Shown here in pieces: positions 1-49,626 of a DNA stretch of 49,626 bases (position 1 is the first letter of the stretch; each line of letters opens with the position of its first letter). The stretch is from Bacillota bacterium (GTDB lineage: Bacteria; Bacillota; Sulfobacillia; Sulfobacillales; Sulfobacillaceae), in the NCBI GenBank assembly GCA_021841025.1, contig JAKBWA010000081.1, positions 1-49,626 of the forward strand. The letters run 5' to 3'. The position numbers were made by a program, and so were the translations under genes. The notes below the pieces were generated by a model. It was not told the DNA's origin. It ran no database searches and worked only from the letters and a program-made list of their open reading frames with translations.

Positions 1-283
1 GTGAATTCCAAGAAAAAATTAAGGGCGGGGATGATTGTCTACGGGTTCTTGACACATTCCGCAGCAATCCTCCGGCATTGCTTGTTACCGCCCTCTTCTG
101 ATGGCTTCGTGATCTTTGTCACAAACCATTCACATTTCAGGTGATTCTCAACACGATTTTGCGGTACCATAGAGAAGATCTCGAAGAAGATGCAAAAAGT
201 CCCTGCCGTGTAGGGACGTTGAATTTTTCAGGCCTTTTGGTTCTCCCGGAGATGAACAGTTCAGAAGAGAGAAGGAATAGGTA
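1..283. other. folE upstream region
   Basis: No gene is visible in these 283 bases. A short perfect hairpin (GTCCCT, 7-nt loop, AGGGAC, 199-217) is followed by a T-rich stretch and lies in what should be the folE leader, so it could be a weak attenuator. A TTGACA hexamer occurs near 53 but has no convincing -10 at the right spacing. The folE ribosome binding site (AGAAGGA) is at about 268-276. Confidence 0.4.
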
Positions 284-943
284 ATGTCACAATCCTTGCG
301 CCCGAAAAAAACGAGCCCGGAAACTAAGGACACCATCTTGGCCATGGCTCCAGATGATATGAAGGATACCACGAAGGACTTGCCGGTCAACCACAAAAAA
401 GTGGAACAGGCTGTACGAATGATTTTGGAGGCTATCGGGGAAAATCCTGACCGGGAAGGATTAAGGGATACTCCGGCCCGCGTCGCCAGAATGTATGAGG
501 AAATTTTTGCCGGACTTCACCATGATCCATCCGAATCTCTGTCAGCGCGTTTTCACGTGGATCACGATGAAATGGTATTAGTCAAAGATATCCCTTTTTA
601 CTCCTCCTGCGAGCATCACCTCCTTCCTTTTTTCGGTGAAGCCCATGTGGCCTACCTTCCCCGCCACGGGGTAGTCACTGGCTTGTCAAAATTGGCCAGG
701 CTTGTCGACGTCGTCGCCAAACGCCCGCAGATTCAAGAACGTATGACCAATATTATTGCGGATACTCTGGACAACGATCTCGATGCCGTGGGTGTTTTGG
801 TTGTCATTGAGGCAGAGCACTTATGCATGACTATGCGTGGTATTAAAAAACCAGGAAGCAAAACGGTGACAGTCGCCTCTCGTGGCGAATATGAAGATAA
901 GGAGCAACAACAAAAAATCCTGCACATGCTCAAATTGAGTTAG
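284..943 (+). CDS. folE: GTP cyclohydrolase I (type IA)
   Basis: Converts GTP to 7,8-dihydroneopterin triphosphate, the first step of folate (and pterin) synthesis in the cytosol. The 219-residue protein has the expected core: an N-terminal helical part, then the zinc-site motif SSCEHH with C109 and H112, the conserved GLSKLAR block (about 133-139), and HLCMTMRG carrying C181. These are the three zinc ligands of type IA enzymes. The first 35 residues are polar and not conserved. An internal ATG at 344 is possible, but only the ATG at 284 has a visible ribosome binding site. The gene stands alone, with a hairpin after its stop. Confidence 0.95.
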
Positions 944-949
944 AACAGC

Positions 950-990
950 CCCGTAAGCTAGGCAAAACTTCCCCGTCTGCTTGCGGGTTT
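950..990 (+). terminator. Hairpin after folE, probable weak terminator
   Basis: CCCGTAAGC (950-958) pairs with GCTTGCGGG (979-987), nine pairs with one G-T, followed by only three T. It sits seven bases after the folE stop, so a terminator role is likely but weak. Confidence 0.45.
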
Positions 991-1067
991 CCCCTGACCA
1001 TTATGGTATATTTATTTATTAATATTCACACCAAAAGCGAACATACGGAAGGATGTGATCCCCAGGC

Positions 1068-3677
1068 ATGCCAACTGCGACACCCAAGACACCAGAGTGG
1101 CAGAATACGGTTCGAATGCTGTGGGAAATTTTATATGAGGTGGCCCAAGACGAAGAATCGGATCAGGTTGTCCAACGTTCAATGGAAGCATTTTCAACCG
1201 CCGAACGCCTGCGATTCGAACAGGTTCCCTATCGTCTGCGCGGTTACAACAACTCTGGCACGTTCGGCTTGCTGGACAGCACCATACGGCTCTTGAGTGA
1301 AAAAATCCGGTTGCAGAATTTGACCGAAGATCTTCACCGCAGCCATTTGGTCGAGAATCGTCGACACAAGGCTTCAACCCCCTTAAGAGGTTCAATTCGC
1401 GAGCTCAAAAAACTCATAGACCAACACCAGATCCCTTTATCTGAGCCTTCCGAACGACTTGAAGGCCGTCTCGTTCTGACTTCTCATCCAACGGAAAGTA
1501 CGCGGCGCACCATTTTGCAACACATACGCAAAATCGCCGATTTACTGGAGAATCCGGAATTCGACGTCTCTGATTCCCTCTGGCGTCATGAACTGACTGA
1601 ACTTTTGCGCGTTTTATGGCGTACCCCAAGCCAGCGCGCTGCTCGTCCCACAGTCATGGATGAGGTAGAACTCGGTCTCTATTATATTAGACAGTCCCTG
1701 TTTCATACCCTGCCACTCATCTTTGATGATTTAGACACAGCCCTGAATCAAAACACCCCGATTTCCTGGGCCATCGATTCCTGGATTGGCGGCGACCGGG
1801 ACGGCCATCCGTTTGTCGACGTGGCTATCACGCAAAAAACCTTACAGCGCCATCACGAGGTGGCCATTGAACTCTACCTTCAGTCTCTAGACGAGTTAGA
1901 ACGCATTCTTAGTGCTGATCCGCAATACATTCATCATCCGGAAGCGCTGCAGCAGTGGTTAAATTTGCAAGGACGCCTATTTCTCGATAAGGCGGCAGAT
2001 TTGAAACAGCGTTACCCCCAAGAGCCCTTGCGGCAAATGATTGGATTGATTGCGGAGAAATTAAGGATCACACTGACCTACCGGCTGGGTGGTTACGCCT
2101 CAACGTCCAGTTTTTGGAAAGATGTTCGGCAACTGGCTGATCACTGGGATCCTAATCCCGATCATTGGCCCCGCGAACTTCGGCTTTTGTTGCGGCAAAT
2201 CTCCATCTTCGGCCTGCATTTGGCAGACTTGGACATTCGGCAGCACAGCCGCGTGCATGCGCAAGCTATGGCTGAAATTTTGGGTCCCGATTACCTGGAG
2301 TGGAACGACGACGAACGCATCAGAGCGATTCACGAGGCATGGCACAACCCACCCCGTTTCATCCCTCAAAGCCCTGTAACCCAAGATCTCAAGGATGTCT
2401 TGGAACTCATGGCCTACCATCAACGCGTCTCAGGAAATGAAGGCCTCCGCAATTATCTCGTCAGTATGGCGCACCAGGCCAGTGACCTGTTGGCCGTGCT
2501 GTTCCTCATTCACCATACGGATCCCTATTTGAGTGTCAACATTATACCCGTCGTCGAAACCTTAGACGATTTGCAAGGCGTTCAGACTTTGATCAACAAA
2601 ATCATGCACGATAGTTTATGGCAGGAACATATCAGCCGCCGTCAAAACTATCAAGAGATCATGTTAGGCTATTCGGACAGTACCAAGGATGCGGGAAGTC
2701 TCACGGCTTCATGGGCCATATTCCAAGCCCAGCTGATCTTGACAAAGTGGGCGTCGGACCATGAGCTGCGTGTCGGGTTTTTCCATGGGCGCGGCGGGGC
2801 TTTAGGGCGCGGAGGCGGTCCGACTTCCTATGCCATTACGGGACAGCCTAGAGCTAGTGTCAAAAGCTTTTTGCGTATCACTCAGCAAGGAGAGGTGCTC
2901 TCCCAAAAATTCTTGTTGCCCAAAATCGCGTATCGCTCCCTGGAACTCATGGTGGTATCCCATGCCAGAGCCGTCCTATTCCCCAGCCTTGACCCCGGCC
3001 CCGCCACCATCAAGGAAATGGATCAATTAGCCGCGGTAGCTTTCCACAGATATCGTCAATTGATTAATAATCCTAACTTTTGGGAATATTTCATGGCCGT
3101 GACCCCTATTCGTGAAATGAGTGCTCTTAACTGGGGTTCCCGGCCTTCATGGCGCGAGCAATTCCGCTGGGAGGACTTACGTGCTATCCCCTGGGTATTT
3201 TCATGGACCCAAAATCGCATGCTATTGCCTGGTTGGTACGGAGCAGGGCAGGCTCTCGACAAAGCCCTGCGTGCCGGCAAAGCCGATCTCTTGAAACATT
3301 GGTATCACTCGTGGCCGTTTTGGACCACCACCATCCACAATTTTGAACTCGCTCTGGTCAAGTCTGATCTCCATGTTGCGATGGCATACCATGACTTGGT
3401 TCCGGCCAAATTGAGTGAGGAATTTTGGCCTCTGATTCAAGAAGAGTACAATCGGCTGCACGATGCCTTGCTGACAATTACGGGCCATTCACAATTGCTC
3501 GATGATCAGCCGCGGTTGCAAGACGTCATCCATTGGCGCAATCCGCATGTCGATCCGCTGAACTATATTCAAATAGAGCTCCTGGCCAAATACCGTGAAA
3601 GTCAAGACGAGGAATTGCTGCCCCTTATCGCCAAAACTATGGAGGGCATTGCTTTAGGAATGCGCAACACCGGTTGA
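1068..3677 (+). CDS. ppc: Phosphoenolpyruvate carboxylase
   Basis: Carboxylates PEP with bicarbonate to oxaloacetate, the anaplerotic reaction feeding the TCA cycle. The 869-residue length is typical of bacterial enzymes. Diagnostic motifs are all present: TSHPTESTRRT near residue 138 with the catalytic His at 140, GYSDSTKDAG, the glycine-rich FHGRGGALGRGGGPT loop near 575, and a C-terminus ending GMRNTG, as usual for the family. Ser-His replaces the more usual Ala-His in the first motif. The ribosome binding site is poor: AAGGA is about 14 bases from the ATG. It stands alone, downstream of folE. With ppdK and ppsR at 12.3-15.8 kb it forms a PEP/pyruvate/oxaloacetate node. Confidence 0.96.
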   Translation: MPTATPKTPEWQNTVRMLWEILYEVAQDEESDQVVQRSMEAFSTAERLRFEQVPYRLRGYNNSGTFGLLDSTIRLLSEKIRLQNLTEDLHRSHLVENRRHKASTPLRGSIRELKKLIDQHQIPLSEPSERLEGRLVLTSHPTESTRRTILQHIRKIADLLENPEFDVSDSLWRHELTELLRVLWRTPSQRAARPTVMDEVELGLYYIRQSLFHTLPLIFDDLDTALNQNTPISWAIDSWIGGDRDGHPFVDVAITQKTLQRHHEVAIELYLQSLDELERILSADPQYIHHPEALQQWLNLQGRLFLDKAADLKQRYPQEPLRQMIGLIAEKLRITLTYRLGGYASTSSFWKDVRQLADHWDPNPDHWPRELRLLLRQISIFGLHLADLDIRQHSRVHAQAMAEILGPDYLEWNDDERIRAIHEAWHNPPRFIPQSPVTQDLKDVLELMAYHQRVSGNEGLRNYLVSMAHQASDLLAVLFLIHHTDPYLSVNIIPVVETLDDLQGVQTLINKIMHDSLWQEHISRRQNYQEIMLGYSDSTKDAGSLTASWAIFQAQLILTKWASDHELRVGFFHGRGGALGRGGGPTSYAITGQPRASVKSFLRITQQGEVLSQKFLLPKIAYRSLELMVVSHARAVLFPSLDPGPATIKEMDQLAAVAFHRYRQLINNPNFWEYFMAVTPIREMSALNWGSRPSWREQFRWEDLRAIPWVFSWTQNRMLLPGWYGAGQALDKALRAGKADLLKHWYHSWPFWTTTIHNFELALVKSDLHVAMAYHDLVPAKLSEEFWPLIQEEYNRLHDALLTITGHSQLLDDQPRLQDVIHWRNPHVDPLNYIQIELLAKYRESQDEELLPLIAKTMEGIALGMRNTG

Positions 3678-3931
3678 ATACAAAAGACATTGCCTCAGGT
3701 GTTTAAAGTGTAAGGCTCCTCTTGTCGGTTCGGCTAATGGGGTGCTCGCTGCCATCAATTTTCTGGCTCTCAAGACACATGACCTGTGTTGCAATCGGCC
3801 GGAAATCTGGAAAGAGCGCGAAAGATTGGAGCGTTTTACGAACGGCTTAAGGCGATGGCCCCTTTTCGGCCCACCCGCCTTGGGCTTTCGCTAAAATGAC
3901 TCGGATTGCAAAGTGCGTGTGCTTTTCCCCC
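3678..3931. other. ppc downstream spacer, no supported gene
   Basis: About 250 bases between ppc and its distal terminator. An open frame on the plus strand ends at a TAA near 3893 and reads as a plausible 50-residue peptide, but it has no ribosome binding site or good start. I do not call it. Confidence 0.4.
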
Positions 3932-3976
3932 AGGTGCCCTCGAGGAAGTCGACGGGCACCTTCACTTTTTCTTTTT
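3932..3976 (+). terminator. Rho-independent terminator
   Basis: AGGTGCCC (3932-3939) pairs perfectly with GGGCACCT (3954-3961) across a 14-nt loop, followed by a T-rich run (CACTTTTTCTTTTT). It is the nearest strong terminator for ppc, about 250 bases after its stop. Confidence 0.75.
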
Positions 3977-4044
3977 ACGATGTAAAATCTTCCTTTAGTG
4001 ATTAGTGAGAGCAAGTGTACAGGCTATCCGTCATTCTCCTGGGC

Positions 4045-4527
4045 TCAGCGGTCGTTAAAATGATAGCTGTAATGCCGCAACGTGGTCCGATAAGGGTCCA
4101 GATCCTTGAATGCCGGTTCACTCAGAATCATGGTCCACAACAATCGAAACGCACTGCCGCGATCATCATCTTTCCACAGAGACAGTGCATAGAATAAATC
4201 GATAGCCATATCATGGGGAAATTCCTTGCGTGCTTGTTCGAGCCACTGACGAGAGTCATAGATTTGACCTCGTAAACGTAAATCATTGGCAAGGCTAATC
4301 AAAACACGCCGCTTTAAGGCCTTGGGCGGGTCATGATCGAGCGCCCGGTGATAAAGATCAATCGCTGCAGATAGTTCATCCAATGCGTCCAAAATTGAAC
4401 CCATTTCGAATTCCAGGTAAGGGTTGTCAGATTCCTTCTCCATCCATTGGCCTAGTTGTTCTCGAGCTTCTGCAAATTTACCATGATTTCGTAAATGGCG
4501 AATTACCGTTAAATCCGGCTCTTTCAT
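4045..4527 (-). CDS. TPR-like protein
   Basis: A 160-residue helical protein with tetratricopeptide-like spacing: several helix pairs with Ala/Leu/Tyr at repeat positions, for example FAEAREQLGQW, AAIDLYHRALDHDP and DSRQWLEQARKEFP, roughly residues 17-110. TPR proteins are protein-interaction scaffolds; no catalytic motif or signal peptide is seen. The ATG at 4527 has GAGGTGAGGG just upstream. It is divergent from the DsrE-like gene at 4727. The partner and role are unknown. Confidence 0.75.
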   Translation of the reverse strand: MKEPDLTVIRHLRNHGKFAEAREQLGQWMEKESDNPYLEFEMGSILDALDELSAAIDLYHRALDHDPPKALKRRVLISLANDLRLRGQIYDSRQWLEQARKEFPHDMAIDLFYALSLWKDDDRGSAFRLLWTMILSEPAFKDLDPYRTTLRHYSYHFNDR

Positions 4528-4726
4528 GGACGGCCCTCACCTCATGATATTTTATAACTCCCTCTTCCATCTCTCTAACGTTAACTATACCACGGCCTGC
4601 ACCCCGATCGCGTTTCTGAACCAAATTCGCACCGGCGGTATGATAAAATTCTTAGCAATGAGCATCTCCAGTGGCATCACTAGGACATGCGATCAAGAGG
4701 AAGATCAAGATGGGGGAAAGAACGTC

Positions 4727-5068
4727 ATGGAACCTGGTGCCGTGTTTCACATCAATGAGGCATCCGTGGACAAACAACGAAAAGTGCTGAAGAATATTGA
4801 GAATCTCCACAAGGAAATGCCAGACATTCTGGTGGAACTTGTTGTGCAAGGAGATGCTATTAACCTGGTTGTCGATGGAGAAACTGCCCTAAAATCCGAA
4901 ATAGCCCAGTTGCAACAACAAGGGGTGGTCATGGCCGTGTGTCAAAACACCATGCGGGGCAAAGGCATTAATCGCGAAGAACTCGTTTCTGGGGTAACGA
5001 TAGTGCCTTCGGCAGTGGGCGAATTGGTGAGGCGCCAACAGCAAGGCATGGCATACATTAAACCGTAA
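4727..5068 (+). CDS. DsrE/DsrF-like family protein
   Basis: A 113-residue protein with the alternating strand/helix pattern of the DsrE fold: VFHINEAS at the N-terminus, a long helix, then VELVVQGDAINLVVDG, a second helix, VVMAVCQNTMRGKGI and a C-terminal VGELVRRQQQGMAYIKP. C72 sits where many DsrE-like proteins carry a functional Cys, and sulfur-carrier or sulfur-transfer roles are known for some members, but the function here is inferred only from the fold. I chose ATG 4727, preceded by GGGGGAAAG. The open frame continues upstream to 4526, but that part is not protein-like and overlaps the TPR gene start. Confidence 0.75.
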   Translation: MEPGAVFHINEASVDKQRKVLKNIENLHKEMPDILVELVVQGDAINLVVDGETALKSEIAQLQQQGVVMAVCQNTMRGKGINREELVSGVTIVPSAVGELVRRQQQGMAYIKP

Positions 5069-5524
5069 TGGGTGCCAGAACACCATGGCTCGCATTTACC
5101 CGATTTCCTGGAGAAAGAAAGCACCATAATCACCCACCCAGGCAGCCAGAAAAGGGCTGCGCTCAGCGTTCTTTAGATTTCTTGGCCTGGATCCGTTCCC
5201 ATTTGCTCCGAATACGCCATTGTTCTGGGTATACGTCAGGAAAAAGCAACATGTTTATCGACTTTTTGACCTCCTCACAAGATTGTCTGCATGAGGCCAT
5301 CTCCCCAGGCAAAGCTTAGGATCAAATCAGCATCCGGCCTGGGCTTGCCTTTTTCTTAGTCCATTCCCAGGCTGGGCTCTCTTTGCATTGGTTCAATTTG
5401 GTAATTATTTCTGCTTTCCAGTCTTCTTTGCGCATTAGCTGCATAAGATATAACACAAAACAAGATACGCCGCCTGCTTCAGTGACAGCAAGCGGCGATT
5501 AGTCAATGCGAGGAGGACAAGATT
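5069..5524. other. Intergenic region with small hairpins
   Basis: No convincing gene. GCAGCC (5142-5147) and GGCTGC (5155-5160) form a short hairpin without a T tract. Around 5308-5355 an imperfect inverted repeat ends in CTTGCCTTTTTCTT and could terminate the DsrE transcript. On the minus strand a 29-codon frame (5163-5252) exists with GAGGAGG about 16 bases upstream, too far to be persuasive. Confidence 0.35.
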
Positions 5525-5785
5525 ATGACGTGGAATGCATGGAAAGAAGCACTCGAAGAAGCGGTAAGGGAACGAGATTTGGCGGAACAGGCATTTGTCC
5601 ATGCGTCGACCGAATACTGCGACTTTCACATCTACCGTCTTCAGGCGGCAGAAGAAAAAGTCCGTACGGTATTGCGTGAAGCTCGCTCTGACATGGGTTT
5701 TGAGATCAACAGACGGCTGCCGTCTCCCCAATCTCCCCCTCGTCTGCTCCAAGAGCCCGAGTCCCGGCTTCCTTCAGAGTCATGA
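5525..5785 (+). CDS. DUF2508 (YaaL-like) small protein
   Basis: An 86-residue soluble protein. Residues 1-55 match the pattern of the Firmicute DUF2508/YaaL family: a leading Trp-containing helix, an acidic helix with an aromatic/Asp segment (EYCDFHIYRLQAAEEK) and VLREAR. The tail is Pro/Ser-rich and probably disordered. The ATG has a good GAGGAGG site eight bases upstream. In Bacillus yaaL sits beside recR; here it stands alone and converges on asnB, the two stop regions overlapping by six bases. Function is unknown even in the family. Confidence 0.6.
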   Translation: MTWNAWKEALEEAVRERDLAEQAFVHASTEYCDFHIYRLQAAEEKVRTVLREARSDMGFEINRRLPSPQSPPRLLQEPESRLPSES

Positions 5786-7690
5786 CCAAAAGGCCGAAGA
5801 TGAATAGCCTCGTTGCTGAGCATCTAGCACTTTCGCATTTAGCTCTTCCGCCCACAATTCCAACATCAGCAACGAATAAATTTTTCTGGCTGTGGTGCCG
5901 TGCCCCGGTCCCATATCGGCTAACAATCGGTGCAATTCGTTCTGATTAAACCATTGCTGAGTCAGAGCTGTGTCACTAGTCAATGTGTCCCAGGCAATAT
6001 CATGCAATGGTCCCGCCAAGAGACTGGTCAAGGGTGTAGGAAATCCTTGCTTGGGCCTTTTCACGACATTAAGGGGCAATACCCGTTTGGCAACTACGCG
6101 CAATACGCGTTTATCGCTTTTTCCATAACGCCGAAGCGCTAAGGGTAAACTCAAAGCTAAATCCACAACTTCGTGATCACAAAAGGGCACACGAATTTCT
6201 AAATTGTGGTGCATGCCAATACGATCAGCTTTGAGCAGAACGTCGTCCGGGAGAAACCACTGCACATCGAACCCTTGCATTATCTGTAAATCCGGAAGAT
6301 GAGCGTGAGTTTCCCAATATTCCTGAACGGCTCCGGGGCGATCGGGCTGAACCCACTCCGCTTGGAGGATACGTCGCTGTTCCTCTGGGCTAAAGGTAAA
6401 ACCGACTCCGCGATATCGCGACGACATCGGTTCGGTACTGCGGCGAAAGGCATTGGCCCCAGGCCAGTTATAGTGCATCCATAAGTTCCTAACTGCTAAA
6501 GGAACCCGTCTTAACCAGGCCAGACTTTGTGCCTCACCATACCCAGCATAGCCGGCAAATATTTCGTCGGCGCCTTCGCCTGATATCATTACCGTTTCCT
6601 GCTCGGCTGCCGCCTTGGCTACCCCGTCAAGCGGCAGCACAGTCGGATCCGCCATGGGTTCATCCAAAACATAGGCCAACTCCCGAACTCGTTGGGGCGT
6701 AATGGCCAAATCCACATCAACCCGGTGGAGTTTTACTCCATAGGCTTGGGCCACTTTTTCGGCCCAAGAAAATTCGTCATATCCCGGATATTTAGCAGGA
6801 AATGTTGCCGACCATGCTTCCACAGGCCGGTTAAGAGATCCCGCTTGCAGTGCTGTAAGGATACTGGAATCTAGGCCGCCTGAGAGAAAAACTCCTAACG
6901 GAACGTCAGAGGCTAAATGTCCTCGCACAACGTCAGCCAGAAGACCATGCAGCCGATCGGCCCAATAAGTCATTTGGTTCTGGGATTCAGGCTCCTTTAT
7001 CGACGGAACCCAGTATTGCCATCTTTGCTTGCGCCCATCATGATGAATAACCATCACTTCACCCGGCCGCAATTTGGTGACATTCTTAACCAGTGTATGA
7101 GGCGCCGGAACAAAACGATGGCCCAAATAGCTACTAATCATTTTAGGGTCCACTTCAAAGTGAAACCCATTTAAATAGGTAAAAGATTTCAATTCCGAGG
7201 AAAACGCCAGCATGTCAGCTGTTTCGTACAAATATAAAGGTTTCTGTCCTATTCGGTCCCGCGCAAGAATCAGGCGGTGCACTTTTCGGTCCCACAAAGC
7301 AAACGCGTACATGCCGGACAAACGTTCCAAGAATTCCATCCCGAATTCCTCATACAAATGTACCAGCACTTCGCCATCCGCATGACTATTCAACCGATGA
7401 TTTAAGGATTCAACCAAAGTTTTTAGTTCAGGGTAATTATAGAGCTCGCCGTTATATACCGCGACAACTTTGCCGTCTTCTGAATAATAGGGCTGCTTTC
7501 CATGAAGAACATCCCTCACTGCCAAACGCCGCATACCAAATCCCATAGTACGGTCCGTAAAGCGACCCTCATCGTCAGGGCCGCGATGGATCATCGCGTT
7601 TAACATCCCCGTCAGATCGCTGGCTTGAACAGGACGTTCCCGATGCCATATCCCTGCTATTCCGCAGATCGCAACCACCTCATTTCCCAT
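5780..7690 (-). CDS. asnB: Asparagine synthetase (glutamine-hydrolysing)
   Basis: Makes asparagine from aspartate, ATP and glutamine. The N-terminal class II glutaminase domain begins CGIAGI and has the conserved RGPDDEG and NGELYNY blocks. The C-terminal synthetase domain has the ATP pyrophosphatase loop SGGLDSS near residue 270. The only ATG (7690) places eight residues before the catalytic Cys, which must be N-terminal in the mature enzyme, and has no properly spaced Shine-Dalgarno. An ATC codon at 7669-7667 directly precedes the Cys codon and has GAGGTGG five bases upstream. Either a short propeptide is removed or translation starts at ATC (5780-7669). Total length (about 630) is normal. 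It converges with the DUF2508 gene. Confidence 0.93.
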   Translation of the reverse strand: MGNEVVAICGIAGIWHRERPVQASDLTGMLNAMIHRGPDDEGRFTDRTMGFGMRRLAVRDVLHGKQPYYSEDGKVVAVYNGELYNYPELKTLVESLNHRLNSHADGEVLVHLYEEFGMEFLERLSGMYAFALWDRKVHRLILARDRIGQKPLYLYETADMLAFSSELKSFTYLNGFHFEVDPKMISSYLGHRFVPAPHTLVKNVTKLRPGEVMVIHHDGRKQRWQYWVPSIKEPESQNQMTYWADRLHGLLADVVRGHLASDVPLGVFLSGGLDSSILTALQAGSLNRPVEAWSATFPAKYPGYDEFSWAEKVAQAYGVKLHRVDVDLAITPQRVRELAYVLDEPMADPTVLPLDGVAKAAAEQETVMISGEGADEIFAGYAGYGEAQSLAWLRRVPLAVRNLWMHYNWPGANAFRRSTEPMSSRYRGVGFTFSPEEQRRILQAEWVQPDRPGAVQEYWETHAHLPDLQIMQGFDVQWFLPDDVLLKADRIGMHHNLEIRVPFCDHEVVDLALSLPLALRRYGKSDKRVLRVVAKRVLPLNVVKRPKQGFPTPLTSLLAGPLHDIAWDTLTSDTALTQQWFNQNELHRLLADMGPGHGTTARKIYSLLMLELWAEELNAKVLDAQQRGYSSSAFWS

Positions 7691-7722
7691 CCACTCTACA
7701 CTATTGACACCAAAATGTTAGT

Positions 7723-7742
7723 GAATCTCACGTGAGAGATTC
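7723..7742. promoter_or_regulatory. Inverted repeat upstream of asnB, candidate operator
   Basis: GAATCTC and GAGATTC form a 7-bp inverted repeat with a 6-bp spacer; its core contains a perfect 12-bp palindrome, TCTCACGTGAGA (7726-7737). It lies 33 bases upstream of the asnB ATG and downstream of the proposed promoter, a position suited to a repressor or roadblock. Confidence 0.45.
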
Positions 7743-7783
7743 TCATTTTCGACAATTCGCCGCGTCTCAACCAACACGTCCCT

Positions 7784-7812
7784 ATGATACTCAACTTGAT
7801 GGAGATTGGAAA
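7784..7812 (-). promoter_or_regulatory. Candidate sigma-A promoter of asnB
   Basis: Read on the minus strand, TTTCCA (7812-7807), a 17-bp spacer and TATCAT (7789-7784). Four and five of six bases match the consensus. This puts the start near 7777 and a leader of about 85-105 nt containing the inverted repeat. Confidence 0.35.
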
Positions 7813-7915
7813 GCTGTCAAAATATCCGGATCCTGAACATGATCCGATAATGCTTTAGACATGGTCCTGTACCGGGCCCCTGGAATAGCCCGACAAGAAA
7901 CAAATAGAGACCAGC

Positions 7916-7941
7916 AAAAAGGACCGCTGTTAAGCGGTCCT
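7916..7941 (-). terminator. Terminator of dnaG-rpoD
   Basis: AGGACCGC and GCGGTCCT form a perfect 8-bp stem with a 6-nt loop, followed on the minus strand by five T. It begins nine bases after the rpoD stop. Confidence 0.88.
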
Positions 7942-7950
7942 CTTACCGTC

Positions 7951-9063
7951 CTAATCCAAATAATCCTTAAGTTTCTTGCTACGGGTCGGGTGTCTCAATT
8001 TCCTCAACGCTTTCGCTTCTATTTGTCGAATTCGTTCACGGGTTACTCCAAACACCTGTCCGACCTCTTCCAAAGTACGGGCCCTTCCGTCACTCAACCC
8101 AAAACGCAAACGCAAGACTTTTTCTTCACGATTCGTCAAGGTATCCAGCACTTCTTCCAATTGTTCCTTCAGCAACTGGTACCCCGCTGCTTCAGCTGGA
8201 GCCGGCGCATCTTCATCTTCAATGAAATCGCCTAAATGGGAATCTTCCTCTTCACCGATAGGTGTTTCCAAAGACACAGGTTCTTGGGCGACTTTCAGAA
8301 TCTCCCGGACCCGTTCCTCGGTGATACCCATTTCCTTGGCAATTTCTTCAGGTGTCGGATCCCTGCCTAACTCTTGCAATAATTGGCGCTGAACCCGAAT
8401 CAGTTTGTTGATCGTTTCCACCATATGCACAGGTATCCGGATGGTACGCGCCTGGTCTGCAATGGCCCTGGTAATCGCCTGCCGAATCCACCAGGTGGCG
8501 TAGGTGCTAAACTTATATCCCTTGCGATAGTCAAACTTTTCGACAGCCTTGATAAGCCCCAAATTTCCTTCCTGTATCAAGTCCAGGAACAGCATTCCGC
8601 GGCCAACATAACGCTTGGCAATCGAGACAACTAACCGTAAGTTGGCTTCCGCCAATTTGCGCTTAGCTTCCTCATCCCCCTGTTCAATTCGCTTGGCTAA
8701 CTCAACTTCCTCCTTTGCGGTCAACAAAGGCACGCGCCCAATTTCCTTGAGATACATACGGACCGGATCATCAATGGCCACTCCATCAGGAACAGTTAAC
8801 TCCCGGCCAACCTCCTCGGCCTCTTCGGCCTCCACCTCGTCTGGTTCAGGCTCATGATCCTCATCAGCCGCCTGCTCTCCAATCAATTCAATTCCCAACT
8901 CGCCAAACATTTCATATATGCTGTCAATCTGGTCGGGAGGAAGGTCAACAGACTGCAGAGTATCCACAATTTCGCCATAAGACAGTTTGCCCCGCTCTTG
9001 ACCACGACGAATCAGGGTTTTTACCTCATCAATTTGTGCGACAGCTTTCTTGCCCTGAGCCAT
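7951..9063 (-). CDS. rpoD: Primary sigma factor (RpoD/SigA)
   Basis: The housekeeping sigma factor that directs RNA polymerase to -35/-10 promoters. The 370-residue protein has region 1.1-like N-terminal helices and an acidic linker (about 60-85), region 1.2 ([12 protein letters not shown]), region 2 with the core-binding and -10 melting block ([21 protein letters not shown], split here as FLDLIQEGN and GLIKAVEKF, then [10 protein letters not shown]), region 3 and region 4 with the helix-turn-helix [20 protein letters not shown]. The length matches Firmicute SigA. Its AGGAGGG site lies inside the end of dnaG; the dnaG stop and rpoD start are separated by one base, so the two are translationally linked. 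Confidence 0.97.
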
Positions 9064-9064
9064 G

Positions 9065-10858
9065 CTATCCCTCCTTTCCTATACGAGCAGCATCCCACGG
9101 ATCTGATGCACGGCTTAGTTGATCCTCAGCCAGTTGGCCCTGCACTTCCTGAATTTCACGAAAAAGTTCGGGAGAATTCTCGCCTTGTTTGAGGCGAGCC
9201 ATCAACTGGTTCCATCTATCTATACCGTGTTGTCTCTTGATGGCCTTGAGAACATCTTCAACCGCTCTTGCACCACCATTGGGACCGTCATAAGCCAATG
9301 CCTCTAACATTAAAGAGCGAACATTGGTGTCCATGGAATCAATTTGCGACGTCAATTCCGATACTGATGCCCCTTGTTCCAGGTCTTCCAAAATTTTCGT
9401 CAAATCATGCTCTATGATCCATTCGGGCAATGTCTCCCGTACCTTTCCTACATGTTCTGGATGCCGAACTAAAAAGGCCAGCAAATACACATCATGCGAC
9501 CGCCTCTTGACGTTAGAAATAATCCTCTCCATATTATGCCTGTTTTTGGGCGTTATATGCTCATTTCCTTGCTTCATCCCAAAACTCTGTGCTAAAATAC
9601 TTTGATCGACCTGCAACATTTTCGCCATCATCTCAACGTATCCGGATTTTTCCACTGGGTCATTCAACGCCTTCCAGTACGGTTTGATCGTCTCGACCAA
9701 GTCCGCTTTTCCCCGCGCTGTTAAAGAAGAGGAGGGCTCGGCCAGTTGCTCGCGCAACACCGCCTCAAAATAGGGTATGCGTCTTTCCACGCTTTCGGCT
9801 AAGGCGGATGAGCCCTTTTCCCGTAAAAATTCGTCAGGATCTTTTCCGCTTGCCAAGAATACGCGGTTGACTTTAACGCCTTCTTGCGAAAGGACAAAAA
9901 ATGCCCGGCTCATGGCTTCTTGCCCCGCCTGGTCGCTGTCATAGAGCAAGTCTGCTTCTTGGCCATAACGAGCCAATACCCTCGCATGTTCCTTGCTAAG
10001 TGCTGTTCCTAAACTTGCGACCGCCTGCTTTAAGCCGGCTTCGTGACAAGCGATGACATCGAAATATCCTTCAACTAGTAGTGGCCGTTTGCCCTGGCGC
10101 CAAAATTTACGCGCTGAATGTTCTCCGTAAAGCACGCTGCTCTTATGAAATAGCGGCGTTTCCGGGGAGTTAAGATATTTCGGTTCCTGGTCGGCTTCGA
10201 TCGCCCGTCCGCCAAAGCCAATAAGCTGTCCACGATGATTCCGGATGGGAAACATAATCCGTTGCCGCCAACGGTCATAAACGCCGTTTCCTTCCTTGCG
10301 AGCAGTGACCACCCCGGCTTCTATCATTTCAGATTCACTCACTCCGTGCCTTGATAGAAACTGGCTGAGAGCATTCCATGATTTTGGCGCATAACCCAGT
10401 TCAAACTGCTTTTGAGCTTCCGGACGAATCTGACGGCTTTCAAGATATTGCCCGAATATGTCATGATATTGATTAGTGCTAAGTTGAAAAAATTCCTGGC
10501 TCCACTCCATAACGGCCTGAAGCCGGCTAAAATGGCGGTGGAAATCGGATTTATCCTCTCTTTCCCCTCTGGGTATGCCGACTTCGGCAGCCAGCATGTC
10601 CACGGCTTCAATGAAAGTTAGTCCGTCATGTTCCATCAAAAATGTGAAGACCGTTCCTCCTTTATGGCACCCGAAACAATAAAATAGCTGTTGATGGGAG
10701 TCCACACTAAACGACGGCGTTTTTTCTTGATGAAAGGGACACAATCCCCAAAATTTCTTGCCCTTTTGCTTTAGACTGACAGAACGTCCGATCACTTCAA
10801 CAATATCGGCAGCTTCTCTCACTGCATTGGTCCAAACCTCATATGTGGAATCCACCAT
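9065..10858 (-). CDS. dnaG: DNA primase
   Basis: Makes RNA primers at the replication fork. The N-terminal CHC2 zinc domain shows C40, H43, C61 and C64 (CPFH and CFGC). The catalytic core follows, with the Toprim glutamate in LLVEGYFDV and the acidic DSDQAG motif, then a C-terminal helicase-interaction region. The length of 597 is typical. Start ATG 10858 has GGAGTG eight bases upstream. It is followed directly by rpoD, the classic dnaG-rpoD arrangement, but without rpsU, which in this genome lies at 31 kb. Confidence 0.96.
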
Positions 10859-10942
10859 CAGGAATCACTCCAGTCCATGAGAAAAAATTCGCCGCCGAAG
10901 TCAATATTCCTGCTTCTTTTTTCATAATGACGCGGAATGAAG

Positions 10943-10983
10943 AAAAAAAATCCCCGGTCGAAGAATCGCGACAAATCGACCGG
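10943..10983 (-). terminator. Intrinsic terminator in the dnaG leader
   Basis: On the minus strand CCGGTCGA (10983-10976) pairs perfectly with TCGACCGG (10961-10954), followed by GGA and eight T. It is as strong as any terminator in the window, yet no gene lies upstream of it for over a kilobase. It may be a leader attenuator for dnaG-rpoD, or the end of an unannotated RNA. Confidence 0.7.
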
Positions 10984-11010
10984 TTTATCATTCACATTTC
11001 AATTATTATG

Positions 11011-11029
11011 ATTGTACCATAAATTATGG
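11011..11029 (-). promoter_or_regulatory. Candidate extended -10 promoter with overlapping palindrome
   Basis: On the minus strand TGGTACAAT (11019-11011) is an extended -10 box (TGnTACAAT). A 13-bp palindrome, CCATAA-N-TTATGG (11017-11029), overlaps its upstream edge and could be an operator. Transcripts from here would run through the terminator at 10943-10983 before reaching dnaG. A second possible -35 (TTGACT) lies closer to dnaG, without a clear -10. Confidence 0.4.
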
Positions 11030-12233
11030 CGTTCTTTGGGGTTCTTTAACGAAAAAATATATATTTCTATGCCCCCGTAAGCAGCAGCAATCCCTAAACC
11101 TGTTCACACCCCATGCATTCCTTTGCTAGTCACGACAACTCTCTTTTTCGAGGATTTCCTATAGCGATTGATTTGTGCTGTGCACCTCACCGCGTGCACT
11201 CGGGCAACATGCCTGCATCTTGCACAGCAACCAGTTGGTGGCCCGCTTGTGACGGCCGGTCTTTCCTTTGTTATGAAAATCTTGTCATAATGAATAGCGA
11301 GTTATCGGAAGACCGAAAGAGAACAAAAAGTCTCGGAGGTGGCACACACCGAGGCTTCGGATAACTCTATTGGACTAAACCGCGATCGATCGGCGACCGC
11401 TATGGGTAATCAATCGCGATACCCTCCACGGGTATGCAGCAATATATCGCACGACACAACATGTTTCTGGCATTACGCAGAGAGGTATTTCGATAATATT
11501 TCATGGTGCTAACCTTCTTCCACCTAGCTCCGTCGCCGCCACCAAGCCTAATCCATTATACGATCACCAACCCCGGCTTTCGCAAGAAGGGAAAATGTTT
11601 GCATCCAGATCACGGAAGTGTTTAGACCACCGCGAAGCGGTTTCGTCCAACAAAGGTTATGGCCAGCTACCGGTTATGTGAAGCAGTCCCCGAAAAATCG
11701 TGTCCCGACACCGTTTGGCTTGTGCGAGTGCTGAACCATAACGGATGGCTAATCGATTCCCCAAGTAACGGCACGAATGCCTTGCTCTGGCATAAACATC
11801 GGGTTTTTGCCGTGGACATCCCCGGCGCCGTTCCCGACCGATGTCACCCGCTATGATGAGAAGTCCTAGGCCTCCCCGCGTTGGTACGGGGCCTGCCATT
11901 TGGGGCGATACTGTCCATAACCGGGAGCTTTCCCTAACCTCAAGCGTCTGAGAATAATTCACAGAACAGAATCCAGTAGTTTAGCATGGTGTTAAACTCG
12001 GGTCCCTTCGCGTATAAGAAATTCTCCGGCTGTTCCCCCTTTACACCCCGAATTCCTCATGCCCGCGTGCCCGGAACCAAAACTGAAGGCGATCACGCCA
12101 AATAACCGTTGCAGATTTTTTGCATGATGAACAACACAATCAAAAATTTGTGATACTATTTCATCTCATTTACCAACATTGCATGGGTTCCTTTTCCTAC
12201 CACGACATCTCGCATAGAACACATGGAGTCATC
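11030..12233. other. Gene-poor region between dnaG and ppdK
   Basis: About 1.2 kb with no gene I can support. Open frames on both strands are short, lack ribosome binding sites and do not look like conserved proteins. The stretch 11650-12060 read on the minus strand has weakly protein-like segments in shifting frames, compatible with a decayed gene or insertion sequence. Several hairpins occur, for example ATACCC-N5-GGGTAT near 11430 and the larger structure at 11299-11367. Confidence 0.5.
11299..11367. repeat. 69-nt inverted-repeat structure, candidate structured RNA
   Basis: GAGTTATCGGAAG (11299-11311) and CTTCGGATAACTC (11355-11367) pair over 13 positions with one mismatch. Inside lies a second stem, AGTCTCGG with CCGAGGCT (7 of 8 pairs). 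The nested arrangement, with an A-rich bulge between stems, looks like a folded RNA or a mobile-element end. No T tract follows on either strand. Confidence 0.45.
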
Positions 12234-12279
12234 TTAAGAAAAGCCGAAGCGATGGCAAAAATTGCTGTTCGCCATCGCT
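12234..12279 (-). terminator. Terminator after ppdK
   Basis: AGCGATGGC and GCCATCGCT form a perfect 9-bp stem (12248-12256 and 12271-12279), followed on the minus strand by TCGGCTTTTCTTAAG. It lies about 60 bases after the ppdK stop and is the natural end of the long operon. Confidence 0.6.
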
Positions 12280-12339
12280 CGCGTTTGAGAATTTTCGGCC
12301 TCCATCTTGTTGCTGCGTATTGAGGGTGAGGGCGTCGTG

Positions 12340-14973
12340 CTAGTGCGTCCTGAGCTTGGCTTGAGCAGCAGCCAGACGGGCAATCGGAACTCGGTACGGC
12401 GAGGCACTCACGTAGCTCAGATTCACAATATGGCAAAATTCGATGGAAGCAGGATCTCCACCGTGTTCGCCGCAAATTCCCACCTTTAGGTCGGGCCGGG
12501 TTTTGCGTCCGTCGGCCAGGGCGATTTCTATCAATCTTCCCACCCCGTCTCGGTCCAGCACCATAAAGGGATTATCCGTAAGAATTTTTTCGGCCAGATA
12601 ATGCGGCAAAAACTTGCTTTCGGCATCATCCCGGCTAAATCCAAAGGTTGTTTGGGTCAGATCATTTGTGCCAAACGAGAAGAATTCCGCTTCCTCGGCA
12701 ATAGTTCCGGCAATAAGAGCCGCCCGGGGAATTTCAATCATCGTACCGATTTTGTAGGGCAAGGCAATGTTCTCAGCCGTTTGAACCTGCTCATTGACTT
12801 GGGCAATGAGATCTTTCATTTTCGTGAGTTCAGCCATAGTACCCACCAAAGGTATCATAACCTCTACCAGGGGGTTATACCCCTCATGCAGTAACTGGGC
12901 CTGTGCTTGGAAAATTGCCTGGGCCTGCATAGCATAAATTTCTGGATACACAATCCCCAAGCGAACCCCTCGAAAACCCAGCATGGGATTGAACTCAAAC
13001 AGTGTTCTGGCCCGCCGTAAGACGGCTTCCAGACGCACCACATCATCCATGCGTTGCTCTTCTTTCGCAAGGGCCAGTTCCTTTTCCGTGTCAGGAATAT
13101 TGGGGAGAAATTCGTGCAAAGGTGGATCCAGTAACCGAATTGTCACGGCATAACCATTCATAGCCCGGAGAATACCGTAAAAATCACTCTGCTGCATCGG
13201 CAATAGCTGGTCTAAGGCCTTTTGTCTCTCTGCCAAAGATTCTGCCAGGATCATTTTTTGCATGACCGGCAACCGGTCCTGCCCCATAAACATATGCTCA
13301 GTGCGGCACAACCCGACCCCTTGTGCGCCAAAATTGCGTGCGATTTGTGCGTCTTCAGGAGTATCGGCATTGGCTTCTACGCCCAACTCTTTCATCTCAT
13401 CAGCCCACTGCAACAGGGTGCTGAAATCATTGGACAGACCCGGTTCGACTGTTTTCACTAATCCTAGCACCACCCGGCCGCTACCGCCATCAATCGTCAA
13501 GACGTCATTGTGGGCAACCTTCACATCTCCAACATAGAACACTTCATGGGCGAGATCGATGCTGAGGACCTCGCAGCCAGTGACAGCGGGTTTTCCCATC
13601 CCTCGCGCGACAATGGCAGCGTGCGAGGTCATTCCCCCACGACTGGTTAACACTCCTTGCGCGGCAACAATGCCGTGAATATCATCGGGAGTCGTCTCCG
13701 GGCGGACCAGGATGACTTTTTCTCCTTGGTTTCCCCGAGCTTCGGCTTCATCGGCAGTAAAAACGACTCTGCCTGAGGCTGCCCCCGGAGAGGCCGGCAA
13801 CCCTTGAGCCAACACATCCAACTCCACATGAGGATCAATCTGCCGGTAAAGAAGGCGTGAGACCTGCTCAAGTTCTTGCCGTAAAATAGCTTCTTCCCGG
13901 GTTATCACACCTTCTGTAACCAGGTCCACCGCGATTTTGACACTGGCCCCGGCAGTCCGTTTTCCTGTGCGGGTTTGCAATACATACAATTTTTCACGCT
14001 CAACCGTGAATTCAATATCCTGCATGTCGCGATAATGTTTTTCCAACAGGGCACACACTTCGGTCAGTTCCTGAAAAGTCTTAGGCATTTCCGTAGCCAT
14101 TTCTCCTATGGCTTTGGGCGTTCTGATTCCCGCAACCACGTCCTCACCCTGAGCATTAGTGAGATACTCTCCGTACATTCCCGGTTCCCCCGTGTTGGGA
14201 TTGCGGGTAAACAATACACCGGTCGCCGAGGTGTCTCCCATGTTGCCAAAGACCATGGTCTGCACATTAACCGCGGTCCCCAATGTTTCCGCAATCTTGT
14301 TTAAACGGCGATATACGATGGCCCGGGGATTCTTCCACGAATCGAAAACAGCTTTTATGGCCATTTCCAGTTGTTCGTGGGTATCCTCGGGAAATTCCCG
14401 TTCACTGGACTTCCGAACTAACTCCTTATACTTCTGGACCACCTTTTCCAAATCCGTTTCGCTTAAATCCGTATCCAGCTTTATGCCCCGATCCTCTTTC
14501 ATTTCTTCCAAAATGGCTTCAAATAGGCGATGCTCCATATGCATCACGACATTGCCAAACATTTGAATAAACCGGCGGTAGCTGTCTAAGGCAAACCGCC
14601 GGTTTTGCGTGAGTTTTGCCAAACCCTCGGTCGTTTCCGTATTGAGGCCGAGGTTGAGAACGGTATCCATCATTCCTGGCATTGATATGGGAGCACCCGA
14701 ACGCACCGAAACCAGCAAAGGTTTGGCCGGATCACCTAAAGTCCGAGATACTTTCTTCTCTAAATTCGCAAGATTTTCCCACGTTTCTTCCATCATTCCA
14801 TCTGGAAACCGGTCTAACTCTTGATAGCGATTGCAGGCTTCCGTGGTAATGGTAAATCCGGGAGGAACCGGCAAGCCGATACGGCTCATCTCCGCTAACC
14901 CAGCGCCCTTTCCTCCCAGTAACTCACGTTGATTGGCCCGTCCTTGCTCGAATGCAAAAACATATCGAGACAT
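12340..14973 (-). CDS. ppdK: Pyruvate, phosphate dikinase
   Basis: Interconverts pyruvate + ATP + Pi and PEP + AMP + PPi. The 877 residues hold the N-terminal nucleotide-binding domain (LLGGKGAGLAEM near residue 20), the swivelling phosphohistidine domain with GGMTSHAAIVARGMGKP near 450 (catalytic His after Thr-Ser), and the C-terminal PEP/pyruvate barrel ending with the GICGEHGGDP block. I start at ATG 14973 (MSRYVFAFEQG), with AGGAGG 12 bases upstream. The frame stays open to 15084, but that stretch overlaps ppsR and is not conserved. The Thr next to the active His is the target of the PpsR regulator encoded directly upstream. Confidence 0.96.
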   Translation of the reverse strand: MSRYVFAFEQGRANQRELLGGKGAGLAEMSRIGLPVPPGFTITTEACNRYQELDRFPDGMMEETWENLANLEKKVSRTLGDPAKPLLVSVRSGAPISMPGMMDTVLNLGLNTETTEGLAKLTQNRRFALDSYRRFIQMFGNVVMHMEHRLFEAILEEMKEDRGIKLDTDLSETDLEKVVQKYKELVRKSSEREFPEDTHEQLEMAIKAVFDSWKNPRAIVYRRLNKIAETLGTAVNVQTMVFGNMGDTSATGVLFTRNPNTGEPGMYGEYLTNAQGEDVVAGIRTPKAIGEMATEMPKTFQELTEVCALLEKHYRDMQDIEFTVEREKLYVLQTRTGKRTAGASVKIAVDLVTEGVITREEAILRQELEQVSRLLYRQIDPHVELDVLAQGLPASPGAASGRVVFTADEAEARGNQGEKVILVRPETTPDDIHGIVAAQGVLTSRGGMTSHAAIVARGMGKPAVTGCEVLSIDLAHEVFYVGDVKVAHNDVLTIDGGSGRVVLGLVKTVEPGLSNDFSTLLQWADEMKELGVEANADTPEDAQIARNFGAQGVGLCRTEHMFMGQDRLPVMQKMILAESLAERQKALDQLLPMQQSDFYGILRAMNGYAVTIRLLDPPLHEFLPNIPDTEKELALAKEEQRMDDVVRLEAVLRRARTLFEFNPMLGFRGVRLGIVYPEIYAMQAQAIFQAQAQLLHEGYNPLVEVMIPLVGTMAELTKMKDLIAQVNEQVQTAENIALPYKIGTMIEIPRAALIAGTIAEEAEFFSFGTNDLTQTTFGFSRDDAESKFLPHYLAEKILTDNPFMVLDRDGVGRLIEIALADGRKTRPDLKVGICGEHGGDPASIEFCHIVNLSYVSASPYRVPIARLAAAQAKLRTH

Positions 14974-14975
14974 TT

Positions 14976-15788
14976 TCAGTAATGTCCTCCTTGTCGTATC
15001 TCTAGTACGCGTGTAGCCGTTTCTTCCACAGCATGATTGCTGACATCCAGTACCGGACATTTTAAGCGGTTGAACACGTCCCACGCATAGTCTAATTCTG
15101 CCATAATTCGCTCCATCGTGGCATACTGAGCCGATGATCCCAGCCCGAGGGATTTCAAACGCTGCCGTCTGATACTCATCAGAAGCTCCGCATCGATGAT
15201 CAGCCCAATACTCTTGTTTCTGGCTTCCTGAAAGACTTCCTGGGGTACGGGCACTTCGGGAACGAGGGGAACGTTCGCCACTTTTAGCCGGTGATTAGCC
15301 AAATACAGACTCACTGGCGTCTTGCTGGTGCGAGACACCCCCAAGAGCACGATATCCGCTTCGCGAATGCCCCGGGGATCTTTGCCGTCATCGTACTTGA
15401 CGGCAAATTCTACCGCGTCGACTCGGTCAAAATACTCCCGATCGAGACGGTGGGACAAGCCTGGAATAAGTCTGGGCTTGAGATCCAGAGTTTTTTGCAA
15501 AGCTTGGATAACAGGACCCATAACATCAACGGTTTGCACTCCTAATTCCTGGGCCCTGCACATCAAGTGCTCACTCAAATCCGGACGCACCAACGTATAA
15601 ACGACAATGGCAGCTTCCCCGGCCGCTCTGTCCAGTATTCTGTCAATGCCCTGGGAGTCTAATATATTGGATAGCCGCTCAATGCGAATATCGGCATGTT
15701 CAAATTGTATTGCCGCGCCATGGGCTACCCGCTCAGCCGTTTCGCCCAGCGAATCCGACACGATATAGATTCTCGCGTAATGGGCCAA
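14976..15788 (-). CDS. ppsR: PPDK regulatory protein (DUF299 kinase/phosphotransferase)
   Basis: Bifunctional regulator of the DUF299 family that inactivates PPDK by ADP-dependent phosphorylation of the active-site Thr and reactivates it by Pi-dependent removal. The 270 residues begin with the family-typical YIVSDSLGETAERV and contain the P-loop-like GVSRTSKTPVSLYLA near residue 150. The start is TTG (15788-15786), with AGGGGG eight bases upstream. The stop is two bases from the ppdK start, so regulator and target are translationally linked. The Bacillus relative is yqfL; the immediate ppdK neighbour fixes the PPDK rather than PEP-synthase assignment. Confidence 0.92.
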   Translation of the reverse strand: MAHYARIYIVSDSLGETAERVAHGAAIQFEHADIRIERLSNILDSQGIDRILDRAAGEAAIVVYTLVRPDLSEHLMCRAQELGVQTVDVMGPVIQALQKTLDLKPRLIPGLSHRLDREYFDRVDAVEFAVKYDDGKDPRGIREADIVLLGVSRTSKTPVSLYLANHRLKVANVPLVPEVPVPQEVFQEARNKSIGLIIDAELLMSIRRQRLKSLGLGSSAQYATMERIMAELDYAWDVFNRLKCPVLDVSNHAVEETATRVLEIRQGGHY

Positions 15789-15799
15789 GTTTTTTCCCC

Positions 15800-17842
15800 C
15801 TATCCGGAAATCTTGCGGATGTCAAAAAACATATTGTAGGCTTTGCGTCCATAGGCTAGCAATTGCCCCCGTTTAGTTCTCACCGTGATATCCGGGTCGT
15901 TGATTAACACGGCTTCAAAAAGAGCATCAATAGCATCCGACAACTCTTGAACAGCTTTCCACCATGCTTCCATCGAGTCCTGGCAATTCATCGCCATTTG
16001 AATGGCTTCCCAAACACGTTTCTCCACATCCAGTTCCCAGGCCGGAGGAGTATCCGGTATCTCAACCCCTGGCATTACACGGTCTATGCGTTTAAATGCC
16101 AAGGACACATGCTCCCAATTTGGATCGTGCAAAATCTGGTCTAAGAATTCCAGCCGGCCTGCATAGTCCGACCAGGGGAAGTCAGCACTGAATACAGCTT
16201 GAGATTTTCTTATCGGGATATTTCTTTCGGATTCGAGATAATTCTCAAGCCTGGTTACAACCAAATCATAAGACTCATTAACGGCTCCTTGGTCAATACC
16301 TAGAACATTTCCGGCTAACTGGAACAGCTCCTGGGAAGAGCTCGGCCAGACATGAGATTCGGCCAAAATCCGGCCAATAGCCAATGCTCCGCGTCTCAAC
16401 CCAAAAGGATCCTCGGATCCGGTCGGTTTCAGACCATGAGCCACGCCTTCCAATAACGTATCCAATCTATCAAGCAGAACCAGAATCTGTCCAGGCAAGG
16501 ACAAGGGAATCGCATCTTGGGCAGAGGCTGGATGATACTGTTCGCCTATGGCCGTGGCCACATCGTCCGGCAATCCCTCAATCCGGGCGTAAATTTGACC
16601 CATGACCCCTTGCAACTCAGGAAATTCCTGAACCACTTGGGTAAGCAGATCCGTCTTATACAGCTCAATGGTGGTTTTCAAATTCCGTTTTAATGCGGCG
16701 TCCAAGGGCCAGAGATGATGAGTCGCATCCCATAGCGCATGGACTCTCTCAATCTTATTCCCATAGGTTCCCAGTTTCTGATGGAAAACGATCTGATCCA
16801 ATTGAGGTCGGTAATCTTTCAAGTGGTGGCGCAAGTCATTGTGATAAAAATACAAAGCATCTTGAAGCCTGGCCCGCAGAACCTTTTCATTCCCCCGCCT
16901 CACGGCATCTAAATCCACTCCCATGCCATTGCGAACACCAATAAAATAAGGCAGAAGCTGATGGGCCTCATCACGCACCGGGAAATATCGTTGATGAACA
17001 CGCATGGACGTGATCAGAATCGGTGCCGGAATTTCTAAGAATTCCCCCTCAAAATGGCCGAGAAAGGGTACAGGCCACTCCACCAATTGGGTGACTTCCT
17101 CCAACAAAGCCTCATGAGATTCCACATGCCCTAAGACACTTGAGGCCAGCCGACTCGCCTCGGTTTCAATGACTTTCTTGCGTTCTTCGGGGTCTAACAT
17201 GACTAATCCCCGATTCAAAGCGTCTCGGTAAGATTCTATGCCATTGAGGTCCAGAGCGTCTGGATAATCGGTTCGGTTTCCATAGGTCAAGGGGCGGGAA
17301 GACACGCCGGCCACAGTCATGGGCACCAACGTATCATCTATCCAGAGACTGCACCACCGAACGGGTCGAATGAACCGGTAATCTTCTTCTCCCCAACGCA
17401 TGCTCCGGGGTAAGGGAATGGCTGCAAAAGCGTTTTCGATAGCCGGGGCAATCAATTCTTCAAGGGGCAACACCGGTTGGTCAATATGAGCCACCACATA
17501 TCTTTTTTCTCCTTCGCCCGTAGACTCGACGTCGTCCGGGGATACGCCGAGCCGGCGGCAAAATCCCAACAGAGCGGGTGTCGGCCTATTGTCTTTATAC
17601 GCAGTGGCCCACAAAGGACCACGAATTCTCTCGCGTAACGGTGATTGCGCCTCGGATGCCTCACCCATCACCACCAGACGCCGGGGCGTTGCGAGAGCCC
17701 TGAGGTTATTGACTGGGATGCGCACACGGCTAAGCTCTTCTTGGACGAGATCCCCAAAGTTTGTGCTTATATCACGCAGGTACTGACTGGGAATTTCCTC
17801 ACAGCCCACTTCCACGAAAAATTGACGCCTACCACCTGTCAT
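15800..17842 (-). CDS. glyS: Glycyl-tRNA synthetase beta subunit
   Basis: Beta subunit of the bacterial alpha2beta2 glycyl-tRNA synthetase. The 680-residue protein begins [11 protein letters not shown] and contains the conserved HQRYFPVRD segment, the long HD-like central part with [10 protein letters not shown], and [13 protein letters not shown] near 490. The C-terminal DALR-like anticodon-binding region ends at 680. Length matches the family. The start overlaps the glyQ stop as ATGA, with GAGGAGG upstream. Confidence 0.96.
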
Positions 17843-18714
17843 AACCGCAAAGCCTCCTCGGATTGATCGGACGATTGCAGGTTGTCCAGGTATTTCTCTG
17901 CAGCCATTCGAGAGAGAGTTCTCATTCGTCCTAAATAAGCTTGCCGTTCCGTTACGGAAATTGCCCCAAGGGCATCTAACGTATTAAAAGTATGCGAACA
18001 TTTCAAAATATACTCATATCCGGGTCTGACGATCCCCTTCTCCAAAAGACGCCGGGCCTCATTTTCGTAGAGCTGGAACAGCTGAAACAGTACGGGAGCC
18101 GACGCATATTCAAAACTATAAGCGGCCTGTTCCCACTCGACTTGGCGAAACAAGTCATCATATTTCACCCCTGGCGCCCATTCAATGGCCCAAATCTCGT
18201 CAACACCCGCTAAATAGCTGACCAGCCGTTCTAGTCCATAGGTCAGTTCAGCCGAAACGGGACGACATTCCTGGCCACCCATTTGCTGGAAGTATGTAAA
18301 TTGACTGATTTCCATTCCATCCAGCCAAACTTCCCATCCAATGCCCCAGGCTCCTTGACTCGGCGCCTCCCAGTTGTCTTCTACAAAGCGAATGTCATGA
18401 TGGCGGCGATCCAACCCCAAATATTCCAAACTTCTCAAATAAAGTTCGACAACGTCATCTGGAGCCGGTTTTAGCAACACTTGAAACTGGTGGTGCTGGT
18501 AAACACGATTAGGATTTTCTCCGTACCGTCCGTCAACGGGACGCCTAGATGGTTGAACATAGGCTACACGCCATGATTCTTTGCCTAATGCACGGAAAAA
18601 AGTGAGAGGATTCATGGTTCCCGCTCCCACTTCCATGTCATAAGGTTCGCCAATCATACACTTTTGGTCTTTCCAATAGGTCTTTAAGGCCATCACAACA
18701 TCTTGTAACGTCAA
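17839..18714 (-). CDS. glyQ: Glycyl-tRNA synthetase alpha subunit
   Basis: Catalytic alpha subunit forming glycyl-adenylate. The 291 residues start [14 protein letters not shown] and include [26 protein letters not shown] (class II motif region) and the [11 protein letters not shown] block, all typical. The start codon is TTG and overlaps the recO stop as TTGA, so glyQ depends on coupling to recO; the nearest GGAG is about 14 bases away. No glycine T-box can exist directly upstream, because glyQ is embedded in the operon. Confidence 0.96.
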
Positions 18715-19496
18715 AATAACCGGTTCCTCTCCTTTCCCGCCATATTCTCCACTTCACGAACAAATTGCCACGATCTTGGCATCCGTCCGATATGGCGTTC
18801 GATATACCGCCCAAAGAGAAAGAATAGCTGATCGCCAATGATTCCCTTGGCTTCATAATTCCCCAATTTCGTGACATTCAGAGCCATCCACCGCTGCCAT
18901 GTTAGCAAGCCTCCCAAGGAAATTTCCATCCCGCGCGATTCCCCTGAAGACGACGGCAGATGTCTGGAACAATACATCACGTCATGCTCCCAGTCTACCC
19001 CGACCGGACTTTGACGGGGAATTTCCCCACAGGCTTCGCATGTCTCCCACTGAGGAAGATAGCCGGCCAGCTTTAACAAGTGCCACCCCGCACTCAGAGA
19101 TGTCGTGAGGTTGGAACCCTCCTGTTGAAGACGATCCCAAGCAGCAATCACCCAGGGAACCACTTCGGGAGCCGGATCTCTTTCTGAAAACATTTCGTCG
19201 ACCAAATCAGCAAGAAGAAGAGCCCAGCTTAACGGGGACAAATCCTTTTGCAATCCGGGGAATCCATCGACTAAATCCACCCCATTCAGTGTATCAAGGG
19301 AGGAGCGTCCGTGATACACTTGACAGATTGCGTAAGATAATGGATATATTCCGGCGAGACGGCTTTTAGGGCGCTTAGCGCCTTTCGCCACCGCCCCGAT
19401 TTTTCCGGACTTAATGCCAAACAAAGTCAAGAGAATATCACTCTCACGATAGGGCTTCGATTTCAATATGAGCATATGATCTTGATATTGAGCCAT
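18711..19496 (-). CDS. recO: DNA repair protein RecO
   Basis: RecFOR-pathway mediator that loads RecA on gapped DNA. The 261-residue protein has the N-terminal OB fold ([14 protein letters not shown], then [18 protein letters not shown]) and a helical domain with a zinc-type CEACG motif and a second Cys/His near CSRH. I choose ATG 19496 (MAQYQDHML), two bases after the era stop. The frame extends 27 codons upstream, but inside era and without conservation. Confidence 0.92.
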
Positions 19497-19498
19497 GT

Positions 19499-20389
19499 TT
19501 AGCTGTCTCTTTTCGGATAACCTAAGCGGGTCAGCCAAGCTTCTTGGTTTCGCCAATGGCTTCTGACCTTCACCCACAAATCCAAAAAGACTTGTTTACT
19601 ATAATATTCTTCTAAATCCCGTCTGGCGAGCTGTCCTATCTGCTTCAACATCTGTCCATGGTTCCCGATAAGGATAGCCTTTTGACTGTCCCGTTCCACG
19701 TAGATAGCTGCGCGGACATACATCAACCGCTCGGATCGGGCCTGTCTTTCCTCCACGGTGACAGCGACCGAATGGGGAACCTCATCCCGGGTTTGCTCGA
19801 GAATTTTTTCACGGATCACCTCGGCAATATAAAAGTCTTCCGTTTGGTCGGTTACCACATCCTCAGGAAAGAAAGGCATACCTTCCGGCAATAAGTCCCA
19901 CAGTGTTTTCACCACGTCGTCGAGACCTATTTCGAATTGAGCAGATACAGCAAAAGCATGACGGTAAGGGGATAAAGCCAGATATGGCTCCAGACGGCCC
20001 TCGGTATGAAGCACCAAATCCCTCTTATTCCCAGTCAAAATAGCGGGAGTCCCCAATTGGCGCACCATTCGGGCTATCATGAAATCCTCTTCATGTGGCG
20101 GCTTGGAAATATCCACCACATGGGCGATAACATCAACTTCCTTGAGGGCTCGCTTGACACTGGCTTCCAATCGTTCATCCAGTTTGTGCCGAGCCTTAAT
20201 AACACCCGGGGTGTCAACAAAGACAATTTGCCCTTGATCGCTGTGAAGAACGCCTTGAATCCGGTTACGTGTTGTCTGAGGTTTGTCTGTCGCAATGGCA
20301 ATCTTCCTGCCCAAAATCTGGTTGAGCAGTGTTGACTTACCGACATTAGGCCTGCCCACCAGGGCCACAAATCCTGACTTGAATCCCAT
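19499..20389 (-). CDS. era: GTPase Era
   Basis: Ribosome-associated GTPase needed for 30S maturation. G1 is GRPNVGKST (12-20), then the DTPGV G3 box, NKRD as the G4 box and SAQ as G5. The C-terminal KH domain (about 200-290) contains the GNHGQMLKQIGQLAR segment that binds the 3' end of 16S rRNA. The length of 296 is typical. AGGAG lies before the ATG. It follows cdd by 14 bases, as in Bacillus. Confidence 0.97.
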   Translation of the reverse strand: MGFKSGFVALVGRPNVGKSTLLNQILGRKIAIATDKPQTTRNRIQGVLHSDQGQIVFVDTPGVIKARHKLDERLEASVKRALKEVDVIAHVVDISKPPHEEDFMIARMVRQLGTPAILTGNKRDLVLHTEGRLEPYLALSPYRHAFAVSAQFEIGLDDVVKTLWDLLPEGMPFFPEDVVTDQTEDFYIAEVIREKILEQTRDEVPHSVAVTVEERQARSERLMYVRAAIYVERDSQKAILIGNHGQMLKQIGQLARRDLEEYYSKQVFLDLWVKVRSHWRNQEAWLTRLGYPKRDS

Positions 20390-20403
20390 AATTCAGCAGC
20401 TCC

Positions 20404-20850
20404 TTACGTCTTTGGCCCATGTTCATCTCTTGCAGGCGGTGTGAACTGAAAACTTTCCGGTAACAACTCATGAAGCCAATAATGACTGACGTCTGATCCG
20501 TCCTGGCACGAGACATATACATGCATATCTCCAAATTCACTGAGCACCTGACGACATGCTCCGCAAGGCATGGCGCGCTCCTTGTCTCCCACAACAAATA
20601 CGGCTTCAAATTGGCGGGCTCCCTGAGCCACAGCTGACGCCACTGCCCCTCTTTCTGCGCAAAGACTCAAGGGAAAACTTCCGTTTTCTACATTGCATCC
20701 CACATAGATTTCACCGTCCGGCGTTAATAAAGAAGCGCCCACGGGAAAATGGGAATAGGGAACATAAGCGTTATCCCGTACCTCCAGGGCCTTTTTCCGC
20801 AGTGTGTCCAGCGCTCGGCCTTTCCCTGGTTCTTCTTCTTTCACTGTCAT
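20404..20850 (-). CDS. cdd: Cytidine deaminase
   Basis: Zinc enzyme deaminating cytidine and deoxycytidine for pyrimidine salvage. The 148-residue protein has CAE at 64-66 (zinc ligand and catalytic Glu) and PCGAC at 95-99 with the other two zinc Cys, plus the substrate-binding NVENGSFP block. It is slightly longer than usual (about 135) because of a charged N-terminal extension and a polar tail. Its ATG directly follows the TAA of the upstream CorC-type gene. Confidence 0.95.
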   Translation of the reverse strand: MTVKEEEPGKGRALDTLRKKALEVRDNAYVPYSHFPVGASLLTPDGEIYVGCNVENGSFPLSLCAERGAVASAVAQGARQFEAVFVVGDKERAMPCGACRQVLSEFGDMHVYVSCQDGSDVSHYWLHELLPESFQFTPPARDEHGPKT

Positions 20851-22170
20851 TTAATCATCGTCCTCGCCTTCCTCGACGTTTCGAGTGCGAACGGGTTTTT
20901 GCACCTTAATGATGACCCGGACGACACGGCGTCCAAGCACCTTGGACACAGTAAATTCAAAATTGTCGACGCGAACGACCTCCCCTTCCACGGGAGCTCG
21001 TCCCAATAGATGCAAGATCAATCCTCCCACGGTATCAAAATCTTCGTGCGGAAGTTCGATGTCTAAAATATCATTTACCTCTTCCAACTGGACCATGCCC
21101 GCAACATCTATCACCTCTTCATCTAACTGTTTGATAGGTTGATCCTCTTGATCGTATTCATCTTGAATTTCTCCCACGATTTCTTCCAGTAAATCCTCAA
21201 TCGTGACGATCCCCGAGGTGCCGCCATACTCGTCCAGGACCACAGCAATCTGAGTTCTCTGCCGTCTAAATTCGGCCAGCAATTCATCCACTTTCTTCGT
21301 TTCCGGAACATAGAGGACCGGCCGAGCCAGTTCCCCTACCTGGGTGTTGGGATCCCGTTCTTTCAGATAGGCCAGCACATCACGCGCATAAATGACGCCA
21401 ATCACATCATCAATGGTATTGCGAAACACCGGCAGACGCGAATGCCCCCAATGAATCACCGCATCCCACGCGTCTCGCAGAGGGGCCGTATCCGGCAAGG
21501 CATTCACATCAATCCGAGGCACCATCACCTCTCTGGCCACAGTGTCTCCGAAGTCAAAAATGCCCTGAATCATTTGCCTCTCGTCGGCTTCCAATACTCC
21601 TTCCTCTTCACCCATTTCGACCATATTTCGAATTTCTTCTTCTGTTAAAAGCCGGCCGCCTTCCGCTCGTCCGCCGAACAGACGAATAAGGCCCACCCCC
21701 AACCAGGTGAGCACACGCACGACCGGATAAAAGATTCGGGCTGAGGTTTCTAGAAACAGAGCAAACCGGAGAGCGACACGTTCAGAATTATGCGCAGCAA
21801 AAGTCTTAGGAATAATTTCGGCTACTAACAAAATAAAAAACGTCATGACAATAGTGGCAATGGCGATACCTTTACCGCCAAAATAATAAATAAAGACTCC
21901 CGTGGCAATAGTCGAAGCCATGATGTTCGCCAAGTTATTGCCAAATAATACCGTCCCTAATAACCTATTAGGCTGCTTGACTAATTGCTCTAACCAATGT
22001 CCTTGCTTATGACCCTCCTCGACGAGACTTCGCACTTTCCCTCGCGACAATGACATCATCGCAGTTTCTGTCATCGAGTATATTGCCGAGAGGCCCACAA
22101 GAACAATTAGTACAATAATAGGGCCCCACCGTATAGCTCTCACCGGTTTTTGACCTTCCCCTTTCGCCAT
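20851..22170 (-). CDS. CNNM/CorC-type membrane protein with CBS domains
   Basis: A 439-residue member of the HlyC/CorC family, often linked to magnesium or cobalt efflux. An N-terminal DUF21/CNNM membrane domain (three to four segments in about 17-150, with GLSAIYSMTETAMMS and AEIIPKTFAAHNSERVA) is followed by a CBS pair (about 200-320, including GVIYARDVL and EYGGTSGIVTIEDLLEEIVG) and the C-terminal CorC_HlyC domain. In Bacillus the position between dgkA and era is held by cdd alone, so this gene is an addition. A role in ion homeostasis is inferred from the family. Confidence 0.9.
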   Translation of the reverse strand: MAKGEGQKPVRAIRWGPIIVLIVLVGLSAIYSMTETAMMSLSRGKVRSLVEEGHKQGHWLEQLVKQPNRLLGTVLFGNNLANIMASTIATGVFIYYFGGKGIAIATIVMTFFILLVAEIIPKTFAAHNSERVALRFALFLETSARIFYPVVRVLTWLGVGLIRLFGGRAEGGRLLTEEEIRNMVEMGEEEGVLEADERQMIQGIFDFGDTVAREVMVPRIDVNALPDTAPLRDAWDAVIHWGHSRLPVFRNTIDDVIGVIYARDVLAYLKERDPNTQVGELARPVLYVPETKKVDELLAEFRRQRTQIAVVLDEYGGTSGIVTIEDLLEEIVGEIQDEYDQEDQPIKQLDEEVIDVAGMVQLEEVNDILDIELPHEDFDTVGGLILHLLGRAPVEGEVVRVDNFEFTVSKVLGRRVVRVIIKVQKPVRTRNVEEGEDDD

Positions 22171-22182
22171 CCCGGTCGGTTT

Positions 22183-22686
22183 TCAATGATCTTGCGACGT
22201 TGGATAACCCTCTTTGTTCCAAGTCCTGGGAATCCAAATTACCGCTGCCAGGATAGTCGCCAAGACGAGTAAAAGTATAATGGTTAACCCACGCTCATTG
22301 TTCCATCGTATCATAAATTCGTGACCAAAGGTCGGCAACCGTGGAACGAAGACCCATAATCCCAGTAATGCCGCTCCTGTAGCAGCCAGTAAAACCGCTC
22401 CGGCGGCGACGTCTTTGGCCGTTTGAGCCAGGGGATGAATATCGGGACTGGCTAAATCCACAACGGCCTCGACAGCTGTGTTCATCATCTCAGCCACCAT
22501 GACCACCATAATGGCAGCCAATACCACAATAAATTCCCGCCTGGGCAAATCGAGAATCCATCCGAGTATCATCACTGCAGCAGCCGTGAAAAAATGCAGC
22601 CGCAAATTTCTTTGCGTAACAAATGCGTACCGCAACCCCGTAAACGCATAACGAAAAGATTCGTGGAGATTTTCAGCGCGTTTCAC
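22183..22686 (-). CDS. dgkA: Diacylglycerol/undecaprenol kinase with extra C-terminal TM segment
   Basis: The first 115 residues match the DgkA family of small integral-membrane kinases: FRYAFTGLRYAFVTQRNLR, three transmembrane helices and the catalytic EMMNTAVEAVVDLASP motif. In Gram-positives this enzyme phosphorylates undecaprenol. The protein is 167 residues, about 45 longer than the Bacillus enzyme; the added part carries one more strong membrane segment (LTIILLLVLATILAAVIW). Start is GTG 22686, overlapping the ybeY stop by 14 bases. Confidence 0.9.
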   Translation of the reverse strand: MKRAENLHESFRYAFTGLRYAFVTQRNLRLHFFTAAAVMILGWILDLPRREFIVVLAAIMVVMVAEMMNTAVEAVVDLASPDIHPLAQTAKDVAAGAVLLAATGAALLGLWVFVPRLPTFGHEFMIRWNNERGLTIILLLVLATILAAVIWIPRTWNKEGYPTSQDH

Positions 22687-23128
22687 GACTCAGGCCAATT
22701 CCTGTGAGAATTTCTTCTGTTTTGGCCATCATAACGGCTTCATCGTCGGGCCTCTCATGATCCCAGCCTAGAAGATGCAAAATTCCATGCACTACTAAGA
22801 ATCCCAACTCCCGCTCAAAACTATGCCCATATTCCCGGGCCTGTTCGTGAACGCGATCAAGCGAAATGACGACATCCCCAAGAACTTCCGGAATCATGCC
22901 GGGATCCTCGCCCTCCCTTTGACTAAAGGATAACACGTCAGTGGGTCTGTCGACGCCCCGGTATTGTCGGTTTAACTCCCAAATCGCCGAATCATCGGTT
23001 AAAACGATGCTCAGTTCCGATTCCTCCCTTTCCCCCAGATTTTCAAGAGCCGTGGTGGCCACCTGACGAACCATCTCCACCAATTTTTCGGACGACGAAG
23101 ACGGAGGACTTTCCACCCAAATCTCCAC
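22673..23128 (-). CDS. ybeY: Endoribonuclease YbeY
   Basis: Metal-dependent RNase involved in 16S rRNA 3'-end maturation and ribosome quality control. The defining zinc motif HGILHLLGWDH is near residue 115, preceded by DVLSF and GDVVIS. I start at GTG 23128, because AAAGGAG lies eight bases upstream and gives 151 residues, the family length. The frame is open to 23176 without any matching features. The gene starts inside the 3' end of pgpH (86-base overlap), tight coupling as in other Firmicutes. Confidence 0.93.
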   Translation of the reverse strand: MEIWVESPPSSSSEKLVEMVRQVATTALENLGEREESELSIVLTDDSAIWELNRQYRGVDRPTDVLSFSQREGEDPGMIPEVLGDVVISLDRVHEQAREYGHSFERELGFLVVHGILHLLGWDHERPDDEAVMMAKTEEILTGIGLSRETR

Positions 23129-25250
23129 GAGCGCGACTCCTTTCCATTTCTTTCCATACTTTTTCCGGATACTCAATCCGCTGGTGAAACATTCCTGTTA
23201 AAACCCGCACGAACGTCCGCGCAATGATGTCCAGTTCCTTAAGAGTCAGATTCGATTCGTCGAGCTGACCGTCCTCAAGCCGCTCTTTAATAATCTTGCG
23301 GACAACCTGTTCAATCGCTTGCTGGGTAGGCTGTTTTAGCGTACGGCTTGTAGCCTCACACGCATCTGCCAGCATCACGATGGCCGTCTCTTTGCTTTGT
23401 GGCCTCGGACCATCATAACGATAATCTTCCTCCAAGACTCCGTCACCGGTATCCGCCTCCACAGCCTTATGGTAGAAATATTTAATGAGGGTAGTGCCGT
23501 GATGTTCTTGTATAAAGTTGACAATGGCCTCAGGCACATGATACTCCCGTGCCAACTTTACTCCATCCCGAACATGGGAAGAAATGATTAACGCCGACAA
23601 GGGCGGTGCTAACTTGTCATGAGGATTATCCGCTCCAAACTGATTGTCGATAAAGAAATAGGGGCGTTTGGATTTGCCGATATCATGATAATAAGCCCCA
23701 ACCCGGGACAAAAGCGAATTCCCTCCCACGGCTTCTGTCGCCTGTTCAGCTAAGTTGCCTACCATCATACTGTGATGATAAGTTCCCGGGGCTTCAATCA
23801 CTAATTTTCGCAACAAAGGCTGATTAGGATTACTCAGTTCAATGAGCTTCATCGACGTAATAATGCCAAATGGCCCCTCCAAAAACGGAATAGAGCCCAT
23901 AGACAAAATGGCTGCCAAGACCCCGTCTAACAGTCCCCATAAGAGCGTCTCCCAGGTCGGAGTCTGAGTCAGTCCCGCTCCTTGAATGAGATCCAGCCCG
24001 AGCAAGGTAAAGAGATTGACAATGCCAACGAGAAACCCCGCTCGGATAATATCATAGCGTTGCGACAGTTTGCTCATGGCAAACACTCCCGCCAAGCCGC
24101 CAAAGAACGATACCAAAGCCACGTTCAAGTCCAGTCCCGTGAGGGTAGCCACACCTAATGCCAAAACGCCGGACACGACCATTCCAAGGCCCGAGTCCAC
24201 CAAAGCACTGACCATGATAGCCGCGGTGGGGACCACGAGATAATTTAAAGCCGGCAGTCCTTTCATCACGTCGGCAGCAACCAATGAAGCTGTGAAAATA
24301 ATACCGGTGATAATTGTCGATGCCCGAGACTCAAATATGGGCCGTTTGATGAACCAGAGATATCCTCCCAGAAGCGACACCAGAACCAAAGCCACTAAAG
24401 CCGAGCCCAACACCGGAGCCGGGTCAAACCCGCGATTTAACAATCCCAGTTCCTGCAAGACTTTGATGTCAGTGGGCGTCACGACCTGACCCGCCTGCAA
24501 AACCTGTTCCCCTTTTAAAATCTTGACAGTAGGCACACGGGCCATTGCCGCCGCTTTCTTGGCCTGCGTGTCCCGAACATTCAAGAAAGTGTTCGGGACG
24601 ATCAGCTTTTGAGAAAAGTCCTTCAAAAATAAACTCAGTCCGGGCTGTGACTCTTCCTGGGCAGCCAGTTGAGCCGCAAACCCTTTGGCTTCTGTCAGCC
24701 CCACTGAGTTATTGCGGACGCCGTTTCCGTTTCCCATAACGGAAGACACAATGACCAGGGCGTTTTGTTGCAGTTGACCAACTTTTGACGGTGAAAGGCT
24801 CAAAACCTCTCCCCACACACTATTCGGCAACCCCACTGAAATGGCCTGGGACGCCGTTTGTTCGCGTAAGGATAAAGGAGCCGTCTTGTCCAGTGACAGG
24901 GATAGAATTAAAGAAAAGTCCTTGTGAATGGTGCTCTCTTGATTCTTCAACACCTGCGAATTGGTACTGTAAACATTAGGCACCGACTTGGCCGCTTGTG
25001 CCCTAGCCTTCTGCGTAGCTCCCCAGTCCACTACTCCATAGGGAGCCACGACAGTCCGCGGGGCCAAGTCCCCAACACTCACATCAACCCGTTGCGCAAA
25101 AAAGGTTGCGGTAAATATCACCATCGTCAACAGCCACACACATAGCCCGACAATGAGCTGTGGCCAGTAAAATGAAGCCGAGCCCTTGAAATTCCGATTA
25201 ATATACCGGATATTCGAAAGCCAATTCTCCACCCTACGTTTCGTGGTCAT
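23043..25250 (-). CDS. pgpH: 7TM-HD cyclic-di-AMP phosphodiesterase PgpH/YqfF
   Basis: Membrane HD-domain protein; Listeria PgpH hydrolyses c-di-AMP. It has an N-terminal membrane segment (about 32-52), a large extracytoplasmic 7TMR-HDED domain (about 55-275), seven membrane helices (about 280-470) and a cytoplasmic HD domain with HSMMVGNLAEQA and HDIGKSKRP. The last 45 residues are Gly/Ser-rich and overlap ybeY. The length of 735 fits the family. It lies between phoH and ybeY, the conserved Firmicute order; its ATG is within the 3' end of phoH. Confidence 0.93.
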   Translation of the reverse strand: MTTKRRVENWLSNIRYINRNFKGSASFYWPQLIVGLCVWLLTMVIFTATFFAQRVDVSVGDLAPRTVVAPYGVVDWGATQKARAQAAKSVPNVYSTNSQVLKNQESTIHKDFSLILSLSLDKTAPLSLREQTASQAISVGLPNSVWGEVLSLSPSKVGQLQQNALVIVSSVMGNGNGVRNNSVGLTEAKGFAAQLAAQEESQPGLSLFLKDFSQKLIVPNTFLNVRDTQAKKAAAMARVPTVKILKGEQVLQAGQVVTPTDIKVLQELGLLNRGFDPAPVLGSALVALVLVSLLGGYLWFIKRPIFESRASTIITGIIFTASLVAADVMKGLPALNYLVVPTAAIMVSALVDSGLGMVVSGVLALGVATLTGLDLNVALVSFFGGLAGVFAMSKLSQRYDIIRAGFLVGIVNLFTLLGLDLIQGAGLTQTPTWETLLWGLLDGVLAAILSMGSIPFLEGPFGIITSMKLIELSNPNQPLLRKLVIEAPGTYHHSMMVGNLAEQATEAVGGNSLLSRVGAYYHDIGKSKRPYFFIDNQFGADNPHDKLAPPLSALIISSHVRDGVKLAREYHVPEAIVNFIQEHHGTTLIKYFYHKAVEADTGDGVLEEDYRYDGPRPQSKETAIVMLADACEATSRTLKQPTQQAIEQVVRKIIKERLEDGQLDESNLTLKELDIIARTFVRVLTGMFHQRIEYPEKVWKEMERSRARGDLGGKSSVFVVRKIGGDGSSGGHHGS

Positions 25251-26214
25251 GACGTTTTACTCCTCGCGTTTCTTCAAACTGCTGATAGGCCGCGATAATT
25301 TCTCCCACTAAGGGATGACGCACCACATCCCGCTTGCCCAGATGAACCATGCGAATTCCCGGAATCCCTTGAAGAATACGCTCGGCTTCGCGAAGACCCG
25401 ACTTCTCTCCCCGCAAATCGACTTGGGTGTCATCTCCAGTGACGACCATTTTGGATCCGTACCCGAGTCGAGTCAAAAACATTTTCATTTGCTCATAGGT
25501 CGTATTCTGCGCTTCGTCCAAAATAATGAAACTGGCATTTAACGTTCTCCCTCGCATATACGCCAGGGGAGCCACTTCGATGTGTCCCCGTTCCCTATAG
25601 CGTTCCGCTGCGTCCTGGCCTAAAAAGTCAAATAACGCATCGTAGAGAGGCCGTAAATAGGGATCCACTTTGTCTTCTAGAGCGCCCGGCAAAAATCCTA
25701 GTTTTTCACCCGCTTCTACCGCAGGACGGGTTAAAATAATCCGTTCCACGTCATGAGTCTTTAATGCCTGAACTGCCATAGCCATCGCCAAATAGGTCTT
25801 GCCGGTACCAGCTGGACCAATGCCAAAGACTAGCGTGTTCTGACGTATCGCTTCAATGTAGACTTGTTGTCCAACAGTTTTCGGGCGAATAATCCGTCCT
25901 TGTGTGGTGGTGTACACGGATTCTGTCAGCAAATGCAGAAATTGACTCTGGGTGCCCTCCTGCACGGCAAATACAGCCGCATCCACGGTATCCAGCCGTA
26001 TGGGCTGCCCCGCATACGCCCATTGAGCCAACAGGTCCAAAACTTGGCGCGCCAGGGCTTGATCTTGATCCGGCCCTTGAATGGCAATCACATTTCCGCG
26101 GGCGATCAGCTTCACATTCAACGTATTTTCAATATGCTTTAAGTGTTCATCACCGCGGCCCACCAGTGTCGTGACAGCATTATTATCCGTAATAACCCAC
26201 TGCGAAAGTGGCAA
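25234..26214 (-). CDS. phoH: PhoH-like ATPase
   Basis: PhoH family P-loop ATPase with probable RNA-related function. A short KH-like N-terminal part (GRGDEHLKHIENTLNVKL) precedes the ATPase domain with Walker A GPAGTGKT and Walker B FIILDEAQN. I propose a TTG start at 26214, with AAAGGGGG seven bases upstream, giving 326 residues, close to the usual 320. The frame continues to 26280 but would overlap yqfD and lacks a site. Confidence 0.92.
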   Translation of the reverse strand: MPLSQWVITDNNAVTTLVGRGDEHLKHIENTLNVKLIARGNVIAIQGPDQDQALARQVLDLLAQWAYAGQPIRLDTVDAAVFAVQEGTQSQFLHLLTESVYTTTQGRIIRPKTVGQQVYIEAIRQNTLVFGIGPAGTGKTYLAMAMAVQALKTHDVERIILTRPAVEAGEKLGFLPGALEDKVDPYLRPLYDALFDFLGQDAAERYRERGHIEVAPLAYMRGRTLNASFIILDEAQNTTYEQMKMFLTRLGYGSKMVVTGDDTQVDLRGEKSGLREAERILQGIPGIRMVHLGKRDVVRHPLVGEIIAAYQQFEETRGVKRHDHET

Positions 26215-26254
26215 AGGCGTCCCCCTTTTTATGCTTAGATTTCCCGCACAACCA

Positions 26255-27460
26255 TCACTTGGCCACAACGGGAACAGCAATATTTTGATTAACCACCCAA
26301 ATCAATTGAACCGACACCGCATTTTTTGACCAATGAACAATTTCCCGTCTGTTTACCTTGACTCTCTCGCGCACTAATTCTTGCATCCGGCGTGCCGCCA
26401 GTTGTCTCGCGCGGGCCAATGCTTGCTTCTTGCTCAAGGTGACACGTCGTCTTTGTATTTTATTATATACGATTTTCATCGTCTCTACCGGCAAGTTAAC
26501 GCCTTGCCATACCAAAGGATGCACAATTTTCTGTGTATGGTAGTACTGAAACGGAATCTTCCCATAGCCTTTAATTAAAACGGGTGCGTGTCCCTCCACT
26601 TTAACAAACATTTGCGTAAAATGTGTGAGCGTGGGTGTCGATTCTATGGCCTGGTAGGGTTGGATGGCCTCAGTACGGTAACGCACATCAGCAAACACCT
26701 CGCCTTTTGCTGCCGTCTGCACCGCGTCCACCAAGGGTTTTGCAGCCCCATCCGGTTGAATGGGTACGGGCGCCTGAACAGCGCCCGATATCAGGGTTTG
26801 TCCCTTGCGCACAAATTCTCCGGGCGCCACTTCCGGATCGCCCATGTAAACCAAAAGATTGGTCACGGTGCCACTGTGAGCGGCAATGATTTTGTGGGGA
26901 ATGGTATTCGGCGGCTTGCCCACCAAGGGGACCACATGAATACGCATTAGCACTCCTTGGACTGATAGCCCAATAAAGGCATACTGAGGAAGGGCCCTCT
27001 CCATGCGCAACCGGGACTGTCTGAGATTCACAGCCCTATGGGGAGTTCCCGGCCGAATTCCTGCTGCCGCAGCAGCTTGAATGAGTTGCACTTTCGCTTG
27101 AGGCGAAACAGCGGCACCGGGTACATCAATAATCCAAATGCGGCTGGTCACGAAAAAGATCAAAATGGCTGCGCTAAGAGCACCAATGCCGAGAAATGGC
27201 CGGGACAAGAATTCCCGCCACATGAAAGGCCATCCTCCCCGCCGCCCGAAATGAATTCGGCAATGCTTATGCCTTATGGTAGCCCGAAGGAGAGGAATAC
27301 TTGCCAAAGGCGCAATAAAACGATATCCGGTGGGGTTTTTTTGCACAGCCCATAGTCTTTGTCCCGATAAAGCTAATTGGCTGATAATCCGCTCCGGATG
27401 CCGGCCCGAAATCTGTACCTCGACCCATCCCCATAACAACCGGTAAAAAAAATCAATCAA
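26255..27460 (-). CDS. yqfD: Sporulation protein YqfD
   Basis: A 401-residue membrane-anchored sporulation protein. One strong transmembrane segment (FLGIGALSAAILIFFVTSRIW, about 88-108) separates a basic cytoplasmic part from a large external domain. The domain contains VPLVGKPPNTIPHKIIAAHSG-type family sequence and ends in a basic helical region. YqfC and YqfD are made under sigma-E in the mother cell in Bacillus. The start overlaps the yqfC stop by four bases. Confidence 0.88.
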   Translation of the reverse strand: MIDFFYRLLWGWVEVQISGRHPERIISQLALSGQRLWAVQKNPTGYRFIAPLASIPLLRATIRHKHCRIHFGRRGGWPFMWREFLSRPFLGIGALSAAILIFFVTSRIWIIDVPGAAVSPQAKVQLIQAAAAAGIRPGTPHRAVNLRQSRLRMERALPQYAFIGLSVQGVLMRIHVVPLVGKPPNTIPHKIIAAHSGTVTNLLVYMGDPEVAPGEFVRKGQTLISGAVQAPVPIQPDGAAKPLVDAVQTAAKGEVFADVRYRTEAIQPYQAIESTPTLTHFTQMFVKVEGHAPVLIKGYGKIPFQYYHTQKIVHPLVWQGVNLPVETMKIVYNKIQRRRVTLSKKQALARARQLAARRMQELVRERVKVNRREIVHWSKNAVSVQLIWVVNQNIAVPVVAK

Positions 27461-27738
27461 TGTTTGCCCTCCTGAAATGCCAGTGAGAAAACTTGTCCGG
27501 TGACAAGGATTTCCGTACCGTCAATCCAGCCAATGACCAAATTCTTTCCCTTGACCACGAGCCGGCCTTCAAACAACCGCAACACGACAAGATCGGGGCC
27601 GTATTTCTCTAAACCCCGGTGGTTTTCCACGCGGAACTGGAGGTGCCCGACCACTTCGATACGAGGAACATTCACCAGTACTTCAGGTGGTATTTCCAGC
27701 CACTGGGCCACCCGGGTCAGGTTTCGTCCTCTTCTCAT
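27457..27738 (-). CDS. yqfC: Sporulation protein YqfC
   Basis: A 93-residue protein, the same length as Bacillus YqfC, with the family pattern: NLTRVAQWLEIPPEVLVNVPRI, a GHLQFRVENHRG strand and a C-terminal beta-rich part ending GQVFSLAFQEGKH. ATG 27738 has a near-perfect AGGAGGAA eight bases upstream; the frame open to 27858 has no site. It leads the operon and has a sigma-E-like promoter upstream. Confidence 0.9.
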   Translation of the reverse strand: MRRGRNLTRVAQWLEIPPEVLVNVPRIEVVGHLQFRVENHRGLEKYGPDLVVLRLFEGRLVVKGKNLVIGWIDGTEILVTGQVFSLAFQEGKH

Positions 27739-27774
27739 CCGGCTTCCTCCTCGTTGGTCCTCGAGCTCTATTTG

Positions 27775-27804
27775 ATGATATGCCCAGAGGCCTGAAGGCA
27801 TGAC
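27775..27804 (-). promoter_or_regulatory. Candidate sigma-E promoter of yqfC
   Basis: On the minus strand GTCATGC (27804-27798), a 15-bp spacer and CATATCAT (27782-27775), close to the sigma-E pattern with its CATACAAT-like -10. It lies about 37 bases before the yqfC ATG. yqfC belongs to the sigma-E regulon in Bacillus. Confidence 0.45.
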
Positions 27805-27942
27805 CCAGCCACGCGATATCAAAGGTTCACGATCGCGAGAACCTTCTCGATCAAGCAAACTGATGGCATCTTGTGTATAATGAGTGGGACTGAGGAGGGA
27901 TTCCCGAAAGTCCTCATGACTGCTGTGTTGGCAACGGCAGCC

Positions 27943-28155
27943 CTACCATACACGGCCAGGAATCCGGTGAGATCTCATCCCTTCAGCATAAACGGAAATG
28001 TGCCCGGTGATTCCCTTGGGAGGCCCCCCTTGGACGGTGCGTGAAGGTCCTAGAAACATGAGGCCATAAAAAGCAAGATGGCGACAGATCAGGGTCCGTC
28101 CTGGCTCAAACTCGGTTAGGGCATCCGCATCGCAATACCTAAAGATTAAATCCAT
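27943..28155 (-). CDS. Possible small ORF, unrecognised
   Basis: A 70-codon frame whose peptide looks coherent (for example EFEPGRTLICRHLAFYGLMFLGPSRTV) and whose codon choice resembles neighbouring genes. No clear ribosome binding site is seen before its ATG codons, and it overlaps the leader of the divergent plus-strand gene at 28169. It may be a real small gene between the yqfC operon and the MqnE-like gene, or chance. I recognise no family. Confidence 0.28.
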   Translation of the reverse strand: MDLIFRYCDADALTEFEPGRTLICRHLAFYGLMFLGPSRTVQGGPPKGITGHISVYAEGMRSHRIPGRVW

Positions 28156-28168
28156 TAAGGTGAACGTC

Positions 28169-29014
28169 ATGGAAGACATGTTGCGATACCAACCCATTTG
28201 GCCTGAGAGTGCTCAAGCCGGATGGAATCTGATTCAGATGCTCAAAATCACTACGACCCGGTCTTGTTGGATGCGGTGCCGGTTTTGTGATTTTAGCCAT
28301 TTCGTTCCCATGATTGATGATCACCCGGTCCCATCCTTGAGTTTGTTGCAAGCGTCTCAATCCCATCCCGCTTTAGCCGAAGCCTACGATCTCATCAAAA
28401 TCCGCGGCGGATTAAGTTTTTTCGAACCATGGAGTTACTTTAGATCGGCTATTCGCCATGTTCACAAACGCAACTCTGCGCCCATTCAAGCTTTGTCTGC
28501 TGTAGAAGTGCAACACTTTCACCGGGTTGAACAAAAACCGGTGCAAGAAGTGTTGGAAGAACTCTTGTGGGCGGGGGCAACCAGTCTAGGGCCGGGAGGT
28601 TCAGAGCTTTTAGTCGACTCGTGGCGTGAAGAAATGGCTTCTCTGCGTTTGTCTTCGAGGCAGTGGCTTAGCATCCACAAAATTGCCGAACGAGTAGGTC
28701 TCAAATCTCAAGCCAGCCTCATGGTGTTTCCTGGTATTACTGAAGAACAAATACGGGTACACTTTGAAATTTTCCGGGAGTTGAAAAGTTTATCGGTCAT
28801 TGAAGTCAAACCATTTCGCTGCTTGGGGACTCAGCTCGAAATTATGGGAAACCCTCATCTGTTGGAAGTACTGGCGACAATTCAACTGATTAAGAAAAGT
28901 TTTCCCCATGTAATGGTGGCTATGAATATTGATAATTTGTCTCGTGATATGTGCGAGTTATTGCAATGGCATGGGGTATCGCGGGCTATGGTTACCAAGG
29001 ATGTGATAGAATGA
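28169..29014 (+). CDS. MqnE/MqnC-like radical SAM protein
   Basis: A 281-residue radical SAM protein. The cluster motif CWMRCRFC gives C33, C37 and C40 (CX3CX2C). From there it follows the aminofutalosine synthase (MqnE) pattern: RGGL near 79 where MqnE has VGGLHP, ALSAVEVQHF (108-117; MqnE AFTAVEIAHF), EVLEELLWAGATSLGPGGSE (127-146; MqnE ...AGLDSLPGGGAE) and WLSIHKIAERVGLKSQASLM. It is shorter than MqnE (about 370), lacking the last segment, and VGGLHP is altered, so it may be a divergent paralogue with another substrate. ATG 28169 has AAGGTGA seven bases upstream. It overlaps the next gene as ATGA. Confidence 0.8.
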   Translation: MEDMLRYQPIWPESAQAGWNLIQMLKITTTRSCWMRCRFCDFSHFVPMIDDHPVPSLSLLQASQSHPALAEAYDLIKIRGGLSFFEPWSYFRSAIRHVHKRNSAPIQALSAVEVQHFHRVEQKPVQEVLEELLWAGATSLGPGGSELLVDSWREEMASLRLSSRQWLSIHKIAERVGLKSQASLMVFPGITEEQIRVHFEIFRELKSLSVIEVKPFRCLGTQLEIMGNPHLLEVLATIQLIKKSFPHVMVAMNIDNLSRDMCELLQWHGVSRAMVTKDVIE

Positions 29015-29688
29015 CAAATCCTGAAATTTTGTGGGTCCCTTGCCTAAAGATGAACTCCCAGGATCCGGCCTATGGTGATCGGCTCATCCGTATGTTTCTG
29101 TTGAGTCACTATGAAAGAGGCCATGTCCTCTTTGAGACCGGCACTATCTGTTCGACACCGTCATATTCTTCCTTGATGCCTCCAACAATACCTGCTAGCG
29201 GTTCAGTATGGCGCATTCTTCCGGAAAGCCCAGTGGAGCTAACAACTCTTCAAAATTTTGATGGGTTTATTGAACTCTTTGTGAGTCCACATCATATTCC
29301 AATCACAGTCTTGGAAACCCTATGGCCCGGGCCAAAGATCAAGCGTGTGATTTTAACGCGGCCCAAGCACCTGAGCCTGGCTAATTTTGTATCCGCCATT
29401 GAAGGCATCAGAATTCAATTTCCAGGACTCGGCCTCTGGGTCGATCAGCTCACGACCGGGTGGGATGCCTTAACCTATCTCTTGGCAATTTTTCCCGATC
29501 TCCAGCCTTGGCAAGTCCAAGATAATGAGTTGGATAAGCTCTTAAGTATTGGGCAACAGTTAGGGCGCGATGTGCTGTTGACGGATTTTAGCGGACGCCC
29601 TCCCATTAAAATCCCTTTCCTGCCCCGCTATGCTCCCGGTCCGGCACGGAAGTGGCGCCGTGTTCCCATTTACCCGCGCTTTGTCTAA
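29011..29688 (+). CDS. Conserved-looking protein of unknown function coupled to the radical SAM gene
   Basis: A 225-residue soluble protein I cannot assign. It starts MTNPEILWVPCLKMN; alternating hydrophobic strands and helices (KIKRVILTRPKHLSLANFV, then GLGLWVDQLTTGWDALTYLL) suggest an alpha/beta or barrel fold, with a Pro/Arg-rich tail. Two Cys are visible (C11 and C43) but no cofactor motif. ATG 29011 overlaps the radical SAM stop (ATGA), so the two are made together and probably act in one pathway. It converges with the lipoprotein gene, leaving one base between stops. MqnA/MqnD-type enzymes were considered, but the sequence gives no clear match. Confidence 0.7.
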   Translation: MTNPEILWVPCLKMNSQDPAYGDRLIRMFLLSHYERGHVLFETGTICSTPSYSSLMPPTIPASGSVWRILPESPVELTTLQNFDGFIELFVSPHHIPITVLETLWPGPKIKRVILTRPKHLSLANFVSAIEGIRIQFPGLGLWVDQLTTGWDALTYLLAIFPDLQPWQVQDNELDKLLSIGQQLGRDVLLTDFSGRPPIKIPFLPRYAPGPARKWRRVPIYPRFV

Positions 29689-29689
29689 A

Positions 29690-30745
29690 CTAACCGCTCC
29701 ATGGCACAACGGCACGGGGAAATTCCCCCTGGGGCGCTACGACGTGAAAAGCCGGGCCAAAGCGGTCTAAACGAGGATTGAACCATAGTCCTTGGCTAGG
29801 TCCGTCCAGGATAATCATCCACGAAGCGGGCGACTCAATAGCTGTTGTTACGGTGGCCGCCAAGGGATGCGGCCATTTCCGCAATACAGTTCGCGACGAA
29901 GGGCTGCGGGATAGGGGAACAACTCCTTGAACCGTCATGCCGTATGGAGGATTGGAAGGTATCACTTCAATAATGGCCTCTTTGGTCCGGTGATAGAAGG
30001 AAAGATGAGGCACCATCTTTCCACTTCCTAATGCCATGGTCGCAATGCCAAACTTATTCAATCCTGCCGTTATGGGCAAATATCCTGTCGTCTTTGTTAA
30101 CACCATCGTTCCCTGGGGGATGGCATGCACCGTCAACTCTTTGGGGGCTTTATGGGGACGCCACAATTCGACCTGAGCTCTATTCGGCCACACCCTCAGT
30201 ATGCCAAGAGCATGAAACGCAGGATAAAGCGTCGTAATAGCTAAAGGGCCTCTCAGAACGTCGGCAAAATGTCCATGTTGCTGAAGATAGATATCGACGA
30301 ACCGCCCGCCTATTCTTTCTACAGCCACCCAAAGATGGCCCTCAACATAAGCCACAGATAAGATAGCGGAATTTTTCGGAGAAGACCATAGGGTTTTCAC
30401 ATGATAGTCTTGAGTGATCTGTTTTACGCTATGCCCTGTAGTGATCCACAACGTGCCTGCATGACTAGCCATAATCTCGGTTTGAGCCACCAGACCCAAA
30501 GGGCCGACAGATATCCATTTGCCTTGTCGCTGCCCATGTGCATTGTAGCGTGCGACAACCAGATTCTCCCGGCCGTATTGGCCCTGCTGCGCAAAGAGCA
30601 CCGCCATACCTGGCAACTGAGCCTGATTGGGCAGTGATCCACATCCGGCCAGAGTCAGCACAATGAACACGATCAAAGCCCCTTTGACCCATCCCATTTG
30701 GCGAAGCATCACCAAGGGACTTCGGATTCGTTTCATGGACCTCAT
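29690..30745 (-). CDS. Lipoprotein with beta-propeller-like repeats, unknown function
   Basis: A 351-residue exported protein. A hydrophobic signal (ALIVFIVLTLAGCG) ends in a clear lipobox with Cys at about 35, so it should be membrane-anchored outside. The remainder is beta-rich with Trp/Gly repeats (GTLWITTGHSV, GHLWVAVERIG) resembling propeller blades. No catalytic motif is seen. It begins three bases after the yqeY stop, so it is probably the last gene of the rpsU-yqeY transcript. The start is uncertain; ATG codons at 30745 and 30736 both lack a well-spaced site. Confidence 0.75.
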   Translation of the reverse strand: MRSMKRIRSPLVMLRQMGWVKGALIVFIVLTLAGCGSLPNQAQLPGMAVLFAQQGQYGRENLVVARYNAHGQRQGKWISVGPLGLVAQTEIMASHAGTLWITTGHSVKQITQDYHVKTLWSSPKNSAILSVAYVEGHLWVAVERIGGRFVDIYLQQHGHFADVLRGPLAITTLYPAFHALGILRVWPNRAQVELWRPHKAPKELTVHAIPQGTMVLTKTTGYLPITAGLNKFGIATMALGSGKMVPHLSFYHRTKEAIIEVIPSNPPYGMTVQGVVPLSRSPSSRTVLRKWPHPLAATVTTAIESPASWMIILDGPSQGLWFNPRLDRFGPAFHVVAPQGEFPRAVVPWSG

Positions 30746-30748
30746 AGT

Positions 30749-31198
30749 CTAGTGTGTTAATCGGGCCTTGACGAGTTCTGCCACATGCCGTCCTTCAGCC
30801 CGGCCTAGAACCTGGGGAGTGACAACGGCCATCACTTTTCCCATATCCTTAACCGATGTGGATCCTGTATCTTGTACCGCGGTTTCAATAATTTCCTTCA
30901 ATTCTTCTTCCGAATAAGGTTCGGGCAGATATTGACACAAGATGTCAATTTCGTTCAGGTTTTTTTCAACGAGATCATGCCGACCGCCTTTTTCAAATTC
31001 CTGGTTGGCATCCTTTCGCTCCTTGATTTCTTTGGAGATAACCTGCATAATTCCTGCGTCATCAAGGGTTATCCGTTCAGCACGGGTTTCTTGTGAAAGA
31101 ATCGCTGCCTTAATCGCCCGAATAACCGACAAGCGGGCTTGATCCTTAGCCCGCATTGCCGATTTAAGGTCATCATCCAATCGTTCCCGGAGAGACAA
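30749..31198 (-). CDS. yqeY: YqeY/GatB-like domain protein
   Basis: A 149-residue helical protein of the YqeY family, related to the C-terminal tRNA-binding domain of GatB. It has the family pattern: LRERLDDDLKSAMRAKD, LSVIRAIKAAI, QYLPEPYSEEELKEII and MGKVMAVVTPQVLGRAEGRHVAELVK. The role is unproven; association with ribosomal gene rpsU is typical, and rpsU is directly upstream here. The start is TTG 31198, with AAGGGGG eight bases upstream. Confidence 0.9.
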   Translation of the reverse strand: MSLRERLDDDLKSAMRAKDQARLSVIRAIKAAILSQETRAERITLDDAGIMQVISKEIKERKDANQEFEKGGRHDLVEKNLNEIDILCQYLPEPYSEEELKEIIETAVQDTGSTSVKDMGKVMAVVTPQVLGRAEGRHVAELVKARLTH

Positions 31199-31226
31199 GG
31201 GAGAACCCCCTTACAAACCAAATTTA

Positions 31227-31403
31227 TTATTTCGCACGCTTTTTGCGTGCCGCCTCGGATTTCTTTTTGCGGCGGACACTGGGCTTCTCATAATGTTGGT
31301 GCCGACGGGCCTCCGCAAGCACTCCGGCCTTTTGGATCTGCCGTTTAAAACGCCGCAGCGCACTATCCAAGCTTTCGTTTTTTCCGACTTTTATCTCTGA
31401 CAT
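31227..31403 (-). CDS. rpsU: 30S ribosomal protein S21
   Basis: A 58-residue, strongly basic protein: [38 protein letters not shown] and a Lys/Arg-rich tail ([15 protein letters not shown]), the S21 signature. It assists initiation on the small subunit. GGGAGGGAG precedes the ATG. A strong sigma-A promoter lies at 31451-31480, and a short hairpin (ACCCG-AA-CGGGT, 31421-31432) sits in its leader. It heads the rpsU-yqeY-lipoprotein unit. Confidence 0.95.
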
Positions 31404-31450
31404 AGTTCTCCCTCCCCTCCACCCGAACGGGTCGGGGTACGATCCCTTAT

Positions 31451-31480
31451 ATTATATGTTTCGAGGGAAAAGTGTGTCAA
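31451..31480 (-). promoter_or_regulatory. Sigma-A promoter of rpsU
   Basis: On the minus strand TTGACA (31480-31475), an 18-bp spacer and TATAAT (31456-31451), a full consensus match in both boxes, about 50 bases before the rpsU ATG. Confidence 0.85.
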
Positions 31481-31511
31481 ATTGCCAACTATGCTGCTTA
31501 CTCGTTTGAGG

Positions 31512-31664
31512 CTACCAGGGGCGGTACAAATGCCCATATTTAGATAGGCACTCCTTGCATAATGTACTTTCCAAAAACCCGGTGGACATAGAGGCCGTGT
31601 CTCGTTTGACCACGGGTTTATGACAGATATCACAAAATTTCAACTCGACGATTTTTCCCATCAT
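31512..31664 (-). CDS. 50-residue zinc-ribbon protein
   Basis: A tiny gene with two CxxC pairs, C11/C14 (CDIC) and C36/C39 (CKEC), the layout of a rubredoxin-like zinc knuckle. It starts with two ATG codons; AAGGAGGT lies five bases before the first, an ideal site. The sequence begins MMGKIVELKFCDICHKPVV and ends GHLYRPW. It lies between rsmE and rpsU, where Bacillus has the methylthiotransferase yqeV/mtaB. I know no family; nucleic-acid or ribosome binding is only a guess from the neighbours. Confidence 0.82.
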   Translation of the reverse strand: MMGKIVELKFCDICHKPVVKRDTASMSTGFLESTLCKECLSKYGHLYRPW

Positions 31665-31709
31665 CTCGACCTCCTTGTTATAGCATGGCCGAAAGAACGG
31701 GTTAAAACC

Positions 31710-32477
31710 CTAGAAATCGTCTCCATCTTGCGCAAGTTGAGAGTACGCTTCACTTTCCTTTGGTGTTGCTGCCGATGAACCTTGCCATGCTTCCAGAAGA
31801 GCGGCAGCAAAAACGCCCGCATTTTTGGCACGATAAACATAAGAACCCAAAGACACGGCTTCAAAACCGTGCTTTAACATTTGCTGCCGTTCGAATTCAC
31901 TAAATCCCCCTTCTGGGCCCACGGTCAACAAACATTCGAACCTCCGTGTAGGTGTTCTGTCGTTGACCCAGTCCCAGATGTTTCGGCCTTGGGGGTCGAG
32001 CATGACTTTATGCGGGATTTTTATATCGAACAAAGCCTGAAGGGAAACGGGTTGGGAAATTTCTGGCACAAGAATCCGTTGTGATTGTTCGGTCGCTTCT
32101 TTGGCAATCGTATGCCATCTTTGCCACTTGGCCTCAGAGATCTCCCTTACTATGGTTCTTTGGGTCACCAAAGGATAGAACCGGCAAATTCCTGCCTCCG
32201 TTCCTCTTTCGACAATTTCACTGAACAAATCTTTCTTTAGCAATGCCTGTGCTAAAAAAACACGCGGATTCCCACAAACGGGCCGCACATCCACACATTG
32301 CGCAAGATGGGAATTTTGTGTCGTCACACAGTGAACAATTTGAGTTCCACTGAGAATCGCCTCGAACGACGTCTTGGGCTTCATACGCATGACTCGAAAC
32401 AAGTAATGTTCCTGCTCAGGCGTCAAAATCAGGCGATCACCTGTAAATTGCTCTGGTTCGACCACAATTCGAATCAC
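31710..32477 (-). CDS. rsmE: 16S rRNA m3U1498 methyltransferase
   Basis: SPOUT-class methyltransferase acting on U1498 of 16S rRNA. The PUA-like N-terminal part ([25 protein letters not shown]) is followed by the SPOUT domain with LLTVGPEGGFSEFE and a C-terminal VSLGSYVYRAKNAGVFA knot region. In the last motif Lys replaces the more usual Glu/Thr (for example LRTETA), which is worth noting. I start at GTG 32477, which overlaps the prmA stop as GTGA. The tail is acidic and longer than usual. Confidence 0.92.
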   Translation of the reverse strand: MIRIVVEPEQFTGDRLILTPEQEHYLFRVMRMKPKTSFEAILSGTQIVHCVTTQNSHLAQCVDVRPVCGNPRVFLAQALLKKDLFSEIVERGTEAGICRFYPLVTQRTIVREISEAKWQRWHTIAKEATEQSQRILVPEISQPVSLQALFDIKIPHKVMLDPQGRNIWDWVNDRTPTRRFECLLTVGPEGGFSEFERQQMLKHGFEAVSLGSYVYRAKNAGVFAAALLEAWQGSSAATPKESEAYSQLAQDGDDF

Positions 32478-33382
32478 AGAACCACCACCAGCATCATGAC
32501 CCATCCGCCGCGCTCAACCATTTTGACAACATGCCCTCGCAATGGTTCGACCGCGCGTATAACCTCATCCCGCCTCTCCCACAAAATTCCAGACAAAAGC
32601 ACTTGGCTGCCGGAATGAAGATGGGTCAGCAATAAGGGCCACAGAGGAATAATGATGTCGGCTATAAGATTCAACAAGGCCAAGTCAAACAATTGTCCCG
32701 CCACCATATCCTCTAGCGTTCCCAACACCGTAGAAATTTTGACCTGATTCTGCCGGATATTGGCTTCAAGGGCCTGGTATGCGACTGAATCCGGCTCAAC
32801 AGCCCACACGTCTTTGGCATGCATGCGGGCCGCCAAAATACTCAAAATGCCCGACCCCGCCCCTAAATCCAACACCCTAAGTCCCTTAGGATTCAAGGAG
32901 ATGATTTCATTCATACACATAAATGTGGTGGGATGCGCTCCGGTGCCAAAGGCCATTCCGGGATCCAAACTGATCCGATGATTCTCGTCTACGCCACATG
33001 AATCCATCCATTGAGGGATCACAGCATATCCTTGCCGCAAATAGATTGGCTGATAATACTTCTTCCAATTGTGTGCCCAGTCCTCGCTATGGACCACCTG
33101 TACCGTCAGTGTCCAACCTCGTTCCTGAGCTGCTTCTTCAATTTGTGCTTTGGCCGCGTTAAATTGTTCACCCGAAGGAAAATATCCCCGCACGAAGGGT
33201 TCGCCTGGCTCCAGCGGAATATCCGCAAAAGGAGATTCAATCGGCGAACCGTCTTCCCATTCGACGCCCATCAGGCCCAAATCCAAAAACATCTGGGCAG
33301 CCAGCATGGCATCGTCTTGGGGCAAGAAACACGTTACGGCCAGATAGTCCAGAGGTGATGCAGAATTACCGGCCCAGGACAT
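32474..33382 (-). CDS. prmA: Ribosomal protein L11 methyltransferase
   Basis: SAM-dependent methyltransferase that trimethylates L11. The 302-residue protein has the N-terminal L11-recognition domain (about 1-110) and the Rossmann methyltransferase domain with [27 protein letters not shown] and the NLIADI catalytic segment ([15 protein letters not shown]). Its ATG overlaps the end of dnaJ by 17 bases; AAGGTGA precedes it. The order dnaJ-prmA-rsmE is conserved in Firmicutes. Confidence 0.95.
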
Positions 33383-34487
33383 CTTTCACCTTGCGAAAGA
33401 TACTTTTATCTTCAGGAGAAACCTCTTCCTTGCGCATCTCGGCCCACATATGCAGAAGTTCCCGCTCTTTGTGCGTCAGCTGAGTTGGCACCGTGATTTT
33501 GACTTTAACGTTCAGAGATCCACGAATGTGCGAATTGCCCAGTCTGGGCAATCCCTGCTTGGCAAGCTTGAAGACGGTTCCCGTCTGCGTCCCCTCAGGA
33601 ATGTGAAGCATCTCTTCGCTATTGAGTGTTTTGATTTTTAAGTCAGTTCCCAAAGCAGCCTGAGCGAAAGACAATGGTTCCTCCACCCACAAGTCGTCCC
33701 CATCTCGTGTAAACCGTTCATGTTGCTTGACGTGAACAAAGACAATTAAATCTCCTGGAGGTCCTCCATGCTGTCCAGCTCCGCCTTCCCGAGCCACCCT
33801 GAGCCGCGTTCCCTCGTCTACTCCGGGAGGTACATTTACACTAAGATTCTTCTGTGCCCGAATATGTCCTCGACCGTGACATTCCTTACATGGCACCGCA
33901 ATAATCCGCCCGCCGCCATGACACTGTGGACACGTCTCTACCTGCCGAATTCGCCCTAAGAAGCTCTCACGGATTCGTTCAACCTGCCCATTGCCGTGAC
34001 ACGTCGGGCACATCTCCAGTTTCGTGCCCGGTTCTGCTTGGTTGCCATGACATCTCGGGCACACTTCTTCCCGGGCTATGGTAATGTCCCTTGTGCTTCC
34101 ACTCAGCACTTCTTCCAATGTCAGCGTTAAATCGTAGCGTAAATCTGGACCTTTCGCCGCGCTGTTGCGTCTCGCCCCAGAGGATCCATTGCCAAAGAAT
34201 ATGTCAAAGATATCGCCGAAGCCGCCAAAGCCAAATTCCTGGCCAAACGGATTGCCTCCCATTTGCGGGCCTTCCGCTCCAAACTGGTCATAGCGCGCTC
34301 GCTTTTCAGGATCCTGCAGCACTTGATAAGCCTCATTAATTTCTTTGAAGCGTTCCTCCGCAGTCTCGTCACCCGGGTTGGCATCGGGATGATATTTTGC
34401 TGCAAGCCGTCTAAAGGCACGTTTAATTTCGTCAGGACTCGCATTGCGGCTGACACCTAAAACCTCGTAATAATCGCGTTTCGCCAT
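33366..34487 (-). CDS. dnaJ: Chaperone DnaJ
   Basis: Co-chaperone that stimulates DnaK. The J domain has HPD at 33-35. A Gly/Phe region ([14 protein letters not shown]) follows, then four CxxCxGxG-type zinc repeats ([32 protein letters not shown]) and the C-terminal substrate domains. The length of 373 is typical. GGGGAGGG lies before the ATG. Only 53 bases separate it from grpE, where dnaK normally lies. Confidence 0.97.
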
Positions 34488-34540
34488 TGTTTATTTCCCT
34501 CCCCTTCCATCTCAGGTGACATGCCAGTCGCGTTTGAGTC

Positions 34541-35266
34541 TTATGATGGGGAATCTGTTGCGGACTCCTGGTCGTCCTGGGTGCCTTGCCCAGCTGACAC
34601 TTTGACCATACTCGCCCGAAGAACACGATCTTCCCATTGAAATCCCTTTAACAATTCTTCCACAATGGTCCCTTCAGGATGGTCGCTTTCGACTCGTTGC
34701 ACCGCCTCGTGCACCCGCGGATCGAACTGTGATCCGACTGACGGAATAGCGCTCACTCCAAATTTGCTCAAGACATCATTGAACCCCTTCAACGTCATTT
34801 CCACACCCATTCGCCATGCTTTGGCTTCTTGGGTGTCGGGCATATACTTTAACGCTCGCTCCAGATTATCATACACAGGCAAGAACTCACCGAGAATGGT
34901 TCCCGTCACATATCGGCGCAATTCCTCTCGCTCGCGGTCCACGCGCCGGCGGTAATTGTCAAAGTCTGCTTGCAATCTGATTAATTGATCATAACGATCT
35001 TGCGCCACAGTTTGCCAGTCCGTTTTGACTGTCTCTTCAATGCTCTCTTCAGAGTCACGAAAGTTCGCTTCTTCCTCTTTCTCACTGCTGTCAACTTGTG
35101 AGGCAAAATCTTCATCAGTCAGATCTTTGTTGACTTCTTGTTCCTGGTCTTGATTTTCGTCTGCGCGCCCACTGTCCTCATGATCTGTCGGCGTCTCGAC
35201 AGGTTTCTGGCCGTCTCCGTGAGTTCCCGAAGACTTGTGTTGTTCCTTTTCCCCTTCGTTGCCCAT
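34541..35266 (-). CDS. grpE: Nucleotide exchange factor GrpE
   Basis: Exchange factor for DnaK. The first 90 residues are acidic and disordered. A long coiled coil follows (about 90-150, with RYDQLIRLQADFDNYRRR) and then the beta wing (VGSQFDPRVHEAVQ, VEELLKGFQWEDRVLRASMVKVS). At 241 residues it is longer than the usual 190-200 because of the acidic leader. AACGAGGAGG precedes the ATG. It is co-transcribed with hrcA. Confidence 0.96.
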   Translation of the reverse strand: MGNEGEKEQHKSSGTHGDGQKPVETPTDHEDSGRADENQDQEQEVNKDLTDEDFASQVDSSEKEEEANFRDSEESIEETVKTDWQTVAQDRYDQLIRLQADFDNYRRRVDREREELRRYVTGTILGEFLPVYDNLERALKYMPDTQEAKAWRMGVEMTLKGFNDVLSKFGVSAIPSVGSQFDPRVHEAVQRVESDHPEGTIVEELLKGFQWEDRVLRASMVKVSAGQGTQDDQESATDSPS

Positions 35267-35341
35267 TGAAATCCTCCTCGTTTGTCATCCATCAACTTAC
35301 TCTTTAAAATCCATGGTCGCTGATGTCAGAGAACTTAACGA

Positions 35342-36355
35342 TTATGCCCATTTTAGCGCTTGCGACAATTCGTCCGACACGACCTCTAACACCGTCATAA
35401 CGTAGCCGTATTGCATGCGTCTGGGGCCCACAACCATGACTCTGCCTACGACTTTGGACCCCACGCGGTAAGATGCGGTCACCACACTGCAGTCTTGAAT
35501 ATCTTCCACAGACATTTCCGACCCAATTAAGGCTATCACACCTTCGGCTGAATGCGCCTGAATCATCTGCTCAACAGCTTTATCCTGCTCAAAAAATCCC
35601 AGAACTCTCCGCACTTTGTTAATATCGTTAAACTCGGGATAATTGAGTATGGTTAAAGGCCCCGCTACCGTCATCCGTTCGTCATCGGGCCCGTCGGACA
35701 ACAACCACCCTAGGACCATCTGGCGTAAAGCAACATTCTCAAAGAGGCTCGTCGACCATGGATCTAAAATAGAATCCTGGAGATCTCGCATCGAAATCCC
35801 GCCAAATTCACGGGAAAAATCTTGTGCTAAGGTGTTTAATTGAACCAAATTCAATTCCCGGGGAACCGATACCGTTCGGTTTTGGGTGAACCCGTCTTTA
35901 GTCCGGATAATGAGTAACGCATTGTTCTCATCCACTCCCACAAAACGCAATGAAGAAAATATGCCCTCTCCCCATGATGGAGCCAGAACAATCGAGGGAT
36001 AACCCGTAATATCACTGACCAGTTTGGCGGTTTGATGAATAAACCATTCTAGTTCCCGAATACGCGACTGGTATGTGAATCGGATACGCTCCAGTAATTG
36101 ATTCCCCACGGGAACTTTGGCCATCAGTTCATCAACATAAAACCGATAGCCTTTGTCGGAAGGGATGCGTCCTGAGGAAGTATGAGGCTGTTCCAGAAAA
36201 CCCCAGTCTTCCAGATCGGCCATCTCATTGCGTATGGTCGCCGGGCTTATACCTAAGTGATATTTCTTGGCTAAGGTACGAGAGCCTACCGGCTCCGCTG
36301 AACTGATATAGTCTTCGGTTACAGCTTGTAAAATGGTTCGTTTCCGCGTATCCAC
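35342..36355 (-). CDS. hrcA: Heat-inducible repressor HrcA
   Basis: CIRCE-binding repressor of class I heat-shock genes. The N-terminal winged helix (RKRTILQAVTEDYISSAEPVGS, with SPATIRNEMADLEDWGFLEQPHTSSGRIPS) is followed by a GAF-like domain and C-terminal part. I start at GTG 36355 (337 residues), which has AGGAGG eight bases upstream; the longer frame to 36364 would begin within that site. The CIRCE element 22 bases upstream indicates autoregulation. Confidence 0.95.
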   Translation of the reverse strand: MDTRKRTILQAVTEDYISSAEPVGSRTLAKKYHLGISPATIRNEMADLEDWGFLEQPHTSSGRIPSDKGYRFYVDELMAKVPVGNQLLERIRFTYQSRIRELEWFIHQTAKLVSDITGYPSIVLAPSWGEGIFSSLRFVGVDENNALLIIRTKDGFTQNRTVSVPRELNLVQLNTLAQDFSREFGGISMRDLQDSILDPWSTSLFENVALRQMVLGWLLSDGPDDERMTVAGPLTILNYPEFNDINKVRRVLGFFEQDKAVEQMIQAHSAEGVIALIGSEMSVEDIQDCSVVTASYRVGSKVVGRVMVVGPRRMQYGYVMTVLEVVSDELSQALKWA

Positions 36356-36377
36356 ACCAATCACCTCCTATCCCGAA

Positions 36378-36404
36378 TTAGCACTCTCGAACCGCGAGTG
36401 CTAA
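36378..36404. promoter_or_regulatory. CIRCE operator
   Basis: Perfect CIRCE: TTAGCACTC, nine bases, GAGTGCTAA. It lies between the hrcA promoter and start codon and is the binding site for HrcA. It is the only copy in the window. Confidence 0.97.
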
Positions 36405-36419
36405 TTTACCTTAATAGCT

Positions 36420-36449
36420 AAAATAGCCCGGGAGTCCAGTTACTGTCAA
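36420..36449 (-). promoter_or_regulatory. Sigma-A promoter of hrcA-grpE-dnaJ
   Basis: On the minus strand TTGACA (36449-36444), an 18-bp spacer and TATTTT (36425-36420). The inferred start (near 36413) puts CIRCE at the beginning of the transcript, the usual arrangement. Confidence 0.7.
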
Positions 36450-36454
36450 GCGTC

Positions 36455-37615
36455 CTAAGAGGCGGTAACGAATTCCCGAAAAACGTAATTTGCCATTTCC
36501 CGTCCTCGTCTTGACAAAAGAATATAATCTGAACGTCGTTCCACCAGTCCCTGACGGCCAAGCTTACCCAAAGTGACTCCAAATGAACCTTCGGGACTGA
36601 CAGAAAACCTATCCTGAAACCGTCTGCGGGAAAATCCTCCCTCTTCCCGCAATCCAAGCCAGATGTATTCCCGCATTTCTTCCAGCCGGTCTAATCTTTC
36701 CTCTCCCGCTATTCCGTCTCCACCGTTCTGCAGATTGTCTACATATTGTTTGACTCCGCGAATACTCCACCATCTACGTGCGTTCCAATATCCATGGGCC
36801 CCTGCCCCTAAAGCCAGATACGGGTTCAATGTCCAATAGAGACGGTTATGTCGCGAATGCTTATGGGGCCGGCAGTAATTAGAAATTTCGTAGGGAATAA
36901 ACCCTGCCTGGATCAGCCGTTTTCGTCCCAATTCCGCCATATCGGCACTGACATCGTCCTCTGGCACCCGAAGTCGCCCACGCTGTAACTGTCCTGCCAA
37001 GGGTGTTCCCTCTTCAATTTGCAGCTGATACAAAGACAGATGATCCACTTCGAGCCCCAAGACCCCAGTCAACGACTCCTCCCATTCAGCCAGGGTCTGT
37101 TGAGGCAAGCCATAAATCAAATCCAGATTAATATTGTCGAATCCCGCCAAACGGGCCGCTTCAACTCCCTGGCGAGCATCGAGAACCGTATGGGTTCGGT
37201 TTATCCGCCGGAGATGGTGGTCTTGCCACGCTTGAACACCTAGGGATAGGCGGTTAACCCCTGCCCGGCGGTATTCTCTAAGACGCTTTTCATCAATGGT
37301 ACCGGGATTAGCTTCCATGGTAACCTCCACACCTTCAAGAGAGATGCGAAGTTTGTCTTTGACAGCACCGAGAATTTGCTTAAAATATTCCGGCTCCAAA
37401 AGGGACGGTGTGCCGCCGCCAAAAAATATGGAAACCACGTGTCCCGAAGGCATTTTCGATATTCTGTCCCATTGCAGCAATAAAGCCTCGACATACCGGG
37501 CATAATCATCTTCTCCCATTCCCGTTACCGTGTTAAAGTCGCAATACGTGCAACGAGAGCGGCAAAATGGGATGTGAATGTATATACCCCAATCAGATAA
37601 TGGTGAACTAATCAT
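36455..37615 (-). CDS. hemW: Radical SAM heme chaperone HemW
   Basis: HemN-like radical SAM protein. The cluster motif is CRSRCTYC with C18, C22 and C25; [16 protein letters not shown] and SLGVQAWQD follow, and a C-terminal winged-helix-like region ([18 protein letters not shown]). It lacks the extra N-terminal sequence of true coproporphyrinogen dehydrogenase (HemN), so the heme-trafficking HemW call is better. Length 386. The start overlaps the lepA stop as ATGA. Confidence 0.93.
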
Positions 37616-39408
37616 TTGTCACTCACCCGCAAGATAGCCATAAATGCTTCCTGAGGAATTTCCACACTGCCCACGGATTTCATCCGCTTCTTGCCTTCTT
37701 TTTGCTTTTCTAAAAGCTTGCGCTTGCGCGTAATGTCTCCACCGTAACACTTGGCCAATACATCCTTGCGCATAGCTTTAACCGTTTCCCTGGCAATTAC
37801 CCGTCCTCCAATGGCGGCCTGTAACGGCACTTCGAACAATTGTCTCGGTATCAACTCCCGCAATTTCTCTACCAGACTTCTGCCGCGGTGATATGCTTTG
37901 TCCCGGTGGACAATCATCGAAAAGGCGTCAACCACTTCCCCATTAATGAGGATATCCAAACGCACCAGATCGGCCGGCATATTACCACTCCACTGGTAAT
38001 CAAAGGATGCATAGCCGCGCGTGCGTGATTTCAACTGATCAAAAAAATCAAACATAATTTCACCCAGCGGCAACAAGTAGTTCAACAAGGCCCGTTGCTT
38101 GTCGATATAGGATAAGTCTTTATATATCCCCCGGCGTTCTTGTGCCAGTTCCATCACGGCACCAATATATTCACTGGGCGTGATGATGGAAGCATTCACC
38201 ATGGGTTCTTGGATTTCTTGAATTTCACCCGCCGGAGGCATCAATGCCGGATTGTCGACGCGTATTTCTTCACCGTTGACTAAACGCACCTGATAAACGA
38301 CGTTGGGTGCTGTCGTAATTAACGACAGATTGTATTCTCGTTCCAGACGTTCTTGAACCACATCCAAATGCAGAAGTCCCAAAAATCCGGCACGAAACCC
38401 AAATCCCAATGCCGCCGAGGTTTCCGGTTCAAAACTCAAAGAGGCATCATTAAGCCTTAGCCTCTCCAAGGCTTCCCGCAACCGCCCGTAGTCGCTTGAA
38501 TCCACCGGATACAGTCCGGAAAATACCATAGATTGGGCTGGGCGATATCCCGGCAACGGTTCTTGAGCCGGTCTCGAGGCTAGGGTGACCGTATCCCCAA
38601 CATGCGTATCCTGGACAGTTTTAATGGATGCCGCGAAGAATCCCACCTCGCCCGTGCTCAAGGTGGATACTGCTGTCGGATGCGGACGGAATACGCCAAT
38701 TTCCGTAACTTCGAACGAAGCGCCCGTGGCCATGAAGAGAATCTGGTCGCCAACCCGCAAGGAACCGTCAACGACCCGAATATACACTAAGACTCCCTTG
38801 TAGCTATCAAATCGTGAATCAAAAATTAAAGCGCGCAACACCGCCTCGACTTGACCCTTTGGCGGCGGAATACGTGACACTACCTGCGCCAGTGTCTCCT
38901 CAATACCAATACCCAATTTCGCCGAGACCAAAATCGCTTCGGTACCGTCCAAACCTATGTCCATTAATTCTTCCTGGACCTTTTCCGGATTAGCATTGGG
39001 CAAATCAATCTTGTTAATGACAGGAATTACCGTAAGATCATGCTCTAGTGCCAGATACAAATTAGCCAACGTCTGCGCTTCAACGCCTTGCGCCGCGTCA
39101 ACGACTAACAACGCCCCTTCGCATGCCTCGAGCGCCCGGGAAACTTCATATGTAAAGTCGACGTGCCCAGGAGTATCTATGAGGTTAAGTTCATAAACTT
39201 TTCCCTCATGTTCATAATCAAGTCGCACAGCCTGAGCTTTAATGGTGATTCCCCGTTCTCGCTCAAGTTCCATAGAGTCCAGAACTTGGGGAGCCATTTC
39301 CCGGGCAGACAGGGTCCCCGTACGTTCAATAAGTCGGTCCGCCAAAGTGCTCTTGCCGTGGTCAATATGGGCAATGATCGAGAAATTCCGAATTTCCGCC
39401 TGGTTCAC
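37612..39408 (-). CDS. lepA: Elongation factor 4 (LepA)
   Basis: Ribosomal back-translocase-type GTPase. G1 is AHIDHGKST (13-21); then [16 protein letters not shown] and NKIDLP; a domain order like EF-G without domain IV; and the unique C-terminal domain with [20 protein letters not shown] and VEIPQEAF. The 598-residue length is typical. It precedes hemW as in Bacillus. GGGAGGGAAG precedes the ATG. Confidence 0.98.
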
Positions 39409-39442
39409 ATCTTCCCTCCCGTGTTCCCTCGTTATCTCATCT

Positions 39443-39471
39443 ATTTTACCGGTTTGTAATGCCGGTGAAAA
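39443..39471 (-). promoter_or_regulatory. Candidate promoter of lepA-hemW
   Basis: On the minus strand TTTTCA (39471-39466), a 17-bp spacer and TAAAAT (39448-39443), about 34 bases before the lepA ATG. The -35 box is weak and overlaps the T tract of the upstream terminator. Confidence 0.4.
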
Positions 39472-39527
39472 GAAAGAAAAAAGGCGGATCGTCTGCCCTG
39501 TCGTTCCATGGTCAAACGATCCGCCTT
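39466..39527 (-). terminator. Terminator of the 39.6-kb gene
   Basis: AAGGCGGATCG (39481-39491) pairs perfectly with CGATCCGCCTT (39517-39527), an 11-bp stem. On the minus strand it is followed by a T-rich run (TTTTTTCTTTCTTTTC). It lies just after the stop of the gene ending at 39556. Confidence 0.85.
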
Positions 39528-39555
39528 ATGTTATTCCTTGATGAGTCTAAGAAGC

Positions 39556-39954
39556 TTAGGCCACCGGCGAAAATTTCACCGGTTCCTTCTCGATGTGCCC
39601 GTTTGCATACCCATCATTTCGACGAGGAGGAGCAAACAAAGGAGTAACACTGAAAGTTCCATTGTCGTCGCTTTTAAATGCCCCCAAATTCGCCCAGTGC
39701 GGTTTTGAAGTTTGTCTTATACTGACATATGTGTTGCGATTTGCATGAAATACGTCGTAGCGTACAGTCCCGTTCCCCGGGGAAACGAGAACTTTCACAT
39801 CATATTTGGAGGCAGAGCCCACTTCAGGATTAAGATAGGCTTGATTGTAGCGATGAGATACCCCGCGTACATCAATCGCATTTGTCAGAAAAAACGAGCC
39901 AACAATAACCACTAGTCCGCCAATAGTCCAAAGTACTTTAGCAGATTTACTCAC
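39556..39954 (-). CDS. Membrane-anchored secreted protein, unknown
   Basis: A 132-residue protein with an N-terminal membrane segment (VLWTIGGLVVIVGSFFLTNAI, about 7-27) and a beta-rich external domain (YDVKVLVSPGNGTVRYDVF). It has no Cys and no known motif. The start is GTG 39954, with a strong AAAGGAGG site. It has its own terminator and is probably monocistronic. It sits in the block inserted between lepA and spoIIP. I recognise no family. Confidence 0.75.
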   Translation of the reverse strand: MSKSAKVLWTIGGLVVIVGSFFLTNAIDVRGVSHRYNQAYLNPEVGSASKYDVKVLVSPGNGTVRYDVFHANRNTYVSIRQTSKPHWANLGAFKSDDNGTFSVTPLFAPPRRNDGYANGHIEKEPVKFSPVA

Positions 39955-40107
39955 GTTGTTTCCTCCTTTCTATCCACCTTTAGGATCAGTCCGTTATGCT
40001 CTCATTGTTTTTACTTAAGCAACCATCCTCATGAGTCAATTTACCCTATTTCTTAACATTAGTCATACTAAACCACGGGCGGAAAATGTTCAACTTCCAC
40101 AGACATC

Positions 40108-40557
40108 TCATTGTGCTTCGGAAGATGTCTTTTGAGCAGCATGAGGATGCTTTGGGATATTTCGACGGAATGTGAACGCAAACATTAAATTCATAATTCC
40201 CATCAACAAATTGAGTTCCATATCATGGGGTTCTTTAAATCCCAGGGTCAAGAAAAATATTGTGTTCAGGACCACCAATACCCCAGGAGCCACGCGCCCG
40301 CCCCTGGCAAGAACCAGTAATCCCCCGCATATGATCTCAATGATTCCGATCGCGTAACCAAATACGACAACATGAGGAAAAATGTAGGTACGGATTATGG
40401 GGGCAAGCGGTGTGGTGGGTAGAGCCTGGGTGACCCGAGGCATGAGCCACACACGGGTTGGCGTGTACATCTTATAAATTCCCCGCCAAAAGAAATAGAG
40501 CCCGTCTACCCATCGCAATAGAGTAATCCAAGACATACTCATCCTATATCGGTTCAT
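40108..40557 (-). CDS. DoxX-like membrane protein
   Basis: A 149-residue protein with four predicted membrane helices (about 10-25, 55-78, 82-100, 105-122) and an early Arg/Gly segment (LRWVDGLYFFWRGIYKMY) like the DoxX/DoxD family, which includes the small quinone-reducing subunit of thiosulfate:quinone oxidoreductase. That specific activity is not proven here. I start at ATG 40557, with GGGAGG upstream; the longer frame to 40605 is Lys-rich and has no site. It is divergent from the di-iron gene, with a palindromic operator in between. Confidence 0.72.
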   Translation of the reverse strand: MNRYRMSMSWITLLRWVDGLYFFWRGIYKMYTPTRVWLMPRVTQALPTTPLAPIIRTYIFPHVVVFGYAIGIIEIICGGLLVLARGGRVAPGVLVVLNTIFFLTLGFKEPHDMELNLLMGIMNLMFAFTFRRNIPKHPHAAQKTSSEAQ

Positions 40558-40604
40558 TTTTTTCCTCCCTTCCTTTTTTCCTTTTTTCATAGTCCTTGAC
40601 TGCA

Positions 40605-40653
40605 TCTTACCGTATGGTAAGAATAAGAGAGCCTAGAAAACGAAAAATAGGCT
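40605..40653. promoter_or_regulatory. Divergent control region with two inverted repeats
   Basis: TCTTACC-GTAT-GGTAAGA (40605-40622) is a 7+7 inverted repeat. It lies between TTGACT (40596-40601) and AAGAAT (40619-40624), a possible plus-strand promoter with 17-bp spacing. A second repeat, AGCCTA (40630-40635) with TAGGCT (40648-40653), follows. The region separates the DoxX-like and di-iron genes and could bind a dimeric repressor controlling both. Confidence 0.55.
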
Positions 40654-40741
40654 AAAGAGACTACGCCTTTAGCGACGTTCGGTCCAAGACAGAGTATAGG
40701 TTCACTGTCCATACTATCTGGTAATCCAATCGAAGGAGTGA

Positions 40742-41491
40742 ATGAGTGTGATACGGGTGAATCCCGAATTAACGGACGAGCAGCTTTTACGGCTCTTTGA
40801 CAAGGGAACATTGGGACAATGGACACCGGATGCCATTGATTGGGGAGACTGGGACCAAATCTCATCCGAAAAGCGCCATGCGATCGCACAAATTCTCACA
40901 CCAGTGTACCTCGGCGAACAAACGGCCATGTATGGCATCAGTGCCGTACTTCCGGATATGTTAAATCATGGATTTCACGAAGAGGCCTTGTATCTTAGCA
41001 GTATGGGATTGGACGAAGGCCGGCACTTTCGCAATCTCCACCAACTCTACCGAATTTTTCAAGAAGAACCGGCATCTCGCCGCCGCATTCCGGAAATGTT
41101 TCGCTATCACGCTCGTTTGCTGAGTCACAAAGATTCCACAGAATGGATCTGGGGTATTTTAATCAGTGATTTATTTGCCAAGCACTTCTATGGCGGACTA
41201 CACCAACGTTTTCCCGATACCCTGATAGGACGACTGGCTCGCCGTACGCTCCAAGATGAGGCACGCCACCAGGCCTTCTCCGAACGCTACCTCGAAAAAC
41301 GCATTCCCACCATGGATTCCGACCACAAAATGCAACTGTTGTCATTGCGTAACGATTTGTTTCGAGTTATGGAGGCTATTGGACAGCGTTTGAAAGAACC
41401 CATGCTCACTCTGGCATGGGAACCTAGCGAGTTTCTCGAAGCGCTTTTTGCCGATACCGAACGCTGGGTGAACCGATTGAATATTAGTTAA
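40742..41491 (+). CDS. Ferritin-like di-iron carboxylate protein
   Basis: A 249-residue all-helical protein with a full set of candidate di-iron ligands: E59 (LGEQT), E92 and H95 (DEGRH), E134 (STEWIW) and E173 and H176 (DEARH). This is the E...ExxH...E...ExxH pattern of ribonucleotide-reductase-R2/ferritin-like bundles, including oxygenases such as AurF and R2lox. The radical Tyr position cannot be judged by eye. AAGGAG precedes; ATG 40742 and GTG 40748 are both possible. Oxidase or oxygenase function is inferred from the fold only. Confidence 0.75.
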   Translation: MSVIRVNPELTDEQLLRLFDKGTLGQWTPDAIDWGDWDQISSEKRHAIAQILTPVYLGEQTAMYGISAVLPDMLNHGFHEEALYLSSMGLDEGRHFRNLHQLYRIFQEEPASRRRIPEMFRYHARLLSHKDSTEWIWGILISDLFAKHFYGGLHQRFPDTLIGRLARRTLQDEARHQAFSERYLEKRIPTMDSDHKMQLLSLRNDLFRVMEAIGQRLKEPMLTLAWEPSEFLEALFADTERWVNRLNIS

Positions 41492-42058
41492 GAGTCTATG
41501 CATGAAAAGCTATGGAGGGCCCAAGCGCTACACCCGGCAGAGCCTTGTCCAAGCAGTTGCCATGGACGTGAAAATTTACTACGGAGAGTTTTCCAGCTCA
41601 ACTGTGACGAAAGGCTGTCACCCGGTAAATCTCTAAGGCGTGCTCCCCCACCTGCGGGGGCCTTTATGTGCTGGTTTAGACGAGCCCCACACCATAAACC
41701 GTGCTGCTGGTCCACCATGAGACCGCTGTCCTTTTTTCGGAAGAAATGACCCTCACTATCTTGCGGCCACCATTTATTCTCTTGGGTCACCCGTCGAAAA
41801 AACCCCGGGGGATTACGCAATTGTGACTCTTCTCGACACGCATTGTTATTTGCACCCCTTCTCCCTAAAGAACACCAAGTTCCCGAAAAAGGATTATAAT
41901 GAACATACCGTGAGGTAATGGGCAATCGGTACTATTTCTTCTATGGCCTCATGTTTTCGGCTACCAAGATCATTTAGCACCATTGAAGGATGTAGGATTG
42001 CGTACCGAGATTTTTCGTATGCTGTAGACTAGAGAGATATGAGACGGGAGGATTGATT
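41492..42058. other. Intergenic region before fdhD
   Basis: No gene is supported. A GC-rich hairpin at 41640-41662 is treated separately. TGACCC (about 41749) and GGGTCA (about 41787) are an inverted pair. No recognisable molybdenum-cofactor riboswitch is visible. The fdhD ribosome binding site GGGAGG is at about 42047. Confidence 0.4.
41640..41662. repeat. Solitary repeat-like hairpin resembling a type I-E CRISPR repeat
   Basis: GTGCTCCCCC-ACCTGC-GGGGGCC: a 5-bp GC stem with a GTGCTCCCC lead-in, like many type I-E repeats. Only one copy is present and no spacers or cas genes are nearby. It could also be the terminator of the di-iron gene (CCTTTATG follows). Confidence 0.25.
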
Positions 42059-42889
42059 ATGGCACAGTCGGCCGATCATCTTTTTGACAATGCTATCCGC
42101 ATATTCCCCCGCCATCACTATACTCAAGGGCAGTGGCGACAAGAACCCACAGAAGTCGTAGTAGAAGAAGCTCTGACACTATTTGTGAACGGGCGGGAAT
42201 TCGTAACGATGGTGGTTACTCCTACGGACGTCCAAGAGCTTGTAATGGGTTTCTTAGCTGCGGAAGGATTTATCCAAGACGCTGCCGAGTTAAGCGTATT
42301 CCAGTATCACCCGGAAGAAGGGCAAGTCTGGGTTCGAATTCCCGGATTGAAACCGGAACGGCTGAATCAATTCGGTAAACGCTACCTCAGCGGGTGTTGC
42401 GGGCGCGGTCGTCCGGGATTCTACTTTGCCGATGACATCAACCTCGAAGGGTTGAGCATTTCGACTTTGCCTTACGAACTAGGAGTAAACCGGATCCGCC
42501 AGATGTTTGAGGTTTTAAGCCAGCATACCCACCAACAGCACTCTGGAGGCCTGCATGCTGCCGGCATCTTTGATTATCGTCAAATGCTGGCCGTGTACTT
42601 CGATGCGGGACGCCATAACGCTTTGGACAAACTTTACGGGTATACCTTATTACACCATATCAGCCGTGATGACAAAGTCATCGTCTTTTCCGGACGACTC
42701 TCAGCCGAAGTTATCGTCAAAACCGGACGGATGGGCGTTCCCGTCTTGATTTCCAACGCAGCTCCAACGACCATGGGATTGGATTTAGCTGATCAGTTAG
42801 GCATTACTATCGTAGGATTTGTCCGGAACAATGAAATGAGTGTCTACACACACAAAGAACGGCTGCTGTCCATTCTGCAAGATATGTAA
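42059..42889 (+). CDS. fdhD: Formate dehydrogenase accessory sulfurtransferase FdhD
   Basis: Transfers sulfur from IscS-type desulfurases to the molybdenum cofactor of formate dehydrogenases. The 276-residue protein has VVVEEALTLFVNGREF, TPTDVQELVMGFLAAEGFI, the essential Cys pair in SGCCGRG (C113, C114) and GGLHAAG, all typical. I start at ATG 42059, with GGGAGG seven bases upstream. No formate dehydrogenase gene lies in the window, so its partner is elsewhere. Confidence 0.93.
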   Translation: MAQSADHLFDNAIRIFPRHHYTQGQWRQEPTEVVVEEALTLFVNGREFVTMVVTPTDVQELVMGFLAAEGFIQDAAELSVFQYHPEEGQVWVRIPGLKPERLNQFGKRYLSGCCGRGRPGFYFADDINLEGLSISTLPYELGVNRIRQMFEVLSQHTHQQHSGGLHAAGIFDYRQMLAVYFDAGRHNALDKLYGYTLLHHISRDDKVIVFSGRLSAEVIVKTGRMGVPVLISNAAPTTMGLDLADQLGITIVGFVRNNEMSVYTHKERLLSILQDM

Positions 42890-42998
42890 ATCGAACCCGG
42901 TTCTCTTCCCGGCCATGTCCTATTTTTCTCATTCCCCCCGCAAGGCTTTAAGGGCCCCTTCCAGACTCGTACTAATTCGCGCACGGGGGTTCTACGTA

Positions 42999-44240
42999 TC
43001 ATGGATATTGGTGATGTTTAACCACCTGGCCTATGGCTTGAGCCAAATCTTTAGCGGCGCGGCGTTCTTGGGTCAGTGTGTTATTAACACCTCCAATCTC
43101 GATGAACAGATCGCCCGGAGCCAACTGCTGATTATAGCGGTACGGCACCTTCTCAATGCCATGACCTTGCAGGATGGCTGGAGAAATTTTCCGCAACTCA
43201 TGCACAATGTGTGTGGCTAGATGAAAATTTTGTTGCGCATACGGATTAGGCAACAACTTGTTACTGCCGACAACCAATAGAATGCGCGCTGTTTTGGTTC
43301 CCCGCACGACTCCGGTGGTTTCATTCAAGGGCTTGTTACTGCGGTGAATATCCAAGATGATGTGCACACTCGGGTACCATTTCAAAAGATTTTTGGCGGT
43401 ATCATACGATTCACTGTAACTCGCTAATAACCCGTGCGACATATTGTCAACGCGAGACTGGACCACGGGAATTCCTACGTTATGAAGATCTTGGGTCAGC
43501 CACCACCCCACCTGCACCACGGTTTTGGACCAATCGGTTGAATAGGCCGCAGAAGAATGTTTGGGCAGAACTGGCCAAAAAGCCTCACGACTATGGGTTT
43601 GGTAAATTCCCACCACAGGACGAGTGCCCAATTCCGCCCAAACTCGGCCTTTATCCCCAGGCAATGACGGATTCACGCTCAATCTGGCGGAATTGTGGTG
43701 AGTGGGTCTTGCCGAAGCAGGCGTCTTCACGATTTGTGCCGGAGGAACCATAGCTAAACTGGGAATCTCGATTTGTAATATTTTTTGCAAACTGGTTAAC
43801 TCCACCCCAGAAATATCCGCTAATGCGGTCATGACCAAAGAGCGGGCATGCACTTGAAATGAAGATGAACGTTGCGTCGACAATTTCGCCAGCGGCAAGC
43901 CCGAATCGATCCAGTTCAAAAACGTAGCCGGAGTCGCATGCCAGTCTTTGAGGACAAGACTGAGCCAAGACCTTTTGGCAGGAATCCCAACATGACCGGA
44001 TACTGGCAATGCTTTGCCTCTTTGGGCGGGAATACCGAAAAATACGGCACTCCCCATGCCTAAAACACTCGCGTAGAGCACTAAGCTCGTCCAGGGAAAT
44101 CTCCTGGGCAAAAAGGGACGAAAGGGTTTTTGCAAGGGTTCCCTTGTATCGTCACTCTTATGATGAAAAGAGTGTTGGTGTGCTCGAGACCATCTAAACC
44201 AAATTACCCTCGGCAACCGCAGACGAAATCTTCGCCGCAT
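42999..44240 (-). CDS. spoIIP: Stage II sporulation protein P
   Basis: Amidase/endopeptidase of the SpoIIDMP engulfment machine. The N-terminus is basic (MRRRFRLRLPR) with one membrane segment (LVLYASVLGMGSAVFFGI). The C-terminal SpoIIP domain has VGIYQTHSREAFWP, VVQVGWWLTQDLHNVGIPVV, IILDIHRS and LFIEIGGVNNTLTQE. I start at ATG 44240, with GAAGGGGG eight bases upstream (413 residues). A sigma-E-like promoter precedes it. Bacillus has gpr next to spoIIP; gpr is absent here. Confidence 0.93.
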   Translation of the reverse strand: MRRRFRLRLPRVIWFRWSRAHQHSFHHKSDDTREPLQKPFRPFLPRRFPWTSLVLYASVLGMGSAVFFGIPAQRGKALPVSGHVGIPAKRSWLSLVLKDWHATPATFLNWIDSGLPLAKLSTQRSSSFQVHARSLVMTALADISGVELTSLQKILQIEIPSLAMVPPAQIVKTPASARPTHHNSARLSVNPSLPGDKGRVWAELGTRPVVGIYQTHSREAFWPVLPKHSSAAYSTDWSKTVVQVGWWLTQDLHNVGIPVVQSRVDNMSHGLLASYSESYDTAKNLLKWYPSVHIILDIHRSNKPLNETTGVVRGTKTARILLVVGSNKLLPNPYAQQNFHLATHIVHELRKISPAILQGHGIEKVPYRYNQQLAPGDLFIEIGGVNNTLTQERRAAKDLAQAIGQVVKHHQYP

Positions 44241-44260
44241 GACTCTCGCCCCCTTCACCG

Positions 44261-44290
44261 ATTTATATGGTAAATACTGGGCGATTAGAC
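44261..44290 (-). promoter_or_regulatory. Candidate sigma-E promoter of spoIIP
   Basis: On the minus strand GTCTAAT (44290-44284), a 14-bp spacer and CATATAAAT (44269-44261). Both box sequence and spacing fit sigma-E, and spoIIP is a sigma-E gene in Bacillus. Confidence 0.45.
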
Positions 44291-44567
44291 CAAAGATTTC
44301 TTACCCACAGAAAACAGACGGCAGCCAGTTCATCAGCCTCTTGCCCTCACAAGAATTTTGCCTTGCCAAAAAGAGCCGTTGGGATCCATTGACGTCATGC
44401 AATACCCTTCACCCGCTTGCACAAGCACTTTTTCACTTTGCCACTGGCGCAATTCAGTCGCGTTATGCGGCCATCAAAAGGGGTTCAACGAACGTCTGGG
44501 AGGGATCCTATGATGACAAGATGCTCTCTCAATCTCAAAGAATTTTCTGTCATGACTTGGTGTGAGC
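44291..44567. other. Spacer with possible broken small gene
   Basis: On the minus strand, a coherent reading (…ELRQWQSEKVLVQAGEG and NGSFWQGKILVRARG) ends at a TGA near 44334. A 22-codon frame beginning MTENSLRLREHLVIIG lies just upstream in another frame, so a small gene with a frameshift is possible. ATG near 44396 with AAGGG upstream could also start a 21-residue peptide. Nothing is firm. Confidence 0.25.
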
Positions 44568-45347
44568 CTAGCGAACTTGGTACGTGATTGTCACCGCAAC
44601 GAGCTCTTGACCCGGACCGACCTGGGGCTCCCCCGCCACACTGGGGCCGCCACCGTTGCCCTGGACAAACGTATTTCCAGGCACTCCTTCCGAAATTTTG
44701 ACCACTTCCCCCAATGTCTTACCCTCTTCTTGTGCAAGGAGCGAAGCATTGGTTTTAGCTTGGTTGAGAGCCTCGCGGTAAGCTATCGACATCGCCTGGG
44801 TGGACGGTGCAGCAGAGCTTGAAGGCTCCGCGCTATTGACATTGACCGTTGGAGATCCTACCAGAGATTGTAGATGAACCTGGTCAAACACGTGAGTTAA
44901 TTGCGAGACCGGTATAACAGCCTGCAGAGACTCACTAACCTGAAACCCCACATTGGGGGGACATCCATTCAACTGCTTTAAGTGTTTGATTTTCTCAATC
45001 ATTTGGCATTTCTTTGTCGCTATGCTGTTAACGTAATTCAAGTAAAACCCGGAGGGAATGGAGAGATCGGCTGCAGCGATACCCGCACGCTGCAATGTTT
45101 GCTTCCCCACAGTGACATCATGGGTGAGTTCATTCGTCACCGTTCCGGCGTTGTTTCCGGACACCTGATAATTCAACGTCAGGTCAACCATAGGAGAAGG
45201 TGAGCTCGAAGAAACCGAAACCACAGCAAATCCCACCACTCTCACCGTCTGGCCAACGTTAGCGGCGGTGTTATGAGTTAAGGCGAGAGATGCACCAGCC
45301 CCGGCAGCGAGAATTGCCCCATAGGGCAAATATTTTGTCCAAATCAT
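44568..45347 (-). CDS. SIMPL-domain (DUF541) exported protein
   Basis: A 259-residue protein with an N-terminal membrane/signal segment (YLPYGAILAAGAGASLAL) and a SIMPL/DUF541 domain: VRVVGFAVVSVSSS, a NEL-containing strand-helix block (VTNELTHDVTVGKQTL), AYREALNQAKTNASLLAQEEGKTLGEVVKISE and a final VAVTITYQV strand. SIMPL proteins are periplasmic or surface proteins of poorly known role. I start at ATG 45347, with GGGAGG nine bases upstream. It lies between rpsT and spoIIP, where gpr would be. Confidence 0.85.
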   Translation of the reverse strand: MIWTKYLPYGAILAAGAGASLALTHNTAANVGQTVRVVGFAVVSVSSSSPSPMVDLTLNYQVSGNNAGTVTNELTHDVTVGKQTLQRAGIAAADLSIPSGFYLNYVNSIATKKCQMIEKIKHLKQLNGCPPNVGFQVSESLQAVIPVSQLTHVFDQVHLQSLVGSPTVNVNSAEPSSSAAPSTQAMSIAYREALNQAKTNASLLAQEEGKTLGEVVKISEGVPGNTFVQGNGGGPSVAGEPQVGPGQELVAVTITYQVR

Positions 45348-45866
45348 GGATAGTTGCCTCCCGTTATTGGCGTAAAACCTTCGGCAGCACACAGTGAGCA
45401 TTCTATAACCTTTAACGTTGTGCTATCGCTGAAGGTTACGGCCGACTATGAGAAAGAGGCAGGCGCCGGGTGATCATGTCAAGTAAGGTAAGGTAAAGTC
45501 TGATTCTTGCAAGAAAGCCTCGAGGTAGTTGATTGGAACAAAATAGCGGAAGTTTGATGTGAATAGACGGGCCTCTCTTTTTCCCTTTCAAGCTGTAATT
45601 TTTGAGTATTCCGGCGGAATCTATGACAGTCGCCCATACATGGATTGGGTCAGCAGTCGTCATCAGACTAAACAATGGGCCGTAGCGCACTTTGGACGTG
45701 GAGCTGTTGATTATTTGGGTTCAAGGCCACTCCCCCCTTGCATGGGCGTTGATCGTTTTCCGATCTGCTGCACATTGTTGACTTTACCCTTGGATTGGAT
45801 TAGGTCCGCCCGAAAACAACTTTTCTGTTTACGAATGGGTCTTTAAGGTTTGGTGTACACGGCAAC
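45348..45866. other. SIMPL-rpsT intergenic region
   Basis: Divergent spacer of 519 bases. TAACCTT (45406-45412) and AAGGTTA (45432-45438) form a 7-bp inverted repeat upstream of the SIMPL gene and may be an operator. A GTG-initiated 95-codon frame (45559-45846, plus strand) has only a weak GGAAG site and no recognised features; I leave it uncalled. Confidence 0.35.
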
Positions 45867-45895
45867 TTTACCACCTTCCTCGTGCATGCTATAAT
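45867..45895 (+). promoter_or_regulatory. Sigma-A promoter of rpsT
   Basis: TTTACC (45867-45872), a 17-bp spacer and a perfect TATAAT (45890-45895). The predicted start near 45902 gives a leader of about 18 nt. Confidence 0.75.
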
Positions 45896-45919
45896 CACTT
45901 CTTAGGAGGTATGACAAAG

Positions 45920-46195
45920 TTGGCCAATATTAAGTCCGCCAAAAAGCGGATTAAACAAATTGAAGTACGAACTCTGCGTAACAAGATCCGTAAAACGATG
46001 GTCAAAACAGCTGTACGGCGTTTTGAGAGCGCTTTAAACCGAAATGATTTGGAGAGCGCCGAATTAGCTTTGCGATTTTGTTATGCACGTCTAGACCGGG
46101 CAGCACAAAAAGGTGCTATTCACCGCAACGCTGCGGCACGGAAAAAATCTCGCCTAACACAGCGGTTCAACAAGACTAAAGCGAAGTCTGCATAA
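45920..46195 (+). CDS. rpsT: 30S ribosomal protein S20
   Basis: A 91-residue basic protein starting MANIKSAKKRIKQIE, the S20 signature, with three long helices and a Lys/Arg-rich C-terminus. I choose TTG 45920 as start: it gives the family N-terminus and has AGGAGG ten bases upstream, whereas ATG 45911 directly abuts that site. E. coli rpsT also starts with UUG, which is needed for its autoregulation. It is transcribed opposite to holA, as in Bacillus. Confidence 0.96.
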   Translation: MANIKSAKKRIKQIEVRTLRNKIRKTMVKTAVRRFESALNRNDLESAELALRFCYARLDRAAQKGAIHRNAAARKKSRLTQRFNKTKAKSA

Positions 46196-46203
46196 TCCGC
46201 GAG

Positions 46204-46230
46204 AAAAACCCCGCTGATTCGGGGTTTTTT
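46204..46230. terminator. Bidirectional terminator between rpsT and holA
   Basis: AAAAACCCCG (46204-46213) and CGGGGTTTTT (46220-46229), with a 6-nt loop. T tracts arise on both strands, so it can end both convergent genes. Confidence 0.88.
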
Positions 46231-47209
46231 ATTTATTTTTTTTTCCCCCAATCGTAGCCATATACATAACTACCCAAGTCTCACCGTCACCAAACCCGGT
46301 CTTTAATGCTCGGTCTACAAAGGCGGCGCGTTGCAAAAGCTCCGCAATTTCCTTTAATGACCAGTATTGCGCGTATTGCCAAATCTTCTTGGCAGGAAAT
46401 TCTTTCATCCCCTCGATCCGGGCGAATTGTTGCACTGTGACTCCTTGCTGCTTGGCTTTTAGGGCATGATTCAACTTAATTATATGCCGAATCGCAACAA
46501 TAAAAATGAGCAATGGTGCCTTGCCTTCACGCAACAATTCCCGAGTCTGTGCAATGGTTTTTTTACTATCTCGCTGAGCTAAAGGCCCCGTTAATCGCCA
46601 TAACTGGGTATCATGCGGCATCGGCACAACGAAGTCCCCTACGCTGTCCTCATCCCATTTTCTCTTAGGATCATACAACATCATCTTATCGAGTTCGTAA
46701 ATTACTTGCTGTTCGTCGTGCAACAGCACATCGGACAGAAAGCCAATGGCATTGGAGTTCAGGCGCAGATGCCGGGATTTCATTTCTTGTTGAACGAAAC
46801 GCTGGAAGAGGTGAGAAGGCAAGGCCTTTAATTCCACACTTTGTTTCGGACCAAAAATCTCCATCAATGATGCATTGGCTTTCGTATCCCATATAACCAA
46901 AAGCGCGTCCGGATCCGGGTTTTGAAGATAGGCACTAAGGCTCTCGTCTCTTTTAGGCCACTGAGCGTCTTTCACGACGATGATCCGTCTTTGGCTAAAA
47001 AATCCGATTGTGCGCAACTCCATTTCCAGTTCAGACCAATTTTTTACCCCTTCTTTGAATGCATAAGCATCTTCATAGCCATCTCCCAAGAATCGCTGCC
47101 TGGCCAGACGCAGCCACTGTCTAGCCCAATAGCTGTTGTCCCCGCTCAACAAATAACAATTGCCTAATTGTCCATGTTCCAACACTTCCATGGCTTCCAT
47201 AATGTTCAC
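46229..47209 (-). CDS. holA: DNA polymerase III delta subunit
   Basis: Clamp-loader delta subunit that opens the beta clamp. The 326-residue protein shows the family layout: YLLSGDNSYWARQWL at the N-terminus, FFSQRRIIVVKDAQWP, a DALLVIWDTKAN segment, then the helical lid and collar regions (LSDVLLHDEQQVIYELDKMMLY, split as LSDVLLHDEQ and IYELDKMMLY). Start is GTG 47209, with GAGGAG eight bases upstream. A TACAAT box at 47260-47265 could be its -10. Confidence 0.9.
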   Translation of the reverse strand: MNIMEAMEVLEHGQLGNCYLLSGDNSYWARQWLRLARQRFLGDGYEDAYAFKEGVKNWSELEMELRTIGFFSQRRIIVVKDAQWPKRDESLSAYLQNPDPDALLVIWDTKANASLMEIFGPKQSVELKALPSHLFQRFVQQEMKSRHLRLNSNAIGFLSDVLLHDEQQVIYELDKMMLYDPKRKWDEDSVGDFVVPMPHDTQLWRLTGPLAQRDSKKTIAQTRELLREGKAPLLIFIVAIRHIIKLNHALKAKQQGVTVQQFARIEGMKEFPAKKIWQYAQYWSLKEIAELLQRAAFVDRALKTGFGDGETWVVMYMATIGGKKNK

Positions 47210-47838
47210 CGTGGTGTCTCCTCAATCCCAATACAATCCCTGTGGTTATTGCTGGCCCTATTGTATCAAAGAACCAGAAACCAGAAAAACATATCAAGCG
47301 CTACAGCACTACAAGAGTTAAGCCGTGCGGATTTTCCTGACTATCCTCAGCTAATGTCAATATAGCGAGACAGCCCATTCCGGGCCCCAAAGCATTTCAT
47401 ACGACGCATTTACCCATTCCTACCCACGTTCAATCGGTCCCCCGGAGGCCCGTGTCACGGTGTCAGTGGGAAAGGCTCGGAGTGTGGCGATAAAATATAT
47501 TTAATGGAATCGTCCAACTAAACAGATTGTGCCGCCAACCATTTCCCGGGTTAAGTTGGTCACCAGCAGTGCCCGTGAACAGCAGGCCGGATCCCAACCG
47601 GGGTTGCCCCGTTAATTATGGAAGGTGAGTTTTCGTCATGCAAAGTTTGATATGTTTGGGATCTGGACTCGTAGTGCGTTGTACATTAATACGGAAACGG
47701 GCGCTGTGGCCAGGGGTCATGGGGAACCTAATTCGTAACGAGGTCAAAGAACTTGGCTAACTCAGTCAGAATAATTGGACTGTCGCCCCAAGTCCGTGAG
47801 TGGCTCGGGGTTTTTGTTGGCCATCACTCGTTTTTGTT
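47210..47838. other. Non-coding stretch before the Tn3 remnant
   Basis: About 630 bases without a supported gene. GTGAGTTTTCGT (47625-47636) matches, as its complement ACGAAAACTCAC, the inner conserved part of the Tn3 38-bp terminal repeat. The outer part of the repeat is not recognisable. Confidence 0.35.
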
Positions 47839-48374
47839 ACTGGTGCCCCGGTCTTCGGGATCGCCTATCTGCTCGGGATCCAACTCATGCCCCGCATTCG
47901 CAACTGGCACAACCTGGTGTTTACACAACCCACGGCCCGATCTCCGTACGTCCACCTCGACAGTCTGTTCGGACCGCCCGTGAAATGGGATTTGATCGCG
48001 CGACATGTGCCGGATATGCTGCGGGCGGCACTGTCCATTAAAGAGGGGTGTATCGCGGCATCCACCTTGTTACGGAAACTGAGTAGTTACAGTACCTCCA
48101 CGAAGCCGATCTCCGCGCAACCATTCAAGCGGCGACCAATAAGAGCGAAGCATTTAACGGGGTTGCCAAGTGGCTGTTCTTCGGCGGGGAAGAAATGATT
48201 GCCACCAATGACCGGGCTGGGCAGCGCAAGATCATCAAATATAATCACATCGTGGCCAACTGCCTCATCTTCTATAATGTCTTCCGGATGACCCAACGGC
48301 TGCATACGCTGCAACAAGGCGGCCAGGCCCTGGATCCCGAGGCACTGGCGGCGTTAAGTCCAGGGTATCAGTAG
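47839..48374 (+). pseudogene. Tn3-family transposase TnpA, C-terminal remnant
   Basis: The first frame (47839-48092) reads TGAPVFGIAYLLGIQLMPRI, then LDSLFGPPVKWDLIARHVPD and ASTLLRKLSSYS, matching the Tn3 TnpA catalytic C-terminal region. The second frame (48093-48374) reads YLHEADLRATIQAATNKSE, FNGVAKWLFFGGEE, KIIKYNHIVANC and ALAALSPGYQ, followed by TAG. Compared with intact TnpA, about 20 residues between SYS and YLHE are missing and the frame changes, so a deletion of roughly 70 bases killed it. All N-terminal and DNA-binding parts are gone. Confidence 0.9.
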
Positions 48375-48384
48375 ATAGAATGAT

Positions 48385-48459
48385 GGCACCAGTTGGGATC
48401 CCGGATCCGTAGTGGGTACACTACGGGTGTCTAGAAAATATTCCGAAAGGACTGGTGCC
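48385..48459 (+). ncRNA. Hairpin-rich segment 5' of the IS110-like ORF, possible bridge-RNA remnant
   Basis: The ends are a 9-bp inverted repeat, GGCACCAGT (48385-48393) and ACTGGTGCC (48451-48459). Inside lie a perfect 8-bp hairpin with a GGTA loop (CCGTAGTG / CACTACGG, 48407-48426) and a GGGATCCC palindrome. It directly precedes the IS110-like start. IS110 elements encode their bridge RNA in such a non-coding end, but this assignment is inference. Confidence 0.35.
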
Positions 48460-48461
48460 TC

Positions 48462-48773
48462 ATGGAACAGTATACCCGTTATGTGGGTTTCGACGTCTCT
48501 GCGGAAACCATCGTCATTGCTGAGGCTCGCCCCCGTGCATCTCCCGACGACCGCGGAGGAAGCTTTCCGTCTATAGTCGGTGCGAACAGCGCATACTTTG
48601 TCAGAGCTTTGGACCACTTCAGCGCTGGGCGACTATTAAGCTTCCTTCAAATCGTTTTCAGCCTATTTGCTGAGAGCGTCATCGGCTATACGGCACTCCT
48701 CACAAGTATGACTCTGGTTATGTATTTAGCACGTACCGTTAGGCCCCGACGGCAACGCGGGGTTGCGAGCTAA
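48462..48773 (+). pseudogene. IS110-type transposase N-terminus fused to unrelated tail
   Basis: The first 25 residues (MEQYTRYVGFDVSAETIVIA) match the start of IS110-family DEDD transposases, with the first catalytic Asp in GFDVS. After about residue 30 similarity is lost. The remainder (to 103) reads as a hydrophobic segment (LLSFLQIVFSLFAESVIGY, LLTSMTLVMYLA) with an Arg-rich tail. The ORF is therefore a truncated transposase joined to other sequence. Confidence 0.6.
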
Positions 48774-48861
48774 TCAGAAGTTGATTCCCAAGCCATCACA
48801 ACCTCCTCCGGCAGAAATGCCGGACGTTTCGTTGTCTCCCGTCCGCAAGATAGCAGAGGTA

Positions 48862-49107
48862 TTAGGATGCTCGTCGCCTCCTTCGAACGATGTCAACCAC
48901 CGCAGTAACAACGGCAATATTGACAATAACCCAAAACCCGGCTATCAATCCCCCGGCCAATCCGTGAAGTCTGTGGTACTCACCGCTCGCGAACAATGTC
49001 CAATCTGAACTTAGAAGCAACAACACAACCGCGAGTCGTTTCGCCATTGGCATCTGTCGCCAGGCATTTCGTCTCCCGTTCTTCCACACTTTGATATTCT
49101 CGGTCAC
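48862..49107 (-). CDS. Small two-TM membrane protein, unknown
   Basis: An 81-residue protein with two membrane segments (LAVVLLLLSSDWTLFA and LIAGFWVIVNIAVVTAVV) and a Lys/Arg-rich N-terminus and RRRRRAS C-terminus. I choose GTG 49107, with AGAGGAG seven bases upstream; the frame is open further but without a site. I recognise no family. It converges with the chimeric ORF at 48462-48773. Confidence 0.5.
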   Translation of the reverse strand: MTENIKVWKNGRRNAWRQMPMAKRLAVVLLLLSSDWTLFASGEYHRLHGLAGGLIAGFWVIVNIAVVTAVVDIVRRRRRAS

Positions 49108-49376
49108 TTTTTTCTCCTCTCTACAGGCCGACGCTTCGACCGGTCGCTTCCACAAGCTATTCTTGCCACGTGGTGCCATTTGGTGGCGTTCAGGGTCCTC
49201 CTTTCCATGATACACTCATGCGGTCTACTTCGCTAATCCACTAGGGCACACTTCCAAATAATTCCCAAAGCCTCACTCTGGGGTATGGCAACGATTCCTT
49301 TCCAGCACTATCACTAACCACGTATTGGCAATGATTGGTGTTTATGAAGGTCATTCTGTCAGAAACAGCTCTATGA

Positions 49377-49626
49377 CCCTGGGAACGCGGTGTCAACAAA
49401 TTAAGAAACGGAGCCCTAATCGAACGGAAATCCGAGGGGTGTCCTGACGTCCGGATCGAGTGTACCCCAAATGGACAGGGCAGGGATTTAGGTAAACTTT
49501 CGCCCACGGTGCGGCAACGCTTGGACCAAGCGGCCGCCCAGGAGGATCATCCTCTGGTGCAGTGGAGCGCGAGGATTCGCGAGAGTAATGTCGCGTTGCT
49601 CCAAAAGTATGCCCGGCTGACGCCGG
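49377..49626 (+). pseudogene. Open frame running off the right edge, likely element fragment
   Basis: An open frame after a TGA at 49374, with no ATG and no good start. Its second half (LGKLSPTVRQRLDQAAAQ, WSARIRESNVALLQKYARLTP) has strong coding-like, GC-rich codon use. It may be the truncated beginning of a mobile-element gene that continues beyond the window. I recognise no family. Confidence 0.3.

Follow-up and report, generated by a model that had tools for sequence, protein, structure and literature searches.

Why should an hrcA operon that is ordered in every other respect as in most Bacillota pass directly from grpE to dnaJ, and where does such a bacterium keep its dnaK? The question arose from a Sulfobacillus genome and from the window, the whole stretch of 49,626 nucleotides that was analysed. 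Read on the minus strand, the window holds a perfect 27-mer CIRCE operator between hemW and hrcA (36378–36404), 13 bp upstream of the heat-inducible repressor gene hrcA (35342–36364), then grpE (34541–35266), a short junction (34488–34540), dnaJ (dnaJ1, 33366–34487) and prmA (32474–33382), which overlaps the end of dnaJ and is the last gene of the operon, as in other Bacillota. HrcA exceeded its TIGR00331 cut-off (290 bits against 197.2), as did GrpE with PF01025 (159 bits against 25.8) and the canonical DnaJ, with its zinc region, with TIGR02349 (425 bits against 377). The HrcA matched that of S. benefaciens AMDSBA1 at 90% and that of S. thermotolerans Kr1 at 76%, which assigns the genome to Sulfobacillus. 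The chance expectation for a CIRCE in the window was 0.01 at up to three mismatches. The earlier note on this DNA had claimed that dnaK is missing from hrcA-grpE-dnaJ, and this was borne out: only 53 bp separate grpE from dnaJ at the site that dnaK occupies in most Bacillota, and they include, as had also been said, the dnaJ ribosome-binding site, GGGGAGGG, ahead of the ATG on the minus strand. Besides this good ribosome-binding site, no further feature was seen in the junction. The operon thus shares with the HrcA/CIRCE class I operon of Bacillota (hrcA-grpE-dnaK-dnaJ) the order CIRCE, hrcA, grpE, dnaJ and prmA, and likewise a second CIRCE at groES-groEL, but has no dnaK between grpE and dnaJ.

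The note had offered two fates for dnaK, a place elsewhere, uncoupled from the operon, or loss. The first was found and the second is ruled out by one full-length dnaK on contig C48, recovered when the genome (3.39 Mb, 118 contigs) and the region upstream of the gene were searched as the note had proposed. Its product scored 984 bits with TIGR02350, above the equivalog cut-off of 822.55, and the other Hsp70 match in the genome was partial, covering 116 positions at 44 bits, and fell in a frame of 366 residues that is probably MreB-like. On C48 the genes run hspR-like, dnaK, dnaJ2, clpB and then a TlpA-like gene, with the first two frames sharing 38 bp and the cysteine region of DnaJ2 reduced. 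A genome scan for CIRCE gave two perfect sites, one belonging to hrcA and the other to groES-groEL; dnaK has no such operator. A single copy of grpE was present.

The split between hrcA and dnaK is a trait of the whole order. It was seen in all 30 genomes of the family and all eight of the order in which both genes were found, complete chromosomes among them, and in four of these the two genes lie on the same contig more than 400 kb apart. Across the phylum the two genes were coupled in 97 of 101 genomes, so the note's statement that nearly all Firmicutes have hrcA-grpE-dnaK-dnaJ holds; the four uncoupled genomes were that of the window, G096, G138 and G134, and the hrcA contig of G134 holds the start of dnaK and then ends. 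In most of the family hspR-dnaK-dnaJ2-clpB forms a separate unit, and the linkage of the hspR-like gene to dnaK is also kept in other families of the class. The sister family f2 (L095, L097–L102) has no HspR-like gene directly upstream of dnaK, and where the contig extends that far clpB follows dnaK without dnaJ2; the regulator of dnaK may have turned over in that family.

The ancestry of the proteins was followed in trees of DnaK and GrpE, the final DnaK tree omitting P075_L188, the second dnaK copy of its genome. Sixteen hrcA-linked DnaKs formed one clade (100/100), and the order's DnaKs clustered with other HspR-linked DnaKs (100/96) with the columns of an N-terminal insert left out. This insert, of 22–24 residues in the order's DnaK, is absent from most sampled Bacillota DnaKs; it is present in all HspR-linked DnaKs and missing from most hrcA-linked ones (those that have it include G048, G056 and G154), and it requires one change on the tree built without its columns. 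In the GrpE tree the HspR-type GrpEs formed one clade (100/98), and the order's GrpE, the genome's sole copy in the window among them, formed a distinct one (100/99). The order thus appears to have mixed its machine, with DnaK taken from an HspR-type operon and the grpE and dnaJ of its hrcA operon kept. Several relatives have dnaK and grpE from the HspR-type operon and have kept the dnaJ of the hrcA operon alone.

We therefore regard it as likely that dnaK was replaced by the lineage of an HspR operon, leaving one chaperone machine supplied by two separately controlled operons. The ancestor of the order would have carried the classical hrcA-grpE-dnaK-dnaJ operon together with a second dnaK lineage in an HspR-type operon. 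The second lineage would have made the dnaK of the hrcA operon redundant and led to its loss, while grpE and dnaJ remained under HrcA/CIRCE control and the HspR-type operon lost its own grpE. Today's machine would then come from CIRCE-hrcA-grpE-dnaJ1 and, elsewhere in the genome, from hspR-like-dnaK-dnaJ2-clpB.

The order's DnaK could instead be the native gene, descended vertically, which left the hrcA operon early and settled beside an hspR-like gene with no replacement at all. Such an early move is disfavoured and we consider it rather unlikely, although the trees leave it some room: the hrcA-linked and HspR-linked clades are neighbours, and an AU test that grouped the order's DnaKs with the hrcA-linked ones gave a p-AU of 0.087, which does not reach the 5% level. 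Nor was a conflict visible with the HrcA tree, which was too poorly resolved to reveal one and was dropped as a proxy for the species tree. Against vertical descent, hrcA-linked DnaKs within one class join those of Clostridia and Bacilli rather than their HspR-linked class mates, whereas the DnaKs of G096 and G138, from outside the class, join the HspR-linked ones. HspR-type operons in class relatives and in G096 and G138 also carry their own, distinct grpE, and some relatives carry a miniature dnaK gene at the old site alongside a full-length dnaK elsewhere. On these patterns in the trees and gene orders, the DnaK of the order is probably a replacement and not a native gene that moved; the replacement event itself is what we infer from them.

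The next question is what controls this dnaK. The protein encoded ahead of dnaK has HspR as its best NCBIfam match (71.4 bits, 4.6e-20), below the cut-off of 105, and is for that reason named HspR-like; it carries a MerR-type DNA-binding domain (PF13411, 61 bits), and its gene is tied to dnaK. The HAIR operator (CTTGAGT-N7-ACTCAAG) was not found upstream of dnaK, and a scan of the genome for it returned the control level (115 sites, 124 in the control). A repeat of the form CTTAT-N9-ATAAG was present upstream of hspR in 14 of 19 relatives with at most two mismatches, in most of them about 60 nt ahead of the start codon; its mean best mismatch count was 1.68, whereas shuffled sequences averaged 3.38 and never fell below 2.95. 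Other arm spacings were not prominent in the same 19 upstream regions. Since these related sequences were also the ones from which the motif was derived, it is only a candidate operator, to which the HspR-like protein may bind. It replaced a first candidate, ACTCTG-N8-CAGAGT, that was present in part of the genus alone, and a genome scan for a wider HspR regulon with a longer motif gave the hspR promoter alone at two mismatches, the remainder being at chance level.

The hspR-like gene might be a mere neighbour, its MerR-type product having another target and dnaK being constitutive or regulated in some other way. The score below the cut-off, the missing HAIR and the want of an hspR-like gene upstream of dnaK in f2 would all fit, yet we hold this to be improbable, given that HspR is the best family match, that the frame overlaps dnaK, that most of the family and further families of the class preserve the linkage, and that the repeat is conserved at the promoter. 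Regulation of dnaK by the HspR-like protein is expected, and with dnaK behind this regulator and grpE and dnaJ in the hrcA operon, one folding machine would have two switches. DnaK is a known co-repressor of HspR in Streptomyces and mycobacteria (PMC8223512), and by analogy DnaK may feed back on the HspR-like protein here. Judging by what is known of Streptomyces, mycobacteria and B. subtilis (PMC8223512; PMC6032397), the HspR-like protein would repress with the help of free DnaK, which would maintain its activity, and HrcA with that of GroEL. DnaK would accordingly be tuned and induced separately from GrpE and DnaJ.

As for the junction itself, the mapped loci of the family and order read hrcA-grpE-dnaJ-prmA with short junctions, and the check in relatives suggested in the note found the dnaK-less grpE-dnaJ junction kept in all that were mapped. 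The window comes from a draft of 118 contigs, but an assembly collapse or deletion artefact at 34488–34540 has practically no chance of being the explanation and is refuted, because the identical junction stands in genomes of one or two contigs (G004, G005, G011 and G035) and an intact dnaK was found elsewhere in the genome. The junction without dnaK is real and inherited.

Twelve relatives in the class have a standalone gene of about 80–100 residues that matches DnaK residues 226–303, which we take to be subdomain IIB of the Hsp70 fold (L137:2556–2846, L138:3866–4198, L147:1871–2251, L139:4–435, L209, L211, L221 and L235–L241). In the seven mapped loci it takes the expected position of dnaK, with a group III chaperonin gene on one side and dnaJ1 on the other, except that in G055 the contig ends before dnaJ1. 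Those genomes with the mini-gene that were checked have, in addition, a full-length dnaK at another locus. Two genera-level sets offered several sequences each, and dN/dS within these close sets, 0.12–0.20 (G183–G185) and 0.24–0.37 (G189–G191), points to purifying selection; the best matches were mostly hrcA-linked DnaKs, by small margins. A search of the window's genome for the mini-gene returned the full-length DnaK only. In many relatives of the class (L131, L132, L134, L135, L137–L139, L144 and L147) a group III (archaeal-like) chaperonin gene separates hrcA from grpE or dnaJ; no such gene is present in the Sulfobacillus window, and dnaK operons with internal group III chaperonins were already known (PMC5635000).

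Tentatively, the grpE-dnaJ junction could be the site from which DnaK was displaced, with the dnaK of sister lineages shrinking to a selected IIB protein and Sulfobacillus representing the end state. If so, GrpE, DnaJ or the chaperonin may be served by the IIB protein as an adaptor or bound by it as a decoy, and Sulfobacillus would have gone without even the mini-gene, its machine divided between two repressors.

DnaK acts in proportion with GrpE and DnaJ, and most Bacillota ensure that proportion by a single operon. Here it would depend on two repressors, which in other bacteria answer different chaperones, HrcA to GroEL and HspR to DnaK. This makes the maintenance of Hsp70 stoichiometry directly testable, and suggests that DnaK, GrpE and DnaJ of differing ancestry can be combined. 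The operon of Actinomycetota reads dnaK-grpE-dnaJ-hspR, with clpB also in the regulon; it shares with the C48 locus a MerR-type HspR(-like) gene with dnaK, a second dnaJ and clpB, but in the latter the hspR-like gene comes first, grpE is absent, clpB is in the same row and the candidate CTTAT-N9-ATAAG repeat takes the place of HAIR. Helicobacter pylori, whose hspR operon contains a CbpA-type DnaJ, and Campylobacter likewise combine both repressor kinds, HspR and HrcA, in the same organism. The hrcA-grpE-dnaK genes of H. pylori form a single operon controlled by both (PMC6032397), whereas here dnaK and grpE lie in separate operons.

In the literature searched, which covered few subscription journals, no description of the split itself was found. 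A comparison of acidophile proteostasis reported that grpE is single, that S. acidophilus TPY has two dnaK copies, and that in acidophilic Clostridia the grpE context is unusual and HrcA absent (PMC10490939). NCBI taxonomy places Sulfobacillus in Clostridia, and our results contradict the reported absence, as hrcA is clear in this acid-loving genome (window 32474–36404) and its relatives.

Other Hsp70 arrangements were met along the way. Some family members (L152 in G002, L153 in G026) have a second, divergent Hsp70 that shares 36–41% identity with DnaK; a GrpE-like gene of its own and a J-domain match lie close by. On two Actinomycetota plasmids, of Nocardia (L164) and Streptomyces (L166), the row reads dnaK-grpE-dnaJ-cbpM-clpB, with CbpM in the place expected for hspR.
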